Part shown: piece after piece, positions 1 to 64,000 of the stretch | How the letters are laid out: each line of letters begins with the position of its first letter | How positions within the stretch are numbered: position 1 is the first letter of the stretch | From: Verrucomicrobiota bacterium | GTDB taxonomy: Bacteria > Verrucomicrobiota > Verrucomicrobiia > Opitutales > Opitutaceae | Assembly (NCBI GenBank): GCA_030601755.1 | Contig: JAUWBF010000006.1 | Coordinates: forward strand, 1-64,000 | Direction: 5' to 3' | Length of the DNA stretch: 64,000 nt | Position numbers and translations under genes: made by a program | Notes under the pieces: generated by a model | Seen by the model: only the letters and a program-made list of their open reading frames with translations | Databases searched by the model: none | Told to the model about the DNA's origin: nothing

Positions 1-87
1 CCAGCCGCCCTCGCGCCCCGGCAGCAGCGGTTCCAATATCGCCCACACCCGATCTGAGCTGTCCTGGCGCCGCTGGCTTTGCGTCAT
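1..87 (-). mobile_element. IS5-family transposase, N-terminal fragment cut by window edge
   Basis: An open frame on the minus strand starts at the ATG at 87 and runs off the left edge. It encodes 29 residues that include VWAILEPLLPGREG, the usual opening (W..IEPLLP) of IS5/IS1031-type transposases with the DUF4096 N-terminal domain. Only this start is visible, so intactness cannot be judged. The stretch 88-144 would be the IS end. It abuts a CTAG at 145-148, a target type used by the IS427 group of IS5. That CTAG supplies the stop codon of the BCCT gene. Confidence 0.7.
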
Positions 88-144
88 TCAAGCATCCGTC
101 TATGCCGTTGCCGCCATATCAACATAATCTCGTGACGACAGCAC

Positions 145-1725
145 CTAGGCGGATTTGTCTTCGTTTTCGGCTTCCAGTTTGTCGATGAGCTTCTCCAGCC
201 GGCGCAGGCGGTTGCGTTCCCGCTTGCGCTCGATGTTGTGGTCTTGGGAAAGCTCGCGATGGAGGGCGAAGCACATGCCGATCAGGATCACGGCGAAGGG
301 CAGGGCGGCGATCACCGAGGCGGTTTGCAGCGCGGCGAGTCCGCCGCTGAAGAGCAGCACCGCGGCGATGGAGGACTGGAGCACGCCCCAGACGAGCTTG
401 ATGCGCGTGCCGGGGTTGAGATTTCCCCGCGAGGTCAGCATGCCGAGGACAAAGGTCGCCGAGTCGGCCGAGGTGATGAAAAACGTGCAGATGAGCACCG
501 TGGCGAGCACGGCCAGCGCACCGCCCGCGGGCAGCGCGTCGAGCATGGTGAACAAGGTGGAGGTGACGTCGCGGTTGAGCGCCTCGATCATGGGCAGTTC
601 GCGGAAGATCGCCTCATACAACGCCGTGCCGCCGAACACCGAGAACCAAAGCGCGCCCATCACGCTGGGCACGAGCAGCACGCCGCAGACAAACTCGCGG
701 ATGGTGCGTCCACGCGACACACGCGCGATGAACATGCCGACAAACGGCGCCCACGAGATCCACCACGCCCAATAAAAAATCGTCCAGTCCTGCACCCAGG
801 TGCTCTGCTGAAATGGCGTGAGCCGAAAGCTCATCGGGATCAACGCGCCGAGGTAGCCGCCGAACGTGGTCGTGAACGTATCCAGCAGGAACGACGTCGG
901 TCCGGCGAACAGCACGACGAGCAGCAGCAGCATCGCGGCCGCGAGGTTGGCGTTGCTCAGGTAACGAATGCCACGGTCAAGTCCGGTGGTGGCCGAGAGC
1001 ATGTAGAGCACGCTGACGACGACGATGATGCCCATCTGCGACGCGGCCGAGACGGGCAGTCCGAACACGTGGGCGAGGCCGCCGTTGACCTGCAACGCAC
1101 CGAAGCCGAGCGAGGTGGCGACGCCGAAGACCGTCGCGAGCGTGGCCAGCACGTCGATGCCTTGGCCGATGGGGCCTTCGACGCGCGAGCCGAGCAGCGG
1201 TCGGAAGGTCGAGCTGATCAGGCCGGGTTCGTTCTTGCGGAATTTGGCGTAGGCCAGCGCCAGGCCGATGATGGTGTAGATGCCCCACGCGTGCAGTCCC
1301 CAGTGAAAGAACGACACGCGCAGCGCGGTGCGCCCGAGCGTGGCCTCGTCGGAGCCGGCGACGAAGGGGGGCGGCTTGGCAAAGTGACTGAGCGGCTCGG
1401 CGACACCCCAGAAAACGAGGCCGATGCCCATGCCCGCGGAGAACAGCATGGCGAGCCAGGTGAAGTAGGAGTAGTCGGGCTCGTCTTCGGGCTTGCCCAG
1501 CTTCATCCGTCCGAACGGTCCCATCGCCAGATAGATCGCAAAGACGAGAAAGCCGAACACGGTGGTGAGATAAAACCACCCGAGCTGCCGCGAGATGGCG
1601 GTCATGAGGGTGCCGGTGATCGCGCCGAGGTTGTCGGGCGCGAGCACGCCCCAGGCCACGAACAGCGCGGCGATCACGACGGAGACGCGAAAGACGGCGC
1701 CAGTTTGGGCGGTCGGGCTGGACAT
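145..1725 (-). CDS. BCCT-family transporter (betaine/choline/carnitine type)
   Basis: A 526-residue inner-membrane secondary transporter for quaternary-ammonium compounds such as glycine betaine, choline or carnitine. The sequence shows about 12 hydrophobic segments, the early motif GMGIGLVFWGVAEP, and near residue 310 the family signature DWTIFYWAWW. The C-terminus is a charged coiled-coil-like tail (ERKRERNRLRRLEKLIDKLE), which in characterised members senses osmotic stress. Length is normal for the family. It lies 61 bp downstream of the beta-mannosidase on the same strand, so it may be co-transcribed, although the substrates are unrelated. The exact substrate cannot be read from sequence. 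The stop codon lies in the CTAG next to the IS5 remnant, so the last residues may be altered by insertion. Confidence 0.93.
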   Translation of the reverse strand: MSSPTAQTGAVFRVSVVIAALFVAWGVLAPDNLGAITGTLMTAISRQLGWFYLTTVFGFLVFAIYLAMGPFGRMKLGKPEDEPDYSYFTWLAMLFSAGMGIGLVFWGVAEPLSHFAKPPPFVAGSDEATLGRTALRVSFFHWGLHAWGIYTIIGLALAYAKFRKNEPGLISSTFRPLLGSRVEGPIGQGIDVLATLATVFGVATSLGFGALQVNGGLAHVFGLPVSAASQMGIIVVVSVLYMLSATTGLDRGIRYLSNANLAAAMLLLLVVLFAGPTSFLLDTFTTTFGGYLGALIPMSFRLTPFQQSTWVQDWTIFYWAWWISWAPFVGMFIARVSRGRTIREFVCGVLLVPSVMGALWFSVFGGTALYEAIFRELPMIEALNRDVTSTLFTMLDALPAGGALAVLATVLICTFFITSADSATFVLGMLTSRGNLNPGTRIKLVWGVLQSSIAAVLLFSGGLAALQTASVIAALPFAVILIGMCFALHRELSQDHNIERKRERNRLRRLEKLIDKLEAENEDKSA

Positions 1726-1786
1726 CCCTCCGGGATACAGACGCCCCCCGCCGGGGACCAGCGAAAGAGAGCGGCCGCGTGATTCT

Positions 1787-4273
1787 TTAGTAGGTGTCGG
1801 CGAGCGAGCGGTGGGTGAGGGCGGCGGCGAGTCTGGCCTTGGTCGTTGGTTCGGCGAGAGTGATGAGCACTTCCTTCTTTTCGTTCGGGTAGAGGTCGAA
1901 GCCGTTGTCGGTCGCGGTGAAAAAGGCGTCGCCGAACTCGAAGGTGAAGGCGTGCTGGAAGACGGGCGATTCCACGGTGATCAGCGCCTGGGTCGGCGTG
2001 AGCAGGCGAAGGGCGGTCTTGGTCCTGGCCTTGGGCAGATCGAGGAAGCGCGGGGGCGATAGGAAGACGGTCTGCTCGCTGGCGAGCGCGCCGTCCACGT
2101 CGAGCGCGATGCGCAGGTAGAGATTGTCGCGACCGTGCGCGGCCATGGGCTTGGCGAGGTCGAGCGTCTTTTGGCGGATGCTTTCGCCGTGGCGCAGGGC
2201 GACGTTTTTTTTGCCGGCGAGGACGATGTCGCCGGCGAGCGTGAAGAGATCCCAGCGGAGCAGTCCCTTGGCGGGTTTGGGCGCGTCGTAAACGGTGAAG
2301 AGGTGGACCTCGCGCACGGTGGTTGCGCGGTAGTTGCCGACGGTGGCGGTCTCGTCGCCGGGCACGTGGGCGGAGACGAGCGCGGGGGCGTTGAAGCGGC
2401 GCGCGGCGTAGTGGAGCGCCTTCCAGCGGCCGGTGTATTCGATCGAGGACCACGAGGCGACGGGCCAGCAATCGTTGAGCTGCCAATAGATCGCGCCCAT
2501 GCAGCGCGGCATGAGGCGGCGGTAGTGCTCGACGCCGACCTGCATGCAGTAGGCCTGGTTGAGTTGCGAGAGCCAGACGAGAGAGTCCTGATCCTTGGGG
2601 AAGCGGTAGCGTCGGGAGACGTAGTCGAGGATGATCTGGTTGCCGGCGCGGTTCTTCTGATGGTTTTCCATCGAGGGTCCGAAGACGTTGTCGTCGCCGG
2701 GCGGGCAGAAGGTGGCGTTGGTCTGCGGCGAAGAGTAGCTCTGCATGCCGAACTCGGAGCAGAAGCGGAACGACCACTTTTCGTAGTCCTTGACCGGCTT
2801 GCGCACATGCCAGACGTCCCAGAAGTGGGTGTCGCCGCGGATTTCGCCGTGCTCGTGGCCGCCGATGAAATTGCCGCGCCACTCGGAGCTCGGCCAGTAG
2901 GGCGTGGCACCGTCGAAGGCGGCCACGGCGGCGGGCAGCAATTCGTGGAAGATCGCGAGGTAGCCAGCCTTGAACTCGGGTTGATCCAAGAGGTGACCGA
3001 GGTTGAGTTGAACGAGTTCGTTGTTGCCGCACCAGAGTGCGAGGCAGGCGCGGTGATGAAGGCGGGCGACCTGTTGCTCGGCCTCGGTTTTTACGCTGGC
3101 AAGAAACGCTTTGTCGGACGGGTAGAGGTTGCAGGCGAACATGAAGTCCTGCCAGACGAGCAGGCCGAGCTCGTCGCACAGGTCATAAAAATCCTCGCTC
3201 TCGTAGATGCCTCCGCCCCACACGCGGATGCAGTTCATGTTGGCGAGCACGGCGGCGTTGAGATCGCGGGCGTAGGCGGCGCGGTCAAGACGCGTGGCGA
3301 AGCTGTCGGCGGGGATCCAGTTGGCGCCCTTGATGAAGACGGGACGGCCGTTGACGAGGAAGCGGAAGGACTCGCCCCACTGGTCGGGCGAACAGTCGAG
3401 CACGATGGTGCGCAGACCGATGCGCTTGGTGATCGTGCCGAGGTCGCGCCCCTGTGCGTCGCGTGCGGTGACGACGAGGTCGTAGAGCGGTTGTTCGCCC
3501 TGGCCGGCGGGCCACCAGAGCTGCGGTGAGGGCACCTCGAAGCCAAGCTCGGAGGTCGTCACCACGCCGCGCCCACCCAGCGAAAGAGTAACCCAATAGG
3601 TTACTCTTTGAGCAGGGCTTTGAAGCTCGGGAGATAGGGATAGGGAGACGTCGCCGTTTTGGTGGTGGGTCTGCGCGACGTGGACGTGCGCCAGGCGGTT
3701 GGTGGTGCGGGCCTCGAGGCGAAGCCCGCGCCAGATGCCGGCGGTGACGAAGCGCGGTCCCCAGTCCCAGCCGAACTGACATTGTTCCTTGCGGATGCGC
3801 ACGCAGCCGCCGCCCTTGGCGTCGTTGAAATTGTTGGGCGGGGTGAAGTCGGTGCGGGTCTTGGCGATGTAGTCCATCGCGCTGCGGAAGTGCACGACGA
3901 GCTCGTTGCGACCGGCGTGGAGGTGCTTCTTCACGTTCCAACGGTGGGCCACGAACATGTTGTCGGTGGTCGCGATCTTTTTGCCGTTGAGCGTGACCGT
4001 GGCGACGGTGTCGAGGCCGTCGGCGCAGAGTTCGACGATGTCTTCGCGCAGTAGCGCGGCGGTGACGGTGAAGGTAGTCTGGTATTCCCAGTCGCGGTTC
4101 TCGATCCATTGCAGGTCGAGTTCGTTGGTGCCGTAGAAGGGATCGGGAATCTTGCCGGCGGCGATGAGGTCGGTGTGCACGCAGCCGGGCACGGTGGCGG
4201 GCAGCCAGGTCTTGGGGGCGGAGGTGTCGCGGAAGCGCCAGCGGGCGGCGGCGAGGTCGAGGATGGTGGGCAT
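1787..4273 (-). CDS. Beta-mannosidase (GH2)
   Basis: An 828-residue GH2 enzyme that releases beta-1,4-linked mannose from the non-reducing end of manno-oligosaccharides. No signal peptide is seen, so it is probably cytoplasmic. The N-terminal jelly-roll (WRFRDTSAPKTWLPATVPG) is followed by an Ig-like domain and a TIM barrel. The acid/base Glu is in WCGNNEL and the nucleophile Glu in RFCSEFGMQS. I start at the ATG at 4273, because the 30 upstream codons are arginine/proline-rich and not family-like. Residues 222-230 (QRVTYWVTL) are encoded by a 27-bp palindrome found four more times in the window, which is an odd in-frame insertion in the Ig-like domain. The gene is divergent from a XylR-type regulator 83 bp away. 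A decayed copy of its 3' end lies near 16.5 kb. Confidence 0.93.
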   Translation of the reverse strand: MPTILDLAAARWRFRDTSAPKTWLPATVPGCVHTDLIAAGKIPDPFYGTNELDLQWIENRDWEYQTTFTVTAALLREDIVELCADGLDTVATVTLNGKKIATTDNMFVAHRWNVKKHLHAGRNELVVHFRSAMDYIAKTRTDFTPPNNFNDAKGGGCVRIRKEQCQFGWDWGPRFVTAGIWRGLRLEARTTNRLAHVHVAQTHHQNGDVSLSLSPELQSPAQRVTYWVTLSLGGRGVVTTSELGFEVPSPQLWWPAGQGEQPLYDLVVTARDAQGRDLGTITKRIGLRTIVLDCSPDQWGESFRFLVNGRPVFIKGANWIPADSFATRLDRAAYARDLNAAVLANMNCIRVWGGGIYESEDFYDLCDELGLLVWQDFMFACNLYPSDKAFLASVKTEAEQQVARLHHRACLALWCGNNELVQLNLGHLLDQPEFKAGYLAIFHELLPAAVAAFDGATPYWPSSEWRGNFIGGHEHGEIRGDTHFWDVWHVRKPVKDYEKWSFRFCSEFGMQSYSSPQTNATFCPPGDDNVFGPSMENHQKNRAGNQIILDYVSRRYRFPKDQDSLVWLSQLNQAYCMQVGVEHYRRLMPRCMGAIYWQLNDCWPVASWSSIEYTGRWKALHYAARRFNAPALVSAHVPGDETATVGNYRATTVREVHLFTVYDAPKPAKGLLRWDLFTLAGDIVLAGKKNVALRHGESIRQKTLDLAKPMAAHGRDNLYLRIALDVDGALASEQTVFLSPPRFLDLPKARTKTALRLLTPTQALITVESPVFQHAFTFEFGDAFFTATDNGFDLYPNEKKEVLITLAEPTTKARLAAALTHRSLADTY
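3583..3609. repeat. 27-bp palindromic element, copy A, inside beta-mannosidase
   Basis: Arms AAAGAGTAACC and GGTTACTCTTT surround a 5-base centre CAATA. The copy lies fully inside the beta-mannosidase coding sequence and is translated in frame. Identical or nearly identical copies lie at 48219, 48276, 50032 and 50089. Confidence 0.9.
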
Positions 4274-4332
4274 GGGAGCGGGGGTGCGGGATGAGAATAG
4301 CAGAGGGCGGGGATTCCGGCGTTGCATAAAAG

Positions 4333-4347
4333 GACAAATAATTTGTC
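4333..4347. promoter_or_regulatory. Candidate operator between beta-mannosidase and XylR-type regulator
   Basis: A perfect inverted repeat GACAAAT-A-ATTTGTC sits 10 bp before the regulator ATG and about 60 bp before the divergent beta-mannosidase start. The position suits autoregulation or shared control by the adjacent XylR-type protein. This is inferred from symmetry and place only. Confidence 0.45.
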
Positions 4348-4356
4348 GTTTTGAAC

Positions 4357-5514
4357 ATGGCAAAGAACCGACGGGCTCCGTTTCGGGTGCAGGTGGTGGC
4401 GGGGGCGGAGTTGGCGTATTTTCGCGAGGTGGTGCTGGGGGTGCGGCGGCGGGGGTTCGCGACGGGGCGGATGGTGTTCGTGGACCGGTGGCTGGATCAC
4501 GAGGTGGCGGGGGACCTGCGGGCGTTGGTGCGGCGGGACGGGATCGACGGGATCGTGGCCGCGGTGCATTCGCGGGAGGAGGAACGGCGGTTCGCGGCGG
4601 CGGGGGTGCCGGTGGTCAATGTTTCGAACTCCCTGCTTCGTCCGCGGTTGCCGGTGGTGACTCAGGACGACGTGGCGGTGGGGCGGCTGGCGGCGGAGCA
4701 CCTGCGGGCGTGCGGTTGTCGTGTATTCGGTTTTTTGGGACATCGTGGCGCGAGTTACGCGGAGGAGCGGCTGGCGGGATTTCGGGAGGCGCTGGGCGCG
4801 GGCGCGCGGTTGGACAGGGAGTCTCCCGGGGCTGAGGTGGACGCGGCGGCGTATGCGCGGATGCGGGAGTGGGTGGCGGGCATGCCGCGTCCGCTGGGGG
4901 TGTTCGCGGCGCTGGACACGCAGGCGTTGGCGTTGATGCGGGCGGCGCGCGAGCTGGGGTTGCGAGTGCCGGAGGACGTGGCGGTGCTGGGGGCGGGCGA
5001 CGAGGATTTCTGGGTGGAGTTCGAGAGCGTGCCGTTGTCGAGCGTGCGGTTGCCGGCGCGGCGGATCGGGCAGGCGGCGGCGGAGTTGCTGGAGCGGATG
5101 ATGACGCGGGGGACGCGGGCGGCGCGCGGCGTGCGGTTGGGAGGCGCGGAGATCGTGGCGCGGCGTTCGACGGACGTGATCTACGCGGAGGACGAGGCGG
5201 TGGGCCGGGCGGTGCGGTTCATCCGCGAGCGCGCGGTGGAGAATCCCTACGTGGGCGACGTGGCGAAGGCGGCGGGGGTGTCGGTGGTGGCCTTGCAGAC
5301 GCGGTTTCGCGCGGCGCTGGGTCGCACGGTGCTGGAGGAGATCCAGCGGGTGCGGGTGGCGCGGGCGCAGGGGTTTCTGGCGGGTTCGGAGATGAAGCTG
5401 GCCGAGGTGGCGGAGCGTTGCGGGTTTCCGAATTCGCAGCGGTTCAGCGTGGTGTTCCGACAGGTGGCGGGTGTGTCGCCGGGCGCGTATCGGCGACAGT
5501 TCAGGGAGGGGTGA
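4357..5514 (+). CDS. XylR-type transcriptional regulator (PBP1-like sensor + AraC HTH)
   Basis: A 385-residue sugar-responsive regulator. Residues 1-265 form a periplasmic-binding-protein-like sensor (VTQDDVAVGRLAAEHL, and VPEDVAVLGAGDEDFW near residue 210). The last 110 residues form an AraC-type double helix-turn-helix (LAEVAERCGFPNSQRFSVVFRQ). This is the domain order of E. coli XylR. I use the ATG at 4357 rather than an in-frame TTG two codons earlier, because the resulting length equals that of the paralogue at 38684. It diverges from the beta-mannosidase, so it probably controls mannoside use. The effector is unknown. A 13-codon relic of a third family member ends at 21742. Confidence 0.88.
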   Translation: MAKNRRAPFRVQVVAGAELAYFREVVLGVRRRGFATGRMVFVDRWLDHEVAGDLRALVRRDGIDGIVAAVHSREEERRFAAAGVPVVNVSNSLLRPRLPVVTQDDVAVGRLAAEHLRACGCRVFGFLGHRGASYAEERLAGFREALGAGARLDRESPGAEVDAAAYARMREWVAGMPRPLGVFAALDTQALALMRAARELGLRVPEDVAVLGAGDEDFWVEFESVPLSSVRLPARRIGQAAAELLERMMTRGTRAARGVRLGGAEIVARRSTDVIYAEDEAVGRAVRFIRERAVENPYVGDVAKAAGVSVVALQTRFRAALGRTVLEEIQRVRVARAQGFLAGSEMKLAEVAERCGFPNSQRFSVVFRQVAGVSPGAYRRQFREG

Positions 5515-5522
5515 GCGGCGCG

Positions 5523-5548
5523 AAAAAAAGACCGCCCGGCGAGGGCGG
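5523..5548 (-). terminator. Rho-independent terminator for the operon reading leftward
   Basis: Stem CCGCCC/GGGCGG with loop GGCGA. A run of seven A on the left becomes a U-tract for minus-strand transcription. It lies 40 bp past the stop of the gene ending at 5589 and also just after the regulator stop on the other strand. Confidence 0.7.
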
Positions 5549-5588
5549 CCCGTGGAGTTGGCTGAGATGCGGGAGGTGACCGCAGCTG

Positions 5589-6278
5589 TCATGGAGCCCG
5601 AACGGCGAGACGAATGTTGTCCAGGTGGATGGAGCCGCCGGCGGTGGTCTGGGAGCCGTCGCCGAGGTTGAGGAATGACAGGGTGTCGGTCGCGGGATTG
5701 CGGAATTTGAGGCCGGATTTGCGCATCGTCGCGCCGCCCGGACCCTTGACCACGACATCGTAGGTTTTGGTCTTCAGGTGAGCGGTCACTTCGATTCGAT
5801 GCCATGTGTCGGGAGCGACGGAGGCGACCTTCACGACGGCGAGACCGTCGTTGGCTTGGAGTTCGCCGGGGATGCGATCTAGGAACAGGTTGGGGCCGGC
5901 GGCGGAGGCCGTGCCTTTGGTCGCGGCGAGGTTGATGTTGGCGTTGGCCGCGCGGCCGTCGTCGGGGGCGAGGTAGTCGAAACTCCAGACGAGCACGGTG
6001 TCGCCGGTTTGCGGCGTGAACGGTCTGGTGAGTGTCGGGCCCCAGCTCGTTGAGTCCTCGTCGTTCCAGACCAGGCCGTGTGCGCCTCGTTCGATGGACG
6101 ACTGGGCCGCGGCATCCACAACGATGGATGAGCCGTCAACGCTTTGGCTTGCGGACCAAGGAGGGCCGGGGGTCTGCGAGCCGGTTTGTCGGTCGAAGGT
6201 TTCTTCCAAAAGCGGGGTCGCTCCGGCATGGATGCCGGTTGCAAAAACGAGGAGGGTCAACGGTCGGAAAAATATCAT
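5589..6278 (-). CDS. Secreted lectin-like (concanavalin A-like fold) protein of unknown function
   Basis: A 229-residue protein with a cleavable signal peptide (LTLLVFATGIHAGA). The remainder looks like a single beta-sandwich lectin-like domain of the LamG/DUF1080 kind: an opening LLEETFDRQTG, then WSFDYLAP, WHRIEVTAHL and a closing IHLDNIRLAVRAP. Unlike its upstream neighbour it has no PEP-CTERM anchor, so it should be periplasmic or released. It is the last gene of a four-gene run (pseudopilin, GH87-like enzyme, PEP-CTERM protein, this gene) ending at a terminator. A role in binding polysaccharide is inferred from fold and context, not shown. Confidence 0.7.
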   Translation of the reverse strand: MIFFRPLTLLVFATGIHAGATPLLEETFDRQTGSQTPGPPWSASQSVDGSSIVVDAAAQSSIERGAHGLVWNDEDSTSWGPTLTRPFTPQTGDTVLVWSFDYLAPDDGRAANANINLAATKGTASAAGPNLFLDRIPGELQANDGLAVVKVASVAPDTWHRIEVTAHLKTKTYDVVVKGPGGATMRKSGLKFRNPATDTLSFLNLGDGSQTTAGGSIHLDNIRLAVRAP

Positions 6279-6296
6279 GGGTGTGGGCTTTCAGAG

Positions 6297-7112
6297 TTAA
6301 CGACGACGGCGCAGGAGAACGACGAAGCCGGTGGCTGCGCCGCAGAGCAACGCGATGGAGGAGGGCTCGGGAATGGACGAGGTGACGAGGACGTTGTCGA
6401 AGAGGGTGCCGGTGGCGGTGCTGTTGCCTCCGATGTAGATCCTGGAGAAACCCTCTATCAGGTCGGCGCTTTCGGAGAAACTGAACGAGCGCTTGGTCAC
6501 GTAGGCGGGTGTTTCCAGGCCCGTGTCGAGAAAGGAGAGGGTGAGGGTCCGGGTGTCCAGGCTCCACGTAAGCTGAAAATCGACGGGGCCGGTGAGTTCG
6601 TCGATTTTGTGACCGGAGCCTGTGACCGATCCGAGAAGCGTGCTGGAGGTGTTGTAGGCGTAGTCGGGGTTTGGCGTGCCGGAGGAAAACTCGCGAAGTC
6701 CAAGGGTTCCCTGTCCGCTGTAAACCGAGGAGGTGCCGGAGTCCCAATTGAAACCGTAACCGCGCGTGCCGTCCTCGTTGAACAGGCCGATCCAGAGGTT
6801 GCGAACATAGGCTTGCGGCATCAGCTGGACGGTGAGGGTGAAGTCGCTGGTCGCCGGTTGGGCAAAGGTCGCGTTGACCACACCGCCATTGCTGCCGTTG
6901 AAGCGGTAGCCGCCGTTGAAGGATGCGCTGGCACCGTCAATGATGCCGGCGGTGCTGCCGGTTGCCGTGCTGTTGGTCCAGACGGCATTGGCGGGCGTGT
7001 CGCCGGTGTTCCAGCCGGTGTAATCGAAGGTGTCGGAAAACAGGGTGACCGCGGCCTGAACGGGGGTGGTCGAGAGCACGGCGGCGAGAAGAGCGAGGGT
7101 GGTGGTTTTCAT
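6297..7112 (-). CDS. PEP-CTERM anchored lectin-like protein
   Basis: A 271-residue exported protein. It has a signal peptide (LALLAAVLSTTPVQA), a lectin-like beta-sandwich beginning FSDTFDYTGWNTGD, and at the C-terminus the sorting signal PEPSS followed by a hydrophobic helix and RRRR. In the family this signal is recognised by exosortase for surface or matrix delivery. Its lectin domain matches the N-terminal domain of the 782-residue protein at 9658-12006 (FADSFAYSGWDAG; both share a LW(I/V)GLFN(E/D) stretch). Its ATG overlaps the stop of the upstream GH87-like gene (ATGA), so translation is coupled. Carbohydrate binding is an inference. Confidence 0.85.
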   Translation of the reverse strand: MKTTTLALLAAVLSTTPVQAAVTLFSDTFDYTGWNTGDTPANAVWTNSTATGSTAGIIDGASASFNGGYRFNGSNGGVVNATFAQPATSDFTLTVQLMPQAYVRNLWIGLFNEDGTRGYGFNWDSGTSSVYSGQGTLGLREFSSGTPNPDYAYNTSSTLLGSVTGSGHKIDELTGPVDFQLTWSLDTRTLTLSFLDTGLETPAYVTKRSFSFSESADLIEGFSRIYIGGNSTATGTLFDNVLVTSSIPEPSSIALLCGAATGFVVLLRRRR

Positions 7113-8815
7113 TGGGTTTGGATGATGAGTTTTAGTTTTTCGGGGGAGGCTTCGTTGCGGACGATGTCGGGGTTTTTCGGAGTGTTGGCCGTCACCTGAA
7201 TGGTGCCGCGGACGCCTGACGCGATGTGAAGGGCGGAGGGGGATCCCAAGGGTGGCTCAAGGTGATTTCTGGAAATGGTCGCCTCGATGGGGCCGGTCCC
7301 GCCTTGGATTTGCAGGGCGGAGTAGCTGGGGCGGAGGACGGTGTTTTCGTTGAAAAAAACTCCGGAAAGATCGCCCCGGTTGGTCGAAAGGAGAATCGCG
7401 CCCCAGGCGCGGCTCCAACTGGTGCCTCCGGAGTCCTCGATTTGGTTTCCGGAGATGCGGATGGCGCCGCCGGGCCAGGCCTTGTGGCCGGTGGAGACGA
7501 TGATGCCGGAGGCGCGGGCCGCGCCGCGGACGAGATTGTTTTCCGCGGTGATGTTCTCGCCGCCATAGACGGCGATGCCGTGCGCCCACCAGGGAGCCTC
7601 GACGGTGTTGTGGCGAAAGGTGATGTCGCGGTTGGGGCCGCGATGGGCTCCGCTGTGGTCGGTGCCGGAGTAGCTGGCGAGTCCGTCGTCGCCGGTGTTG
7701 CGGGTGTGGTTGTGTTCGAAGTGGATGTTGCGGGAGCCGTTGTTGATGTTGAACCCGTCGGCGTAGGTATTGCGGAAACGGCTGCGACGGATGACGCCGT
7801 CCTCGCAGGCCAGCCAGCCGCCGGTGTCGGTGTGTTCCACCCACACGTTTTCGATCACGAAGGATTGGGGATTGCCGGTGAAACCGTGCTGCCTGCGGCC
7901 GGTGCGGCCGGTGAGCGTGCCGTCGATGGTGAGATCGCGCACCTGGGTTCCTCGACCGGTGAGGCGGAAGCCGGCGTTGCCGCGCCATTCGCGTTCGGCG
8001 GCGGACGAGATGGTCGGCCGGAGAATGGTATGCCATGGGCCGGCACCGACGAGGGTGACGCCATCGACGACGATGGGAGCGCTTTGGGCGTATGTGCCGG
8101 GCGGGAGCCAGAGCGCCTTGCCAAGCTCCTTGGCGGCGGCGAGTCCGGCTTGGATCGCGTGGGTGTCGTCGGTGTCGTCGTCCGGCGTGGCGCCGAAGTC
8201 GGTGGCGGATAGATGGCCTTGGGGCGCGGATGTTTCCGGCGGGGCGACGTGTTCAAGGTCGATGAGGTCGATGACGGCCCATTCCGGCGCGCCATTGCCG
8301 GGCGCGCCGAGTCGGAGTTCGATGGCGTCGCCCGGGGCGATGGCCGGGCCTTCGACAAAAGCGCGGGCATCGTCGAAGAAGCGATGGGCTCCGCCCAGGG
8401 TCGGATCATCGGACTGGGGATTTTCGTTTTCTCCGTAAAGCCAGGCGTGGTGCGAATCGAGCCGGAGGTGCTGGCGGAATTTTCCGGCGATCCAAAGTTC
8501 GATGACTCCGGTGGAGCCGCCGCCGGCGGGCGCGTCGGGGATGCAATGTCGGATCACGATGGTGTTGGCCGATGCGCGGGCGGTCCATCGGAGGCTTTGA
8601 CCGGAGGCGGAGAGGCGCACGCAGGCGCGGCGCACGGATTCGTTGGCGATGGCACCGTATGTGCGCGAGGACAGCCGCTCGCCGTCGGTCTCGCCATCGA
8701 CGGCTTCATATGTGTGCCAAGGCGAATTTGCTCCCGTTGGAGTGGAGGCCGGCCCGGCGCGAAGCGTTACGGCGAGCAGGGCGAGGATGATGCAGTTTAC
8801 GGGGATGCTGGGCAT
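7109..8815 (-). CDS. GH87-like secreted beta-helix glucanase (mycodextranase/alpha-1,3-glucanase type)
   Basis: A 568-residue exported enzyme. The signal peptide is followed by a CBM35-like module (YEAVDGETDG, VIRHCIPDAPAGGG, HHAWLYG) and a right-handed parallel beta-helix starting ATDFGATPDDDTDDT. This module order is typical of GH87 mycodextranases and alpha-1,3-glucanases. The aspartates expected for catalysis are visible in YADGFNINNG and NTGDDGLASYS near residue 360-385. The real substrate (alpha-glucan or another polysaccharide) cannot be decided. It is translationally coupled to the PEP-CTERM protein downstream and follows a pseudopilin gene. A paralogue with the lectin domain fused on lies at 9658-12006. 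Confidence 0.8.
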   Translation of the reverse strand: MPSIPVNCIILALLAVTLRAGPASTPTGANSPWHTYEAVDGETDGERLSSRTYGAIANESVRRACVRLSASGQSLRWTARASANTIVIRHCIPDAPAGGGSTGVIELWIAGKFRQHLRLDSHHAWLYGENENPQSDDPTLGGAHRFFDDARAFVEGPAIAPGDAIELRLGAPGNGAPEWAVIDLIDLEHVAPPETSAPQGHLSATDFGATPDDDTDDTHAIQAGLAAAKELGKALWLPPGTYAQSAPIVVDGVTLVGAGPWHTILRPTISSAAEREWRGNAGFRLTGRGTQVRDLTIDGTLTGRTGRRQHGFTGNPQSFVIENVWVEHTDTGGWLACEDGVIRRSRFRNTYADGFNINNGSRNIHFEHNHTRNTGDDGLASYSGTDHSGAHRGPNRDITFRHNTVEAPWWAHGIAVYGGENITAENNLVRGAARASGIIVSTGHKAWPGGAIRISGNQIEDSGGTSWSRAWGAILLSTNRGDLSGVFFNENTVLRPSYSALQIQGGTGPIEATISRNHLEPPLGSPSALHIASGVRGTIQVTANTPKNPDIVRNEASPEKLKLIIQTQ

Positions 8816-8847
8816 GAAAATCGGTGTGCTTCCAGGTGGACGGACGG

Positions 8848-9555
8848 TCAGGGCATGTAGGCGCGCCAGCGGCCTCCGTTGGGGAATCCGCCGGTTTGAT
8901 TGATCACCTGGGCGGGGGGGAGACGTTCGACATGGCCGTCGGCGAAGGCGTAGTTTTGTCCGGAGCCGTGATAGGGTGAGCCGTCGCGCAGCGGGGCCGC
9001 CGTGATGCCGAGCCAGCCGTCCACGGCGGGGTATGATCCGCTAAATTGAGTGTTGGGCGACCAGCCGCCGGTGTAGAACTCGGTGGCCAGGATGGTGCGA
9101 TTGGGGTAGGTGATCTGGGTTGCGCGCAGGGACGGCACGGTAGCGCTCCGGCTGAACACGCCGACTCCGGGGTGGGAGGAGGATTGCTGTGAAACGACGT
9201 AGGAGCGGGGCCTGGTGATCGTGCGATCGTCGGACGGGCACACGAAGAGCGAGGCCGGCGGCGTGTTCCCGAGGGGCGTGGCGAGTGTGATCCCGACATA
9301 GGGGGCTATCTCCCGATCCCAGATCCAGCCAGGGGGAAACGCCCCGCGGTTGTCCGCGGACGACAGAAGCAAGGCTTGCGCAATCTGGCGGAGATTGCCG
9401 GCGCAGCGGGTGGAGCGGGAGGACTCGCGCACCTTGTTGATCGTGGCGATGGTGAGCGCGGCCAGGACGCCGATGATCGCGATCACGGTGAGGAGTTCGA
9501 CCAAGGTGAACGCACGGGGCGGGCGATGGACTGATGTCGGGGCGAGATTGCTCAT
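8848..9555 (-). CDS. H-X9-DG pseudopilin (type II secretion/pilin-like)
   Basis: A 235-residue protein with a prepilin peptidase site and N-methylation helix (RAFTLVELLTVIAIIGVLAAL) at residues 13-35. A globular domain with paired cysteines (RCAGNLRQI, FVCPSDD) ends in FADGHVERLP. The motif H-X9-DG is exact (H of YHGSG, nine residues, then DG). Such proteins are abundant in Verrucomicrobiota and Planctomycetota and are thought to belong to pilin-like or type II secretion fibres. Here it is the first gene of the GH87-like operon, suggesting a fibre subunit dedicated to that enzyme set. The link to secretion is inferred. Confidence 0.88.
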   Translation of the reverse strand: MSNLAPTSVHRPPRAFTLVELLTVIAIIGVLAALTIATINKVRESSRSTRCAGNLRQIAQALLLSSADNRGAFPPGWIWDREIAPYVGITLATPLGNTPPASLFVCPSDDRTITRPRSYVVSQQSSSHPGVGVFSRSATVPSLRATQITYPNRTILATEFYTGGWSPNTQFSGSYPAVDGWLGITAAPLRDGSPYHGSGQNYAFADGHVERLPPAQVINQTGGFPNGGRWRAYMP

Positions 9556-9657
9556 GGAGGTATGTTTACGTTCTATTTATGCGGTGAGTTTTGGGAACGT
9601 TTCGGTTGGTTATCAGGATAACCGATGGCGGGGCGTTTTCGCCCGGTGTCCGAGGGG

Positions 9658-12006
9658 CTAAAGGTTGTTGTCTTCGAGGGTGACCGCGTAGTCGTTCCCG
9701 GCGTTGTTCTGGAAACCGGAATAGCCGGGGTTCAGGGCGTGCGCGCTGTTCCCGATGAACATGCCGTGGCCGCGCACGCCGGTTTGGACATGGATGGCGT
9801 CGCGACCGGGCGCCGTGACGACGTTGCGGACGAAGCCGATGGTTTGGTCGCGCGTGCCGGCGAGGTGTATCCCGCGAAAGAGGGGCGCCACGATGCGGTT
9901 TTCGGAAATGGTCACCGCGTTGATGGTGGCGGCGCCGGGGTAAATCCACATCGCGCCGCGCTGCTGGCCGTGGGCGTTGCCGCCGCCGCGGACGAGAAGG
10001 TTGCGCCGAATGGAGCTGTCCGAAAGCGGGTGCATCGGATAGGCGGCCGGGAGATTCAGGGTCAGGACTCCGGCGCGGCTGTTGTCGGCGAGAAAATTGT
10101 TTTCGACGAGGTGGTCCGACCCTCCGGCCAGGTCGATGTTGTGGCCCCACCAGTTGGCGGCGACCGTGTTGCCGCGAAGGGTGTTTCCGGTGGAGGGTGG
10201 CGAGCCAGCCTCGGTTTCCGCGAGGATGGCGATGCCGTCGTCGCCGCAGCCGCGCACATGGTTGTTTTCAACGATGTTGAAGGACGCGCCGCGGTTCAGA
10301 TTGATGCCGTCGGCGTAGGTGAAGCGCACGCGACAATCGCGGATTTCGCCGTGGCTGGCCCCGCTCATCCAGATGCCGGCGTTGAGGTGGGCGAGCCAGA
10401 GGCGCTCGACGCGCCAGTTGACGGCGTTGCCGGTGACGCCTTTCCCTCCGGTTGTGCGGGCGTGATGGACCGTGCTTGCCAGATACAGGTCGGAGATGGA
10501 GGGGCCGTCTCCGGCGAGGCCGAAGCCCACGTTGCCGGCCCATGTGGTGCCGTGCATGGTGCCGAGGATGCTGGTGTGCCACATGCCGGCGCCTCGCAGG
10601 GCGACACCATCGAGGGTGAGGCGGCGGGATTGCAGGTAGGTGCCGGGAGAAAGCCATACGGTCTTCCCGTGTTGTTTCGCCAGGGCGATCGCGGCCGCGA
10701 GGGCGTCGGTATCGTCGGTCAGACCGTCGCCAACCGCGCCGTGATCCCGCACGTTGACGTGATTCGGCGGCGGGGCATCCGGCGGCGGGGCTTGTTCGAG
10801 ATCCAACAGGTCGATGGCGTAATAGGCGGCCGCGTTGTCCGCGTCCTTGTGGAGGCCGAGGATGTCACCGGGATTGAGTCCGTCTTCGATGACGTGGCGG
10901 GACTCCGTCCAGAAAACATGCGGGGCGCCCGACGAGGGGATGTTGCTTTGTCCGTTGGCGAGCGGATCGCCGTAGAGCCAGTTGTGTTTCGAGGAGAGCG
11001 CCAGCGTCTGCCGGTAGATGCCATTCACGTGGAGATTGAGCGTGGCTTCAATGCCTCCGCCGGCGGGCGTGTCGGGGATGCAGTGGCGGAGCACGAGCCG
11101 GTTGGCGGCGTCAAGAACGGGGACCAGGAGGTGGTCGCCGGTTTGCGCGAGGCGCACATAGGCGCGGCCCGATGCCTCCAGCTCGGGCGTATGGGTTGCC
11201 GCCGACGGCAGGGCGTCGAGTGTCACGCGGGTTCCGACCACGGTGTTGGCGGGGCTCTCGGCCTCATGCGTGATGAAGGGCATGGCGGCACCGACGGGCA
11301 GGCGGACCAGGATGTTGTCGAGCATGGCGCCGGAGAATCCGGAGACGACGACGCGTGAGAAGCGGGAGAAATCGCCGTCCGTCACGGTTTGCCTGAGGAG
11401 GCCGTTCACATACAGGCTCAAGGCGCCGGTGTCCTTGGTCCATGTGAGGCGAAAGCGGGCGAAGGGGGCGGTGGTGGCGGCGTTGGTGGTATTGCCGGCG
11501 TTATGACCGGATGAGGTATTGTTCCCCAATTGAACCCCGGGGGTGTTGAATAGCAGGTCGGCCGGGTTCGTGACGGAGAATTTCCGTATGCGCACCGTGC
11601 CTTGGGACCCCCAGGCTCCCGGCGAGGAAGAGTCCCATGTGGCGGCGTAACCTTGGGTGCCTTCGTCGTTGAACAACCCGACCCAAAGCAGGCGTGAATA
11701 ATGGGTGTGGAGCGCGTCGAACGAGAGTTCGAAATCATGGTCCAGCGCGTAGGCAAGGGGGGCGCCGGCCACCGCGTTGTTTGGCTTGAGGTAGGTGACA
11801 TCCGTGGCGAAGGGGGCGCCCGTGCCGACGGATGGATTGGATCCGCTGGTCTTGCTCCAGACGGCGTTCATCGGGCTGGCTCCGGCGTCCCAGCCTGAAT
11901 AAGCGAACGAGTCGGCGAACACGACGGATTCCGCCTCCTGAGCCGAGACGAAGGTTACGAGTGAAGAGAGCGCGAGGCTGGCGACGAGGGGTATGCGAAA
12001 TGACAT
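9658..12006 (-). CDS. Lectin-GH87-like fusion, secreted beta-helix glucanase
   Basis: A 782-residue exported protein starting at the ATG at 12006. The upstream in-frame codons are proline/arginine-rich, while the ATG at 12006 opens a clean signal peptide ending FVSA. Three parts follow: a lectin-like domain (about 25-250), a CBM35-like module (THEAESPANT, LRHCIPDTPAGGG, KHNWLYG) and a parallel beta-helix (HVNVRDHGAVGDGLTDDTDA onward). Candidate catalytic Asp are in YADGINLNRG and GCGDDGIAIL. The first part corresponds to the separate PEP-CTERM protein at 6297 and the rest to the enzyme at 7109, but no PEP-CTERM anchor is present. It diverges from a LacI-type regulator 168 bp away, its likely controller. 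Confidence 0.82.
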   Translation of the reverse strand: MSFRIPLVASLALSSLVTFVSAQEAESVVFADSFAYSGWDAGASPMNAVWSKTSGSNPSVGTGAPFATDVTYLKPNNAVAGAPLAYALDHDFELSFDALHTHYSRLLWVGLFNDEGTQGYAATWDSSSPGAWGSQGTVRIRKFSVTNPADLLFNTPGVQLGNNTSSGHNAGNTTNAATTAPFARFRLTWTKDTGALSLYVNGLLRQTVTDGDFSRFSRVVVSGFSGAMLDNILVRLPVGAAMPFITHEAESPANTVVGTRVTLDALPSAATHTPELEASGRAYVRLAQTGDHLLVPVLDAANRLVLRHCIPDTPAGGGIEATLNLHVNGIYRQTLALSSKHNWLYGDPLANGQSNIPSSGAPHVFWTESRHVIEDGLNPGDILGLHKDADNAAAYYAIDLLDLEQAPPPDAPPPNHVNVRDHGAVGDGLTDDTDALAAAIALAKQHGKTVWLSPGTYLQSRRLTLDGVALRGAGMWHTSILGTMHGTTWAGNVGFGLAGDGPSISDLYLASTVHHARTTGGKGVTGNAVNWRVERLWLAHLNAGIWMSGASHGEIRDCRVRFTYADGINLNRGASFNIVENNHVRGCGDDGIAILAETEAGSPPSTGNTLRGNTVAANWWGHNIDLAGGSDHLVENNFLADNSRAGVLTLNLPAAYPMHPLSDSSIRRNLLVRGGGNAHGQQRGAMWIYPGAATINAVTISENRIVAPLFRGIHLAGTRDQTIGFVRNVVTAPGRDAIHVQTGVRGHGMFIGNSAHALNPGYSGFQNNAGNDYAVTLEDNNL

Positions 12007-12103
12007 GGGGGGAGGGCTGTAACGGGGCGGGGCGGTCCGAGGCGGGGGTTCTGCGGGCTTCGGACGATGCGAGTTGCTGCGCGAGGATGAGATTGAAGTA
12101 AAA

Positions 12104-12118
12104 ATCACCGGCGGTTAT
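12104..12118. promoter_or_regulatory. Candidate operator in the divergent GH87/LacI intergenic region
   Basis: An imperfect palindrome ATCACCG-G-CGGTTAT (one mismatched pair) lies between the secreted enzyme gene and the LacI regulator. The size and central CG content fit LacI-family sites. No experimental or comparative support is available here. Confidence 0.3.
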
Positions 12119-12157
12119 CACGATCACTCATGCCCCGCTCGCTATCGGATGTTTTAC

Positions 12158-12174
12158 GCGCTTCGGCTGAGCGC
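12158..12174. promoter_or_regulatory. Candidate LacI autoregulatory operator
   Basis: Arms GCGCT and AGCGC are separated by seven bases. The site ends directly before the ATG at 12175 that I take as the regulator start. The similar placement of a stronger palindrome before the LacI gene at 20206 makes a repressor site plausible. Confidence 0.3.
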
Positions 12175-13236
12175 ATGCCCACCACCCGAGAGATCGCCGC
12201 CGCGTGCGGTTGCAGCCAGCCGACCGTTTCCTACGCGCTCAACAACCACCCGAAAATCCCCGCCGAAACCCGCGCGCGGGTGTTGCGGGTGGCGCGGTCG
12301 CTGGGCTGGCGGCCGAACGCCTTTGCCTCGGCTTACATGGCTCATTTGCGGACGCGCCGCGCGCCGGCTTTCCAGGCCGGACTGGCGTTTTTGGTCGCCA
12401 ACCGTGAGAGCGGGCGAATCGACGATCAGTTGATGCACATGCGGCGGCATTTCGCCGGAGCCAAGGCCCGTGCCGCGGAGCTGGGCTACGGTCTCGAGCC
12501 GATCTGGCTACACGAGCCGGGCCTCACCGCGCGACGGCTTAACCAGGTGCTGCGCAGCCGCAACGTGCCGGGGCTGCTTATCCCGGGGCTCCGCACGCCC
12601 AGCGATATTTTCGACGGCATCGAGTGGAGCCGGTTCGCCGCGGTGACCATGAGCTATGCGCTGCCGGGACCGAACCTGAATCGCGTGGCGGTCGATTCGG
12701 CGCATGGTTTTGACCTGATGCTGCGCAAGGCGATCGATCTTGGTTATCGGCGCGTGGCCGTGATGGTGTCGGACGAATACGACGCGCGCGTGAACCACGG
12801 CGTGTTGATGCCGGCCCTTTACGCGCGCGAACGTTGGGCGCCGAAGAGCTCCATACGGGTTTTCCGTTTTGCGCGGAGCCATGCGGAGGAGATCCCTCGC
12901 ATCCAGGCATGGCTGCGTCGTGATCGACCCGACGCCGTGCTGGCGGAGGACGTGGTGTGGCGCGCGATCAAGGGCATGAGTTGGAGGGTGCCGCAGGATG
13001 TGGCGTTCATCAGCATCGACTGGGCCCCCGAGTATCCGGACTTCGCGGGGTTCAATCAGCACCATGAGCTGCATGGTTCGGTGGCGATCGATATGCTGAT
13101 TAGCCAGATTCTGCAAAATGAACGCGGTCTGCCGGAGATCCCCAGGGCGGTTTTGGTGAAGGGCGAGTGGGCCGATGGCTTGAGCGTGCCGCCCAAGGCG
13201 GAGGTCGCGAAACTCAAGCGGTCGGCGCGTCTGTGA
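12175..13236 (+). CDS. LacI-family transcriptional regulator
   Basis: A 353-residue repressor with an N-terminal LacI helix-turn-helix (TTREIAAACGCSQPTVSYAL) and a hinge helix around ETRARVLRVARSLGWRPN. A periplasmic-binding-like sugar sensor follows (VPGLLIPG, LGYRRVAVMVSDEY, VPQDVAFISIDW). An upstream in-frame ATG at 12130 would add 15 residues. I prefer 12175 because family members begin immediately before the first helix. It diverges from the lectin-GH87 gene and probably senses the oligosaccharide that this enzyme releases. The FAD oxidoreductase gene converges on it with a 13-bp gap. Confidence 0.9.
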   Translation: MPTTREIAAACGCSQPTVSYALNNHPKIPAETRARVLRVARSLGWRPNAFASAYMAHLRTRRAPAFQAGLAFLVANRESGRIDDQLMHMRRHFAGAKARAAELGYGLEPIWLHEPGLTARRLNQVLRSRNVPGLLIPGLRTPSDIFDGIEWSRFAAVTMSYALPGPNLNRVAVDSAHGFDLMLRKAIDLGYRRVAVMVSDEYDARVNHGVLMPALYARERWAPKSSIRVFRFARSHAEEIPRIQAWLRRDRPDAVLAEDVVWRAIKGMSWRVPQDVAFISIDWAPEYPDFAGFNQHHELHGSVAIDMLISQILQNERGLPEIPRAVLVKGEWADGLSVPPKAEVAKLKRSARL

Positions 13237-13249
13237 ACGCGCGGACGCG

Positions 13250-14572
13250 TCAGGTCGCGCCCAGGCGTTCGAGGGCTGCGCGGACTTCGGGCCAGGGGAC
13301 GTCTTGCGGGGAGCGGTGGCTTTGCGCGGCGAGCGCGGCGGTGACTCCGGCGGCCTGGCCAAGCGAAACGGCCGCGCCGGTGATGCGGTAACTCGAATGC
13401 GCGATGAAGTCTCCGCTGATGCAGCGGCCGGCGAGGAGAAGGCCGTCCACGTCCTTGGCGATGAGCGCGCGCAGGGGGATGTCGTAGGGTTGCGAGCGCT
13501 GGCGATTGGCGGGGTCGAACGAGCCGCCGTGCGCGCGGTTGGTGCTATGCACGTCGATGCCGAAGTTGACGCGACAGACCGCGTCCTCGTGGCGCGCGCC
13601 GGCGAGCAACTCGTCTTCCGTGACGGTATGGAGTCCGTGCACGCGACGGCCCTCGCGCACGCCGATCTGGGCGGGGGTGGCGACGAGGCGCAGGCGGGAC
13701 CAGACGCCGCCGAGACCGCGCAGGGCGTTGACGAGGCGGTTGACCTCGGCGCGGGCGCGGGTGGTCGCGGCGGTGATGGCGTCGGCGTCGAGCGCGCTCA
13801 CGCCGTATTCATGGTTGGCCATGAGCGCGTAGAGGTCGTCGCGAATGTGGAATAGCGTGGGTGCGGTGTAGGAGGGCTCGACACCGGCGCGTTTCATTTC
13901 GGCGAGCAGGCGCTCCTTGGCGGCGTGTCCCCCTCCGCCAATGAAGGCGTCGATCTCTTGCGGGTCGGGACCGCAGACGAGTGAGACCAGGCTCATGGGC
14001 TGGCATTCGCCGGTGCCGGGCCGACCGAGGTCGAAACCGCAGCCGGCGAGGGCGGAGAGATCGCCGTCGCCGGTGGCGTCGATGAAGGCACCGGCGGTCC
14101 AGGCCTCGCGGCCGCTTTTCGATTCGGTGAGCACGGCGCACAGGCGGCCGGCGGAGTCGCGAAGCGCGGCGACGACGCGGGTGTGCAGACGCACGCGGAT
14201 GCCGGCGGCGGAGACGAGTTCGTCGAGTATCAGCTTCATCTCCTCGATGTCGTAGGCGAAGTCGGTGCGGCCCTCGACGCGGGGACGCCGCGCGCCGCGT
14301 TTGTCGAGTTCGACGACGATCTCGGTCATGAGGCCGGGCTTGTCCTGGGTGTCGATGATCCAGGCGAGTTGTCCGGCGGTCCAGACGCCGCCGAGGCAGC
14401 CGGCGACCTCGATCAGGACGGTGCATGCACCGGTGCGGGCGGCGGCGAGCGCGGCGGCGACACCGGCGGGACCGGCACCGCAGACGACGACATCGGCGTG
14501 GGCGACGACGGGCACGGCGCGGGCGGGTTCGTGGATGCGGGAGAGGGAATCGAGAGGAGTGGGTGAGGACAT
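13250..14572 (-). CDS. FAD-dependent oxidoreductase
   Basis: A 440-residue flavoprotein of the FAD_oxidored type common in polysaccharide loci of Planctomycetota and Verrucomicrobiota. The dinucleotide-binding motif GAGPAGVAAALAAARTG is at residues 32-48. A second FAD contact region is FIDATGDGDLSALAG, and the C-terminal closing motif is DGLLLAGRCISGDFIAHSSYR. No signal peptide or Tat motif is seen, so it is taken as cytoplasmic. The substrate is unknown; relatives are thought to oxidise sugars or polyols. It diverges from a LacI regulator at 14632. A mutated piece of a close paralogue lies at 18419-18714. Confidence 0.85.
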   Translation of the reverse strand: MSSPTPLDSLSRIHEPARAVPVVAHADVVVCGAGPAGVAAALAAARTGACTVLIEVAGCLGGVWTAGQLAWIIDTQDKPGLMTEIVVELDKRGARRPRVEGRTDFAYDIEEMKLILDELVSAAGIRVRLHTRVVAALRDSAGRLCAVLTESKSGREAWTAGAFIDATGDGDLSALAGCGFDLGRPGTGECQPMSLVSLVCGPDPQEIDAFIGGGGHAAKERLLAEMKRAGVEPSYTAPTLFHIRDDLYALMANHEYGVSALDADAITAATTRARAEVNRLVNALRGLGGVWSRLRLVATPAQIGVREGRRVHGLHTVTEDELLAGARHEDAVCRVNFGIDVHSTNRAHGGSFDPANRQRSQPYDIPLRALIAKDVDGLLLAGRCISGDFIAHSSYRITGAAVSLGQAAGVTAALAAQSHRSPQDVPWPEVRAALERLGAT

Positions 14573-14631
14573 GAGGGCAAGGTGGAGCGGGATTGCGGGG
14601 CGGACGAAACCAAGTTTAGTCTCATCGTAGT

Positions 14632-15681
14632 ATGAATGTCCCGGTCAACATGCAGGCGGTGGCGGAGGCGGCGGGGGTGCATCGAACCACGGTGTCGCTG
14701 GCGTTGCGCGACAGTCCGCGGTTGCCGGAGGAGACGCGGGCGCGCATCCGGGCGGCGGCGGAGGCGCTGGGTTATCGGCCCGATCCGCTGGTATCGGCGT
14801 TGATGACGGCGAGGGCCGGGCGCAAGAGGCGGGCGGTGCGTGCGGTGATCGCGTGCGTGGGCGCGAATGCGCCGGCGAATGGCGGGCGCGGGGATGGTGC
14901 TTATGCGCGGATGTCGCGAGGGGCGCGGGAGCGGGCGCGGGAGCAGGGATATGCGGTGTCGTTTCTGCGTCATCCGGCCGGGACGGGCATGTCGTCGGCG
15001 CGGTTCACCGGGATGCTGGCGGCGCGCGGGGTGCACGGGCTGTTGATCGCGCCGGGCAACCGGGCGGATTTGCGATTGGATTTGGATTGGTCGCGTTTCG
15101 CGGTGGTGGAGCTGGGCTACAATCTGGCCGAGCCGGCGTTTCACGGGGTGGTGCATGATTATTTTCACGCGATGAAACGGGCGTTGGCCGAGGCGCGGGT
15201 GCGGGGGCGGCGGCGGATCGGGTTTGTGATGCCGGCGGCGCAGGACGCGAAGTCGCACCACCTTTGGCGGGCGGCGTATCTGGACGCGCAGCAGGGCTGG
15301 CCGGCGCGCGAGCGGTTGCCGATCCTGGGCGGCGCGATGATCACGGAGGAGTTGATGGAGGCGTGGATCGCGCGTGCGCGGCCCGACGCGGTGTGCGCGA
15401 TCGGGTCAAGCACGTTGCCGGGTCTGAGGCGCGTGCTGGGCGGGCGGTTTCCCCGCGAGGTCGGTTTTGTGGATCTGGCGTGTCACGACCGCGAGGGTGG
15501 CAACGCGGGCATTTATCAGAATTGGGAGCAGATGGGTGCGGCGGCGGTGGACACGCTGGTGGCGATGCTCAATCGCGGGGAGCGTGGCGTGCCGGAGTTT
15601 GCGCGGCACACGCTGACCGCCGGCGTGTGGGTGAATGGGGCGACGCTGCCGCCGGGCGGCGTCGGTGGCGTCGAATCCTGA
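14632..15681 (+). CDS. LacI-family transcriptional regulator
   Basis: A 349-residue repressor. The HTH is MQAVAEAAGVHRTTVSLALR near the N-terminus, the hinge is ARIRAAAEALGYRPDPLVSAL, and a ligand-binding domain contains GVHGLLIAPGN and REVGFVDLACHD. It is divergent from the FAD oxidoreductase with 59 bp between starts, so that gene is the likely target. The last 100 residues are nearly repeated by the fragment at 21343-21654 (FVDLACHDREGGNAGIYQ in both), so at least two such genes existed here. The effector is unknown. Confidence 0.9.
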   Translation: MNVPVNMQAVAEAAGVHRTTVSLALRDSPRLPEETRARIRAAAEALGYRPDPLVSALMTARAGRKRRAVRAVIACVGANAPANGGRGDGAYARMSRGARERAREQGYAVSFLRHPAGTGMSSARFTGMLAARGVHGLLIAPGNRADLRLDLDWSRFAVVELGYNLAEPAFHGVVHDYFHAMKRALAEARVRGRRRIGFVMPAAQDAKSHHLWRAAYLDAQQGWPARERLPILGGAMITEELMEAWIARARPDAVCAIGSSTLPGLRRVLGGRFPREVGFVDLACHDREGGNAGIYQNWEQMGAAAVDTLVAMLNRGERGVPEFARHTLTAGVWVNGATLPPGGVGGVES

Positions 15682-15714
15682 ACAGAGCTAAGATCGAACG
15701 CCGAATGTAGCCTG

Positions 15715-16103
15715 CGCCGGACATCGCTCCCAAGATCGCTATGGGCGACCGTTTCCAATGCACCTTGGTCGGGGGGGGAGGGGCTGGTGCAGGTGCGGAC
15801 GTTGAGATCGATGATTTCTAAAGTAGGTGGATCAGTTGGCTGGCGGTTTTTCCGGGTTCGAGGGTAATGGTGGACTGGATACCGGAGTCGGCGCGGTTGT
15901 TTTCGGTGGAGAGGAGGTAGGAGCCGCGGAAGCCGCGGAAGCGGAAGACGCCGTCGGCGTCGGTCACGCCCTCGGCGTGGGTGCGCCACTCGCGGCGGAC
16001 GAGGTCTTGCAGGGCGAGGTAGGCTGGTTTCGGACGCATGTCGGCGAAGAGCAGGCCGGAGAAAATCTTGTTCTCGCCCGGAGCCGCGCCGCCGTCGGGC
16101 AGG
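15715..16103 (-). pseudogene. Duplicated 3' end of the GH10 gene (copy 1)
   Basis: The minus-strand frame ending at 15818 encodes LPDGGAAPGENKIF through TLEPGKTASQLIHLL. It is almost identical to the C-terminal 95 residues of the GH10 gene at 18805-20129. The similarity continues into the 3' flank (both have ATGGGCGACCG about 60-70 bp beyond the stop). Upstream of 16103 the match stops abruptly. There is no catalytic part, so this is an orphan gene end and not a functional gene. Confidence 0.8.
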
Positions 16104-16286
16104 CAGGGCGTCGAGGGTGTGTTTGTCCGGCAGGGCCGGCAATGGCCGCTGGTCGGAGGCGAGGAGCAGGTTGTGGCGTTGCCCTGAGTATGATCAGGGC
16201 ATCATTTAATCGGCCGTCGAAGGAACCGGAGGCGTGTCTGCGCGAAGCGAGGCCAGAGGTGCCGGTGACCAGATGGCGGTGGTTCA
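16104..16286. other. 183-bp unassigned junction segment
   Basis: This lies between two gene fragments. The minus strand carries an open stretch containing NLLLASDQRPLPALPDKHTL, which looks protein-derived but which I cannot place in a family. It may be another fragment. No promoter, hairpin or complete gene is evident. Confidence 0.4.
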
Positions 16287-16778
16287 GGCGTAGGTGTCCG
16301 CCAGCGAGCGGTGGGTGAGCGCGGTGGCGAGTCGGGTCTTGGTGGTCGGCTTGACGAAGGTGACGAGGATCGCTTTGGGTTCGTTCGGGTAGAGGTCGAA
16401 GCCGTTGTAGGTCGCGGTGAAAAACAAGTCGCCGAACTCGAAGGCGAAGGCGTGCTGGAAAACCGGCGAGCGCACGGAGAGCAACGCCTGCGTCGGCGAG
16501 AGGAGCTTGAGGGTGACGGCGTTTTTTTGGCGCGGGGTAGATCGACGAAGCGCGGGGGCGAGAGGAAGACGGTTTGCTCGCTGGCGGGCGCGCCGTCCAC
16601 GTCGAGCGCGATGCGCAGGTAGAGGCGGTCGCGGCCGTGCATGGACATGGGCTTGGCGAGGTCGAGGGTTTTTTGGCGGATGCTTTCGCCGTGACGGAGG
16701 GCGCCGGCTTTTTGCCCGAGAGCAGGATGTGTCCGTCGAAATGAAAAAGATCTCAGCGGAGCGTGCCCTTGGCGGGGA
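16287..16778 (-). pseudogene. 3' fragment of a beta-mannosidase gene, frameshifted
   Basis: Minus-strand frames encode LRHGESIRQKTLDLAKPMSM, ASEQTVFLSPPRFVDLPRAK and, in another frame, SPVFQHAFAFEFGDLFFTAT to RSLADTYA. These match the last 160 residues of the beta-mannosidase at 1787 in order. Two frame changes are needed, near 16520-16535 (a run of T) and near 16705. The match ends at 16778. The piece is a dead remnant of a paralogous mannosidase and lies just before the GH28-like gene. Confidence 0.85.
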
Positions 16779-16820
16779 GTATTCACTCGATCATGGCGCG
16801 CCCTTGTATATCCCGAATAC

Positions 16821-18338
16821 ATGCTTTTTAAGAGCTGTTATATCGCGTCTTTATTTTTTTTAGTGAACAATTCAACTGTCATGGCGACCGTATCCGAGCC
16901 CTTTGTTTACGCACCCGAGGTGCACCGTTCCTCCGTTTACCAAGTCCGGCTGGATGGGAACGAGCATGTCGCCCTTGAATCTCAAAAAGGTCATATTGTT
17001 CGCGCGGCCGGATCGACCGGCGTTGAGGTTGAGATCGAAACCACCGCTGACATCCATTCCTGTGTCGTGCGACCGCTGGCGCTCGGCATCAAGCCGAGCA
17101 TCGAGGGTGGGCGCGTCCGGTTCCGTCTGGACCGTCACGCCAGCATTAGCGTCGAGTTCAATGACGATCTCGATACGCCTTTGCTTCTCTTCTATGACGC
17201 TCCCATCCCGACGCCGTTGCCGGACGAAAACACCCGCGTGTTTTCCGCCGGGCGTATTCACGACATCGGCGAGGTTACCCTGGCCAGCCATCAACGCGTG
17301 TTTCTCGAAGGCGGAGCGGTGGTTCGCGGCCAGTTCGTCATCGAAAACGCCGAGGATGTCCGCATTCAAGGACCGGGTGTGCTTGATCAGTCCACGCGCA
17401 TGATTCGGAAAAACACCATCTATGTGCGTCGGAGTCGCAACGTGGTGATCGAGGATGTTCTCCTCTTGGACACGTTTGAATGGAGCATTCACCTGAGCTT
17501 CTCGCGCGAGGTGGCGCTCCGCCGTGTGCGCGTGATCGGTTGGCGGCCAAACTGTGATGGCATCGACATCCTCAGCTCGTCTCATGTCACGGTAAGCGAT
17601 TGCTTCCTGCGCAATTCTGACGACTGCATCGCCATCAAGGCGGGGGGGCGCGAGCCCGACCCCGAAGGCATCGTCGAGAACATCTTGGTGGAGCGCTGTG
17701 TTCTGTGGAACGACGTCCCCGGAAACGCGCTCGAGGTGGGTTTCGAACTCGATAACCATGCGGTGCGTGGAGTGCATTTCCGCGATTGCGACGTCATCCA
17801 TGTCTTGCGCGGCGCCGCCTTCAGCATTCACAACAGTGGCGTTTCGCGGGTTGAGGATGTGTCTTTCACCGATATCCGGGTCGAGGATCTCCGCGACGAG
17901 TTTGCCGATCTTTACATCGGTCTGTCCATTTACAGTCCCGACCGTCCGCCCGAATATTTTGTGCCCGGCGGACCCCGGCGCTGGACGCCTCCTGAACACC
18001 AGGACCACGTTTCCCCGGACAACGCTTCGCAATGGTGGATGCCGCTCGATAGCGCCGAACACGCCCGCTTTGCCCCCGGACGAGGTTCAATTTCAAACGT
18101 CAGATTTCAACGTATCAGCTTCCTTGAGGCATTTCCTTCACGCATCGTGATCAAGGGTTATGATAATGATGATCACGCGGTCCGCGACGTGAGTTTTTCC
18201 GAGATTACCAGCGGTGGTCGCCCCGTCGATGAATGGCCTCGCGAGCAATTGCGCATCTTCAATGCCCACAACATTGTCTTTGCCGGTCGCCTGATCGACG
18301 CCGCCGCCGGCCCCGCGCCGGGCAGTGCCGGACGCTAA
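16821..18338 (+). CDS. GH28-like (polygalacturonase-fold) glycoside hydrolase
   Basis: A 505-residue right-handed parallel beta-helix enzyme. It shows RVFLEGGAVVRGQF, then the GH28-like acidic motifs NCDGIDIL and NSDDCIAIKAG, and a late basic motif RIVIKGYD. The classical GHG motif is not seen (NALEVGFE occupies that region), so the activity may differ from pectin hydrolysis; GH49-type or rhamnogalacturonan activity are alternatives. The ATG at 16821 gives a weak signal peptide. An ATG at 16881 (MATVSEPFVY) would give a cytoplasmic protein and cannot be excluded. Base composition is visibly lower in GC than the neighbours and the gene is flanked on both sides by gene fragments, which suggests recent acquisition. 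Confidence 0.8.
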   Translation: MLFKSCYIASLFFLVNNSTVMATVSEPFVYAPEVHRSSVYQVRLDGNEHVALESQKGHIVRAAGSTGVEVEIETTADIHSCVVRPLALGIKPSIEGGRVRFRLDRHASISVEFNDDLDTPLLLFYDAPIPTPLPDENTRVFSAGRIHDIGEVTLASHQRVFLEGGAVVRGQFVIENAEDVRIQGPGVLDQSTRMIRKNTIYVRRSRNVVIEDVLLLDTFEWSIHLSFSREVALRRVRVIGWRPNCDGIDILSSSHVTVSDCFLRNSDDCIAIKAGGREPDPEGIVENILVERCVLWNDVPGNALEVGFELDNHAVRGVHFRDCDVIHVLRGAAFSIHNSGVSRVEDVSFTDIRVEDLRDEFADLYIGLSIYSPDRPPEYFVPGGPRRWTPPEHQDHVSPDNASQWWMPLDSAEHARFAPGRGSISNVRFQRISFLEAFPSRIVIKGYDNDDHAVRDVSFSEITSGGRPVDEWPREQLRIFNAHNIVFAGRLIDAAAGPAPGSAGR

Positions 18339-18418
18339 TGAAAGTCCGGCACAACCGATTTCCGTGCATTAGATACGGCTTGGCCGGTGTCAGGTCCTGC
18401 ATCTCAATAACTATCGAC

Positions 18419-18714
18419 CAGCGAGCGGTGGCTTTGCGCGGCGAGTGCGGCGGTGACGCCGGCGGCCTGGCCGAACGAAACGGCCGCGCCGGTGCTGCGG
18501 TCGCTCGAGTGCGCGATGAAATCGCCGCTGATGCAGCGACCGGCGAGGAGGAGGCCGTCCACGTCCTTGGCGATGAGCGCTCGCAGGGGAATGTCGTAGG
18601 GTTGCGAGCGGCGGCGATTGGCGGGGTCCGAAAGAACCGCCATGCGCGCGGTTGGTGCTGTGCGCGTTTATGCCGAAATTGACGCGACAGACCGCGTCCT
18701 CGTGTCGCGCGCCG
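18419..18714 (-). pseudogene. Fragment of an FAD-dependent oxidoreductase gene
   Basis: Minus-strand frames encode RHEDAVCRVNFGINAHSTNR and, after a frame change near 18640, RRRSQPYDIPLRALIAKDVDG to AALAAQSHRS. These match residues of the intact oxidoreductase at 13250-14572 near its C-terminus. The N-terminal two thirds and the last 17 or so residues are missing. It carries no start and cannot make a working enzyme. Confidence 0.85.
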
Positions 18715-18804
18715 GATATCACTCCAGGACCGCCATGGGCGACCGCTCCCAAGGCATCGTGGTTGGTGTGTTGGCGCCGGCGCGGATTTTGAGGCCGACA
18801 ATTT

Positions 18805-20129
18805 TCACAGCAGGTGGATGAGTTGGCTGGCCGTTTTCCCGGGTTCGAGGGTAATGGCGGACTGAATACCGGAGTCGGTCCCGCCGGACTCGGTGTGGAT
18901 CAGATAGGAGCCGTGGAAGCCGCGGAAGCGGAAGACGCCGTCGGCGTCGGTCACGCCTTCAGCCCGTGTGCGCCACTCGCGGCGGACGAGGTCTTGCAGG
19001 GCGAGGTAGGCTGGTTTCGGACGCATGTCGGCGAAGAGCAGGCCGGAGAAAACCTTGTTCTCGCCGGGAGCCGCGCCGCCGTCGGGCAGGTTCCACTAGG
19101 TGATGCCCTCGACCAACGGATGACTGAACCAGAGGCGGTAGAAATTGCGCGCGACGAGCGCCTGCGCCTCCAGGCCTTCGGGGAAATTGTCCGGCGCGGT
19201 GAGGGTGATCTCGCTGACGTGGAGCGGCAGCTGGAAGTCGGCGTGGCGGTCGAGCACGGAGAATAGCAACTCCGGCGTGTAGGTTTCCCCGGCGAGCACT
19301 TGAGCGAGATCGTCGTCGTTGAAGAGATGGAATTGCAGGCCGATGGCCCCGACCTGCCGCCCGGCGGCGAGAAGGCGCTCGATCAGGGCGATGTATTCAT
19401 CGGTGTAGGCCTCCCCTGTCCCCGGCCTGACGCCCCAAGTGCCGGTGGTTTCGTTGATGTCGAGGCGCGCATCGGAGGGGAGGTGTTTCTCGGCCCACTC
19501 GAAAGACTTCGCCTCGTAGTTGGGCTGCATGCGCAGGCCGCAGAGGTGGCGCTCGTAGTGGGCGACGACCTCGTTTACGACGTCCCAGCGTTTGATGCGC
19601 GAGCCGTAGCGCTCCGCGATTTCTTTGATGCGCTTTTCCCAGAACGGGGCGGCCTCGTCGGGATCGGTCGGCATCCAGTCGGGCACGGCCCACTTGCGGA
19701 GATTCCAGACGAGGGTGTGGCCGTGAATGCGCAGGCCGCGTTCTTCGCAAAACTTCACGGCCCGGTCCGGCGGCGGGCGAGGGGCACGCTGTGTTCGGCC
19801 CAGCGGGGCCGGCCCTGCTCGGGCTCCAACGCGCGCCAGTAGAAGGGCACGGTGGCGCCGTTGAAGAGGGTGCAAAAGGCGTCTTCGTAATCGCGGTTGA
19901 GCTGCTCGTCGGCGTAGTCGCCGAGCTTGAAGATATTGGCGCCGAAGTGGAACGAGGAGTCGTGCTGCGCGGCGACGACTTTCACGCCGGGCAGGGGCTT
20001 GCCGGCGTAGTCGGTGACGCGGATCACGGCGTCGCTTTGGCGATGAAGGCGTATGCCTTCGTTGATGCGGGTCTGGAGCGCGGGGTTGGCCCAGAGTTTG
20101 TTGTAGGCGGGGGAAACGAGGGAGTTCAT
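18805..20129 (-). pseudogene. GH10 endo-xylanase-like gene with a frameshift and a nonsense codon
   Basis: Read on the minus strand from 20129, the frame encodes an N-terminal beta domain (VIRVTDYAGKPLPGVKVVAA) and the start of a GH10 barrel (FHFGANIFKLGD). A frame change near 19765-19800 is then needed to continue into HGHTLVWNLRKWAVPDW, WDVVNEV (acid/base Glu) and LHVSEITLTA (nucleophile Glu). At 19096-19098 a TAG replaces the codon expected for Tyr in GIT-Y-WNLPDG. The original frame then runs on in the same register to the stop at 18805. Both catalytic residues remain, so decay looks recent, or the changes are sequencing errors. It diverges from the LacI gene at 20206. Confidence 0.85.
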
Positions 20130-20187
20130 GGAATGGAAACGAAATCCACGCTGACGGCAGGCGCGTGATTGCGCGATGGGGCGGTTG

Positions 20188-20202
20188 TTGCAACGGTTGC
20201 AA
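20188..20202. promoter_or_regulatory. Candidate LacI operator upstream of GTG start
   Basis: A perfect palindrome TTGCAAC-G-GTTGCAA, which closely resembles known LacI-family operators. It lies 3 bp before the GTG at 20206 and 59 bp before the divergent GH10 start. This is the strongest operator-like site in the window. Confidence 0.6.
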
Positions 20203-20205
20203 TCC

Positions 20206-21186
20206 GTGAGCCCTACCCTTCGTCAGATCGCCGCCCGGCTGGGCTTGTCCGCCTCGACGGTTTCCCGCGCGTTGCACCGGGATCCGTTGGTCAACCAGGC
20301 GACTATGGAGCGGGTGCTGGCGGGGGTGGGGAAAGCCGGATACCAGCTCGACCCGGTGGTGTCCGCAGGAATGTCGAAGATCCGGCAGCGAAGTTTTTAC
20401 CGGGAGACGTTCGCCTGGTGCGGGGACAGTCCGCGCGAGTCGATGCCGTGGCTGGCTCCTCTTTTCGGGTCGATCGAGGACTACGGGACCAGGCTGGGCT
20501 ACAATCTGGAGTATTTCCATTTCGAGCGACCGACGCCGAGGAGTCTGGCCCGGCAGGCCGCGGTCTGGCGCGCTCGCGGCATACGCGGAGTGCTGCTGGG
20601 ACCGTTTCGCTCGGAGCACACTGAGTTGCCTTTCCGGTGGGAGGAACTCGCGTGGATCATGATCGGCCATCCGCCGGAATCCCCGGTGCTGCATTCGGTC
20701 GGGCGCGACTATGAATCGGACATCAAGAGCGCCCTCGCCTGGTTGGAGGCCCGGGGCTGCCGGCGTCCGTGCTTCATTCTGGATCCGGGGGTGAACCATC
20801 TTTTCAAGGAGCCGATGCTGCGCGCCTCGTTGCTTTATTACGAGGGCAGGCGCGCGCGGCCGAAGGCACCGTTGCACGAACTCGCGTCCGGTCGTCCGGA
20901 GTTGTTTGCGGCTTGGGTCGAGGCCAACCGGCCGGACGGGCTGATTTTGCCTAGGTCGCTTCGTCCTTCTCTGCGGCGGCTGATCGAACCGGTCCTGCAT
21001 CTGCCCCGGATATCACTCTCGCCGCCGGACAGCCCCGGCGCACGCGGCATCGCGCACTTCACCGCGCGTTACGAAGTCATGGGACAGGTCGCGGTCAATC
21101 TGCTGCACCGCCTGCTGAGCAACCGGGAATTTGGTTTGCCCGCTTACAAGCAGACCATCGTGCTGGACTCGCGATTGAATGGGTAG
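20206..21186 (+). CDS. LacI-family transcriptional regulator of the GH10 locus
   Basis: A 326-residue regulator beginning SPTLRQIAARLGLSASTVSR, a standard LacI helix-turn-helix. A hinge follows (VGKAGYQLDPVVSAGM), then a sugar-sensing domain (GIRGVLLGPF, GRDYESDIKSALAWL). An in-frame ATG at 20176 would extend it by ten codons but would place the palindrome at 20188-20202 inside the coding region. I therefore choose the GTG at 20206, which puts the HTH at the usual distance from the start. It diverges from the broken GH10 gene, so it may now lack its main target. Confidence 0.87.
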   Translation: MSPTLRQIAARLGLSASTVSRALHRDPLVNQATMERVLAGVGKAGYQLDPVVSAGMSKIRQRSFYRETFAWCGDSPRESMPWLAPLFGSIEDYGTRLGYNLEYFHFERPTPRSLARQAAVWRARGIRGVLLGPFRSEHTELPFRWEELAWIMIGHPPESPVLHSVGRDYESDIKSALAWLEARGCRRPCFILDPGVNHLFKEPMLRASLLYYEGRRARPKAPLHELASGRPELFAAWVEANRPDGLILPRSLRPSLRRLIEPVLHLPRISLSPPDSPGARGIAHFTARYEVMGQVAVNLLHRLLSNREFGLPAYKQTIVLDSRLNG

Positions 21187-21342
21187 GGGTGGGCTGGGTA
21201 GGGTGGATTCCGTGGTGGCCCGCGTCAGACGGGAGTCGTTGTTCCCTGTGCGTGGTTCTGCTCTGAAACGGGGTGCTGCTTAGTTCTGGTTAGAATCGGC
21301 CGAGCATCAGGCCGGCTGCGTCGTCGAGGCGCGTTTTTCGGT

Positions 21343-21654
21343 ATGCTGGCGCGAGTCCGGCTCGATGTCGTTTGCGCGATGAGATCGAGCATGTGGTCGC
21401 TCCTTCGGCCGGTGCAGGTGGGGTGCTCTTGCAGGGGAATGGGTTTCGTGGATCTGGCATGCCACGACCGCGAGGGCGGCAACGCGGGCATTTATCAGAA
21501 CTGGGAGCAGATGGGTGCAGCGGCGGCGGACACTCTGGTGGCGATGCTCAATCGCGGGGAGCGCGGCATGCCGGAGTTCGCCCGGCACACGTTGACGGCC
21601 GGCGTGTGGGTGGAGGGAGCCTCGTTGCCCGTGCCGACGAGGGGGGGCGGTTAA
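21343..21654 (+). pseudogene. 3' fragment of a LacI-family regulator gene
   Basis: The frame encodes ARVRLDVVCAMRSS and FVDLACHDREGGNAGIYQ through HTLTAGVWVEGASLP. This matches the last 100 residues of the LacI protein at 14632-15681. The DNA-binding domain and most of the sensor are absent. It is one of several 3'-end relics in this region. Confidence 0.85.
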
Positions 21655-22916
21655 CAGGGGAGGCGATTCGACGGGCTTGGCGGATTGTCCTTCCTGGATG
21701 GTGAAGCCGAGCGCGTATCGGCGGCAGTTTCGGGAGGGGTGATTTTTTTATTTGTCGGTGTGGGCGCGCGGGGGGCTGGAATGGGGGCGAGGGTTTTTCC
21801 TTCGACCCAGCGGCTGCGGATGAGGAGGAGCCGGGGGTGCGCAGGGGGGCCAAAGTCGTTGTTGATGATCCGGCCCACGACGAGATCCACGGTGGTGGCG
21901 CCGATCACGCGGTGGTTTTCCTCCATGCCGGACAAGGCGCCGCCGATCGGGCGGTTGAGGCAGACGAGACCGAGGTCGGCGGGGGTTTTGAGGCCGAGTT
22001 CGTCGAGCCAGACTTTCTCTTTGCCGAGGACGCTGACGATCACGTCGGGGCGCCATTTCGCGAGCCAGCGTTTGAATTCGGTCGCGGGGGCGAGTCCGGG
22101 TTCGCCGGGGAACAGCGGGATGCGGCTGCGTTGGGGCATGCGTTGTTGCCAGAGGCGGAAGCGTTCCTCGCGACAGGAAACCACGCTGTCGAGATTCAGC
22201 TCGATCATGCGGGGAGAGAGCACCATGCCGATGCGGCGGTAGCCGCGGTTCAGGAGCCCGTGCATGACTTCGTCCACGTCGCTGTGGTAGTCGGTGCGCA
22301 CGCGGTCCATGGGGGGGTGTTTCCAAGTGGCCCCTACGGTCGCGCAGCTGTAGTGGTTCCAGTCCATGGTTTCGGCCTGCCGGTCGCCGCCCGCGCAGGG
22401 AGGGAAAAAGACGACGCCCTGAATACCGCGCGCATTGAGGATGCGGGCCAGGCGGCGGGTGCCGAAGCCCGGGGCGCGGAGACAAAAATCGGTGGTGCTG
22501 AAACCGAGTTCGCGGGCACGGATCGTCATGCCTTCGTATTGTTCGCGGTAGGTCTGGAGCTGGAGTGCGTCGGCGCGTTCGGCGGCGTCGATGATGAGCG
22601 CGATGCAGCCGCGTTCGGGCACGGGGCGGCAGGTGCGGATGTGCGCCATGAGGCTGGCGATGTGGGGATTGGCCCGGTATCCGAGGGTGCGGGCTTTTTG
22701 GCGGACGAAGTCCCGCACTTCGGGGGAAATCAGGGGATCCCCGCGGAGTGCGCGCGAGACGGTGGACTGGCTGAGGCCGAGGGCGGCGGCGATGGCGCGT
22801 TGGCTGGGCATGTAACGCTCAGCCATGCTCTTGGCATCGTCTCCGGGAGGCAACTCGCGATTTTCGGCGGCGGGGCCGGGTGTGTTGATTTTGCTGCGTC
22901 GGGGGCGCGTCTTCAT
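21651..22916 (-). CDS. LacI-family transcriptional regulator, co-translated with a pseudopilin
   Basis: A 421-residue regulator. After a basic 35-residue N-terminal extension comes the HTH (PSQRAIAAALGLSQSTVSRA), a hinge (KARTLGYRANPHIASLMAH) and a ligand domain (GIQGVVFFPP, LNRGYRRIGMVLS, PADLGLVCLNRP). I use the ATG at 22916 because it overlaps the stop of the upstream pseudopilin gene as ATGA, though an ATG at 22811 would fit the usual family start. The last 40 residues are low-complexity Pro/Ser and probably non-essential. It is the last gene of the operon running from 27320 and likely controls it. Confidence 0.87.
   Translation of the reverse strand: MKTRPRRSKINTPGPAAENRELPPGDDAKSMAERYMPSQRAIAAALGLSQSTVSRALRGDPLISPEVRDFVRQKARTLGYRANPHIASLMAHIRTCRPVPERGCIALIIDAAERADALQLQTYREQYEGMTIRARELGFSTTDFCLRAPGFGTRRLARILNARGIQGVVFFPPCAGGDRQAETMDWNHYSCATVGATWKHPPMDRVRTDYHSDVDEVMHGLLNRGYRRIGMVLSPRMIELNLDSVVSCREERFRLWQQRMPQRSRIPLFPGEPGLAPATEFKRWLAKWRPDVIVSVLGKEKVWLDELGLKTPADLGLVCLNRPIGGALSGMEENHRVIGATTVDLVVGRIINNDFGPPAHPRLLLIRSRWVEGKTLAPIPAPRAPTPTNKKITPPETAADTRSASPSRKDNPPSPSNRLPC
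21701..21742 (+). pseudogene. 13-codon relic of a XylR/AraC-type gene 3' end
   Basis: The bases encode VKPSAYRRQFREG and a stop. The XylR-type regulator at 4357-5514 ends VSPGAYRRQFREG with the same stop. The relic lies on the opposite strand of the LacI gene tail at 21651, 50 bp after the LacI fragment. Confidence 0.65.
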
Positions 22917-23659
22917 TGGCGCGGGCACCAAGGCGCGGTCGCCGGGTAGTTCCAGCTCCAGTTGCCGATCTGGCGGGCGGTCAGGGCCTCGACGTGAAAA
23001 TCCAAAAACAGGATGTTGGCCCTGCCCGAGTGTCGGAGCTCGATGCCGAGCTTGGAGGTCGGCAGTTCGCCGGTGTTGCTGCCCACGCTGCCAATTTGCC
23101 AAGAAACCTGTGGCTGACCCGACACGGGCACGGCGTCGGCAAGGTAGTAGTAGCGCGAGGGCTCGGGGATGTCGGTCAGCCGATAGCCGGTGCGGCGGGG
23201 GTCGGTATCGTAGCCTTTCTGCGAGTTGATGAAGAAGTTTTTCCCGTAGTGGGATTTGTTGCCGGACTTGGCCGGATGATCGGCGGCCGGGCAGCGGAAG
23301 GGGTCGGGTGGCAGGATCGTGTTGGCGGTGAGTTCGGCGGTGGATGGGAACTTCACGTCCACGTAGGGAGCAAGTTTGTCCGTGGCCCGGACATTGCTCT
23401 CCATGTAGTAGTTCGCGTAGGGGATCTCTCCTTTGTTGTCGGCGGCGTAGAGTCCGGTGGCGACACCGAGTTGCCGCAGGTTGGACACGCATTTCGCGGA
23501 GTGGGCCGACGCGCGGACCTTGCCGACGACCAAGGTGAGCATCGCGGCCAGCACACCGATGATGGCGATGACGGTGAGCAGTTCGACCAAGGTGAACGCG
23601 GCGCGGGCCGGCGGTGATGCGCGCCGAGGTGCGGCATGAGGATAGGGCTGGGAATGCAT
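22913..23659 (-). CDS. Pseudopilin of the H-X9-DG type (DF variant)
   Basis: A 248-residue protein with a prepilin peptidase motif and methylation helix (RAAFTLVELLTVIAIIGVLA) at residues 19-40. The globular domain follows: KCVSNLRQLGVATGLYAADN, FRCPAADH and a C-terminal RHSGRANILFLDFHVEAL. The usual H-X9-DG ending appears here as H-X9-DF. Probably part of a pilin-like or type II secretion fibre. It sits between the large secreted GH-A enzyme upstream and the LacI regulator downstream, with the last overlap being ATGA. Confidence 0.88.
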   Translation of the reverse strand: MHSQPYPHAAPRRASPPARAAFTLVELLTVIAIIGVLAAMLTLVVGKVRASAHSAKCVSNLRQLGVATGLYAADNKGEIPYANYYMESNVRATDKLAPYVDVKFPSTAELTANTILPPDPFRCPAADHPAKSGNKSHYGKNFFINSQKGYDTDPRRTGYRLTDIPEPSRYYYLADAVPVSGQPQVSWQIGSVGSNTGELPTSKLGIELRHSGRANILFLDFHVEALTARQIGNWSWNYPATAPWCPRQ

Positions 23660-23700
23660 GGTCTTTCGGGGGGCGTTGAAAGCCAACGGGACGGGGGCGA

Positions 23701-26364
23701 TCAGGGGCGGGGTTCGGTGATCAGATAGACCGGCGTGCTGGAAACCGGAACGGGCAGGGTGGCGACCCGGTTTCCCAGGACGTCGAACATCTCGCCGCCG
23801 GGGGGCGGGGCATACCAGACGGGATCGCCGCCGTCGGTGCTCCAGATGACGGAGACGCGCGATCCGTTCCGGCGTTCGAACACGTGCGCCTCCAGGCCCG
23901 GGGCCGGTTCGATCCGCTCCAGCCATCGCGCGCCATCGACGAGCGAGGCGAGCACGGCGCGGGCGGCCATCACGGGGCGGATGCCGCCGTCGTGCTCCAG
24001 CGCCTGGTAGGCGGATTCGCCCGAGGGCGGCGGGTGGTGAAGGGTGTAATAAAAACTCCGGCGCACACCGGCCGACATCTGCGTGACGTCGAAGCGCACG
24101 ATGTGCGCGAGCTGCGCGCGGGGAGAAAGTCCCTTGCCCGACGCGCCCGGCAGGGCGTGCCACGAGGCGACGTGCCCGGGGCCGCCCTCGGTGTCCCAAA
24201 GCGGGCGGGGCTCGCCCCAGGCTTCCTGGATATCGGTGAAGCGGCGCGCCAGGCGGACGGCGTTGCTGTCCTCGCCGCCGTAGAAGGAGGCGTTGTAGTC
24301 GTGGAACGAAAAAATGTCGAAGGCTTCGGGCGGTGTGGCGGCGAGGGCTTCACGGGTCCAGTCGCCTTTGTGGGCGGCAGTATTGAAACCAAGGATACGC
24401 GCGGCGGGGTTGGTCTCGCGGGCGGTGCGGGCGGCGAGGCCGAGCAGCTCGCCGTATTGGGCGGGCGTTCCGCGGAAAAAGCCGTTGGACCAGGGTTCGT
24501 TCCAGACCTCCCAATGGTCGATGCGGCCGGCGTAGTGGCCGACGGTGCGCGCGACGTAGCGCGACCAGAGGTTGGCGCCGTCGGCGCGATCCGGGTAATT
24601 GTAGCCGGCCCAGTAGCCGGTGGTGGCGCGGGGTTTGGCGCTGGCCCAGGGCGGCGCGCCGCAAAGCATGCCGAGAATGGCGAATCCCTCGGCGCGGGCC
24701 GCGTCGATGCCGTCGTCCGCGAACCGGAACTCGCCTTCCTCCGGCTGGACGGCGGCCCACTTGGTGGCCCAGCTGGCGTCGTGGAGACGGAGCCAGCGGT
24801 TGCCGAGCGCGCGGGCGGTGGCGATGGCGGCGGGACGGAGCGTGGCGTGGATGCCGAAAAAGGAATCCTCGGCGGGTGTTTCCGAGGGGCGCGGGAGGCG
24901 GGCGAAGGTGGTGGCCACGGGCGCTCCCAAGGGGCGGTCGGCGGCGTCGATCAAGGTGCCGTGCAGTTTGAACATCCCGCGCGGACGCGGGAAATCCGCG
25001 GCGAGCGTCACGACGAATTTTGAGCGGTCGCGAGGCAGCGGCATCGCGGGAAGGAGTTGGCGTGGGTTAGTCACGCCCGGTTCGGTGGCGAGGGTTTCGA
25101 CTTCCAGACGGAGGCGGGCGTCCGTCGGCAACACCCCGGATGCAGCGCCCGGCCGCACCTCGACCGGGGTGGATTCCGCGTCAAAGACGATGCCGCCGGG
25201 TCTGGGCACGGTCAGCGAGAGTTCCGCGGGGAAGGGCGCGACATAGTCCGTGGCGACGGCGCCGGCCTCCAGTTGCGCCGCGTCGAGCCACAGCTCCACG
25301 GGCTCCTGGGCGACGCAGCTGATCCGCAGTCGCAGCATACCGTCAACCGGCGCGGGCGCCGTCACCGAGACGAGCTGCCACTCCGGGCCCACGGTGCGGG
25401 TCGCGGCCTTGAGCGCCTCCTTGCCGTCGGTGCCGTGCAGGGCGACGCGCACTTCGGCCGGTGCGTCGGCTCTTATCCGGATCGACGCGGTGTGCTCTCG
25501 CCTGGCCGAGACGGGCACGAGCGGGGAGGTGACGATGCCGATGAGGCCGCGATCGAGCGGAACGCGCAGGGACAATTTTCCGTGAGCGGAATATCGGGCA
25601 TCGTCGGAATAATCGGCGGCCGAATATTCGAGCCGCGTGGCGAGCTGGAATTCCGAGCTGGCGCGGATGAGCACCGCCCAGCCGCCTCCCACGCCGGCTT
25701 CAAACGAGGAATTGGGGAGGAGGTTGGTCGCCGGCGCGGTCGCGGCCCGGGGTTGCGCTGTCGCGGCCTGCGCGGGTGGCGGGGCGGCGTTGTCCGGCGG
25801 AGCGGACATGGGCGCTACCTTCACTCCGTCGATCCAGACGGTGCCGGCGGCGTGCATCGCGACGACGAGAAACGCATCGTCGGCCGTGGCGACGCCGGAG
25901 AACTCGTGCGCTTCCCATTCGGTGGAAAGCCCCACCTTGCGCGTCCACGAAACCTTGTAGGGAGGGCCGGCCTCGCGAACCGAGAGCTGGACGTTGAAGA
26001 AATCGCTGGCGCGCAACCAGACCGTGATCCGGTAGGACTCGCCCTTGGTCAGCGAGAAGCGTCGGGTGAGTTCGGTTTGTTTGCCGGTGAATTTCAGGAG
26101 GTCGATCCGTTGGGCGGAACCGCCTTCGCGGACGGCGCCCGGCGAGGACTCCCGTGAGAATTTCGCCGGGCCGCCGGCGCGCGCCGACCAGCCGTGCGCG
26201 ATTTCTCCGGAGGCCTCGATGCCCGCGGGCTGCGCGCCCAGCGGGGCGTAGGGCGCTTCGAGCCCGGGGTTGCCGATCTGGGCGAGAGCGGATGCCGCCG
26301 CCTGAAGAGCGGCGGCGGCGAGAGCGAGACCGAGTAAACGATGAAAGCGACTTCGGCTTTGCAT
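23701..26364 (-). CDS. Secreted clan GH-A glycoside hydrolase with two N-terminal carbohydrate-binding modules
   Basis: An 887-residue exported enzyme starting at the ATG at 26364, which opens a signal peptide (LLGLALAAAALQAAASALAQ). Two CBM4/CBM-like beta-sandwich modules follow: NPGLEAPYAPLGAQPAG to IDGVKVAPM, then LLPNSSFEAGVGGGW to LWLDAAQLEAG. A linker domain leads to a TIM barrel. The acid/base Glu is in HWEVWNEPWSNG (about residue 620) and the likely nucleophile in LWDTEGGPGH. The family is closest in feel to GH39 or GH5-like clan-A enzymes, so the substrate is open. It is followed by a pseudopilin and LacI gene and preceded by a PEP-CTERM protein on the same strand. Confidence 0.82.
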   Translation of the reverse strand: MQSRSRFHRLLGLALAAAALQAAASALAQIGNPGLEAPYAPLGAQPAGIEASGEIAHGWSARAGGPAKFSRESSPGAVREGGSAQRIDLLKFTGKQTELTRRFSLTKGESYRITVWLRASDFFNVQLSVREAGPPYKVSWTRKVGLSTEWEAHEFSGVATADDAFLVVAMHAAGTVWIDGVKVAPMSAPPDNAAPPPAQAATAQPRAATAPATNLLPNSSFEAGVGGGWAVLIRASSEFQLATRLEYSAADYSDDARYSAHGKLSLRVPLDRGLIGIVTSPLVPVSARREHTASIRIRADAPAEVRVALHGTDGKEALKAATRTVGPEWQLVSVTAPAPVDGMLRLRISCVAQEPVELWLDAAQLEAGAVATDYVAPFPAELSLTVPRPGGIVFDAESTPVEVRPGAASGVLPTDARLRLEVETLATEPGVTNPRQLLPAMPLPRDRSKFVVTLAADFPRPRGMFKLHGTLIDAADRPLGAPVATTFARLPRPSETPAEDSFFGIHATLRPAAIATARALGNRWLRLHDASWATKWAAVQPEEGEFRFADDGIDAARAEGFAILGMLCGAPPWASAKPRATTGYWAGYNYPDRADGANLWSRYVARTVGHYAGRIDHWEVWNEPWSNGFFRGTPAQYGELLGLAARTARETNPAARILGFNTAAHKGDWTREALAATPPEAFDIFSFHDYNASFYGGEDSNAVRLARRFTDIQEAWGEPRPLWDTEGGPGHVASWHALPGASGKGLSPRAQLAHIVRFDVTQMSAGVRRSFYYTLHHPPPSGESAYQALEHDGGIRPVMAARAVLASLVDGARWLERIEPAPGLEAHVFERRNGSRVSVIWSTDGGDPVWYAPPPGGEMFDVLGNRVATLPVPVSSTPVYLITEPRP

Positions 26365-26399
26365 GACGGGGCGAAGGGGGCGTGGGGTTTCGTGATGGC

Positions 26400-27320
26400 T
26401 CAGTCGCTCGAGCGGACATCGCCGCGGTGGCGGCGACGCGACAGGGTGCCGCCCAGCACGCACAGCGCCACCAACAATCCGGCGGAGGCGGGCTCGGGCA
26501 CGGTGGTCAGCGCCAGCGAGAAGTTGTCGAGCGCGTTGGCTCCGGTCGCGGTGGGCGCGCCGGTGCGCACGACGGCGAAGAGTTGTTCGGCCTCGGTGAG
26601 CGACACGTTGGAAAGCGTGTTGCTGGCGAAGCTGAGGACGATGGTCGGTGTCTCCGCCAGGCCGTTTGCGCCGTAGTCCAGAATGAGGGCGGTGGCGGAG
26701 AATGTCTCGGCGGCGATGTCGTAGCTGAATACGGTGGAGAACTTATACCAATTGTTGTGGGTGACTTGGAATGTCCCGGAAGAGCCGCCACCGGTGAGCC
26801 CGGTGCCGCCGTCGCGGCCGCGGAACGAGGCCTGAAAATTGGTCGGCCCACCGGTGTTTGCCTGGGCTTGGATATGGAGGGAGAGCCAGGTGCCAGCGCT
26901 TCCACTGAGTTGCACATCGGGACTCGTGACCAGACCGAGAACGATGGACGTGTTGTTCGTTCCGTTGGTGGCCGAACGCGCTTTGTAAAAAACCGAGACC
27001 TCGATGGAGACCGTGCCGGTGGAAAACCCGTCGAGCGCGGTGTTGTAAACCATGCTGTCAAAGTTTCCCGAGACGGCGACGCCGCCTCCGCCGCCGACGC
27101 CCGCGGAGGATGAATAGATGAAATTCGCGCCGCCCGTTTCGCCGAATTCGGTGAAATTATCGGAATAATCCGTGGCTCCCGAGTTGAAATCGATGAGCGT
27201 GGCGGACGCGGAGGAGGCGGCGCCCAAGGCGAGTGCGGCGGTGACGATGGAGACAAAACACCGGGCGCGCGCGAGGGCGGCCGGACGGTGCGTGCAGGCA
27301 GGGATGTTTTGGGTATTCAT
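26400..27320 (-). CDS. PEP-CTERM sorting-domain protein
   Basis: A 306-residue exported protein starting at the ATG at 27320. It has a long N-terminal region with signal peptide (VSIVTAALALGAASSASA), a glycine-, serine- and threonine-rich beta-sandwich body (WLSLHIQAQANTGGPTNFQA), and the C-terminal signal VPEPASAG with a hydrophobic helix and RRRHR. Expected to be processed by exosortase and displayed on the surface or in the matrix. The function of the body is unknown. It leads the operon containing the GH-A enzyme, pseudopilin and LacI regulator. Confidence 0.85.
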   Translation of the reverse strand: MNTQNIPACTHRPAALARARCFVSIVTAALALGAASSASATLIDFNSGATDYSDNFTEFGETGGANFIYSSSAGVGGGGGVAVSGNFDSMVYNTALDGFSTGTVSIEVSVFYKARSATNGTNNTSIVLGLVTSPDVQLSGSAGTWLSLHIQAQANTGGPTNFQASFRGRDGGTGLTGGGSSGTFQVTHNNWYKFSTVFSYDIAAETFSATALILDYGANGLAETPTIVLSFASNTLSNVSLTEAEQLFAVVRTGAPTATGANALDNFSLALTTVPEPASAGLLVALCVLGGTLSRRRHRGDVRSSD

Positions 27321-27431
27321 AGCGGGTAAAAGCCAGGGTTTGGGGAGCGCGAACGGCGCGTATCGCCCGGATTGAGCCAAGCGAAGAGGCGCCCATGAAA
27401 AAATCGTGATCCGCTTCCGGCAAATCCCTCG

Positions 27432-28709
27432 TTATGCATTGCGATGCATACGGGGGCGGGAGGCCGGACGAGGGGCCTCGGAGATTCGTGACGCGAGCCA
27501 CAGCACGAGGAGCGCGCAGAGGAAGAAGCCGGCGAAGAGGATCGTCCATGCGCCTTGGCCATAAACGAGCACGGCCCCGCGCGGTTCGGGTTCGAAGCAG
27601 CCAAGCAGCAGCCCGGTCGCGTTGCCGAGAATCGCGACGAAAACGTAGAGGCTGAAGTTGAACACGCCGACCGCCAGCCCGGCCCGCTCCGGCGCGTTCG
27701 TCCCGTAGAGCAGCGGGATCAGGATGGGCGACAGGCTGGCCGTGACCGCGAGCAGGCAGAGCATCCCGCCCACCGCAGGGCTGCGCATGCCGAGTCCCGT
27801 CATCAACGCGAGCCCGCCGCAGACGAACGCGGACATGCAGCCGGCCCCGATGATGAACAGCCGGATGCGTCCGCCGGTGAGCCGGCGCAGGGTGACGGGC
27901 ACAAACCCGGACAACGCGGCCAGGATCGCCATGAGCGAGAGCACCCAGCCGGCCTTGGTCGGCGAAAATCCGAGAAAGTCCTCCAGGTATTTTTTGCCGA
28001 GGACCGTCTGGAGCACGTAGTAGAGCCCGAAGTGGAGACCGGCGCAGAGGCAGATGGCGCGGTTGTTGGGCACGCGCAGGAGATCGAGGACCGGGCGCAA
28101 ACCGAAGCGAACATCGGCGCGGCCCGGTTGCGCGTCGGCGCGGTTCAGGCCGCAAAGGACCGCAAAGAGGAGCCAGCAGAGGCAGCCCGCCGCGCCGAGC
28201 ATGAGCAGCAGCGCGCGCCAGCCGAGCGCCTGCGCGCCGATGACGAAGGGTGCGCCGGCCGCGATACCGCCCGCGTAGCCGGTGAAGATGACCGCCGAGA
28301 GCGCGAGCGGGAAGCGGCGCTCTCCGAAGGCGCGCCGCGTCTCGGCTACCAGACTGAGGTAGAGCGCGCTGGCTCCGAGGCCGGCCAGGGCGCGGCTCAG
28401 GTAGAGCACGGGCAGCGAGTGCGCGAGCGGCAAGAGGAGCGCCCCGGCGCAGAAGAGAAAGGCGCCGGCAAGGATCACCCGACGCGCGCCGAGGCGTTCG
28501 ACGAGCGGGCCGACGACGAGCTGGCTAGCGGCATAGACATACATGAAGGCCGCGCCGAGGCCGGTGATCGAGGAAGCGGAGACGGCGAACTCCGACTGGA
28601 GCGTGTTGAAGAGCGAGCCGGGGATCGCCACCCGCTGCACGTTGGCGAGAAAATACAGCCCGGCGCCGGCGACGAGGAGTAGGAGGACGGCTGGCGTGGG
28701 GCGGCTCAT
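27432..28709 (-). CDS. MFS transporter
   Basis: A 425-residue membrane protein of the major facilitator superfamily with about 12 transmembrane segments. The loop 2-3 motif appears as GPLVERLGARRVILAG, and YLSRALAGLGASALYLSLVAE is typical of MFS organic anion carriers. I start at the ATG at 28709, because the upstream codons are arginine/proline-rich. It lies 90 bp after the FAH-type hydrolase on the same strand and is probably the uptake system for the compound degraded by the genes between 28800 and 36081. The substrate is not known. Confidence 0.88.
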   Translation of the reverse strand: MSRPTPAVLLLLVAGAGLYFLANVQRVAIPGSLFNTLQSEFAVSASSITGLGAAFMYVYAASQLVVGPLVERLGARRVILAGAFLFCAGALLLPLAHSLPVLYLSRALAGLGASALYLSLVAETRRAFGERRFPLALSAVIFTGYAGGIAAGAPFVIGAQALGWRALLLMLGAAGCLCWLLFAVLCGLNRADAQPGRADVRFGLRPVLDLLRVPNNRAICLCAGLHFGLYYVLQTVLGKKYLEDFLGFSPTKAGWVLSLMAILAALSGFVPVTLRRLTGGRIRLFIIGAGCMSAFVCGGLALMTGLGMRSPAVGGMLCLLAVTASLSPILIPLLYGTNAPERAGLAVGVFNFSLYVFVAILGNATGLLLGCFEPEPRGAVLVYGQGAWTILFAGFFLCALLVLWLASRISEAPRPASRPRMHRNA

Positions 28710-28799
28710 GGCGCGAGAGCGATGATGTGGCCGCGGCCGTGTCGGCCGCGCGGATCGGGAGCGGGTCGGATTCAACGGACGCGCCCGACACGGGCGCGG

Positions 28800-29618
28800 C
28801 TACACGGGAGGCGATTCCTCCAGCTCGACGGGGTTGGAGAGGCGGCCGATGGCTTCGATGTCGATGGAGACGGTGTCGCCGGGCTGGAGGAAGCGCGGGG
28901 GCTTGGCGGCCTGACCGACGCCGTGCGGCGTGCCGGTGAGAATCACCGTGCCGGGGAGCAGCGTCGTGCTGGCGCTGAGGAATTCGATCAACGCGGGCAC
29001 GTCGAAGATCATGTCGCTCGTGTTCCAATCCTGGAGCGTCTCGTCGTTGATGATGGTGCGGATGCGAAGCGCGTTGGGATTCGGCAGTTCGTCGGTCGTG
29101 ACGAGGACGGGGCCGAGCGGGCAAAAGGTGTCGAAGGTCTTGCCGCGGCACCACTGGCCGCCGCCTTTGCGGAGTTGCCAGTCGCGCGCGCTGACGTCGT
29201 TGGCGCAGGTGTAGCCGAGCACATGGTCGAGGGCGTGTTCGCGGGAGACGTTTTTGGCGGTCTTGCCGATCACGACGGCGAGTTCGCATTCGTAGTCCAC
29301 GGCGTCGCTGGCGAGCTGCGTGGGGAGGCGGATCGGGTCGCCGGGATTCTGGAGTGTGTTCGGACCCTTCATGAAGAGGACGGGGAACTCGGGGATCTTC
29401 GAGCCGCACTCTTCGGCGTGGTGGCGGTAGTTGAGGCCGATGCAGAGGATCGATGCGGGGACGAGCGGCGCGAGGAGTTTGGCGACGGTGGCGGTCTCGC
29501 CGGTCGGGCGGATGCCGCCGGCGGCGAGGGGATCGCCGGCGAGGCGCTCGACGTGGTCGGGATGCTGGATGCCGAATTCGATTTCACGGCGCGCGTTCAG
29601 GTAGCGGATGAGTTTCAT
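28800..29618 (-). CDS. Fumarylacetoacetate hydrolase (FAH) family protein
   Basis: A 272-residue cytosolic metal-dependent hydrolase or lyase that cleaves or hydrates 2-keto or 1,3-diketo acids. Family motifs are seen: ILCIGLNYRHHAEE, FMKGPNTL, DYECELAVVIGKTAKNV, YTCANDVSARDWQ and GTPHGVGQ. Length matches the short bacterial class, which includes 2,4-diketo-3-deoxy-L-fuconate hydrolase and 2-oxohept-3-enedioate hydratase. It overlaps the Ldh-type dehydrogenase by ATGA. A final C-C cleavage step in the operon is the natural reading. Confidence 0.92.
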   Translation of the reverse strand: MKLIRYLNARREIEFGIQHPDHVERLAGDPLAAGGIRPTGETATVAKLLAPLVPASILCIGLNYRHHAEECGSKIPEFPVLFMKGPNTLQNPGDPIRLPTQLASDAVDYECELAVVIGKTAKNVSREHALDHVLGYTCANDVSARDWQLRKGGGQWCRGKTFDTFCPLGPVLVTTDELPNPNALRIRTIINDETLQDWNTSDMIFDVPALIEFLSASTTLLPGTVILTGTPHGVGQAAKPPRFLQPGDTVSIDIEAIGRLSNPVELEESPPV

Positions 29619-30667
29619 GCGTGGGAAAGGTTGGCGGCGGTGACGCCGAGGGTGGTGGCGAGGTCGCGGAGTTCGGCGACGACCTTGTCGTCGATGGGGA
29701 TGCCGTCGGCCATGCGTTGCGCCTCGGTGCGGAACTCGATCTCGCCGGGCAGGTAGAGCTCGGTCACGCCTTCGGCCTTGGCGGCGTTTTTGACGTATCC
29801 GGAAAGCACCGACGCGAGTGTTTTGAAGCGGTCGATTTCGATGAAGCGGGACACGTCGATCACGAGCATGAAGTGGGCGATGGATTGACTGCGGGTGAGG
29901 TCATACATCGAGGGGATTTGCTTGGAGAACTGTTCGCCGCCGAGGACGCCGGTCAGCAGTTCGAGCATGAAGGCGAGGCCGAAGCCCTTGGGGCCGCCGA
30001 CGGGGAGCATGAAACCGCCGTCGAGCACGGCGGCGGGATCGGTGCTGGGCTTGCCGTGCTTGTCCGCGCCCCAGCCTTCGGGGATGGCTGCGCCGCGGGT
30101 TTTGGCGTAGAGCACTTTGCCGAGGGCGACGTTGCTGAGCGCCATGTCGAGCAGGAGCGGGTGGCGGTTTTCGGAGGGCGCGGCGATGGCGAGCGGGTTG
30201 TTGCCGAGAATTTTTTCCGCGCCGCCGGTGGGCGGCATGAGCGGGGCGGTGTTGCTCGCGGCCAGGCCGATCATGTTGTTCGCGGCGGCCTTCAACGCGT
30301 AGTGCGCGGCGATGCCGAAGTGGTTGCTGTTTTTGACCACGACCGCGCCGACGCCGTGTTCGCGGGCCTTGGCGATGGCGAGGTCCATCGCGCGCTCGGC
30401 GGCGACTTGGCCGGCGGAGTAATGGGCGTCGATCAACGCGGTGGCGGCGTGGTCGGAGACGACTTCGATGCGGGCGGCGGGGAGGTTGAGGCCTTTGCGG
30501 ATGCGACTCACGTAGAGCGGCAGGCGCATGAGGCCGTGGCTGTGGACGCCGCGGGCATCGGCCTCGATCAGGGTGGCGGTGATGAGCGCGGCTTCGTCGG
30601 CGGGAACGCCGGCGGCGGTGAGGCAGCGGTTGGAAAAGTCGGCGAGGGTGGAGGCGGGGAGGATCAT
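29615..30667 (-). CDS. Ldh-family (malate/L-lactate/ureidoglycolate type) NAD(P)-dependent dehydrogenase
   Basis: A 350-residue oxidoreductase of the malate/L-sulfolactate/delta-1-piperideine reductase fold, which is not a Rossmann enzyme. Diagnostic stretches are EADARGVHSHGLMRLP at about residue 36, VVKNSNHFGIAAHYAL, SNTAPLMPPTGG and GPKGFGLAFMLELL. Substrates in the family are 2-hydroxy acids and cyclic imines. The start at 30667 is supported by the 11-bp gap after the Rieske gene. The FAH gene follows with a 4-bp overlap. Confidence 0.92.
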   Translation of the reverse strand: MILPASTLADFSNRCLTAAGVPADEAALITATLIEADARGVHSHGLMRLPLYVSRIRKGLNLPAARIEVVSDHAATALIDAHYSAGQVAAERAMDLAIAKAREHGVGAVVVKNSNHFGIAAHYALKAAANNMIGLAASNTAPLMPPTGGAEKILGNNPLAIAAPSENRHPLLLDMALSNVALGKVLYAKTRGAAIPEGWGADKHGKPSTDPAAVLDGGFMLPVGGPKGFGLAFMLELLTGVLGGEQFSKQIPSMYDLTRSQSIAHFMLVIDVSRFIEIDRFKTLASVLSGYVKNAAKAEGVTELYLPGEIEFRTEAQRMADGIPIDDKVVAELRDLATTLGVTAANLSHA

Positions 30668-30678
30668 GTGGCGGAGGT

Positions 30679-31032
30679 TTAGAGATCCACGAAGACGTCG
30701 CCGTCTTCGATGGTGACGGGGTAGGTTTTCACGCGGACTTTTTCGGGGGCGAAGAGGGAACGGCCGGTGCGGATGTCGAATTCCCAGCTGTGCCAGGGGC
30801 AGCGCAGGACTTCGGTGTCGGGGTCGAATTGGTATTCGCCGGTGGTGTCGCCGGTGCAGTTGCGGTCGATCATGCCGGCGGAGAGGCAGGGGCCCTTGTG
30901 CGGGCACACGTCGCGCAGGGCGTGGACGGTGCCGTCGTGGGCGCGGATCACGACGACTGGTTTGTGGTCGAGCTGGAGCGCGAGTTTACCCGTCTGCTCC
31001 AGCGCTTCGTAGCGGCACACGCGGTGTTTCAT
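30679..31032 (-). CDS. Rieske [2Fe-2S] ferredoxin-like protein
   Basis: A 117-residue stand-alone Rieske domain. The cluster ligands are visible as CPHKG and CPWHSWEF. The family includes ferredoxins feeding ring-hydroxylating dioxygenases and NirD-type subunits. No oxygenase alpha subunit is present in the operon, so the electron acceptor is missing or encoded elsewhere. It overlaps the amidohydrolase stop by 4 bp (ATGA), indicating a tight functional pair. Confidence 0.92.
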   Translation of the reverse strand: MKHRVCRYEALEQTGKLALQLDHKPVVVIRAHDGTVHALRDVCPHKGPCLSAGMIDRNCTGDTTGEYQFDPDTEVLRCPWHSWEFDIRTGRSLFAPEKVRVKTYPVTIEDGDVFVDL

Positions 31033-32105
31033 GGCAGTCGCAGGAAGTCGCGCGCGTTTTGATGCATGATCTTTTGGCGCAGGGTCTCGGGGATCTTCGC
31101 GGGCAGCGTGCGGTGCGGAGAATCGAAGTCCCAGTGGGGGTAGTCGGAGGCATACATGATCATGTCTTCGGACTCCATCAGGCCGATGATGCTCATGAAC
31201 TGCTCGGCGGTGAGATCGTCCCACGGCTGGGTGGTGAAGCGCAGGTTGTCGCGGAAGTAGTCGCTGGGCATGCGTTTCACCCACGGCGTTTCCTGGCGCA
31301 GTGCTTTGTAGGCGGAGTCCATGCGGTGCATCATGAACGGCACCCACTCGAAGCCGCCTTCGACCAGCGAGACTTTGAGGTCGGGGAATTTGTCGAAGAC
31401 GCCGTTGGTGATGAGGCTGATGGTCTGCGTCATGTAGGCCTGCGGGTGCAGGGAGCGCCAGGCGACGTAGTAGCGGAGGAAGTCGCCGCCCTGCGCGGTG
31501 ATGATCGCGGAGAGGTGCATGGCGACGGGCAGGCCGTGGCGGTGGGCGGCTTCGAAGATGGGGTGGTATTGGGGATCGCCCCATGCGAAGTCGGAGATGG
31601 GGAGCATGACCTGCTTCATCTGCGGGTGGGCGGCCATGCGGTCGATCTCGCGCACGGCGGCCTGGGGTTCGCGGGGGATGGTGATGGAGCCGAGCAGGCG
31701 TTTATCCCGGTCGAGCCAGTGCTCGACGGTGTAGTCGTTGTAGGCGGAGGCGCGGGCGGCGGCGAATTCATACCAGCCTTTGCAGACGGTGGCCTCGTAG
31801 AACCAGCCGGTGAGCACGCCGTATTCGAAGTCGTATTGGTCGAGGAGTTGGTCGCGGAGCAGTTCGTAGCTGGAGCCAGGCGTGGAGCCGTCCGCGGGAC
31901 GGGTGTCCATGCGGTATTTGGTCTCCTTGCGGATCTGGTTGAAAGGGATCGGGCGCTCGGGAACCCAGCCGTAGTCGGTGATGTAACGTTTCCACTGATC
32001 GGACAGGTAGGGCAGAAGGTCGCGCGTGGAGCGGATCTCGTGGTGGATGTCGGTGTCGATCAGGCGTTGCGTCCGAGGAGCGGAGGCGGGGTTTGGTGTG
32101 CTCAT
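31029..32105 (-). CDS. Amidohydrolase 2 family protein (ACMSD-like)
   Basis: A 358-residue metal-dependent TIM-barrel hydrolase or decarboxylase of the amidohydrolase_2 family. The N-terminal metal motif appears as DTDIHHE, a DxH type rather than the HxH of classical ACMSD. Later motifs are PVAMHLSA, SLVEGGFEWVP and MYASDYPHWDF, the last with the conserved metal Asp. Family activities include lactone hydrolysis (fuconolactonase-like) and non-oxidative decarboxylation of aromatic acids. It is placed directly before the Rieske gene with overlap and 1 bp after the MDR gene. Confidence 0.9.
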   Translation of the reverse strand: MSTPNPASAPRTQRLIDTDIHHEIRSTRDLLPYLSDQWKRYITDYGWVPERPIPFNQIRKETKYRMDTRPADGSTPGSSYELLRDQLLDQYDFEYGVLTGWFYEATVCKGWYEFAAARASAYNDYTVEHWLDRDKRLLGSITIPREPQAAVREIDRMAAHPQMKQVMLPISDFAWGDPQYHPIFEAAHRHGLPVAMHLSAIITAQGGDFLRYYVAWRSLHPQAYMTQTISLITNGVFDKFPDLKVSLVEGGFEWVPFMMHRMDSAYKALRQETPWVKRMPSDYFRDNLRFTTQPWDDLTAEQFMSIIGLMESEDMIMYASDYPHWDFDSPHRTLPAKIPETLRQKIMHQNARDFLRLP

Positions 32106-32106
32106 T

Positions 32107-33069
32107 TTAGCGAACGGTGAGGACGACTTTGCCGATGTTTTCGCGGCGTTTGAGGATGCCGTGCGCGGCGTCGGCTTCGGCGATGGGGAGCACGGCGTGC
32201 ACGGAGGGTTTGATCCGGCCGGCCTCGATCTCGGGCCAGACGCGTTCGGTGAGTTCGCGGAGGATCGTCGCCTTCGCCTCCGGCGTGCGGCTGCGGAGCG
32301 TGCTGCCGATCAGGCGTAGTCCGCTTTTCAATACAGGGCGCAGGCTGAGGTTGGCGAACTCGCCGCCGAGCGTGGCGATGAGCACCCAGCGGCCGCCGCG
32401 CGCCATCTTGGGGAAACACTCGGCGAGCGCGTCGCCGCCCACGCAGTCGAGCGCGACGTGCACATGGTTGGCGTCGAAGACGGCGCCGAGTGAACCGGTG
32501 GTGCGGTTGACCACGATGTCGGGGCCGTAGGGGCGGATGAGGTCGGCTTTTTCGTCGGTGCCGACGGTGGTGACGACGTTCGCGCCGAGGAATTTCGCGG
32601 TTTGGATCGCGGCGATGCCGAGGCCGCTGGCGCCGGCTTGGATGAAGACGGTTTCGCCGGGCTGGAGCGCGGCTTCATGCACGAGGTTGAGCCAGGCGGT
32701 GGCATAGACTTCGGGGAGCGAGGCGGCTTCGACCATGCTCAGACCGATCGGGACGGGCATGAGGAGGTTTTCGTCGGCGACGACTTTTTCCGCGTAGCCG
32801 CCGCCGCCGAGCAGGGCGCAGACGCGGTCGCCGATCTGCCAGCGGCCGGAGCAGTCGGGGCCGAGTGCGGCGACGGTGCCGGCGACTTCGAGGCCCATCC
32901 ACTCGGGCCAGCCGGGGGGCGGCGGGTATTTGCCTTCGCGTTGGAGCAGATCGGCGCGGTTGACGGCGGTGGCGTGGATGTCGATGAGGACTTCACGGCC
33001 GGCTGGCGCGGGGTTGGCGACGGCGGTCCAGCGGAGGGTTTTGTCGGGTTGGACAAGGATGGCGTGCAT
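32107..33069 (-). CDS. Quinone oxidoreductase-like medium-chain dehydrogenase (PIG3 type)
   Basis: A 320-residue zinc-independent MDR enzyme. It shows the N-terminal GroES-like region (VNRADLLQREGKYPPPPG), the NADPH-binding Rossmann motif ASGLGIAAIQTAKFLGANV at about residue 145, and IGSTLRSRTPEAK near the C-terminus. All three are typical of TP53I3/PIG3-like quinone reductases. Reduces quinones or alpha,beta-unsaturated carbonyls with NADPH. It sits 6 bp after the Gfo/Idh gene and 1 bp before the amidohydrolase, so it is inside the operon. Confidence 0.92.
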   Translation of the reverse strand: MHAILVQPDKTLRWTAVANPAPAGREVLIDIHATAVNRADLLQREGKYPPPPGWPEWMGLEVAGTVAALGPDCSGRWQIGDRVCALLGGGGYAEKVVADENLLMPVPIGLSMVEAASLPEVYATAWLNLVHEAALQPGETVFIQAGASGLGIAAIQTAKFLGANVVTTVGTDEKADLIRPYGPDIVVNRTTGSLGAVFDANHVHVALDCVGGDALAECFPKMARGGRWVLIATLGGEFANLSLRPVLKSGLRLIGSTLRSRTPEAKATILRELTERVWPEIEAGRIKPSVHAVLPIAEADAAHGILKRRENIGKVVLTVR

Positions 33070-33075
33070 GTGGAT

Positions 33076-34209
33076 TTATTCCAGAGGATGGTTGCGGTTT
33101 TCGAGCGGGAGGCGGATGCGCGTGCCCGTGAGTTGGGAGGCGTAGGCACCGTGGATCATTTCGAGCGTGGTGCGGGCGTCGCGGGCGGAGGCCAGCGGTT
33201 CGCGGTTTTCCTCGATGGCTCGGACAAGGTCCCAGGCGGCGAGGCGGTTGTTGACGGCGAAGTAGCGGTGGTGTCCGGCGAGCGCATCGAGGTCGAGTGG
33301 CCGGGCCCCGGGAATCTCGCGCTCCTCGCGCAGGGGGACGTCCTCGAAGCGCGATTCGTCCTCGGGCGGGAGCGGCGAGCGGCTGAGGCGGAGCTTGCGC
33401 TCCTCGTCGTAGCGCACGGCGAGGGTGCCGGTGGTGCCTTCGACGACGATGCCCATGCGGACGCCGCGCGTGTCGAGACCCTTGCGGCTTTCGAAGATCC
33501 CGCGAACACCGTGCGGGAACGCGTAGAACGCCGTGACCTCGTCGCCCGCGACGGGACCGAGGGGTTCGCGGGTGGCGACGCGGTCGTCTTTGCGGAGCGG
33601 GCGGCCGGCGGTTGAGATGTCGGCGAAGACCGACTCGGGCGGGCCAAAGAAAAAGCACGCGAGGTCAAGGAGGTGGGTGCCGAGGACGAGCATGTCCTCC
33701 ATGCCGCCGCGGGAGTCTTCCTTGCCTCGTGTGTAAACGGTGAGCGGGCGGCCGATGGCGCCGGCCTCGATCATGCGTTTCATGGTCTGGAAGACGAGGG
33801 CGTGGCGGCCAAGGTGGGCGGCGGCGACGCGCACGCGGTTTTCGTCGGCGAGTCGCACGATGGCGTCGGTCTGGCGAAGGTCCACGGCGAGGGGTTTTTC
33901 GCAGACGACGTGGACGCCTTTTCGCACGGCGGCCTCGATGGGCTCGAGATGCTCGTGCGGAAGCCGGGAGCAGACGGCGAGGATGTCGATTTTCTCCGTA
34001 TCCAACATTTCCCGACAGCTGGCGTAATGACGGAGGGCTTCGGTTTCGCGGACGCGGTCGGCGATGCCGGCGGGGTTGGAATCGACGAGCGCGACCGTCT
34101 CGACGCCCGGCAGGCCGCGGAAGGCCAGGTGCGTGCGGTGTCCGCCGAGGCCGGGGACGCGCGTGTCGTGGAGGATGGCGACCTTGCAGGTCTTGGCCGC
34201 GATGGTCAT
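33076..34209 (-). CDS. Gfo/Idh/MocA-family oxidoreductase
   Basis: A 377-residue NAD(P)-dependent sugar or cyclitol dehydrogenase. It has an N-terminal Rossmann domain (VETVALVDSN, ILAVCSRLPHEH), the family motif VCEKPLAVDL at about residue 98, and a C-terminal beta-sheet domain. The start at 34209 is the only ATG before the Rossmann domain. It is one of two such enzymes in the operon (the other at 35068), and the two are not close copies. The substrate is unknown; myo-inositol, sugar or sugar acid oxidation are typical. Confidence 0.9.
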   Translation of the reverse strand: MTIAAKTCKVAILHDTRVPGLGGHRTHLAFRGLPGVETVALVDSNPAGIADRVRETEALRHYASCREMLDTEKIDILAVCSRLPHEHLEPIEAAVRKGVHVVCEKPLAVDLRQTDAIVRLADENRVRVAAAHLGRHALVFQTMKRMIEAGAIGRPLTVYTRGKEDSRGGMEDMLVLGTHLLDLACFFFGPPESVFADISTAGRPLRKDDRVATREPLGPVAGDEVTAFYAFPHGVRGIFESRKGLDTRGVRMGIVVEGTTGTLAVRYDEERKLRLSRSPLPPEDESRFEDVPLREEREIPGARPLDLDALAGHHRYFAVNNRLAAWDLVRAIEENREPLASARDARTTLEMIHGAYASQLTGTRIRLPLENRNHPLE

Positions 34210-34277
34210 GCGTTTTTCGAGCCGAGGACGCGGCCGGCGCCGGTCAGGGCGGATGCGTGGTCCCTGGGTTTCATCTT

Positions 34278-35042
34278 TCAAGCGCGGAGGTCCGAACCCT
34301 GCATGGCGAGGGTGCGTCCACCATCGACGATGTAGTTCTGGCCGGTGATGAAGCCGGCTTCGGGGAGCGTGAGATAGACCACGAGGCTGGCGATGTCGTC
34401 GGGGGTGCCGATGCGGTTGAGGAAGGAGTGGCGGCGGGCGAAGTCGTCGGGGTCGTCGGGGTGTTCGCGCGGGATCTGGCCGGGGGAGACGCAATTGACG
34501 TTGATGCCGAGGGGGCTGAGTTCCTTGGCGAGGCTCTTGGTGGCGGAGAGGATCGCTCCCTTGGAAGCGGCGTAGTCCACGCAACCGACGAGTCCCTGCA
34601 CGGCGACGGCGGAGCCGATGTTGACGATGTTGCCGGAGCCGGCGGCGACCATGTGGCGGGAGACGGCGTGGATGCAGTGGAGCGTGCCGAAGAGGTTCAC
34701 GCCGATGATGTCGCGGACGACGTCGAGAGATTGTTCGTGGAAGGATTTCATACGACCGCGGGCGCTGCCGCCGGCGCAGTTGACGAGGATGTCGATGCGG
34801 CCGTGGCGGGCGTGGAGTTCGTCGATGACGCGGCGGACCTCGGCGGCGTCGGTGATGTCGAGGCCGACGGGTTCGGCGACGCCGGCGGCGGCAATGACGG
34901 CTTCGGCGTTTCTCGCGGCGAACTCGGCGCGGATGTCGAAGAGCACGATTTTCGCACCTTCGGCGGCGAGCTTGCGGGCGATGGCGCCTCCGAGGACGCC
35001 GCCGCCGCCGGTGATGAGGGCGACTTGGTTTTTGAGTTTCAT
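34278..35042 (-). CDS. Short-chain dehydrogenase/reductase
   Basis: A 254-residue classical SDR. The cofactor motif TGGGGVLGGAIA is at residues 11-22, the NCAGG element follows, and the catalytic YAASKGA is near residue 160. The ending GQNYIVDGGRTLA is typical of SDRs that oxidise sugars or hydroxy acids. It lies between the two Gfo/Idh genes, 25 bp after one and 68 bp before the other. Predicted role is oxidation of a polyol or sugar acid in the pathway. Confidence 0.93.
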   Translation of the reverse strand: MKLKNQVALITGGGGVLGGAIARKLAAEGAKIVLFDIRAEFAARNAEAVIAAAGVAEPVGLDITDAAEVRRVIDELHARHGRIDILVNCAGGSARGRMKSFHEQSLDVVRDIIGVNLFGTLHCIHAVSRHMVAAGSGNIVNIGSAVAVQGLVGCVDYAASKGAILSATKSLAKELSPLGINVNCVSPGQIPREHPDDPDDFARRHSFLNRIGTPDDIASLVVYLTLPEAGFITGQNYIVDGGRTLAMQGSDLRA

Positions 35043-35067
35043 AAAGTGGGAGAGGAGGGTTTGGCGA

Positions 35068-36081
35068 TCAGGCGAAGGGGATGTAGCCGGAGGCGGCGAG
35101 CAGGGCCTCGTGGACGAGGAATTCGTGCGAGGGCGGCCAGGGATTTTTGATTTCGCCGCGGATGACGCGGGCGAGCTCGGTGAGTTGTTCGGTGTAGCGC
35201 CCGTGGATCACGCCGACGTCGATGACGTGGGTGCCGGCGGCGTAGTCGCCGCAGGGTTCGGCGAGGGTCAGGCGCACGTGCAGCGGGTCGAGGTGGTAGC
35301 GGGAGCTGTGGTGCTCTAGCGGACAGATCTCGACGGTGCCCCTGGTGCCGCAGACGACGAGTTGGCGACGGCGGAAGCCCTCGACCTCGACGATGGAGGC
35401 GCGGACGGAGGCGGTGGCGCGCGGGTATTCGAGGACGGCGAAACCGTTGTCGTTGCAGCCGTCGGTGCGGGTCAGGCGTTGGAACGGCGTCACGCGTTGC
35501 GGACGGCCGAGCAGAGAGATGATGATGTCGATGAGGTAGCCGCCGAAGATATACATCGAGCCGCCGGGGAAGTTGGCGACCCACTTGCGGTAGTCGTCGC
35601 CGTCGAGGCGGCTCATGACGGCGTGGACTTCAAAAATCTCTCCGAGCCAGCCGGAGCGGACGGCGTGGCGGCAGAGGTTGATCGCGGGGTTGTTGCGATA
35701 CATGTAGCCGAGCTGGATCGCGAGGTCGCGGCGTTCGCACTCGTCGAGCAGGGCTTTGAAGGCGGGGAGGGATTCGCCGCCGGGTTTGTCGAGGTGCAGG
35801 TGGAGGCCGCGCGCGGCGCAGCGGGCGGCGGTGGGCACGAGGTCGAAGCCGTCGGTCTCGACGGCGACGGCTTCGAGGCCGGGGACGGCGAAGAGTTCCT
35901 CCTCGGTCATCCAGGGGAGTCCCTGATACATGGGGAAGTGGCCGCGGCGTTCGCGCCACTTGGGGTCTTCCTCGACGACGCCGACCACCTCGAAGAGGTG
36001 GGGCAGGTTGCGCAGGGTGCGCATCTTCTCGGAGGCGTGGTTATGGCCGATACCGATCTGGCCGATCTTGATGGGTTTCAT
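35068..36081 (-). CDS. Gfo/Idh/MocA-family oxidoreductase, first gene of the catabolic operon
   Basis: A 337-residue NAD(P)-dependent dehydrogenase. The N-terminal motif is GQIGIGHNHASEKM, the sugar-contact motif HLDKPGGES is near residue 100, and the C-terminal domain includes WVANFPGGSMYIFGGYLIDI. It faces the LacI regulator at 36245 across 163 bp of AT-rich DNA, so the operon promoter is there. The following genes run to 27432 with gaps mostly below 70 bp. Confidence 0.9.
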   Translation of the reverse strand: MKPIKIGQIGIGHNHASEKMRTLRNLPHLFEVVGVVEEDPKWRERRGHFPMYQGLPWMTEEELFAVPGLEAVAVETDGFDLVPTAARCAARGLHLHLDKPGGESLPAFKALLDECERRDLAIQLGYMYRNNPAINLCRHAVRSGWLGEIFEVHAVMSRLDGDDYRKWVANFPGGSMYIFGGYLIDIIISLLGRPQRVTPFQRLTRTDGCNDNGFAVLEYPRATASVRASIVEVEGFRRRQLVVCGTRGTVEICPLEHHSSRYHLDPLHVRLTLAEPCGDYAAGTHVIDVGVIHGRYTEQLTELARVIRGEIKNPWPPSHEFLVHEALLAASGYIPFA

Positions 36082-36244
36082 TGCGGAGCGGTCTGGGGAT
36101 GCGGCGACTTTGCCGCGCGGGTCGGGCGTGGCGCAACCGACAAGATGAAATCGGTATGTAAAATTGAATGTAAATCTACATATATTTCATAATTTGATAT
36201 AAAATATTGAAAACGCGTCAATTTTGACCAAGGAACGATCATCT
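36082..36244. promoter_or_regulatory. AT-rich divergent promoter region with candidate LacI operator
   Basis: 163 bp between the catabolic operon and its LacI gene, much richer in A+T than its surroundings. A palindrome ATTGA-N7-TCAAT with a central CGCG lies at 36206-36222. A second, weaker one (ATGTA-AATC-TACAT) lies near 36170. These are candidate repressor sites. An AAGGA stretch at 36230-36234 serves as ribosome site for the ATG at 36245. Confidence 0.5.
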
Positions 36245-37207
36245 ATGATGACGATTCGGCAGATCGCGGAGGAGGCGGGGGTTTCGACGGCGACGGTGTC
36301 GCGGGTGTTTGGCAACCACCCCAACGTGAAGGCGGACGTGAAGGAGCGGGTGTTCGCGGTGGCGCGGGCGCACGGGTATTTTCCGAGGTTGTCGATCCGG
36401 CGGAGAAACGTGGTGCTGATCACGCCGTCGTGGGCGGAGTATCCGGTGCAGAACTACGTGGAGATGGTGGTCTCGCATCTGGCGCGGGAGTTGTCGGGGC
36501 GCGGCTACCGGGTCGAGATGTTGCCGGACGACAGTCTGGACCGGTTGGACAACGTGCAGTTTTGCGGGGCGATCCGGATCGGGTCGGACGAGGTGCCGAG
36601 GGCGAACTGGAGCGCGCGGTTCGACGCGCCGCTGGTGCTGGTCGATCGCGAGGCGGCGAGTCCGCAGGACAACGTCTTTTCGGTGCGCTCGAACGAGGCG
36701 CAGGGCATGGAGCTGGCGGTGGAGCATTTGTTCGCGCGGGGGCACCGGCGCATCGGGTGCCTCGTCAGCCGGTCGAAGGCGGGGAATTCGTCGCAACGGG
36801 CGCGGTGTCTGGAGGCGGCGCTGGCTTCGCGGGGGTTGGCGCATGACGCGTCGATGGTGCGGCTGGTGACGGAGGACGGCTTCGTCGAGGAGGTGGGCAA
36901 GCTGTTGCGGAACAATCCTGACGCGATCTTCAGTCCGGGCGGATCGGGCGGCATCATCGCGGCCTACGCGCTTTCGCTCTACGGCCGACGCGTGCCGGAG
37001 GATATTTCGCTGGTGGTCTCGGAGCGGGCGATGATCTCGCGCTACTGCATCCCGCCGCAGACGGCGATCACGCAGGACTACGGCGCGTTGGCGGCGGTGG
37101 CGGCGGACGTGATCGACGCGCGACTGAGAAAGCAGGTGTTCGCGCGGGACACGGTGTTGGACTACCGGTTGATCGAGCGGGACAGCGTGGCGACGCGCGG
37201 AGGGTGA
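36245..37207 (+). CDS. LacI-family regulator of the catabolic operon
   Basis: A 320-residue repressor beginning MMTIRQIAEEAGVSTATVSR, the standard LacI HTH, followed by hinge VKERVFAVARAHGYFPR. The sensor domain has LVLVDREAAS, RGHRRIGCLVSRSKAG and VPEDISLVVSE. A TTG at 36224 would add seven codons, but the AAGGA at 36230 positions ribosomes for the ATG at 36245. It is divergent from the nine-gene operon ending at 27432 and is its likely regulator. The ligand is presumably a pathway intermediate. Confidence 0.92.
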   Translation: MMTIRQIAEEAGVSTATVSRVFGNHPNVKADVKERVFAVARAHGYFPRLSIRRRNVVLITPSWAEYPVQNYVEMVVSHLARELSGRGYRVEMLPDDSLDRLDNVQFCGAIRIGSDEVPRANWSARFDAPLVLVDREAASPQDNVFSVRSNEAQGMELAVEHLFARGHRRIGCLVSRSKAGNSSQRARCLEAALASRGLAHDASMVRLVTEDGFVEEVGKLLRNNPDAIFSPGGSGGIIAAYALSLYGRRVPEDISLVVSERAMISRYCIPPQTAITQDYGALAAVAADVIDARLRKQVFARDTVLDYRLIERDSVATRGG

Positions 37208-37215
37208 CGCATGAA

Positions 37216-37238
37216 AGGCCGCCCGGGATGGGCGGCCT
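37216..37238. terminator. Terminator-like hairpin after LacI gene
   Basis: A strong stem AGGCCGCCC/GGGCGGCCT with loop GGGAT, 9 bp after the LacI stop and 87 bp beyond the end of the convergent GH130 gene. There is no clear T-run, so termination efficiency is uncertain. Confidence 0.5.
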
Positions 37239-37324
37239 GTCGTGCATGGGGAACCTATTTGCGGTGGCTCCTAAAATATCCGGGGACGCAGGGGCGCGCG
37301 GGGATTTCAGGAGCTCCCTTATGA

Positions 37325-38596
37325 TCAGGCGCCGAGTAGTTTTTTGTTGGCGCGGATGAGGGCGAGGCGCTGGTCCACGCTGCCGCGGGTGGTGTAGGCC
37401 TCCTCGGGGGTGTTGAGGCACCAGTCCACGAGTTTGTCCACGGTGGTGCGGGCGACGTAGCAGCGGGTGTCGGAGCCGCCGTAGTAGATGAGCACGGTCT
37501 TGGCCTTGTCGGGGAGCTGCGCCCAGCCGTTGGAGAAGGTGACGTTGGAGACGTCGCCGAAGCCTTCGTCGCCGTAGGGAGCGAGGAAGTGGCCGCCGGG
37601 CTTGGCGATGACCTTGGTCGGATCCTCGAGCGAGGTCATGAACATGTAGAGCACGTAGCGCAGACCGGCCGCGCAGCCGCGCACGCCGTGGGCGAGGTGC
37701 AGCCAGCCCTTGGGGGTCTTGATGGGCGCGGGGCCCTGGCCGTTCTTGGTCTCCTTGATGGTGTGGTAGGCGCGGCCGTCGATGATCTGCTCGGGGCCGG
37801 TGACGCCCTTCTCGATGTCCTTGCAAAGGGCCCAGCCGATGCCGCCGCCGGAGCCGACGTCGATGAAGCCGTCCATGGGACGGGTGTAGAACGCATACTG
37901 GCCGTCGACGAACTCGGGATGGAGGACGACGTTGCGCTGCTGGGAGGCGGGCGTCTTGAGGTTGGGCAGGCGCTCCCATGTCTTGAAGTCCTTGGTGCGC
38001 ACGACGCCGGCCTGCGCGACGGCGCTGGAGAGGTCGCCGGGCTTGGCGTTGGGATCCTTGGACTCGGCGCAGAAGACGCCGTAGATGCAGCCGTCCTCGT
38101 GGAAGGTGACGCGCATGTCGTAGACGTTGGTCTCGGGCGCGATCTCGGGGAGGTCGACGGGCTCGTCCCAGAAGCGCCAGTTGTCGACGCCGTTGGGCGA
38201 CTCGGCGATGGCGAACAGGCTCTTGCGATCATAGCCCTCGAAGCGCACGACCATGTGGACCTTGCCCTTCCAGTAGAAGGCGCCGGGGTTGAGCGTGGCG
38301 TTGACGCCGAGGCGCTCCATCAGGAACGGGTTGGTCTTCGGGTTGAGGTCGAAGCGCCACTCGATGGGGGCGTGGCGATAGGTGATCGCGGGAAAGGTGA
38401 AGCGCTCGAACACGCCGTTGTCCCACTCGGGGTCGACGGGGTTGCGGCGCTTGAGGAACTTCTCGTGCGCGGCGCGCAGCTGCTTGTAGCGGGCTTTCCA
38501 GGCGGCCGGGGCGGCGGCGAGGGGATTTTTGGCGGCGGCGCGCTTCTTGGGAGCGGCCGGGGACTTGGCGGATTTGGTTTTGCGTGAGGTGGCCAT
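37325..38596 (-). CDS. GH130 beta-mannoside phosphorylase (4-O-beta-D-mannosyl-D-glucose phosphorylase type)
   Basis: A 423-residue five-bladed beta-propeller enzyme that phosphorolyses beta-mannosides to mannose-1-phosphate and a shortened sugar. Characteristic stretches are VNATLNPGAFYWKGKVHMV, RFEGYDRKSLFAIAESPNG, the ETNVYDMRVTFHEDG region carrying the catalytic Asp, and YYGGSDTRCYVA near the C-terminus. The ATG at 38596 is chosen; it is followed by a Lys/Ala-rich 30-residue tail not needed for the fold. Cytoplasmic. It diverges from a XylR-type regulator and complements the beta-mannosidase at 1787 in mannan breakdown. Confidence 0.92.
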   Translation of the reverse strand: MATSRKTKSAKSPAAPKKRAAAKNPLAAAPAAWKARYKQLRAAHEKFLKRRNPVDPEWDNGVFERFTFPAITYRHAPIEWRFDLNPKTNPFLMERLGVNATLNPGAFYWKGKVHMVVRFEGYDRKSLFAIAESPNGVDNWRFWDEPVDLPEIAPETNVYDMRVTFHEDGCIYGVFCAESKDPNAKPGDLSSAVAQAGVVRTKDFKTWERLPNLKTPASQQRNVVLHPEFVDGQYAFYTRPMDGFIDVGSGGGIGWALCKDIEKGVTGPEQIIDGRAYHTIKETKNGQGPAPIKTPKGWLHLAHGVRGCAAGLRYVLYMFMTSLEDPTKVIAKPGGHFLAPYGDEGFGDVSNVTFSNGWAQLPDKAKTVLIYYGGSDTRCYVARTTVDKLVDWCLNTPEEAYTTRGSVDQRLALIRANKKLLGA

Positions 38597-38652
38597 GGAT
38601 GGGCGGGGGTTCCCCTCCAGCATGCCTGAACGGGGTGGTTTCGTCGTTGTCG

Positions 38653-38668
38653 ATAACGTCAAAGTTAT
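38653..38668. promoter_or_regulatory. Candidate operator between GH130 and XylR-type genes
   Basis: Inverted repeat ATAAC-N6-GTTAT, itself lying between outer arms TGTCGA (38648) and TCGACA (38677). It is in the 87-bp divergent region, about 15 bp before the regulator ATG. The arrangement mirrors the palindrome before the paralogous regulator at 4357, although the bases differ. Confidence 0.4.
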
Positions 38669-38683
38669 TCACGTTTTCGACAC

Positions 38684-39841
38684 ATGCCGTCGCCCAAGGC
38701 CAAGGACGTTCCCTATCGCGTGCAGGTCGTGATCAGCCCCGACCAGGAGTATTTTCGCGAGATCGTGCTGGGGGTGCGGCACTATGGTTTCGAGACGGGG
38801 CGGCTGGCGTTCACCGACCGGTGGCTGCCGCACGAGTCGAGGAGCCTCGCCCGGCTGGTGCGGCGCGACGGGGTGCGCGGTATCGTGGCGGCGCTGCACA
38901 CGCCGGCGGAGGAGCGGCGGTTCGCTGCGCTGGGCGTGCCGGTGGTCAATGTGTCCAACTCGATGCGGGTGCCGCGGCTGCCGGTGGTGACGCAGGACGA
39001 CGTGGCGGTGGGGCGGCTGGCGGCGGCGCATCTGCGCGAGTGCGGGTGTCGCGGGTTTGGTTATTGGGGGCAGACGGGGCGCAGCTATTCGGAGCAGCGC
39101 TGGGTCGGGTTTCGCGAGGGACTGGGGCAGGCGAAGGTGGCGAGGGCCGGCTCGCCGACCGGGGAGCGGCCTGAGCGGATGTTCGCCCGCATGCGCGAGT
39201 GGCTGGCGGGATTGGAGCGGCCGGCGGGGGTGTTCGCGGCGATGGACAGCTATGCGCTGGTGCTGTTGCGCGCGGCGCGCGAGGCCGGCTGGCGGGTGCC
39301 GGAGGACGTGGCGGTGCTGGGCGCGGGTGACGACGATTTTTTTGTCGAGATGGAGAACGTGCCGTTGTCGAGCATCCGTCTTCCGTCGCGAGAAATTGGA
39401 TACAATGCGGCGCGGCTGCTTGATCGCATGATCACCGGCGGTGACGCGACGACGCATGAGTCGATCCATCTGCCGACGGCGACGCTGCGGATGCGGCGCT
39501 CCACCGAGGTTTCGTCGCTGGACGATCCGGCGGTGGCGCGCGCGCTGCGTTTGATCAAGGAGCGGCCGGGCGTGCGGGTGCGGGAGCTGACGATGGAGAC
39601 GGGACTGTCGCGCACGGGGTTGCAGGCGCGTTTCAAGCGGGCGCTCGGTCGCGGCATGCTGGAGGAGATCATGCGCGTGCGCATGGCGCTGGCGCGGGAG
39701 CTTCTGGAAAAAAGTGACGCGAAGCTGGAGGCGGTGGCGGAGCGGTCGGGGTTCGCGAGCCTGCAGCGGTTCAGCGCGCAGTTCGCCAAGGCCGAGTGGA
39801 TTTCTCCGGGGCGTTGGCGGGCCCGGTTGAGGATGCGCTGA
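38684..39841 (+). CDS. XylR-type transcriptional regulator (PBP1-like sensor + AraC HTH)
   Basis: A 385-residue paralogue of the regulator at 4357, of equal length. The sensor contains VTQDDVAVGRLAAAHLRECG and VPEDVAVLGAGDDDFFVE. The AraC-type C-terminus contains LTMETGLSRTGLQARF and LEAVAERSGFASLQRFSAQF. It is divergent from the GH130 phosphorylase and so probably turns on beta-mannoside phosphorolysis. The two paralogues sit next to the two mannoside-cleaving genes of the window, which supports a shared mannan-linked effector. Confidence 0.9.
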   Translation: MPSPKAKDVPYRVQVVISPDQEYFREIVLGVRHYGFETGRLAFTDRWLPHESRSLARLVRRDGVRGIVAALHTPAEERRFAALGVPVVNVSNSMRVPRLPVVTQDDVAVGRLAAAHLRECGCRGFGYWGQTGRSYSEQRWVGFREGLGQAKVARAGSPTGERPERMFARMREWLAGLERPAGVFAAMDSYALVLLRAAREAGWRVPEDVAVLGAGDDDFFVEMENVPLSSIRLPSREIGYNAARLLDRMITGGDATTHESIHLPTATLRMRRSTEVSSLDDPAVARALRLIKERPGVRVRELTMETGLSRTGLQARFKRALGRGMLEEIMRVRMALARELLEKSDAKLEAVAERSGFASLQRFSAQFAKAEWISPGRWRARLRMR

Positions 39842-39867
39842 GTCGGGCGGCGTGTAGCGGCGAAACG

Positions 39868-40755
39868 TCAGCGTCGCATCAGCAGGCGTCGGACGCCCTC
39901 GATGGGTGGATCGGCGAGGGGGCGGAGGGTGACGCTGGCGCGGCTTTGCAGGACGGCGAGGGCGGCGGGGTGGGTGAGCACGGGTCCGCCGAGGCCGGCG
40001 GCGATGTTGTCGCGGTGCCAGCCGGGGAAACATTTTTCGAGCACGGCCTCGACGATGCGCAGGAGGTCGCTGCAGGAGTCGGTGACGATCTGGCGGGTGT
40101 CGGGGTCGCCTTCGCTGGCGAGGCGCAGCACGGCGGGCGCGAGGCCGGCGATGGCGCGGTTGGGCTCGGCGTGTTGATAAAAGAAGCGGGTGATCTCCGG
40201 CGCCTCGATGAGGCCGGTGTGGTCGCGCACGAGGGTGGTGAGGCGGGTGGGCAACGCCCAGCCTTGCAACTCGAGCAGCGCGCGGGCGACGGCGCGGCGG
40301 CCGAGGTCGTAGCCGCTGCCGGGGTCGCCGAAACGCCAGCCGAGTCCGCCAGCGTAGTGGCGGGTGCCGTCGGGCGCGCGCGCGGCGACGAACGACCCCG
40401 TGCCGCCGTGCACGACGAGGCCGGGGCCGCCGGCGGTGGCGAGTTCGAGCACGGGCACGGAGTCGTCGCAGGTCTCGACGAGGCCGAGCCCGCCGAGCCG
40501 CGCCGAGACCTCGCGCCAGAAGGCGGGCGCGCCGGCCATGCAGAGCAGGGTGCGCGTGATGGGGGAGGGGGCGTGGTCGCTGCGGCGGAAGGCGAGCAGA
40601 GTGTTGATGGCGTCGTTGAGCTGGCGAAAGGCCTGCTCGGGCCCGGCGACGTTGGGGTTGCAGCCGGGGGCGAGGTGACGCGCGAGCACGTTGCCCGCGG
40701 GATCGAGCAGGATGAGTTCGGTCTTGGTGCCGCCGCCGTCGATGCCGATTTTCAT
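39868..40755 (-). CDS. BadF/BadG-type ATPase, N-acetylglucosamine kinase-like sugar kinase
   Basis: A 295-residue ASKHA-fold kinase. The phosphate-1 motif GIDGGGTKTELILLD is at residues 3-17, VVHGGTGSFVAAR forms phosphate-2, and GGLGWRFGDPGSGYDLGR is the typical GlcNAc-kinase stretch. Expected to phosphorylate an amino sugar or hexose with ATP. It converges on the XylR-type gene with a 26-bp gap and is followed on its own strand by nothing for the mannoside genes, so co-regulation is uncertain. It lies 7 bp downstream of the gluconokinase gene. Confidence 0.88.
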   Translation of the reverse strand: MKIGIDGGGTKTELILLDPAGNVLARHLAPGCNPNVAGPEQAFRQLNDAINTLLAFRRSDHAPSPITRTLLCMAGAPAFWREVSARLGGLGLVETCDDSVPVLELATAGGPGLVVHGGTGSFVAARAPDGTRHYAGGLGWRFGDPGSGYDLGRRAVARALLELQGWALPTRLTTLVRDHTGLIEAPEITRFFYQHAEPNRAIAGLAPAVLRLASEGDPDTRQIVTDSCSDLLRIVEAVLEKCFPGWHRDNIAAGLGGPVLTHPAALAVLQSRASVTLRPLADPPIEGVRRLLMRR

Positions 40756-40762
40756 GGGGTGG

Positions 40763-41281
40763 TCAGAGTCTCAGTCGCCGGCGGAGGTTGGCAACGATTT
40801 CGGTGGGCGTCGCCGCGATGTCGGCGGTGATGGCGTCGACCGGCGGCTCCAGCGCGGCGAGCTGGCTGCCGAGCAACGCGGCGGGCATGAAGTGGTCGGC
40901 GCGCCCGGCCAGCCGGGCGGCGATCAGCGCGGGGTCGCCTTGGAGGTGAACGAACGCCACCTCGGGTGACACCGCGAGGCGGTCGCGATAGGCGCGTTTC
41001 AACGCCGAGCACGCCAGCACCAGCGGCGCGGCGCGCGCGAGGTGGTCGCTCAGGAGGTCGGCGAGCGCGGCCAGCCAGGGCGCGCGGTCGGTGTCGTCGA
41101 GCGGTTGACCGGCGGTCATCTTGGTGCGGTTGGCGGGCGGGTGAAAATCGTCCGCGTCGGCGAAGGCCCACCCGAGTTCGTCGGCGAGGAGGCGGCCGAT
41201 GGTGGACTTGCCGCTGCCGCTCACGCCCATGACAACGAGGGCGCGGGGAGTTGGTTCAGTTTGTGGCGGGTTTGGGACCAT
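40763..41281 (-). CDS. Gluconokinase (GntK type)
   Basis: A 172-residue P-loop kinase. The Walker A motif is GVSGSGKSTIGRLLA. It shows the gluconate-kinase marks ADADDFHPPANRTKMTAGQPLDDTD (residues about 42-66), ALKRAYRDRL and RADHFMPAALLGSQLAALEP. Phosphorylates D-gluconate to 6-phosphogluconate with ATP in the cytoplasm. The start at 41281 shares one base with the stop of the DUF5069 gene (TGATG), suggesting coupled translation. The BadF-type kinase follows 7 bp later. Confidence 0.92.
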   Translation of the reverse strand: MVPNPPQTEPTPRALVVMGVSGSGKSTIGRLLADELGWAFADADDFHPPANRTKMTAGQPLDDTDRAPWLAALADLLSDHLARAAPLVLACSALKRAYRDRLAVSPEVAFVHLQGDPALIAARLAGRADHFMPAALLGSQLAALEPPVDAITADIAATPTEIVANLRRRLRL

Positions 41282-41727
41282 CAACGAAAGTCCGCCGGAT
41301 CGCGCCCCTCGTCGAAGTCGATGTAGTCGAACATCGTGGCGATCGGTTTGTCCTGCAGGCCGGACTCCGCGACGCGTTGGACGACCAGCGGCGACACCTC
41401 GTCGCGCCAGCCGCGCTTGGTCATGAAACCGTTCCAGACCTCGCAGGCCTCGTCGTCGCGCGGGGTGCCGTTGGCCTCGGCCCAGGCGAGCGCCTCCTCG
41501 TCGGTCGCGCCGGCGAGCACGCGGGCCCGGAGGTCTTCGTAGGCGACGCCGAGAAACCGGCAGCAACGCGCGTCGAACACGCCCGACTTGGTCTCGCCGA
41601 GGTTGCCTTGGAACTCCGCGGGCAGCCGGCCGGCGGCGTGCAGGCGGATCTTGTCGAGCATGCGGCCGAAGTAGACGAGGCGGCCGGTCTTCACGTAGGG
41701 GGAGCGCAATCCGGGGACGTTGGGCAT
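41281..41727 (-). CDS. DUF5069 protein
   Basis: A 148-residue cytoplasmic protein with the DUF5069 features LRSPYVKTGRLVYFGRMLDK at the start, WAEANGTPRDDEACEVWNGF in the middle and MFDYIDFDEGRDP at the end. I choose the ATG at 41727 because the motif begins right after it. The function is not known. It is translationally coupled to a gluconokinase, which hints at a sugar-acid role but is not proof. Confidence 0.85.
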   Translation of the reverse strand: MPNVPGLRSPYVKTGRLVYFGRMLDKIRLHAAGRLPAEFQGNLGETKSGVFDARCCRFLGVAYEDLRARVLAGATDEEALAWAEANGTPRDDEACEVWNGFMTKRGWRDEVSPLVVQRVAESGLQDKPIATMFDYIDFDEGRDPADFR

Positions 41728-41818
41728 GGTCCGTCCACTCAAAGCCCCGTGCCCCGCGTCCGCCAAGCCTCAACACGCGTCCACCTTCTGCGCGTTTCCC
41801 CGCTCCTCCGGACGCGCC

Positions 41819-42094
41819 TCAACGCCGCCAATACAGCCACGTGCACACCGCGGCCGCGCCCAGCGTCGGGAAAATCACCCAGCCCGGATGCACCGGCACC
41901 GCGTAGGCACGGATCACCCACCACACGGCGACGCACTTGACCGCGATCAGCACCCAGCCCGCCGCCAGCACCCATTCCGAGCGCTGGCTGCGCGGCTCGG
42001 GCGGCACCTCGCGGCGCACCTTCTCGACGAAAACCGGGTCTTCGGGGTCCTCCGGCGGGCGGCCGCCGAGCAGTTGGTGCAGGTTGGTCAACAT
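41819..42094 (-). CDS. Small membrane protein of unknown function
   Basis: A 91-residue protein. A charged N-terminal half (PEDPEDPVFVEKVRREVPPE) is followed by two hydrophobic segments, WVLAAGWVLIAVKCVAVWWV and WVIFPTLGAAAVCTWLYW, with a short loop and an RR tail. No family is recognised. It stands alone between the DUF5069 and RRM genes. Confidence 0.6.
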   Translation of the reverse strand: MLTNLHQLLGGRPPEDPEDPVFVEKVRREVPPEPRSQRSEWVLAAGWVLIAVKCVAVWWVIRAYAVPVHPGWVIFPTLGAAAVCTWLYWRR

Positions 42095-42346
42095 GGCCGC
42101 GGGCTAACGCTTTTTGGCGAAAAAAGACAGCGCCGCGCGTCTTTCCCCCATGCCCGTGGCGGAAGCCCCTGTCCCGATTTGCCTTGCGTTTGCACGTGGA
42201 CCTGCTCGCCTGCCGCTCTCGTTAGAGATACGTAAGTATGACAGAAACTGGTGAGTCGTCAGTGAGCGAAGAGTTCAAGTGATGATATCGAAACCCGACG
42301 GTCGGGAACGGACTGGCAGAGAACGGCAGATCTACGAATATATCAC

Positions 42347-42727
42347 ATGAGCAACTCCAAACTCTACGTCGGCAACATGTCCTTCAAGACCTCCGAAGAC
42401 GAGCTCCGCTCCGCCTTCGGCCAGTTCGGCGATGTCGCCGACGTCTACGTCGCCATGGACAAGATGACCGGCCGCCCCCGCGGTTTCGCGTTCGTCACCA
42501 TGGGCACCCCCGAGCAGGCCAAGGAAGCCGCTGAGAAGATGAACGGCGCCGACCTCGGCGGCCGCGCCCTCACCGTCAACGAGGCCCGTCCCAAGGAAGA
42601 AGGCGCCGGCCGTTCCTTCGGCGGTGGCGAGCGTCGCGGCGGCTTCGGCGGCGGCGAGCGTCGTGGCTTCGGCGGCGGCGGCGGCGACCGTCGCGGCGGC
42701 TTCGGTGGCGGTCGCGACCGTTACTAA
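42347..42727 (+). CDS. RRM-domain RNA-binding protein (Rbp, glycine-rich)
   Basis: A 126-residue protein with one RNA recognition motif: RNP2 is LYVGNM at residues 6-11 and RNP1 is RGFAFVTM near residue 46. A glycine/arginine tail of RGG-like repeats (GGGERRGGFGGGERRG) follows. Such bacterial Rbp proteins act as RNA chaperones and are often cold-induced. The 140 bp upstream hold no gene and contain a small hairpin (CCCGA...TCGGG near 42294-42304), which would suit a regulated leader. It is followed by a terminator and then a DEAD-box helicase, a typical RNA-remodelling neighbour. Confidence 0.93.
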   Translation: MSNSKLYVGNMSFKTSEDELRSAFGQFGDVADVYVAMDKMTGRPRGFAFVTMGTPEQAKEAAEKMNGADLGGRALTVNEARPKEEGAGRSFGGGERRGGFGGGERRGFGGGGGDRRGGFGGGRDRY

Positions 42728-42771
42728 GTCATGCTTCCGGTCCTCTCCCTGAAGACCTGAACATTCTCCCA

Positions 42772-42803
42772 GGGCGAAGCGCCTCCCGCGCTTCGCCCTT
42801 TTT
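42772..42803 (+). terminator. Rho-independent terminator after RRM gene
   Basis: An 11-bp stem (GGGCGAAGCGC pairing with GCGCTTCGCCC), a 5-base loop, then TTTTT. It lies 45 bp past the RRM stop codon. Confidence 0.9.
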
Positions 42804-42866
42804 CTTTTCCCGGCCGCGCCGCCGGTATTCAAAGCGCGCATACACGTCCGTCTCCCTTTCGTCCGC

Positions 42867-44264
42867 ATGTCCTTCAAGTCCCTCAATCTCTCCGCCGCCG
42901 TGCTCCGTGGCGTCGAAGCCGCCGGCTACGCCGACCCCACACCCATCCAGCTCCGTGCCATCCCGGCCGTGCTCGAGGGGCGTGACGTCGTCGGCTCCGC
43001 CCAGACCGGCACCGGCAAGACCGCCGCCTTCGCCCTGCCCGTCGTCTCGCGCCTCGGCGGCCACCGGCGCACGCCCCGCGTGCTCGTGCTCGAGCCCACC
43101 CGCGAGCTCGCCGCCCAGGTCGACACCTCCTTCCGCACCTTCGCCCGCTTCACCGACATCCGCTCGGTCGCCGTCTTCGGCGGCGTCGGCTACGGCGCCC
43201 AGCGCGCCGCCCTGCGCGACGGCGTCGACGTGCTCGTGGCCACGCCCGGCCGCCTCATGGACTACGTGAAAGAGGGCGCCGTTGACCTGAAGCTCATCGA
43301 GATCCTCATCCTCGACGAGGTCGACCACATGCTCGACATGGGCTTCCTGCCCGTCGTGAAGGACATCATTTCCCGCTGCCCCAAGCAGCGTCAGACGCTC
43401 TTCTTCTCGGCCACCGTGCCCCCCGAGATCGCCGCCGTGGCCGCCTTCGCCCTCCGCGACCCCGTGCGCGTCGAGGTCGGCGTCAACCGCAGCGTCAACC
43501 AGTCCGTCAACCACGGCATCTACAAGGTCGGCTTCCCGCAAAAATTCGACCTCCTCGTCGCCCTGCTCGGGCGCACCGACTTCGACAGCGTGCTCGTCTT
43601 CTCCCGCACCAAGCACGGCGCCGACAAGATCGCCCGCAAGCTCAAGTCCGCCGGCCACTCCGTCGCCGTGCTCCACGCCAACCGCTCGCAAAACCAGCGC
43701 ATCGAGGCCCTCGAAGGCTTCAAGTCCGGCAAATACGAGGTCATGGTCGCCACCGACATCGCCGCCCGCGGCATCGACGTCGCCGGCGTCTCCCATGTCA
43801 TCAACTACGACGTGCCCGAAAAACCCGAGGACTACGTGCATCGCATCGGCCGCACCGGCCGCGCCCAAGCCGTCGGCGACGCCTTCACCCTGGTCACCCC
43901 CGAGACGGTGAAGGACCTGCGCGACATCGAACGCTTCATCGGCCAAAAAATCCCCGAACTCACCCTCGAGGGCTTCGCCTACGGCGCCTTCGAGCCCAAG
44001 CCCCTGCGTCCCGAAGACGTCGGCCTCGGCGGTCCGCGCCGCGGCGGCGGTGGTGGCAACGGCGGCGGCGGTCGTGGTCGCGGCGTCCAACCCGGCGGCG
44101 GCCAACGCCCCGGTGGTCAACCGCGCCCCTCCGGCGGTCACTCCGGCGGCCGTCCCTCCGCTCCCGGCGGCGGTGGCGGCGCACCCGGCCCCCGCGGCCA
44201 AGGCCAAGGTCGCCCCGGCGTCGGTCCGCGCGGCGGACGCCCCCAGCGCCGCGGCCCGCGCTAA
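42867..44264 (+). CDS. DEAD-box ATP-dependent RNA helicase
   Basis: A 465-residue RNA helicase. Motifs in order: PTPIQLRAIP (Q motif), AQTGTGKT (I), EPTRELAAQ (Ia), ATPGRLMDYV (Ib), LDEVDHMLD (II, DEVD in place of DEAD), FSATVP (III), VLVFSRTK (IV), VATDIAARGIDV (V) and HRIGRTGRA (VI). The last 80 residues are a Gly/Arg/Pro/Gln-rich tail suited to RNA binding. The DEVD variant is conservative and occurs in active members. Follows the RRM gene, so both may serve RNA folding at low temperature or in ribosome assembly. Confidence 0.95.
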   Translation: MSFKSLNLSAAVLRGVEAAGYADPTPIQLRAIPAVLEGRDVVGSAQTGTGKTAAFALPVVSRLGGHRRTPRVLVLEPTRELAAQVDTSFRTFARFTDIRSVAVFGGVGYGAQRAALRDGVDVLVATPGRLMDYVKEGAVDLKLIEILILDEVDHMLDMGFLPVVKDIISRCPKQRQTLFFSATVPPEIAAVAAFALRDPVRVEVGVNRSVNQSVNHGIYKVGFPQKFDLLVALLGRTDFDSVLVFSRTKHGADKIARKLKSAGHSVAVLHANRSQNQRIEALEGFKSGKYEVMVATDIAARGIDVAGVSHVINYDVPEKPEDYVHRIGRTGRAQAVGDAFTLVTPETVKDLRDIERFIGQKIPELTLEGFAYGAFEPKPLRPEDVGLGGPRRGGGGGNGGGGRGRGVQPGGGQRPGGQPRPSGGHSGGRPSAPGGGGGAPGPRGQGQGRPGVGPRGGRPQRRGPR

Positions 44265-44366
44265 ACATCCGGCTGACCGGCGGCCCGGACGGGCGGCGGG
44301 AAACCTTGGGCAAAGCAAATATTTTTCATTTCGCCGCGCCCAAGGACTGCTCTACTTTACCCCGCA

Positions 44367-45608
44367 ATGAGTGAAGAAGAGTCATCGCCCGCTCCGCTCC
44401 GTCTGAGGCCTCGCAAGCGTCCCGCCGATTCCCCGGAGCCCGATGCCGGCGCTCCCTCCGCCCCCGCGCCCACGCCGGCCCCCGCGACGCCGCCTCCGCC
44501 CGCGGCGTCCGCGCCGGTGACTCCGCCGCCCGCCGCCTCCGAGCCCACCCCTTCCGCCGAGCCGCCGGCCGCCGAGCCTGATCGCCCGCGACTGCGCGCC
44601 AAGCCCCGGCTCAACATCGCCGAGGATACCACCGAGCCCGCCGCGGCCGAGACGAAGCCCGCCGCTTCCGCCGATCTGCCGCCTCCCGCGCCCTCCGCTG
44701 CTTCCGCGTCCGAGCCGGCCGAGGCCACTCCGCTCAAGCTCCGCCTGCAAACCCCGCAGGCCGCCGCCACTCCTCCGCCCCCGCCGTTGCCTCCGCCCGC
44801 GCCGCCCGCCGCGCCTGCTTCATCGGCGACTCCGCCCCCGCCTCCGCCGGCGTCCCTCGACGTGGACTTGCCGCCATTGCCGCCCACGCCCCCCGACTTT
44901 TCCTCCGGCGAGGAGAGCGTGACGCTGCGTCCGCCCGATCACCTCGTCCCGCACATCAGCGCCCCGCAGCCCGTTCGCGAGATCGAGAAACAGGTGCGCG
45001 CGCCCGTGCCCGCCTCGTCCCTGCGCAAAAAGAAAAGCCCGCTCAAGGCCGTGCTCGTCATCGCCGCGGTGCTGCTGGTGATCGGCGCCGGCTTCTGGTT
45101 CGCCGGCACCGCCATCTACGACAAATTCTTCGCCGAGGACGTCGCCGAGGTCGCCCAATTGCCCGCCAAGCTCATCGACAAGGCGCAGGGCGCCGTCGAG
45201 GACCGCCGCTCGCTCGAACAGGCGCGCGTCGACGCCATGGGCGAGGGCCGCGAGGTGCCCACCCAGCGCGCCATCGGCCCCGCGCCCACCCCGACGCCCG
45301 AGGCGACTCCGGCCCCCACCGACGGCTCCGTCACGGCCTACGCGCCCGGCGAGGTCACCGTGCCCGAGGTGCAGGCCGAGCCCGCCGCGCCGCAGCCCGG
45401 TCCCGAGTTCATCGCCTTTGTTGAAACCGCCCGCATCGGCGGCGTCTTCCAAGGCAGCCCCGCCCGCGCCTTCATCAACGGCCGCACCGTGCGCGCCGGC
45501 GAGACCGTCGACGAACGCCTCGGCGTCGTCTTCGTCGGCCTCGACGACAGCCGCCTGCGACTGATCTTCCGCGACGCGTCCGGCGCCGAAGTCATCCGCA
45601 AGTTCTGA
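44367..45608 (+). CDS. Proline/alanine-rich single-pass membrane protein
   Basis: A 413-residue protein. The first 225 residues are a Pro/Ala/Glu-rich low-complexity cytoplasmic region, followed by one transmembrane helix (AVLVIAAVLLVIGAGFWFAG, about residues 227-247). A second linker and a C-terminal 70-residue domain follow, with FIAFVETARIGGVFQGSPAR and LIFRDASGAEVIRKF. That last domain resembles the small periplasmic domain of type II secretion GspB/PulB-like proteins, but the match is by eye and weak. No operon partner is clear. Confidence 0.7.
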   Translation: MSEEESSPAPLRLRPRKRPADSPEPDAGAPSAPAPTPAPATPPPPAASAPVTPPPAASEPTPSAEPPAAEPDRPRLRAKPRLNIAEDTTEPAAAETKPAASADLPPPAPSAASASEPAEATPLKLRLQTPQAAATPPPPPLPPPAPPAAPASSATPPPPPPASLDVDLPPLPPTPPDFSSGEESVTLRPPDHLVPHISAPQPVREIEKQVRAPVPASSLRKKKSPLKAVLVIAAVLLVIGAGFWFAGTAIYDKFFAEDVAEVAQLPAKLIDKAQGAVEDRRSLEQARVDAMGEGREVPTQRAIGPAPTPTPEATPAPTDGSVTAYAPGEVTVPEVQAEPAAPQPGPEFIAFVETARIGGVFQGSPARAFINGRTVRAGETVDERLGVVFVGLDDSRLRLIFRDASGAEVIRKF

Positions 45609-46175
45609 GGCGCGCGCGTCCGCGTGACGCCCGCCGCGCACGCATCCGACAAGTGTAGTTGTTAATCAACTACATCGTCGGCGCGCCGAGCGCCCGTCCT
45701 CCGGCGTCGCCCGCCGCGCCCATCGGGCCGCGCTCCGGGGTTCCATGGAGCCGGCGCGCCGGGAGGGTTCGACCATGCCCCGCGCGGTGAGCCCACCGGT
45801 TCCGGGCGCGCGGCCGTGCGGCTATCGTGTGGGCGTCATGCCGACCGTCTCCACACGCCGCCGCCACCCCGTCGCCCGCCCGGTCTTTCCGGCCGCGGGC
45901 GCTCGCGTCCCGGCTTGCGGACGCCGGTCGGGCGTTGCCGCCGACGCCCCCCGTGTCGGTCCGAGGTCTGCCGGCATCCCGCCGGAAAATTGCTTGCCCC
46001 ATAAGAACACACTCTGCGCCGGAACCCCCTTAGCCGGCGCGTCAACAGGGTCATTGTCTTATGGAGCCACACTTGACTGACGACCGCGCCGGGCGCGGCG
46101 AGATTCATGCACTCCGGCCGCGCGCCCGCGACGGCCGACACGCCGGTCCGATGCCGGGAGGGAGGAGCTGAGGCC
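45609..46175. other. 567-bp gene-free interval with a palindrome at 45654-45674
   Basis: No convincing gene is seen; the open frames lack family features. The interval contains a palindrome TGTAGTTG-TTAAT-CAACTACA with outer arms CCGAC/GTCGG, 45 bp after the stop of the preceding gene. It could be a terminator or a protein-binding or attachment site. A GGAGG at 46161 precedes the start of the chimeric gene at 46176. Confidence 0.5.
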
Positions 46176-47078
46176 ATGGCGACTCCCACCCGCGCATCGG
46201 TCGGGGAACGTTCCCTCGATCTCACCAAGCTCCTGCTGTTCCTGCGCGAGCAGCTCTGGTGCATCCTCCTCGGCACGCTCGTCGGCGCCACGCTCGCCTA
46301 CGTGCACTACCGGCGCACGCCGCCCGCCTTCGTCTTGCAGGCCGTGCTCGGCGCCATGAGCCGCTGCTCGTCGCAAAAAGACCCGCTCACGCTCTACCGC
46401 GCCCTCGCCGTCGCCCGCACGCTGCGACCCGACCTCGTGCTCTTTCACATCGGCGCCGGCGAACTCGATCCCGAAATCGACGACTACGTGCGCCAGCACG
46501 GCCTGGAAAAAAACGTCGTGCGCCGTCCCCGCATCGCCGAGCCCGTCGAGTTTTACCAAGCCGTCGACGGCTTCATCCTCACCTCGCGTTACGAAGGCCT
46601 GTCGCTGGCGTTGCTCGAGGCCCTCTCCTGCGACCTGCCGCTCATCCTCAGCGAGGCTCCCGGCAACGGCGACGTGCTCTCCCTCCCGCTCAACCGCCTG
46701 TGGAGCTCGCCGGTGGGTCGTGCCGACGCCTTCGCCGCGGCCATCGAGTTCTGGACGCGCACGTTGAACGATCCCGACCTGCCCTCCTGCAACCACCGCG
46801 AGATCGCCCTCGAACGCTTCGACGAACGCGACTGCTTCCGCCGCGTGCTCCGCCTCTACGCGCAACTCGTCGAACCCCGCCTCGTGCCCGCCTGCGCCTT
46901 CGCTCCGCGTAGGCCGCCTGCTTGCAGGCGCGAGCTTCGTCAGGAAGGGCTGATGTCCCATGCGCCTGCAAGCAGGCGGCCTACGGACAACCCCGCCGGC
47001 GTCACCACGTGTCCACCGGCCCCTTGGGCACGGGGATCGCGTCGCGTTGAAACACGGGGTCGTCCGACTCGCGCATGA
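46176..47078 (+). pseudogene. Chimera of a Wzz-like N-terminus and a glycosyltransferase C-terminus
   Basis: An open frame of 300 codons with a GGAGG 10 bp before the ATG. Residues 1-53 look like the start of a polysaccharide chain-length regulator (LTKLLLFLREQLWCILLGTLVGATLAYVHY, one membrane helix). From about residue 58 the protein is the C-terminal half of a GT4 glycosyltransferase (CSSQKDPLTLYRALAVARTL, DGFILTSRYEGLSLALLEAL). The Wzz periplasmic part and the GT N-terminal domain are missing, so a deletion has joined two exopolysaccharide genes in frame. The last 55 codons run through an inverted repeat and the antisense of the dus 3' end, so the native stop is lost too. A functional product is unlikely. 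Confidence 0.8.
46909..46984. repeat. Large inverted repeat, REP-like hairpin (23-bp arms)
   Basis: The 23-bp arms at 46909-46931 and 46962-46984 are perfectly complementary, with a 30-bp loop. Each arm itself contains GCCTGCTTGCAGGC, a smaller palindrome. It lies between the GT remnant and the convergent dus gene and could form a bidirectional terminator. Confidence 0.85.
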
Positions 47079-48111
47079 ACGACGCCACCAGCGGGTCGGG
47101 CCGATACTTCGGCAGCAGCTCGCCGTTCTCGTCGAGAAACTTGGCGCGCCACGCGAGGAACTCCGCCACCGCCGCGTCGAAGTCGGCGCGCGAGGTGATC
47201 TGCAGGATTGACGCCTTGAACGGCTTCGCCGGTCCGAACCGCTTCGCATACCACGGCGCCACCTTGCGGAACAGCCGCGCGCCGTGCTCCTCGCCGTAGA
47301 ACTCGAGGTAGCGCTCGAAGTGCCGCCCCATCACGCGCAGCCGCTCGGCCAGCGTCGGCTCGGGCAGCAGCTCGCCGGTTTTCAAGAGGTGGTCGGTGCG
47401 GCGGAAAATCCACGGATCGTAAAACGCGCCCCGGCCCACGGACACGCCCGCGCAGCCGGTCTGCTCGATCATGTGGCGGGCCGCCTCCGGCGTGGTCACG
47501 TCGCCGTTGCCGATCACCGGGATGCGGCGCGCGGCCGTCACCACGGCGCGGATACCGTCGAGGTTGACGCGTCCGTCGAAGCCCTGCGCGCGCGTGCGGC
47601 CGTGCACAAAGATCGCCGCCACTCCCACGTCCTCCAGCGCGCGCACAAGGTCGGGCGCGGTGAGGTTTTTGCTGTCCCAGCCCAGGCGCATCTTGGCGGT
47701 GATGGGGATCTTGACCGCGTCGATCATGCCTTTCACGAGGGCGGCGGTCTTGTCGAGTTCGGTCATCATGGCGGAGCCGCCGCCGACCTTCACGACCTTC
47801 GGCACCGGGCAGCCCATGTTGATGTCGACCGAGTGCGCTCCGCGTTCCTGGCAGATGATCGCCGCGTCGCGCATCTCCTCCGGCACGGAGCCAAAGAGTT
47901 GGATCGCCAGCGGCTCGTCGCCGGGCGCGGTCTCGACCAGTTTCAGCGCGGTGCGGTTGCCCTCGATGAGCGAACGCGCGTTGACCAGGTCGGTCGTGGC
48001 CCAGCCCAGTCCCCCCAGCTCGCGCACGGTGAGGCGCATGGGCAGGTTGGTGTATCCGGCGAGCGGAGACAGAAACAAGTTGGACGAAAGCTGTATGGAA
48101 CCGATCTGCAT
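47002..48111 (-). CDS. dus: tRNA-dihydrouridine synthase
   Basis: A 369-residue flavoenzyme that reduces uridine to dihydrouridine in tRNA D-loops using NADPH and FMN. Family marks are LAGYTNLPMRLTVRELGG at the start, INMGCPVPKVVKVGGGSAMM with the catalytic Cys at about residue 100, VHGRTRAQGF and PVIGNGDVTTPEAA. The C-terminal helical domain is present, so the length is complete. The specific paralogue (DusA, B or C) cannot be assigned. Two copies of the palindromic element lie just upstream of its start. Confidence 0.94.
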   Translation of the reverse strand: MQIGSIQLSSNLFLSPLAGYTNLPMRLTVRELGGLGWATTDLVNARSLIEGNRTALKLVETAPGDEPLAIQLFGSVPEEMRDAAIICQERGAHSVDINMGCPVPKVVKVGGGSAMMTELDKTAALVKGMIDAVKIPITAKMRLGWDSKNLTAPDLVRALEDVGVAAIFVHGRTRAQGFDGRVNLDGIRAVVTAARRIPVIGNGDVTTPEAARHMIEQTGCAGVSVGRGAFYDPWIFRRTDHLLKTGELLPEPTLAERLRVMGRHFERYLEFYGEEHGARLFRKVAPWYAKRFGPAKPFKASILQITSRADFDAAVAEFLAWRAKFLDENGELLPKYRPDPLVASFMRESDDPVFQRDAIPVPKGPVDTW

Positions 48112-48218
48112 GGAACAAAGCCCGCGGTCACGGCGACCCGCGCCCGCGGCGACCCGCGACCCTGCCTCACCCGCCCCTCGCCGCCAAGCAAATCACCACC
48201 CGCCCTTCGCCCCCGACC

Positions 48219-48245
48219 AAAGAGTAACCCATTAGGTTACTCTTT
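48219..48245. repeat. 27-bp palindromic element, copy B
   Basis: Arms AAAGAGTAACC/GGTTACTCTTT with centre CATTA, which differs by one base from copy A. It is followed by 30 bp and then copy C, forming a double-hairpin unit in the gap between dus and a lipoprotein gene. Confidence 0.9.
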
Positions 48246-48275
48246 GCTTTTCCGCCTCTCCTCTGAAAACGGCCC

Positions 48276-48301
48276 AAGAGTAACCCAATAGGTTACTCTT
48301 T
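48276..48301. repeat. 27-bp palindromic element, copy C
   Basis: Same centre CAATA as copy A; the first base of the left arm is missing. It lies 30 bp after copy B. Confidence 0.9.
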
Positions 48302-48400
48302 GCGAGGTGTCCGGCGGGAGCGAGACGAGGTCGTCGGTCGGGGCGCGCAGGGGGGGCGACGTGTCGCCGGGGCGGACGGGCGGCGCGGCGGGCGACGTGA

Positions 48401-48883
48401 TCAAGGCATGGCGCGAATGCGCAACTCACCCTCGGCCGGAGGCGGAGCGTCCGACCACTTGGGCGCGGGATTGAATCGCAGCCATTCCGGCTCGGCTTGG
48501 TTTGGAGGCGAGGGCGGTGGCGCCTTGGCAAAGATGTAGCCGCCGGTCGCGGAATCAGGAATCGGCACGACCCGGATTCCGCCTGCGGGGGCATCTTTCA
48601 GGGCCACGGCGAACGGCACGTCGAGTTCGTCCTTGGGCACCCACACGCGGATCTGGTGGATCAAGTTGCCCCGCGTGTAGGTGTAGAGGAAGCGGTGGTA
48701 GCGATCACTGGTGCCTTGGTAAACCCACTCTGGCGGGATGGTGAGCATCTTGCCGCCGTAGAAACCCTCGGTTTTCGGGAGCCTTGGCAGTTCATGGACG
48801 TGCAGCTTGCGCACCGGGGTCGCGCAGCCGGCGAGCAGCGCGAGCGCCAGCAAGGCGGCCAGGGCGATCGGCGGCCGGATCAT
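48401..48883 (-). CDS. Putative lipoprotein of unknown function
   Basis: A 160-residue exported protein with a lipoprotein signal peptide ending LLALALLAGC, whose Cys 20 would be lipidated. The body contains LTIPPEWVYQGTSDRYHRFL and HQIRVWVPKDELDVPFAVAL, with a proline-rich ending. No family is recognised. Its ATG overlaps the stop of the upstream frameshifted gene (ATGA). It lies in a segment bracketed by paired palindromic elements. Confidence 0.75.
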   Translation of the reverse strand: MIRPPIALAALLALALLAGCATPVRKLHVHELPRLPKTEGFYGGKMLTIPPEWVYQGTSDRYHRFLYTYTRGNLIHQIRVWVPKDELDVPFAVALKDAPAGGIRVVPIPDSATGGYIFAKAPPPSPPNQAEPEWLRFNPAPKWSDAPPPAEGELRIRAMP

Positions 48884-49415
48884 ACCGCGGCGAAGAGGCT
48901 GATGAGGCCGTAGGCGATCAGCGCGAAGAAGGTCAGGATGAGTCCGCGCAGGGCCCAGAGCATCGCGTCGGGTTTGCGCGACGGGGCTTGGCGCATGATC
49001 TCGGCGGCGTGTTCGTCCCCCAGCAGGGCGGCGAGCACCGCGTGGGTGTGATCGGCGCCGCCGGACGCGTTTTGCCAAAGGCTCATCGGCGTGTGAATCA
49101 GCCCCCAGGGAAAACCCCACCAGCCGAACAACAGCGAGAAGACGCCCCAGCCGAGCGCATGGCCGCCGGCTTTTCCGTGCGAGGGCACGTAGAGAGCAGC
49201 CGGGTGGAGTTGCGAAAACTCAGCACGACCACCGAGACATTCCACGCGAAGGTCACGAAGCGGCCGCCTTTGAGCACGTCGAGTTCGAGGTCGCCGAGCG
49301 TCATGCCGCGGGTGCCGGGAATCGGCTGGCCGCCGAGCATCACGGGTTCGGCCATCAGTTGATCCAAGGTGAGCGGAGACGATGCCGGGGGAAGCGGGGG
49401 CGGGGTGGGGGTCAT
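48880..49415 (-). pseudogene. Membrane protein gene with a 2-bp frameshift
   Basis: The first frame from the ATG at 49415 gives MTLGDLELDVLKGGRFVTFA and WNVSVVVLSFRNSTRLL. After position 49191-49196 the continuation LYVPSHGKAGGHALGWGVFS and LLFGWWGFPWGLIHTPMSLW is in another frame. The expected join ...STRLLYVPSHG... is restored by removing two bases from the run AGAGAG. The composite looks like a known family of small membrane proteins with an FxxGWWGxPWG motif. A C-terminal helix (LRGLILTFFALIAYGLISLF) completes it. This is either a real mutation, a slippage-prone repeat or a sequencing error. It overlaps the lipoprotein gene by ATGA. Confidence 0.75.
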
Positions 49416-49600
49416 CTTGGCCGATGTTTCGTATCTCCGATTTGGAGACGGGCAAGCCGTTTGTTTTTGGTGACTTAACTATGAATCATGGCAATGGGCC
49501 GATAACAAAAACCGCTTCCACCTGGCTTCGGGCGACCGGTGCGATCAGGTGGTCGGACGCTGCAATCGGCTCGCAATTTCTGTGTCGGGCAAGGGCGCCT

Positions 49601-50026
49601 TCAGCCGTCGCCGCGGCGCAGGCGTTTGCGGGTGGCCTCGGGGTTGGCGTCGGGCAGGAGGGTGGACGGATCGCGGCCGGCGGCGCGTTCGGAGAGCCAG
49701 TGCAACAGTCGCAGCATGATCTCGCCGTCGGGGATGCGGCGTCCGTTCACGAAGTCGGTCAGGCGCTGCTTGGGGATGCCGAGGTGGCGTGCGAGCCGGG
49801 TCTTCGCGCCGTAGTCGCCGAGAGCCTTGCGCACCTCCGCGCGCAGCACGTTCCACATGGGGGTGTCGGCGCCCGCCTGCCGGGTTTTCCCGCCGGGGCG
49901 TTTCTGTAGAAGGGCCTTGATCGCGGCGCGGGCGGCGGTCTCGGCGGCAAACGTGGCGGCGGTGCCCATGTCCGCCATCAGTCGCATGCCGTAGGTGTTC
50001 AGGATCGGGTTGGCGGGTTTGTCCAT
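49601..50026 (-). CDS. HTH (Xre/Cro-like) DNA-binding protein
   Basis: A 141-residue protein. The central part GAKTRLARHLGIPKQRLTDF followed by VNGRRIPDGEIMLRLLHWL is a Cro/C1-type helix-turn-helix. The N-terminal half is Ala/Lys-rich without a known domain. It could be an antitoxin-like or phage-type repressor, but no partner toxin is adjacent. Its start codon lies 6 bp from a copy of the palindromic element. Confidence 0.7.
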   Translation of the reverse strand: MDKPANPILNTYGMRLMADMGTAATFAAETAARAAIKALLQKRPGGKTRQAGADTPMWNVLRAEVRKALGDYGAKTRLARHLGIPKQRLTDFVNGRRIPDGEIMLRLLHWLSERAAGRDPSTLLPDANPEATRKRLRRGDG

Positions 50027-50031
50027 GACGC

Positions 50032-50057
50032 AAAGAGTAACCTATTGGGTTACTCTT
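50032..50057. repeat. 27-bp palindromic element, copy D (inverted orientation)
   Basis: Arms AAAGAGTAACC and GGTTACTCTT with centre TATTG, the reverse complement of copies A, C and E. It lies 31 bp before copy E, just upstream of the HTH gene. Confidence 0.9.
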
Positions 50058-50088
50058 CGGCAAGGGCGTCCTCAGAGGTAAAACAGGC

Positions 50089-50115
50089 AAAGAGTAACCC
50101 AATAGGTTACTCTTT
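50089..50115. repeat. 27-bp palindromic element, copy E
   Basis: Identical to copy A. Read on the minus strand its left half supplies the last codons and the TAA stop of the sigma factor gene (GGC AAA GAG TAA), so it has replaced or formed the native gene end. Confidence 0.9.
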
Positions 50116-51423
50116 GCCGGGCGTGGCGGGTGTGCCGGGGGTGGCGCGGTGGGTGGGGTGGGCCGGGTGGGTGAGGAGACGGGCGAGGTGGGCTTGCTCG
50201 GGGGCGACGCGGGCGAGGTCGAGGGCGCGGCGGTAGCTGGCGGCGGCGGACGCGTGGTCGTCGAGGCGGCGGTGGAGGTCGCCGGCCACGGCGTGCAGGA
50301 GGTGGCTTTGGCCGAGGCGGTCGCGGTCGGGGAGGGTGGCCAGGGCGTCGAGGCCGGCGCGGGGGCCATGCACGCGGGCGAGGGCGACGACGTGGTTGAG
50401 CGCGATGATCGGCGAGGGCTTCAGCTTCAACAGCGCGTCGTAGTGCGCGAGGATGCGCGGCCAGTCGGTCGAGGCGTCGTCGGGCGCGGTGCAGTGCAGC
50501 GCGGCGATGCCGGCCTGCAGATGGTATTCGCTGAACTCCGTCGCGGCGGTGGCGGCGGCCAAGTGGACGAGGCCGCGGTCGATGCGCGCGCGGTCCCACT
50601 TGGCGCGATCCTGCTCGTCGAGCCGCAGCAGCGCGCCGTCGGCGTCGAGGCGCGCGGGGAAACGGGCGCCGGTGAGCAGCATGAGCGCGAGCAGGGCGTG
50701 GGCGCGGGGCGTGTTTCCCGCGGGGTGTTCGCAGAGCAACGTGGCGAGCCGGATGGCCTCGTCGCAAAGATCCTCGCGCAACAGGTGGTCGCCGGCGGAG
50801 GCTTTGTAGCCTTCGTTGAAGAGCAGGTAGAGCGCGCCGAGCACGCCGTCGAGGCGCGGCGCAAGATCGGCACCCTCGGGCAACTCGAAGGCGATGCCGG
50901 CGTCCTGGATGCGTTGGCGCGTGCGCGTGAGTTGCTTCTCGATGGCCGACTCGGTGGCGAGAAAGGCGCTGGCAATCTCCGCGGTGGAGAAGCCGCAGAT
51001 AATCTTGAGCGCGAGCACGACCTGTGCGTCGGGCGCGATGTCGGGATGGCCGCACACGAAGAGCAGGCGCAACGTGTCGTCGCGGATGGCGCGGGCGTGG
51101 CCGACCGCGGCCACGGGCGGGGAGGCGGTCTGCTCGATGTGGTAGGCGATGGCGTCCTCCTTGCCGGCGGCCATGCCGCGGTGGCGCAGCGCGTCCTTGG
51201 CGAGGTTCATGGCGACGCGCGTGATCCACGCCGAAGGGTTTTCCGGGATGCCGCCCATCGACCACGCGCGCATGGCGCGCAGCAGGGCTTCCTGCGCGAT
51301 GTCCTCGGCGAGGGCGACGTTGTGCACGCCGAGCAGGCGGATGAGCGCGCCGTGCAGGCGGCCGGTCTCGTGGCGGAAAAAGTGTTCCACCAACCCCTGC
51401 GCGTTGGAGGCGGTCGGGTTCAA
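50107..51423 (-). CDS. ECF42-type RNA polymerase sigma factor with C-terminal TPR-like domain
   Basis: A 438-residue sigma factor, much longer than a plain ECF sigma. The sigma-2 region is VALAEDIAQEALLRAMRAWS, sigma-4 is LALKIICGFSTAEIASAFL, and a long helical C-terminus (LYLLFNEGYKASAGDHL to ASAAASYRRALDLARVAP) matches the DUF6596/TPR part of group ECF42. The start is a TTG at 51423 overlapping the stop of the DGPF/YCII gene (TTGA). ECF42 genes are typically paired with such DGPF proteins. The stop codon lies inside palindromic element E. The signal it answers to is not known. Confidence 0.9.
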   Translation of the reverse strand: MNPTASNAQGLVEHFFRHETGRLHGALIRLLGVHNVALAEDIAQEALLRAMRAWSMGGIPENPSAWITRVAMNLAKDALRHRGMAAGKEDAIAYHIEQTASPPVAAVGHARAIRDDTLRLLFVCGHPDIAPDAQVVLALKIICGFSTAEIASAFLATESAIEKQLTRTRQRIQDAGIAFELPEGADLAPRLDGVLGALYLLFNEGYKASAGDHLLREDLCDEAIRLATLLCEHPAGNTPRAHALLALMLLTGARFPARLDADGALLRLDEQDRAKWDRARIDRGLVHLAAATAATEFSEYHLQAGIAALHCTAPDDASTDWPRILAHYDALLKLKPSPIIALNHVVALARVHGPRAGLDALATLPDRDRLGQSHLLHAVAGDLHRRLDDHASAAASYRRALDLARVAPEQAHLARLLTHPAHPTHRATPGTPATPGKE

Positions 51424-51803
51424 CGGACGGACTTGGTCTTCACCCCGAGGTGGCACTCGCCCATTTGCCGGACCTCGATGATGAGGCCGTATTCGAGGCC
51501 AGGGTGGCGGCGGGCGATGGCGGTGGCCTCGTCGACGTCGGCCACGAGCAGTTTCACGTAGCCGCCGACGGCCTCCTTGGCCTCGGGGAAGGGGCCGTCG
51601 ACCACGCGCGCGCCGCCGGGGCCGGAGACGACGCGGGTCTCGAGCTCGAGCGGCTGGCCCTCGGTGGCCTTGCCCTCGGCGACGAGGTCCTCGAACCAGG
51701 CGTTCCAACGCACGACGAGTTGCTGGCGTTGCTCGGGCGAGAGGTGGGCGTGGGTCTCGGGACCGGTGTTGCGAAAGAGCAGGAGGTAGGCTTGGGGTTC
51801 CAT
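51420..51803 (-). CDS. DGPF/YCII-family protein, partner of the ECF42 sigma factor
   Basis: A 127-residue protein with the YCII ferredoxin-like fold. The hallmark DGPFPEAKEAVGGY is at residues 72-85, and YLLLFRNTGPETH opens the domain. The start at 51803 is preferred over the ATG at 51824 because the family begins with the YLLL strand, and because a putative promoter would put the transcript start close to 51824. The function is undefined; DGPF proteins are the usual targets and neighbours of ECF42 factors. It is translationally coupled to the sigma gene. Confidence 0.9.
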   Translation of the reverse strand: MEPQAYLLLFRNTGPETHAHLSPEQRQQLVVRWNAWFEDLVAEGKATEGQPLELETRVVSGPGGARVVDGPFPEAKEAVGGYVKLLVADVDEATAIARRHPGLEYGLIIEVRQMGECHLGVKTKSVR

Positions 51804-51833
51804 GGTGTCGGCGGAGGGTGTCATACAGCTTAC

Positions 51834-51860
51834 GACGGGTCACGGTCCGTGCGCAGGACA
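51834..51860 (-). promoter_or_regulatory. Candidate ECF promoter for the DGPF-sigma operon
   Basis: Reading leftward, TGTCCT (51860-51855), 17 bp, then CGTC (51837-51834). The spacing and TGTC/CGTC-like boxes resemble ECF promoters. It is mirrored by a similar pair on the other strand at 51886-51912. Confidence 0.5.
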
Positions 51861-51875
51861 GTTTTTTGAAAAAAC
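51861..51875. promoter_or_regulatory. AT-rich perfect palindrome between two ECF-type promoters
   Basis: GTTTTTT-G-AAAAAAC, next to the -35 box of the leftward promoter and 10 bp before that of the rightward one. It could act as an UP element or a regulator site for both directions. Confidence 0.45.
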
Positions 51876-51885
51876 ATCGGGAAAA

Positions 51886-51912
51886 TGTCCGTATCGCCCG
51901 TCCTGCATCGTT
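51886..51912 (+). promoter_or_regulatory. Candidate ECF promoter for the DUF1428 gene
   Basis: TGTCCG (51886-51891), 17 bp, then CGTT (51909-51912), in the same architecture as the leftward promoter. A start near 51919 would leave about 50 bp of leader before the gene at 51971. Confidence 0.45.
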
Positions 51913-51970
51913 GATAGAATGAACGCGCGCCACCCGGCCGCCCCGCCAACCACCCAAAGGAGAGCCTCCC

Positions 51971-52333
51971 ATGCCCGCCTACACCGATGGATTCGTGATT
52001 CCCGTGCCCAAGAAAAACCTCCCGCAATACCGCCGCATGGCCGCCAAGGCCGCCAAGATCTGGCGCGAACACGGCGCGCTCGACTACAAGGAGTGCGTCG
52101 GCGACGACCTCGCGATCAAGGGCGTCATGCCCTTTCCCAAGGGCATCGGTGCCAAGCCGTCCGAGGTGATCGTCTTCTCGTGGATCACCTACAAGTCCCG
52201 CGCGCACCGCGACAAGGTCAACAAGCTCGTCATGGCCGACCCGCGCATCGCCAAGATGTGCGATCCCAAGAAGGCGCCCTTCGACTGCGCGCGCATGCTC
52301 TACGGCGGCTTCAAGGTCATCGTGTCCGCCTGA
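51971..52333 (+). CDS. DUF1428 family protein
   Basis: A 120-residue cytoplasmic protein of the DUF1428 family (dimeric alpha/beta barrel). It opens with YTDGFVIPVPKKNLPQYRRM and contains WREHGALDYKECVGDDL and CARMLYGGFKVIV. A strong ribosome site AAGGAGA lies 7 bp before the ATG. The function is unknown; such genes often accompany ECF42-DGPF loci, as here, where it is divergent from them. Confidence 0.92.
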   Translation: MPAYTDGFVIPVPKKNLPQYRRMAAKAAKIWREHGALDYKECVGDDLAIKGVMPFPKGIGAKPSEVIVFSWITYKSRAHRDKVNKLVMADPRIAKMCDPKKAPFDCARMLYGGFKVIVSA

Positions 52334-52347
52334 GCGTCACGTTTGCC

Positions 52348-52572
52348 ATGGACGCCGCGGATCCGATTGCCGTGCCTTCATCTTTGCCGACGCGTCTTGT
52401 CGCCTTGCGCGGCGAGCTGACCGAGCTGGCCTTCGAACTCGACCAGCGCGGCTCCGGCGACGCGGCGCCCGTCGCCATGATGATCGCGGCCCGCCTCGCC
52501 GAACTGTATCCGGAATCCTCCGACGGAGATTTAGCGCCCTCCATCCACTCCAACCAACCCGCCACCACATGA
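52348..52572 (+). CDS. Small protein of unknown function
   Basis: A 74-residue acidic, Ala/Leu-rich protein (LVALRGELTELAFELDQRGS, VAMMIAARLAELYPES), probably helical and cytoplasmic. No family is recognised. It begins 15 bp after the DUF1428 stop, and its stop overlaps the ATG of the DoxX-like gene (ATGA), so it is likely a real member of this operon. Confidence 0.6.
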   Translation: MDAADPIAVPSSLPTRLVALRGELTELAFELDQRGSGDAAPVAMMIAARLAELYPESSDGDLAPSIHSNQPATT

Positions 52573-52979
52573 GCACCCAACCCGGCAAGATCACCCGCAT
52601 CCTCTCCACCGTCGCGCGCTTCCTTCTCGGACTGCCGCTCGTCGTCTTCGGACTGAACCAGTTCCTCAACTTCATCCCGCAGCCCGAGGTGGAGATGCCC
52701 GATAAGGCCCTGACCTTCGTCGCCGCGCTCATGGACAGCGGCTACATGATGCCGCTGATCGCGATCACCCAGCTCTTCACCGGCGTCTGCCTGCTGACCA
52801 ACCGCTTCGTCGCGCTGGCGATGGTGGTCTTCTTTCCGTTCATGGTGAACAGCATCGCCTTTCACATCTACCTCGAGCCCTCGGGCCTGCCGATGGCGTG
52901 CGCGTTTCTCTTCCTCAACCTCTACCTCGCCTGGGTCCACCGCGCCGCCTATCGCCCGATGCTCACCGCCAAGGCCTGA
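52569..52979 (+). CDS. DoxX-like membrane protein
   Basis: A 136-residue protein with four hydrophobic segments: FLLGLPLVVFGLNQFLNFI, MPLIAITQLFTGVCLLT, VALAMVVFFPFMVNSIAFHI and MACAFLFLNLYLAWVH. This matches the DoxX/DoxD-like fold. Members are linked to redox or thiosulfate metabolism, but the role here is unclear. It lies in the DUF1428-SRPBCC operon. Confidence 0.85.
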   Translation: MSTQPGKITRILSTVARFLLGLPLVVFGLNQFLNFIPQPEVEMPDKALTFVAALMDSGYMMPLIAITQLFTGVCLLTNRFVALAMVVFFPFMVNSIAFHIYLEPSGLPMACAFLFLNLYLAWVHRAAYRPMLTAKA

Positions 52980-52990
52980 CGCTTTTTAAC

Positions 52991-53551
52991 ATGAAAACCT
53001 TTCTCAAGATCATCGCCGTCATCGCGCTCGTCTTCGCGCTGCTGCTGGCCGGCCTCGCCGCCTTCATCGCGACCCGCCCCGCGGACTTCAGCGTCTCGCG
53101 CAGCGCGGTCGTCGCCGCGTCGCCCGCGCGCGTGTTCGACCAGATCAACGACCTGCGCAAGTGGCAGGAGTTCTCCCCGTGGGCGCACCTCGATCCCGAC
53201 GCCAAGGTCGCCTTCTCGGGCCCGCCCGCGGGTGAGGGCGCGTCCTTCGCGTGGGACGGCGACGCGAGCATCGGCGCCGGCAGCATGACGATCATCGAGA
53301 GCCGCCCCGGCGAGCTTGTGCGCTACCGCCTCGACTTTGTGCGTCCCTTCGAGGGCACCAGCGAGTCGTCCCTCGCGCTCGCGCCTGCGCCGGACGGCGG
53401 CACCAATGTCACCTGGACCATGTCCGGCGAGAACAACTTCGTCGGCAAGGCGATCAGCCTCGTCATCGACTGCGAGGAGATGATGGGCCCGCAGTTCGAG
53501 GAGGGGTTGGAAAACCTCCGGCGGGTCGTCGAGCGGCCTTCAGCGCCGTAG
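52991..53551 (+). CDS. SRPBCC-family protein with N-terminal membrane anchor
   Basis: A 186-residue protein. Residues 7-29 form a hydrophobic helix (IIAVIALVFALLLAGLAAFI), and the rest is a START/Bet v1-like (polyketide cyclase 2) domain with VVAASPARVFDQINDLRKW, FSPWAHLDPDA and GGTNVTWTMSGENNF. Such domains bind hydrophobic ligands. It lies 11 bp after the DoxX-like gene in the operon facing the ECF42 locus, so it is likely part of that regulon. Confidence 0.88.
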   Translation: MKTFLKIIAVIALVFALLLAGLAAFIATRPADFSVSRSAVVAASPARVFDQINDLRKWQEFSPWAHLDPDAKVAFSGPPAGEGASFAWDGDASIGAGSMTIIESRPGELVRYRLDFVRPFEGTSESSLALAPAPDGGTNVTWTMSGENNFVGKAISLVIDCEEMMGPQFEEGLENLRRVVERPSAP

Positions 53552-53558
53552 TTGGAAA

Positions 53559-53618
53559 GTAGCGCAGGCTTCCAGCCTGCATCCGGGTTTTCGACGGCAG
53601 GCTGGAAGCCTGCGCTAC
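53559..53618. repeat. Inverted repeat, REP-like hairpin (22-bp arms)
   Basis: Perfectly complementary 22-bp arms at 53559-53580 and 53597-53618 with a 16-bp loop. Each arm contains GCAGGCT and AGCCTGC. It lies 8 bp after the SRPBCC stop and probably ends both convergent transcripts. Confidence 0.85.
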
Positions 53619-53649
53619 TTGTTGGCGGACGTAGGACGCGATCGCCGAC

Positions 53650-53746
53650 GTAGGGGCCTCGCTTGCGAGGCCCGTTGCGTGACAAGCCTCGGAATACGCG
53701 TCATCTCCCGGCCTGCGTGCAACGGGCTTCGCGAGCGAAGCCCCAC
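53650..53746. repeat. Imperfect inverted repeat around a 40-bp loop
   Basis: Arms at 53650-53678 (ending GAGGCCCGTTGC) and 53719-53746 (starting GCAACGGGCTTC) pair with a few mismatches. It lies directly before the end of the giant PEP-CTERM gene and has the same GC-rich style as the neighbouring repeat at 53559. Confidence 0.75.
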
Positions 53747-53755
53747 ATTGCTGCG

Positions 53756-56700
53756 CTACTGGGCGGACGCGTCCACTCGCCGCCGGCGGCGGCAGAGCAG
53801 CGAGCCGACTACGCCGCCGATGAGCAGCGCGCCGGTGGCGGCGGGCTCGGGCACCGGCGTGATCTCGGAGTTGAAATCCTGCCACTTGGTCGGGCTGGTC
53901 CAGCCGGCGAACTGGATCTGGGTGAGCGGCGCCTCGCCCTGCTCCAAGCCGGTGCCGTCGAGCGCGTAGAGATAGTCCTGCCACTCGTCCCAGTTGGTGA
54001 TGGTGAGCGTGGTCGCGCCGTCGATGAAGGTGAGGCTGCCGCTGACGGTGATCACCGCGCCGGTCGAACCGAAGTCGATGATCGAGCTCGCGGTGATGCT
54101 CAGCGCGTCGACCGCGAGGTTGACCCCGTCGCCCAACGCCAGCGTGCCGCCCGCGAGCGTCAGGGTGCCGAAGCTCTGGTCGGCGTTGAGCGTTACCGTG
54201 CCGGAGCCGGTCTTGGTAAAATCGCCCGCGCCGGAGATCGTGCTGTCGATGACGACGTTGCCGTCGCCGCCCACCGTGAGCGCGTGGCCGCCCGCCGCGA
54301 GGGTGCCGGTGAGCGAGAGCGTGCCGGCGTCGGCGAGGATCGACGCCGCCCCGGACAACGTGATCGCGCCGGCGTATTCATTATTCCCCGACGCGTTGTT
54401 CAGCGTGCCGCCGAGGGTGAGCGCCTCGCCCGAAACGGTGATGCCGCCGGAGAGCGCGAGGGTGCCGCCGGCGTTGACCGTGGTGCCGGCGGCGGCGGTG
54501 CCGAGCGCGGAGGCGTCGGTGACGAGCAAGGTGCCGGCGTTGACGGTGGTCGCGCCCGAGTAGGTGTTGGTCGCGGAGAGCGTGAGCGTGCCGGCGCCGT
54601 TTTTGTTGAGCCCGCCGGTGCCGGAGATGACGGCCGACACGTCGATGTCGTGCGCGCCGTTGACCGAGAGGTCGTGGGCGCCGAGTAGCACCGTCGAACC
54701 GCTGATGACGAGGTCGCCGGAGGCGGCGTTCCACGTCTGCGACGCGCCGAGCGCGATGTCGACGCCGAGGGTCTGGGTGGCGGTGGAGTCGTTGTAGATG
54801 CCGCCGCCGCGCACGGTGAGCGTGTCGCCGGTGGAGGAGGTGATGTTGAACGCGCCGGCGTCGTCGCGGAACAGCAGGCTGTGGATGTTGTAGGCGGCGT
54901 TCATGTCGCTCGCCAAGTCGACGGTGCCGGCCATGACGATGGCCTTGCCGTCGCCGACTCCGGGGGCGAGGCCGTCCTCCCAGTTGCCGCCGCGCGACCA
55001 GGCGTTGCGGGGGGAGGGGCCGCTGTCGTTGCCGCCCTGCCAAACGAAGGTCTGGATGGGGCGGATCTCGTAGTTGCCGCCGTTGAGGCCGTAGATCTCG
55101 GCGCCGATGCCCACGCCGATGCCGTCGAAGAAGATGTTGTCGAGGAACGTCTGGTCGAGGGCGTTGGTGGCGGAGGCGAACACGTCGGAGCCGACCGTCC
55201 AGTTGCGGATGACCAGCGCGCCGCTGCCCGTGCCGTCGTCGGCGAAGACGAAGCTGGTGCCGCTGCCGGCGGTGCCGAAGTCGAGCACGCCGTTGTTGTA
55301 GGAGAGCACGCCGACGGTCTCGGAGAACGTGCCGCCGAGCGAGAGCGTGCCGCCGGCGAGGTTGAGCGCGGAGGTGTCGGCGATGCGGTTGGACGCGCCG
55401 AGCAGCAACGTGCCGCCGGACACGGTGGTCGCGCCGGTGTAGGTGTTGGCGCCGGTGAGCGTGAAGGTGCCGGAACCGGTCTTGGTCAGGCCGCCGGTGC
55501 CGGAGACGACGCCGGCGAAGGTGGAGTCGGTGTTGTCGCCGCCGGTGGTGAGCGTGGCCGATCCCAGCGTGACGACCGAGCCGGTGTTGAGCGAGTGGAG
55601 CGAGCCGATGGTCTCGGAGTGGTTGTTGAGGTTGAACGTCGGCGTGCCACCCGCGGAGAGCGTGACGCGCGAGGTGTCGGCGATCTGGTTGGCGGCATCG
55701 AGTCGCAGCGTGTCGGTGCCGCTGCCGTCGCCGAGCACGACCTCGCCGACGACGGCGTTGCCGGAGGTCTTGGCGAGGACGAGGGTGCCGGCGTTGACGG
55801 TGGTGGTGCCGGTGTAGGTGTTGGCGGACGAGCCGTTGAGCGTGAGGGTGCCGCCGTCGACGGTGACGACGCCGGAGCCGGAGATGACGCCGCCGTAGGC
55901 GTTGGTGCCGGCGGACTGGGTGAGCGTGCCGCCGAGCGCGAGGGCCTCGGCGCCGACGGTGATGTTGTTGGCGAGCTGCAACGTCGCGCCGGCGGAGACG
56001 GTGGTGCCGGCGGCGGTGGAGCCGAGCGCGGCGGAGTTTTGCAGGACGATGGTGCCGGTGGTGATCGTGGTGGCGCCCGAGTAGGTGTTGGCACCGGAGA
56101 GGGTGAAGGTGCCGGTGCCGGACTTGGCGAGGCCGCCGGTGCCGGAGACGATGCCGGCGAAGGTGGTCGAGGTGTTGTCGCCGCCGGTGGTCAGCGTGGC
56201 CGAGCCGAGCGTGACGGCGGCGGTGGTGTTGGCCGAGGCGAGCGAGCCGATGGTCTCGGCGTTGTTGTTGAGATTAAAGACGGCGGAGTCGCTGGAGAGC
56301 GTGACGCGGGAGGTGTCGGCGATCTGGTTGGCGGCGTCGAGGCGGAGGGTGCCGGGGCCGAGCACGACCTCGCCGATGACGGCGTTGCCGGAGGTCTTGG
56401 CGAGGGCGAGGGTGCCGGCGTTGACGGTGGTCGTGCCGGAGTAGGTGTTGGCGGCCGAGCCGTTGAGGGTGAGCGTGCCGCCGTCGACGGTGACGACGCC
56501 GGAGCCGGAGATGACGCCGCCGTAGGCGTTGGCGCCGGAGGACTGGGTGAGCGTGCCGTTGAGCGCGAGGGCCTCGGCGCCGACGGTGATGTTGTTCTCG
56601 AGCCGCAACGTGGCGCCGGCGGAGACGGTGGTGCCGGCGGCGGTGGAGCCGAGCGCGGCGGCGTTGCGCAGGACGACGGTGCCCTCGGTGATCGCGGTGG

Positions 56701-59245
56701 CGCCGGTGTAGGTGTTGGCGCCGGCGAGGATGAGCTCGCCGCCGGTGCCGAGCGTGGTGAGCCCGCCCGCGCCGGAGAGCTCGCCGGAGAGCGTGAGGTC
56801 GCCCGCGCCGGAGACCTCGACGAAGGTGTTTTTGACGAGGATGATCGGCGCGATGATCGTTTGGTCGGCGGTGGAGGCCTGGATGATGGAGGGCACGACG
56901 CCGTCGAAGGTGAACTCGCGGCCGGCGTTGGCGGTGATGGTGAACGCGGCGGCGGTGGCCTCGAACTTCAGGCGGTTGAGGGTGTAGTCGGCGTTGAGGT
57001 TGGGGCCGGTGCGGGTGGCGCCGTCGAAGGCGATGCTGGTGGTGTCGCCGGAGCCGGGGGCGCTGTCGCCGACCCAGTTGGCGTTGTTGTTGAAGTTGTT
57101 GTTGGCGCCGCCGCCGTCCCACACGGAGAAGGTCGGCACGTTGGCGACGATGGAGGTCCAGTCGCCGTTGACGGCCCCGATCTGGCCGGCGCCGATGCCG
57201 GAGAAGTAGATGTTTTCGAGGAAGCTGGTCGCGGGCGTGCCGAGGGTGTGGTTGAAGGCGAGCAGATCGACGCCCGACTCCCAGTTGACGACGGTGAGGG
57301 TGCCGGTGGCGGTGCCGGCCGTGCCGAAGAGGAAGCTGTTGGCCGTGCCGGTCGTGCCGAAGTCGAGCGTGGCGTTGCCAAAACTGAGCGAGGCGACCTC
57401 GACGGAATAGGCCCCGCCGAGCGAGAAGGTGCCGCCGGTTTGGATGTCGAGCGTGGCGGATGCGCCGATGGCGTTGGACGCGCCGAGCGTGAGCGTGCCC
57501 TCGGCGACCGCGGCGGTGCCGGAGAAGCTGTTGGCGCCGGAGAGGGTGAGGTTGCCCGCGCCGGACTTTGTGAGGTCGCCGGAGCCGGAGACGACGCCGA
57601 CGTAGGTGCCGTCGGCGGCTTGGGCGAAGACGAGGTCGGCGTGGTTGACGATGTCGCCCTGGAGGGAGGCGGAGTCACCTTGTAGTGTGCCGGCGGATAC
57701 GGTGGTTCCTCCGGAGTAGGTGTTGGCCCCGGAGAGGGCGAGGGTGCCGGAGCCGGTTTTGACGAGGGCACCGGTGCCGGAGATGACGCCAGCGTAGTTG
57801 CCGGAGCCGACGGTGAGGGTGGCGGAGCCGAGGTTGACGTTGCCGCCGGTGGAGCCGCCGCCGGAGAGGGAACCGATGGTCTCGGAGTTGGCGAGGGCGA
57901 GGGTGGCACCGGAGGTGTTGGCGAGCGAGACGGCGGCGGAGTCGGCGAGCGCGGTGCCTCCGGAGAGGGTGAGCGTGCCGGCGCTAACGTTGGCGGTGCC
58001 GGAGAAGGTGTTGGCGCCGGAGAGGGTGAGGTTGCCGGAGCCGGACTTGGTGAGCCCACCGGAGCCGGAGACGACGCCGGCGTAGGTGCCGTCGGAGGCT
58101 TGGGCGAAGACGAGGGCGGCGTGGTTGACGATGTCGCCTTGGAGGGATGTCGAGTCGCCCTGTAATGTGCCCGCGGATACGGTGGTGCCGCCGGAGTAGG
58201 TGTTGGCCCCGGAGAGCGCGAGGGTGCCGGCGGTGTTTTTGACGAGGGCACCGGTGCCGGAGATGACGCCAGCGTAGTTGCCGGAGCCGACGGTGAGGGT
58301 GGCGGAGCCGAGGTTGACGTTGCCGCCGGTGGAGCCGCCGCCGGAGAGGGAGCCGATGGTCTCGGAGTTGGCGAGGGCGAGGGTGGCGCCGGAGGTGTCG
58401 GCGAGCGAGACGGCGGCGGAGTCGGCGAGCGCGGAGCCGCCGGAGAGGGTGAGCGTGCCGGCGCTGACGTTGGCGGTGCCGGAAAAGGTGTTGGCGCCGG
58501 AGAGCGTGAGGTTGCCGGAGCCGGACTTGGTGAGGTCGCCTGAGCCGGAGACGACGCCGGCGTAAGTGCCGTCGGAGGCCTGGGCGAAGACGAGGGCGGC
58601 GTGGTTGACGATGTTGCCCTGCAGGGAGGTGGAGTCGCCTTGTAAGGTTCCCGCGGATACGGTGGTGCCGCCCGAGTAGGTGTTGGCCCCGGAAAGGGTG
58701 AGCGTGCCGGAGCCGGTCTTGGCGAGCGAACCGGTGCCGGAGACGACGCCGGAGAGGGTGGTGTTCGCGGAGCCGGTGAGGGTGAGGGCGAAGTTGTTGG
58801 TGACGTTGCCGCCGATGGCGAGGTCGCCGGCGAGGGCGGCCCAGGACTGGTTGGCGCCGGTGATGATGGCGTGGTCGATGGTCTGGGTCTGGTCGTCGTC
58901 GTTGCGGATCGCGTGGGTGACCGCGGTGCCGTTGATGGTGACGTTGTTGCCGGTGAGAGTGAAGGCGCCGGCGGTGCTGCTGAAGGCGATCGAGTTGATC
59001 GACCAGTCGCCGTTGGTCTCGGGGGTGAGGCGGACGGTGCCCGCGAAGATCAGGTCAGCGGTGCCGTCGTTGGCGGGGGCGCCGTTGGGGTTCCAGTTGT
59101 TTTTGTCGGTCCAGCGGCTTTGCCCGCCGTGTCCGCCGTCCCACGTGAAGGTGGCGGCATCCATTTGCGGGCATGCATACACAATAAAGGCCAGCACACC
59201 GAGCGCACGTATGCGCGGCACCGGTGGGAAGTAGGCCAATGGCAT
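53756..59245 (-). CDS. Giant autotransporter-repeat PEP-CTERM surface protein
   Basis: A 1829-residue exported protein starting at the ATG at 59245 (signal peptide IRALGVLAFIVYACPQMDA). The body is built of many autotransporter-associated beta-strand repeats with consensus like G.G.L..SGANTYSGGTTVSAGTL, forming a long parallel beta-helix. The C-terminus is VPEPAATGALLIGGVVG followed by RRRRR, a PEP-CTERM signal. It has no outer-membrane barrel, so it is anchored by exosortase rather than self-transported. Within it a DNA unit of 480 bp is repeated about two and a half times. Probably an adhesin or matrix protein. A palindrome GAATTTG...CAAATTC lies about 50-75 bp upstream of the start. Confidence 0.9.
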   Translation of the reverse strand: MPLAYFPPVPRIRALGVLAFIVYACPQMDAATFTWDGGHGGQSRWTDKNNWNPNGAPANDGTADLIFAGTVRLTPETNGDWSINSIAFSSTAGAFTLTGNNVTINGTAVTHAIRNDDDQTQTIDHAIITGANQSWAALAGDLAIGGNVTNNFALTLTGSANTTLSGVVSGTGSLAKTGSGTLTLSGANTYSGGTTVSAGTLQGDSTSLQGNIVNHAALVFAQASDGTYAGVVSGSGDLTKSGSGNLTLSGANTFSGTANVSAGTLTLSGGSALADSAAVSLADTSGATLALANSETIGSLSGGGSTGGNVNLGSATLTVGSGNYAGVISGTGALVKNTAGTLALSGANTYSGGTTVSAGTLQGDSTSLQGDIVNHAALVFAQASDGTYAGVVSGSGGLTKSGSGNLTLSGANTFSGTANVSAGTLTLSGGTALADSAAVSLANTSGATLALANSETIGSLSGGGSTGGNVNLGSATLTVGSGNYAGVISGTGALVKTGSGTLALSGANTYSGGTTVSAGTLQGDSASLQGDIVNHADLVFAQAADGTYVGVVSGSGDLTKSGAGNLTLSGANSFSGTAAVAEGTLTLGASNAIGASATLDIQTGGTFSLGGAYSVEVASLSFGNATLDFGTTGTANSFLFGTAGTATGTLTVVNWESGVDLLAFNHTLGTPATSFLENIYFSGIGAGQIGAVNGDWTSIVANVPTFSVWDGGGANNNFNNNANWVGDSAPGSGDTTSIAFDGATRTGPNLNADYTLNRLKFEATAAAFTITANAGREFTFDGVVPSIIQASTADQTIIAPIILVKNTFVEVSGAGDLTLSGELSGAGGLTTLGTGGELILAGANTYTGATAITEGTVVLRNAAALGSTAAGTTVSAGATLRLENNITVGAEALALNGTLTQSSGANAYGGVISGSGVVTVDGGTLTLNGSAANTYSGTTTVNAGTLALAKTSGNAVIGEVVLGPGTLRLDAANQIADTSRVTLSSDSAVFNLNNNAETIGSLASANTTAAVTLGSATLTTGGDNTSTTFAGIVSGTGGLAKSGTGTFTLSGANTYSGATTITTGTIVLQNSAALGSTAAGTTVSAGATLQLANNITVGAEALALGGTLTQSAGTNAYGGVISGSGVVTVDGGTLTLNGSSANTYTGTTTVNAGTLVLAKTSGNAVVGEVVLGDGSGTDTLRLDAANQIADTSRVTLSAGGTPTFNLNNHSETIGSLHSLNTGSVVTLGSATLTTGGDNTDSTFAGVVSGTGGLTKTGSGTFTLTGANTYTGATTVSGGTLLLGASNRIADTSALNLAGGTLSLGGTFSETVGVLSYNNGVLDFGTAGSGTSFVFADDGTGSGALVIRNWTVGSDVFASATNALDQTFLDNIFFDGIGVGIGAEIYGLNGGNYEIRPIQTFVWQGGNDSGPSPRNAWSRGGNWEDGLAPGVGDGKAIVMAGTVDLASDMNAAYNIHSLLFRDDAGAFNITSSTGDTLTVRGGGIYNDSTATQTLGVDIALGASQTWNAASGDLVISGSTVLLGAHDLSVNGAHDIDVSAVISGTGGLNKNGAGTLTLSATNTYSGATTVNAGTLLVTDASALGTAAAGTTVNAGGTLALSGGITVSGEALTLGGTLNNASGNNEYAGAITLSGAASILADAGTLSLTGTLAAGGHALTVGGDGNVVIDSTISGAGDFTKTGSGTVTLNADQSFGTLTLAGGTLALGDGVNLAVDALSITASSIIDFGSTGAVITVSGSLTFIDGATTLTITNWDEWQDYLYALDGTGLEQGEAPLTQIQFAGWTSPTKWQDFNSEITPVPEPAATGALLIGGVVGSLLCRRRRRVDASAQ
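55444..56727. repeat. Diverged tandem repeat of about 640 bp inside the giant gene
   Basis: The stretch starting TGTTGGCGCCGG at 55444 recurs 642 bp later at 56086 and again at 56713. The protein equivalent is a unit of about 214 residues containing GGVISGSGVVTVDGGTLTLN. Copies differ at many third positions, so they are older than the 480-bp repeat. Confidence 0.75.
57511..58720. repeat. 480-bp tandem DNA repeat, about 2.5 copies
   Basis: The line TGTTGGCCCCGGA appears at 57721, 58201 and 58681, exactly 480 bp apart, and long near-identical stretches surround each. The unit is 160 codons and in frame, so copy number can change without breaking the protein. Confidence 0.9.
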
Positions 59246-59293
59246 TGTGTTGCGAGCAGTCTGTATCAACGGTCGATCACCCCTTCTTGCAGA

Positions 59294-59322
59294 GAATTTG
59301 TAATAAAAATTTAAGCAAATTC
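59294..59322. promoter_or_regulatory. Palindrome upstream of the giant PEP-CTERM gene
   Basis: Arms GAATTTG and CAAATTC with a 15-bp AT-rich centre, in the region upstream of the ATG at 59245. This is a candidate protein-binding site or part of the promoter. No further evidence. Confidence 0.35.
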
Positions 59323-59379
59323 CCTCGGGGCGCGACCCAGCAAACAGGCCCAATCCGGCGGTGCCGAAACAGACCTATA

Positions 59380-59403
59380 CGACTAAGGTGTAAGCCTTAG
59401 TCG
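59380..59403. terminator. Hairpin after the AarF-like gene
   Basis: A 9-bp stem CGACTAAGG/CCTTAGTCG with a 6-base loop, 29 bp past the stop of the AarF-like gene in its direction of transcription. No T-run follows. Confidence 0.55.
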
Positions 59404-59431
59404 CATGAACTCCGTCGCGGGAGTCTCCCGC

Positions 59432-61138
59432 TCAGCGCGGGCGGTGTTTGTCGTCGGCCTTGTCGCTCAAAAACGTGCTGATAACCAGCCAACCGCCACC
59501 ACCGGCCGCGGCGGCGAAGCAGAGCATCGCGAGCCCCGGATAACCGAGGATGCGGAAGTCGGTCTCGACGCGCATGAGCAGGGCCGCGCCGACGATGAGC
59601 GCGGCGAGCACGACGCCGGCCGAGATGCGGTTGGCGATCTTCTGCATCGCGTGGATGAGGCGGTCGGACTCGCCGGAGCGCAGCGTGACCTCGAAGCGCG
59701 GGTCGCCGAGGTTGTCGAGCACGTGGTTGAGGCGGCCGGGCAGGCCGGCGACGAAGTTCTTCATCTCGAGCAACGCGCCGTAGACGCTGCCCTGCGAGAG
59801 TTCGTCGCGCATGCGGGCGGTCATGATCTTGCCGAGGTGGCGACGGATGGAGTCGTTGGGGTTGAAGTCCGGCTCGAGGATGCGGCCGACCTCGTCGAGT
59901 TGCAGCAGCGTCTTGCCGAGCAACGTCAGCTCGGGCGGCGGGTGCAGGCCGTGTTCGCGCGCGTGGTGGTCGAGGAGCAGGAGCGAGCGGCCGACGTTGA
60001 GCTCGTGCAACGACGAGTCGCGGTGGCGCGTGACCAGCGCTGAGACCGCGCGGCGAAACGCGTCGGGGTCGTGCAATTCGGTGCGTTCGCTGAAGGCGGT
60101 GATGGCCTGCGCGGCCTCCTCGCCGTGGCCGTCGCTGACGGCGAGCAGTAGCTTGAGCAGGTGCTCGCGCATGCCGCTGGACACGCGGCCGACCATGCCG
60201 AGGTCGAGCAGCACGAGTTCGGCGGCGCCGTCCACGACGTTGATGAAGATGTTGCCCGGGTGCGGGTCGGCATGAAAGACGCCGTCGGCCAGCACCTGCT
60301 TGAGGTAGGCGTGCAACAACTCGTCGGCGAGCAACGCCCCGTCGAGGTCGAGCCGCGCGAGCGGGCTGAGCGCGGTGATCTTGCAACCCTCGACATGCTG
60401 CATCGTGAGCACGAGCGGCGAGCAGTAGTCGGGCACGGTGAACGGCACGCGCAGCCGGCGAAACTCGCGGAGATTGCGTCCAACCTGCACGAGATTGGCG
60501 GCCTCCTGTTCGTAGTTGAGTTCGTCGCGCAACGTCTGGCGGAACTGGTTGACGAGTTCGCCGAAGCGGTAGCGCCGGCCCGTCTCGGTGTGCGCGTCGA
60601 GCACCGCGGCGATGTCGGCGAGCACCTCGCAATCCTCGGCGATGACCTGCCGGATGCCGGGCCGCTGGACCTTCACGACCACGCGGCGGCCGTCGCGCAG
60701 CTCGGCGCGGTGCACCTGCCCGAGCGAGGCGGCGGCCAGCGGCTCGGGGTCGAAGCTCGCGAAGGCCTTCGAGATGCGCGCGCCAAGTTCGGCGAACACG
60801 ATGGACTCGACCTCCTCGAAGGGGAACGGCGCGACCTTGTCCTGCAACCGCGCGAGCGCCTGGCGGTAGTCGGCGGGCAACAAGTCCGGGCGTCCCGCGA
60901 GAATCTGCCCGAGCTTGATGAAGGTGGGTCCGAGACGCTCGAGGTCGGCGGCGAGCTGCTCGGGCCGGCCGTCGTGCGCGGGCAACGCGGCGCCGTCCTC
61001 GTGACGCGTGTCCGCGGGCGGCGGGGCGAGCTCGTCGTTGACGTCCTGGATGTGGCGCGCGAGGTCGCCGCGACCGTATTTCCAAAGCAGCAACGCGATG
61101 TCCTTGTAGCGACGGAGATGGGAAGGAGAGAGTTTCAT
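59432..61138 (-). CDS. ABC1/AarF/UbiB-family atypical kinase
   Basis: A 568-residue protein of the UbiB/ADCK group, needed in known cases for quinone biosynthesis or lipid homeostasis. It has GPTFIKLGQILAGRPDLLP (the KxGQ signature), the ATP Lys region VVVKVQRPGI, the catalytic loop GVFHADPHPGN and the metal motif LLDLGMVGR. Two C-terminal membrane helices (AGVVLAALIVGAALLM, YPGLAMLCFAAAAGGGGWLV) anchor it to the inner membrane. It is followed by the giant PEP-CTERM gene after a hairpin. Confidence 0.94.
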   Translation of the reverse strand: MKLSPSHLRRYKDIALLLWKYGRGDLARHIQDVNDELAPPPADTRHEDGAALPAHDGRPEQLAADLERLGPTFIKLGQILAGRPDLLPADYRQALARLQDKVAPFPFEEVESIVFAELGARISKAFASFDPEPLAAASLGQVHRAELRDGRRVVVKVQRPGIRQVIAEDCEVLADIAAVLDAHTETGRRYRFGELVNQFRQTLRDELNYEQEAANLVQVGRNLREFRRLRVPFTVPDYCSPLVLTMQHVEGCKITALSPLARLDLDGALLADELLHAYLKQVLADGVFHADPHPGNIFINVVDGAAELVLLDLGMVGRVSSGMREHLLKLLLAVSDGHGEEAAQAITAFSERTELHDPDAFRRAVSALVTRHRDSSLHELNVGRSLLLLDHHAREHGLHPPPELTLLGKTLLQLDEVGRILEPDFNPNDSIRRHLGKIMTARMRDELSQGSVYGALLEMKNFVAGLPGRLNHVLDNLGDPRFEVTLRSGESDRLIHAMQKIANRISAGVVLAALIVGAALLMRVETDFRILGYPGLAMLCFAAAAGGGGWLVISTFLSDKADDKHRPR

Positions 61139-61319
61139 GGCTGGATGACCTTCCCAGTCATCACGTCGCGTGCCACGGCGATTTGTTGCGATTTAACCAG
61201 CTGCAAAATAGAAACTTGCCATATTCTGCACGCCGCCGACGCCCGTTCGTTTCGTGCAATCTGCAAGGCCTTCGTGCGCCGATCATGCACGCCGCTGGGC
61301 CACCCACGGCAACCGCGCT

Positions 61320-62582
61320 TCACAGCAACCGCCGCACGCGGCGCGCGAACCACTCGCACGCGCGTTCGCGCCAAGGCCGGGCGCGCCACTCCTCCAGTGT
61401 GATACGGCGGCTGCGGGCGAGGTCGTCCTCGAAGTGGCGCGTCAGCGTTTGCGCGACGTCGCCGTCGATCAGGTTGAGGCAGGCCTCGTCGTTGAGCCGA
61501 AACGAGCGCGGGTCGAAATTCGCCGAGCCCACCGCGCACCACCGTTCGTCGACCACCAGGCTCTTCGCGTGCTGCATGGTCGGTTGAAACTCGTGGATCT
61601 CCACGCCGGCCGCGAGCAGCTCGCCCCAGCCGCCGCGGCTCGCGCGGCGCACGGACGCAGAGTCGATGTGACGCCCGGGCACGATAACGCGCACGCGCAC
61701 CCCGCGGCGGGCGGCGTCGGCGAGGGCGCGCCGGCATTCGTGGTCGGGCAAGAAGTAGGCCTGCATCAGGTCGACCGAGCGGCGCGCCGACTGGATGCCG
61801 ACGAGAAACATCAGGCGCACGTTCTCGCGGCCGTCCTCGGGCGAGCTGTGGAAGAGCAACGCGGGCGTGTCGCCGGCCGGTTCGAGCGGCGGGAAAAACT
61901 CCTCCGACATCTCCACGCGGCCGACGACCTTGGTCCAGTTGACCATGAACACCGCCTGCATCTCGGTCACCACCGGGCCCTCGACGCGAAAGTGCGTGTC
62001 GCGCCAATGCCCGTGGTCCTGCGCGTCGCCCAGCCACTCGTCGCCGATGCCGACGCCGCCGGTGAAGCCGACGCGCCCGTCGACCACCAGCAGCTTGCGG
62101 TGCGTGCGGTTGTTGATGCGCGAGGGATGCAGCAACGTCGGCGGGTGGTAGCGCTCGATGCGGCAGCCGGCCTGCTTCATGGACTCGATGAGCTGGTCGT
62201 CCATCGACAGCGAACCCACGTAGTCCAGCAGGATGATCACACGCACGCCGGCCCGCGCGCGCTCCGAAAAAGCCTCGGCGAACTCGCGCCCGATCCGGCC
62301 CGACCAGTAGATGAACGTCTCGAAGCAGATCGTGCGTCGCGCCGACCGGATCGCCGCGAGCATCGGCGGGAAAATCTCGTCGCCGTTGCGCAGCACCCCG
62401 ACGCGGTTGCCCGCCGTGAACGTCGAGCCCAGCAACGGCCCGAAGACCCGCGCGAACCGCGGGTCGTCCGGCGGCGGGCAGTCCTCGATCGGGTGGATCA
62501 CGAAGCGCCGGTCGCGGTGGTGCAGGACCAGCCATGTCAGGCCGATCCCCGCGACGATCCCGACGACAATGCCCGCGACCAT
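61320..62582 (-). CDS. Phospholipase D-family cardiolipin synthase-like protein
   Basis: A 420-residue membrane enzyme with one N-terminal helix (MVAGIVVGIVAGIGLTWLVL) and two HKD motifs. The first is NRTHRKLLVVDGRVGFTGG at about residue 160 and the second is QHAKSLVVDERWCAVGSANFD near residue 335. Two HKD motifs are required for transfer of phosphatidyl groups between glycerophospholipids. A cardiolipin synthase role is the standard reading; a general phosphodiesterase is possible. It lies 181 bp before the AarF-like gene. Confidence 0.92.
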   Translation of the reverse strand: MVAGIVVGIVAGIGLTWLVLHHRDRRFVIHPIEDCPPPDDPRFARVFGPLLGSTFTAGNRVGVLRNGDEIFPPMLAAIRSARRTICFETFIYWSGRIGREFAEAFSERARAGVRVIILLDYVGSLSMDDQLIESMKQAGCRIERYHPPTLLHPSRINNRTHRKLLVVDGRVGFTGGVGIGDEWLGDAQDHGHWRDTHFRVEGPVVTEMQAVFMVNWTKVVGRVEMSEEFFPPLEPAGDTPALLFHSSPEDGRENVRLMFLVGIQSARRSVDLMQAYFLPDHECRRALADAARRGVRVRVIVPGRHIDSASVRRASRGGWGELLAAGVEIHEFQPTMQHAKSLVVDERWCAVGSANFDPRSFRLNDEACLNLIDGDVAQTLTRHFEDDLARSRRITLEEWRARPWRERACEWFARRVRRLL

Positions 62583-62617
62583 GACGTTGTATCCGTTTTT
62601 AGGTTACGCCCGTCGCG

Positions 62618-63418
62618 TCAACCCTGCAGCAGCGACTGGGCGCCGTCGATGAAGACCTCGGCGCCGGTGATGTGACGCGCGCGGTCCGAGAGCAGGAAGG
62701 CCACCAGGTCGGCCACGTCCTCGGCCTGGCCCGGCCGGCCGTGCGTGAGCGGCACCTGGCCCTCGGGGAACTTCACCGGGTAGCGCGCCTCCTTCAGGCC
62801 GCGGCGGCGGGTGTTGTCGTCGATGGAGGACTTGATCGCGCCCGGGCAGATGCAGTTTACGCGGATGCCGCGCGGGGCGAGCTCCAGCGCGATCATGCGG
62901 CCGAAGGCCACCTGAGCGGCCTTGCTGGCGGCGTAGGCGGTGGCGCCGGTGTTGCTGAACATGCGCGTGCCGTTGACCGACGAGGTGATGACGATGGAGC
63001 CGCCGGCCTCGGGCATGAGTTCCACCGCGTGTTTGCAGGTGAGGAACGTGCCGCGCAGGTTGATCGACAGGGTCTTGTCCCAGTCCTCGACGGAGAGCCG
63101 GTCGAGCGGGGCCCAGGTGCCGTTGATGCCGGCGTTGGCGAAGACCAGGTCGAGCCGGCCGTAGCTGCGCTTCAACCGGTCGAAGGCGCGGCCCATGCGG
63201 CTGGGCATGGAGATGTCGGCGACCACGGTGTCGGCCTCGCCGCCGGCCGCGCGGATCTCCTCGGCGACGGCGTTGAGGTTGGCGGCGGTGCGGCCGAGCA
63301 GGGCGACGCGGGCGCCGGCGCCCGCCAGCCGCAGGGCGGTGGCGCGGCCGAGGCCCTCGCCGCCGCCGGTCACGAGGGCGTAGCGGCCGCTGAAGTCGGG
63401 GGTGGCGTGCGGGCTCAT
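62618..63418 (-). CDS. Short-chain dehydrogenase/reductase
   Basis: A 266-residue classical SDR. The cofactor site TGGGEGLGRATALRLA is at residues 17-32, NAGINGTW contains the NAG element, the catalytic Tyr is in TAYAASKAAQ near residue 168, and GAEVFIDGAQSLLQG is at the end. The substrate is unknown. Its ATG overlaps the stop of the upstream membrane-protein gene (ATGA), and the phospholipase D-type gene follows after 36 bp, so the three may form one unit. Confidence 0.93.
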   Translation of the reverse strand: MSPHATPDFSGRYALVTGGGEGLGRATALRLAGAGARVALLGRTAANLNAVAEEIRAAGGEADTVVADISMPSRMGRAFDRLKRSYGRLDLVFANAGINGTWAPLDRLSVEDWDKTLSINLRGTFLTCKHAVELMPEAGGSIVITSSVNGTRMFSNTGATAYAASKAAQVAFGRMIALELAPRGIRVNCICPGAIKSSIDDNTRRRGLKEARYPVKFPEGQVPLTHGRPGQAEDVADLVAFLLSDRARHITGAEVFIDGAQSLLQG

Positions 63419-64000
63419 GGCTGGTTGGGTTTGCGGGGGGAACCGAGGCCGTGGGACTGCTCGTCGGTCTGGCGCATCTCCTGGCGGAGCTCGCTCTCGG
63501 CCTGGAGCCAGAACTCCTCGTCGCGGCCGGGCGGGGAGCCGTTGAGTTGCCAGAGCTTGCGGGCGCGGGCGGTGATTTGTTCGGGGGCGGGTCGGGTGTC
63601 TTCGAATTTCATGGCGATGGCCTTTCTCAAGCGTTGTAGTGACAGGTAGGATACGGTGAAGAGAACGAGGTAGTAGGCGCCGAGCATGGCGGCGCGACCG
63701 GGGGTCATGTCGTCGCCGTGGTCGCCGAGGAGGATGGTGACCAGCGCGCGGCCGGTGTGCAGCGGGGTGCTCAGGCCGAGCAGCATCCACAGCGGCACGC
63801 CTATGGCGGGCAGCACGTAGAGCTGCACGGTATAGGGCATGCCGGGCAGCAGTCCGCACAGCAGGGTGGCGTCGCGGTGGCCCGCGCCGGCGAGTTTCTC
63901 GCGCCAGTGGTCGAGCCGGCGAAAGCACCGCCGCGGCAACACGCGCACGAGCAGCCAGCCGAGAAAGTGGTGGCAGAGACCCGCCCACGCCACGGTGGCG
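63415..64000 (-). CDS. VTT-domain (SNARE-associated/DedA-like) membrane protein with C-terminal DUF2934, cut by window edge
   Basis: An open frame of at least 192 residues that continues past the right edge. The first part has the VTT-domain features: reentrant-loop Gly/Arg region, CGLLPGMPYTVQLYVLPAIG, and a hydrophobic segment AAMLGAYYLVLFTVSYLSL. The C-terminal part ITARARKLWQLNGSPPGRDE with EFWLQAESELRQE matches DUF2934. VTT proteins are lipid scramblase-like, in keeping with the phospholipase D-type gene nearby. The DUF2934 extension is unusual for this family. The true start is not visible. Confidence 0.78.
   Translation of the reverse strand, partial: ATVAWAGLCHHFLGWLLVRVLPRRCFRRLDHWREKLAGAGHRDATLLCGLLPGMPYTVQLYVLPAIGVPLWMLLGLSTPLHTGRALVTILLGDHGDDMTPGRAAMLGAYYLVLFTVSYLSLQRLRKAIAMKFEDTRPAPEQITARARKLWQLNGSPPGRDEEFWLQAESELRQEMRQTDEQSHGLGSPRKPNQP

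Follow-up and report, generated by a model that had tools for sequence, protein, structure and literature searches.

A superfamily of short palindromes that is restricted to the Opitutaceae includes a copy lying in frame within a GH2 beta-mannosidase gene, where, to judge from the alignment of related proteins, it overlies a native strand and adds no amino acids. The account that we favour, with somewhat more than even confidence, is that the family is a non-autonomous, REP/RPE-like repeat, lacking both the GTAG and the CGTC tag, which was inserted and whose sites were then rewritten to the subtype current in each genome. Spread would be by insertion, mostly between genes and occasionally in frame into permissive protein loops, as in a TatD gene; the double-stranded palindrome would be recognised by a candidate dimeric protein, as the phasing of paired copies suggests; and occupied sites would be rewritten repeatedly, both arms together, possibly by ectopic conversion or re-insertion. 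The beta-mannosidase copy would then represent an old rewritten site on a native VTYxVTL beta strand, the codons of which (GTN ACN TAY NNN GTN ACN) already resemble the palindrome core, rather than a fresh in-frame insertion.

The window, i.e. the whole stretch of 64,000 nucleotides that was analysed, holds five copies of the exact 27-bp palindrome AAAGAGTAACCCAATAGGTTACTCTTT at three or fewer mismatches, compared with 0.00 in shuffled sequences (Table 1). The first-pass annotation had noted its recurrence near 48.2 and 50.1 kb, which is confirmed, the start positions revealing two pairs; its translation as QRVTYWVTL is likewise correct in the minus-strand reading. The window also contains a separate palindrome with 12-bp arms at 42771-42799 (AGGGCGAAGCGC[CTCCC]GCGCTTCGCCCT) and, between two long minus-strand ORFs, an inverted repeat at 59380-59403 (CGACTAAGG[TGTAAG]CCTTAGTCG).

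Table 1. The beta-mannosidase gene and the palindrome copies of the window, with the spacer motifs of the pairs.
Feature	Position	Strand	Evidence
GH2 beta-mannosidase gene, 828 aa	1787..4273	-	translation, Pfam
27-bp palindrome, arms 11, loop 5; coding strand AAAGAGTAACCTATTGGGTTACTCTTT, QRVTYWVTL, residues 222-230	3583..3609		
Intergenic pair 1, first palindrome, loop CATTA	48219..48245		
Spacer motif CCTCTGAAAA, common to pairs of the AAAGAG subtype	48260..48269	+	
Intergenic pair 1, second palindrome; 56 bp start to start	48275..48301		
Intergenic pair 2, first palindrome, loop TATTG	50032..50058		
Spacer motif CCTCTG within intergenic pair 2	50073..50078	-	
Intergenic pair 2, second palindrome; 57 bp start to start	50089..50115		

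Across the source genome (3.55 Mb in 152 contigs, 96% complete), the type found in the window (F1) is present in 38 copies at two or fewer mismatches, 28 of them with exact AGAGTAACC arms, and a sister type, F2 (TGTNACNTAWTNNGTNACA, here mostly TGTCACTTAWTAAGTGACA), in 73-75 copies, while the reversed-pattern control gave 0 for both. The 38 F1 copies against none in the control contradict a chance match and bear out the dispersed family that had been proposed. When the search was extended to relatives, F1-like palindromes (AGTAACCN5GGTTACT) were present in 28 of 150 Opitutaceae genomes and F2-like palindromes in 85. The family core reads GTNAC-N-TAWTR-N-GTNAC, and the arms, of ~8-14 bp, vary by species (for example AAAGAGTAACC, AAAGTAACC, AAGTGTCACG and CTTTGTCACG). 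Among 388 Verrucomicrobiota genomes, the shared core GTNACNTAWTRNGTNAC exceeds the control level in Opitutaceae alone; outside this family it occurs at most once per genome and strand, which equals the control. One carrier genome, a single contig of 5,957,605 bp, is presumably that of Opitutus terrae PB90-1.

The palindrome had initially been taken for an in-frame insertion in a loop of the beta-mannosidase (Pfam domains PF22666, PF00703, PF17786 and PF17753). This reading fails here because residues 222-230 align without gaps or length change to 29 relatives, because residues 225-232 form a predicted beta strand, and because palindrome-free relatives encode VTYTVTLAL or VTYAVTVSL at this position, in G+C-rich codons. 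The strand is taken from an AlphaFold model that is modest as a whole (mean pLDDT 66) and was used for residues 225-232 alone, where pLDDT blocks reach 86-90. The occurrence of the same residues in palindrome-free relatives had been named beforehand as an argument against insertion; it applies only in part, since many of the relatives with the residues in question carry a palindrome themselves. A plain 27-bp in-frame insertion would explain the exact identity with other copies and the open frame, and it has a proven analogue in TatD, but it could be saved only by an ancestral compensating deletion and is highly improbable at this gene.

What the beta-mannosidase site does record is change between species. 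A palindrome or decaying palindrome is found there in nine of 30 sequences (nine species), and these nine belong to a single supported clade of 16 rows in the gene tree. The nine site sequences differ yet stay paired in 88.9% of cells, a value that is partly a matter of construction because the rows were chosen for their palindromic look. More weight falls on the compensatory changes: 15 cells have changed on both sides among the nine rows, and the covariation score is 0.437 as compared with 0.153 after shuffling (0/500) and at most 0.096 with the partner slid. Coding for VTYxVT is not enough to explain the pairing, since relatives with similar residues and no palindrome are paired at only about half as many positions. 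Moreover, the subtype at the site tracks the host genome's own repeats (summed best identity 216 versus 188.5 when permuted, fraction 0.00025), a figure weakened by the small number of palindromes per genome and by a test that ignores common ancestry; G092 is the exception, its own repeats ranking fifth of nine. Shared ancestry may inflate both the covariation and the subtype concordance, though the four species of genus g59 differ in subtype, with no single one in common. Similarly, at orthologous intergenic sites of G093 and G059 the core is kept and both arms are changed. No base-exact empty site was found in the intergenic spaces of these two genomes, which are too remodelled; one locus of the pair (L260) lacks the palindrome-bearing stretch of the other (L252). 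At the level of sequence, these comparisons demonstrate that both arms change in concert at orthologous places, toward the genome's current subtype.

Other coding copies fall on both sides of the question of insertion. As far as alignment can tell, a true in-frame insertion is established in at least one gene, TatD, which in the source genome reads FLPPAKSNPIGYSFPKAAV where 25 relatives have an FL-DPRK-like sequence that is ~10 residues shorter; the extra residues are made of the palindrome and are missing from PDB homologues. The same loop carries other subtypes in G136, G060 and G137 (CHLISDK, CNLLSYK and KCNQIGY), and no MITE features (terminal inverted repeats or target-site duplication) were evident at TatD by eye. 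The idea of in-frame coding insertions, with protein lengthening of the RPE type, thus survives for the family through TatD and is lost for the beta-mannosidase. In MetX, ~30 extra residues including CHLISDK lie in a loop, and the linker of a helicase contains F1 in the source genome and F2 in G060. A TrmH-type gene has the palindrome without length change (VTYYVTIP versus VTRxVTIP in relatives), as does a CusA-type pump on VTxxVT, so that RPE-type lengthening is absent from these two as it is from the beta-mannosidase; copies of this sort use the frame R/K/F-V-T-x-x-V-T-L/I.

The TrmH-type copy (L138 1501-1519, G000:C38:23026) is an imperfect F2 palindrome on VTYYVTIP; L325 and L331, two of its relatives, likewise have YY and show codons similar to the palindrome, most others having RR or RF, as if the TATTA centre imposed residues. 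Further genes contain two palindromes each. An RsmE-type gene carries two of a third subtype (AAAGTAACCATWATGGTTACTTT; L036 1922 and 2000); they are translated as ESNHNGYF and QSNHNGYF, and the alignment with PDB homologues is poor in this part of the protein. A pabB/trpE-like gene has an in-frame pair (KSNPLGYSSSETPAQKSNPIGY; L025 4497 and 4542), its G060 relative showing an F2-type peptide nearby, and two F2 palindromes occur close to the N terminus in an RlmD-like RNA methyltransferase gene (L134 1501 and 1576; ECNLISDKPP and HCHLISDKSA).

Neighbouring copies of the family occur as pairs, whose start-to-start distances cluster at 45, 55, 66, 76 and 87 bp. The best period is 10.7 bp (R 0.70, equalled in 0/2000 uniform simulations) for a hand-collected, non-exhaustive set of distances from 19 pair groups in 18 genomes, the two subtypes of the source genome being kept separate. 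This phasing also holds with each distance counted once per group, and inherited pair units could partly account for it. As the steps correspond to one helix turn, they suggest a protein that binds double-stranded DNA, and it is most likely that the family palindromes are recognised as duplex DNA by a dimeric protein. With regard to placement, only 14 of the 56 source-genome copies examined are intragenic as opposed to 79% of random positions (genes called with a simple codon-usage gene caller), which indicates an intergenic bias. Between genes in tandem, copies are closer to the upstream stop than to the start in 23 of 31 cases in the source genome and in 19 of 36 in other genomes. The features of an intrinsic terminator (a G+C-rich stem and then a run of T) were not found, the stem being A+T-rich and ending in CTTT followed mostly by G.

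Phasing of this kind is also what would be seen if the palindromes had a function as sites to which a nucleoid or regulatory protein binds, kept by selection and drifting in concert as the specificity of the protein changes, with the coding sites of the beta-mannosidase and TrmH-type genes having arisen where they stand, through point mutations in VTxxVT codons. Taken as a whole, this is a possible but clearly less probable account. It would accommodate the compensatory changes seen at a coding site whose position is fixed and the location of the TrmH and CusA copies, which also lie on VTxxVT at constant length, non-palindromic TrmH relatives encoding VTRxVTIP. It is at odds with the identity over all 27 bp, which exceeds usual operator conservation, with the true insertion in TatD, with the proximity of source-genome copies to upstream stops, and with the very patchy distribution of the family. 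Chromosomal sites such as matS and parS are comparable, being short palindromes that a dimer recognises in duplex form, within genes as well and without length change; in comparison, the present family has longer and more conserved arms, true insertions, a patchy distribution and paired copies.

With an inserted and rewritten repeat as the preferred reading, the question of its mobiliser arises. Like REPs, the family consists of palindromes of 20-40 bp in many copies, mainly intergenic and often paired. It might represent classical REPs or REPINs, mobilised by a RAYT (Y1 HUH transposase) in the form of single-stranded hairpins, a view that the palindrome size, the predicted hairpins (-9.5 to -14.6 kcal/mol) and the presence of Y1_Tnp genes in 135 of 150 Opitutaceae genomes would all fit. 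In pairs of the AAAGAG subtype, moreover, the spacer carries CCTCTGAAAA or a sequence close to it, as would be in keeping with such units; no spacer motif is common to all subtypes, CAGAGG being clear in the AAAGAG subtype alone and present in 9 of 33 distinct pairs overall. However, the GTAG/GTGG tag is not enriched (21/198 near the core versus 51/198 in the control window), and neither is CGTC (17/198 versus 46/198). None of 33 sampled Y1_Tnp loci (1.8-3.4 kb each; three from the source genome and one from O. terrae) has the palindrome nearby, two carriers of at least 12 copies (G017 and G107, both >90% complete) gave no match to the Y1_Tnp gene family, and the helix phasing points to duplex DNA. 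Mobilisation by RAYT is disfavoured by the absence of linked loci and tag and by these two carriers, and we consider it unlikely. No mobilising enzyme was found among the Y1_Tnp candidates (33 sampled loci, 150 genomes profiled). One Y1 transposase gene of the source genome (L039 1501-1830, G000:C125:75175) lies at a contig end, downstream of an apparent RHS-type gene and without flanking family palindromes.

Comparison with described systems helps to place the family. Contrary to the first-pass annotation, which knew of no comparable report for Verrucomicrobiota, REPs inside genes have been published for this phylum: in a survey by the Di Nocera group, O. terrae is reported to have the most intragenic GTAG REPs (PMC3733652, 2013). 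These are short palindromes, some of them intragenic, that form pairs separated mostly by 20-100 bp of spacer (PMC3733652). The present family resembles them in its short palindromes, spaced pairs, intragenic copies and host family, but is set apart by the lack of a GTAG/GTGG tag, by the failure to find a link to a RAYT gene, by a near-fixed TAWTA centre and by helix-phased pairs. The two may nevertheless partly overlap. Rickettsial RPE/CGTC repeats, for which the survey gives no dedicated transposase (PMC3733652), are alike in being present in frame inside protein genes and in having no known transposase; the present family differs in phylum, in lacking the CGTC tag, in replacing rather than lengthening coding sequence at several genes and in having arms rewritten between species. 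With REPINs it shares a repeated unit of two palindromes and a spacer, conserved in motif in one subtype, whereas no RAYT association was found, the palindromes are near-perfectly symmetric and the pairs follow the helix turn.

The interest of these palindromes is that comparing species at one and the same position in a gene reveals how a repeat is inserted, decays and is rewritten in concert. The copies in coding sequence suggest that a dispersed DNA element is able to force its own sequence on a protein gene while leaving the length unaltered. Helix phasing and species-specific subtypes, furthermore, make a binding or mobilising protein searchable. Tentatively, a duplex-binding Opitutaceae protein, be it of the nucleoid or a new kind of transposase, may maintain the helix-phased palindromes genome-wide, a shift in its specificity leading to concerted rewriting that extends to sites inside protein-coding strands without changing protein length. 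If so, intragenic sites would be rewritten in concert with the specificity shift of the protein that reads them, while the length of the encoded proteins stays constant.

Follow-up and report, generated by a model that had tools for sequence, protein, structure and literature searches.

The window analysed here is a 64 kb stretch of a 3.55 Mb draft genome in 152 contigs, and it contains two divergent operons with one intergenic region between them (Table 1). The leftward operon has a YCII/DGPF gene directly upstream of an ECF42 sigma factor gene, an arrangement that is kept in relatives, and the rightward operon runs from a DUF1428 gene through a DoxX-like gene to an SRPBCC gene. The matches for YCII, ECF42 with DUF6596, DUF1428 and Polyketide_cyc2 all lie above the Pfam cut-off and that for DoxX does not; the DoxX-like gene is a conserved neighbour in relatives. 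The sigma factor possesses ECF regions 2 and 4, as evidenced by matches to PF04542 and PF08281 above cut-off, and a C-terminal extension of ~260 residues after region 4, which was matched by PF20239 (DUF6596) with 124.9 bits and in which Pfam detected no TPR repeats at E 0.001. Both DUF6596 and DUF1428 have a single match in the whole genome, the former being the ECF42 gene itself.

Table 1. Genes and sequence features at the two divergent operons, in window coordinates.
Feature	Position	Strand	Details
ECF42 sigma factor gene	50107..51426	-	Pfam: region 2, region 4, C-terminal DUF6596; exact start uncertain
YCII/DGPF gene	51420..51824	-	Pfam PF03795, 41.5 bits; start may be ATG 51824 or downstream ATG 51803
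YCII-ECF42 operon promoter (predicted)	51834..51860	-	-35 TGTCCT 51855-51860, 17 bp spacer, -10 CGTC 51834-51837
GTTTTTTGAAAAAAC palindrome	51861..51875	.	T6 half 51862-51867 not conserved
A6 tract	51869..51874	+	-12 to -17 from right -35; as T6, -9 to -14 from left -35
DUF1428-DoxX-SRPBCC operon promoter (predicted)	51886..51912	+	-35 TGTCCG 51886-51891, 17 bp spacer, -10 CGTT 51909-51912
DUF1428 gene	51971..52333	+	Pfam PF07237, 127.9 bits; first gene of divergent operon
DoxX-like membrane protein gene	52569..52979	+	PF07681, 22.0 bits vs cut-off 23.6 (just below)
SRPBCC (Polyketide_cyc2) gene	52985..53551	+	PF10604, 53 bits

Other features lie around these operons. A small protein at 49601-50026 (-) has weak HTH_3 and YdaS matches, both below the Pfam cut-off, and adjoins paired palindromes. 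A dispersed palindrome, GAGTAACC-YAWT-GGGTTACTC, is found at ~33 places in the genome, with window copies at 50035-50112, 48222-48298 and 3586-3606; its copies are often paired, 45-68 bp apart, and resemble the REP/REPIN family, and one copy, directly 3' of the ECF42 stop codon, was additionally scored as a hairpin of terminator-like type. A very long frame at 53756-59353 (-), with repeated 'LSGANTYSGGTTV' units and a PEP-like tail at the C-terminus, appears by eye to encode an autotransporter-type repeat protein.

Two opposed promoter motifs and their conservation

The first-pass annotation had described the intergenic region as a pair of mirror-image ECF-type promoters, TGTCCT-17-CGTC leftward and TGTCCG-17-CGTT rightward, and both sequences are present exactly where it placed them, with the two -35 elements only 25 bp apart. 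The sites are indeed opposed, but the symmetry is not strict, since the AT palindrome between them directly adjoins the left -35 and is separated from the right -35 by 10 bp. In the 64 kb window the 28-mer TGTCC-N18-CGTYG has 2 matches where 0.62 would be expected, and shuffling produced at least as many in 12 of 100 trials. The pair of pattern matches in the window alone is thus weak evidence, for which chance is possible, and it is the comparative data, not pattern counts within the window, that rule chance out as the explanation.

Sites were scored with a matrix trained on 54 sites of relatives, with the window left out; the training sites had been selected with the core given in the first-pass annotation, meaning that the core columns are imposed and columns 22-23 and 28 are free. 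The rightward site, at 51886(+), scored 24.7, the best of the 64 kb, and the leftward site, at 51860(-), came second with 15.2, the next score being 13.8. In 200 windows simulated from an order-1 Markov model, a score of 15.15 was reached or exceeded 0.29 times per 64 kb, and one of 24.7 a mean of 0.000 times. The leftward site scores lower than every one of the 54 training sites (17.8-32.1), and, as two matches elsewhere in the genome outscore it (see below), by score alone it could be a product of chance.

Searching with the sigma protein as query returned 80 loci, mainly verrucomicrobial in one set (L003-L041) and from other phyla in the second (L042-L082). YCII precedes the sigma gene at nearly all loci of the first set, at which the opposite strand often carries a DUF1428, DoxX or SRPBCC relative, in variable order. 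Enough upstream DNA for the motif count was available at 37 of the 39 verrucomicrobial loci, at which TGTCC-N18-CGTY points toward YCII-ECF42 in 30, faces away in 26 and does both in 24; dinucleotide shuffles of the same loci gave means of 0.125 leftward, 0.14 rightward and 0 for both. Other spacers occur in 0-2 loci each, except spacer 13, the excess of which we attribute to the GTTCGTT -10 region being matched out of register. With the broader expression TGTC-N18..21-CG[AT][CT], 53 of 59 matches at the verrucomicrobial loci, by our own count, had the form TGTCC-N18-CGT[CT]. Six of the seven loci that lack a strict leftward site have a version with one mismatch, and L021 has none. At L027 and L034, upstream of YCII, the first -35 base is A/G/C instead of T in both promoters, which is suggestive of a drift in -35 preference.

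Outside Verrucomicrobia, TGTC-N19-CG[AT][CT] was found on the YCII-ward side of 28 of the 41 loci, and facing away at one. Given that the site facing away is present at 26/37 verrucomicrobial loci vs 1/41 others, the opposed arrangement looks like a verrucomicrobial addition.

It could be argued that only the rightward site works, the leftward one having decayed, with the YCII-ECF42 operon driven from elsewhere and no autoregulation. This would agree with the difference in score (15.2 leftward vs 24.7 rightward) and with the results reported for RpoE10, the ECF42 factor of S. meliloti, the overexpression of which did not raise its own YCII-rpoE10 operon, although the motif is present there (PMC6180224). 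The leftward site nevertheless is positioned and spaced as expected and has its tract, 30/37 and 28/41 loci retain the YCII-ward site, only ~0.0003 such scores are expected by chance within 150 bp of any one gene, and a scan of 49500-54000 found no sigma-70-like promoter upstream of the YCII-ECF42 operon. Decay of the leftward site is considered unlikely. Autoregulation, as the first-pass annotation had predicted, is likely for the YCII-ECF42 operon; the conserved position of the YCII-side site across phyla would support it, whilst the weak score and the absence of self-induction by S. meliloti RpoE10 speak against it.

Motif distribution and predicted regulon

The first-pass annotation had also proposed a search for other TGTCC-type sites, and this uncovered a predicted regulon, with a motif that follows the presence of ECF42 across 120 genomes of the family, 51 with DUF6596 (scored as carrying ECF42) and 69 without. 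The strict 17-spacer consensus has 104 matches in 30 of the 51 carrier genomes, being absent from the remaining 21, and 12 matches in 11 of the 69 non-carriers (Fisher 1.7e-6). An off-register control, the same pattern with a spacer of 18, has 47 matches in carriers vs 41 in non-carriers; it is slightly commoner in carriers when counted by genome (31/51 vs 27/69, P 0.026), which is probably due to genome size. The association is not confined to the sigma locus, as matches >10 kb from the ECF42 gene number 73 in 27/51 carriers vs 12 in 11/69 non-carriers (P 2.4e-5), and permutation of these distant matches within the 16 genera having both states gave P 0.005. Together with conservation at 30/37 and 26/37 loci and the first and second ranks in the matrix scan, this co-occurrence bears out the earlier reading of both sites as ECF-type promoters, here of the ECF42 type.

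A first downstream ORF was assigned to 113 of the 116 sites, carriers and non-carriers pooled, and the Pfam families among these were AHSA1 (25), 3-dmu-9_3-mt (15), YCII (14), DUF1428 (8), RibD_C (8), Glyoxalase (6) and DUF899 (4). When the 12 non-carrier sites were compared by hand, only L268 proved to belong to a cluster of downstream proteins that recur.

In the genome from which the window comes, TGTCC-N18-CGTYG occurs at 16 places, five of which score >23. Besides the rightward site of the window, these are L086, L087, L088 and L097, which lie before genes of the 3-dmu-9_3-mt, Glyoxalase, AHSA1 and ABC ATPase families, respectively. Most of the remaining matches (score <=23) overlap reading frames, and two that do so score 16.6 and 16.0, above the leftward site. 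The L097 site, with a score of 24.9 and a position 98 nt before the ABC-transporter ATPase frame, is not counted in the firm regulon; ABC ATPase genes are also found after a site in two relatives. Overall, the prediction of ECF42 promoters with a regulon is well supported by these comparisons.

The A/T tract between the predicted promoters

The palindrome GTTTTTTGAAAAAAC, which the first-pass annotation had placed at the centre of the region as an element shared by both promoters, is present as claimed. Its length is odd and its central base therefore cannot pair. Its arm length of 7 in the window beats shuffles (P 0.003). This arm length, and a different perfect 20-bp AT palindrome at the equivalent position of L018, would be in keeping with an operator at which a further repressor or activator controls both operons. 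Most of the 24 intergenic gaps scored (the window and 23 relatives), however, contain no comparable palindrome, the two long ones are unlike in sequence, and only the A/T run at a fixed distance recurs, so that the palindrome was rejected as a conserved operator and control by a separate regulator appears improbable. The palindrome is lacking in most relatives and is not supported as the shared central element; of its two halves only A6 has a conserved counterpart, in the form of an A/T tract upstream of both -35 elements.

Relatives instead share an A/T run, which lies 9-17 bp upstream of each -35. Among the 104 carrier promoters, A/T runs of at least four overlap -16 to -11 in 53, compared with 14-16 per six-base step beyond -31, and single-letter A/T runs of at least four are found at 36/104 carrier sites, 0/12 non-carrier sites and 0/30 spacer-18 sites. 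A tract at a fixed distance upstream of the -35 is what is expected of an UP element, and A6 is probably an UP-element-like tract; since the -35s are only 25 bp apart, this one tract would be common to both promoters.

The same geometry is found in relatives. The -35s are 22-28 bp apart in 10 of the 24 relatives with both sites (P 2e-7 vs a flat spread, uncorrected for relatedness). All ten pairs with gaps of 23-26 bp, the window included, have one run correctly distanced from both -35s; a pair with a gap of 28 has no shared run, two pairs at 31-32 do share one, and pairs with gaps of at least 37 never do. For the 11 compact gaps, a shared run is present in 10 vs a shuffle mean of 4.8 (P 0.0004). 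It may be, and we offer this only as a tentative suggestion, that in compact pairs the single A/T tract serves as UP element for both opposed ECF42 promoters, such that two holoenzymes compete for it, and that the 23-26 bp spacing is selected and sets the split between sigma factor and output in Opitutaceae lineages with a target operon beside the sigma gene.

Relation to known systems and a model of the locus

The sigma factor resembles those of the ECF42 group (S. meliloti RpoE10, Streptomyces venezuelae Sven_0747 and Pseudomonas putida ECF-10) in its regions 2 and 4, C-terminal extension, upstream YCII gene and TGTC-17-CGTC promoters (PMC6180224, PMC8999054), and its own operon is preceded by a predicted promoter of the form TGTC-N-17-CG[AT], as expected of this group. 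Mapped promoters of S. meliloti RpoE10 read TGTCGG-17-CGTC (PMC6180224), and the -35 differs accordingly, being TGTCC here vs TGTCGG in the two promoters of Table 1 in that paper that we read as RpoE10-dependent. Overexpression of RpoE10 raises six genes, including those for a hydrophobic-ligand-binding protein and glyoxalase-like proteins (PMC6180224), and glyoxalase-like genes occur in the regulon predicted here as well. Unlike in these known systems, a second predicted promoter in the window faces away, into the DUF1428-DoxX-SRPBCC operon. ECF42 factors with TGTC-17-CGTC promoters are already known from S. meliloti, and what the locus adds is a new example and the shared-tract geometry. Literature searches for DGPF with ECF42, for YCII with a sigma factor and glyoxalase, and for DUF1428 with DoxX returned no paper, and a search on Verrucomicrobia ECF sigma factors and promoter motifs returned the ECF41 paper only.

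Alternatively, the sites might be those of a different ECF group that has a comparable promoter. The foremost candidate is ECF41/SigJ, the consensus of which is TGTCACA-n16-CGTC with a spacer of 16 +/- 1 and COE target genes (PMC3426412). The sites and this consensus share a -35 that starts with TGTC, a CGTC -10 and a sigma factor with a C-terminal extension (PMC3426412), and the genome does encode a SigJ-type sigma factor (NF007214, 348 bits vs a cut-off of 271), but the sites in the window read TGTCCT and TGTCCG, with CK and not AC at bases 5-6 and a spacer fixed at 17, the matches follow ECF42 presence in the 120 genomes (tallied for ECF42), and the SigJ operon has its own promoter, GGTCACA-16-CGTC, such that the two kinds are distinct within one genome; ECF41 is very unlikely to be the cognate sigma factor. 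On contig C39 of genome G000 (L283, 760-890; L087 as well), a SigJ/ECF41-type sigma operon with GGTCACA-16-CGTC and a Glyoxalase gene with TGTCCG-17-CGTT diverge from one intergenic region, in which predicted promoters of two sigma groups, ECF42-type and ECF41-type, face each other.

We consider it highly probable that the intergenic region contains two divergent promoters of the adjacent ECF42 sigma factor, with feedback, a distant regulon and an UP tract. The C-terminal extension of ECF42 probably gates its activity, perhaps together with a YCII partner; a review of the group describes the extension as essential and YCII as a likely partner (PMC8999054). When active, ECF42 would direct RNA polymerase to TGTCC-N18-CGTY, and firing leftward into its own YCII-ECF42 operon would provide positive feedback, with rightward firing serving the DUF1428-DoxX-SRPBCC operon. 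The predicted starts, at ~51825 leftward and ~51921 rightward, are extrapolated from one S. meliloti RpoE10 promoter with a start 9 nt after CGTC (PMC6180224). The A/T tract, ~9-17 bp upstream of each -35, is probably an UP element to which the alpha C-terminal domains of the polymerase bind. Synthetic UP elements (-35 to -60) restored ECF promoters of GC-rich genomes in E. coli (PMC3817407), and the tract is similar to these in being A/T-rich DNA upstream of the -35, with the difference that it is natural, and that in compact pairs a single tract is suitably spaced from both of the opposed promoters. The same promoter is predicted at a minimum of three distant transcription units of the genome, one with an AHSA1 gene and two with glyoxalase/VOC-like genes. 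Expression of the sigma gene is thus probably coupled to that of a small group of uncharacterised, detoxification-like genes.

ECF42 sigma factors are widespread, and their targets are known in few organisms. We know of no signal described for ECF42 and, to our knowledge, there has been little promoter work in the phylum Verrucomicrobiota. This analysis provides a promoter code that can be tested, with a predicted regulon of AHSA1/SRPBCC, glyoxalase-like, YCII, DUF1428, DoxX, RibD_C and DUF899 genes, and one A/T tract between two opposed promoters offers a simple geometry in which competition between feedback and output may be measured.
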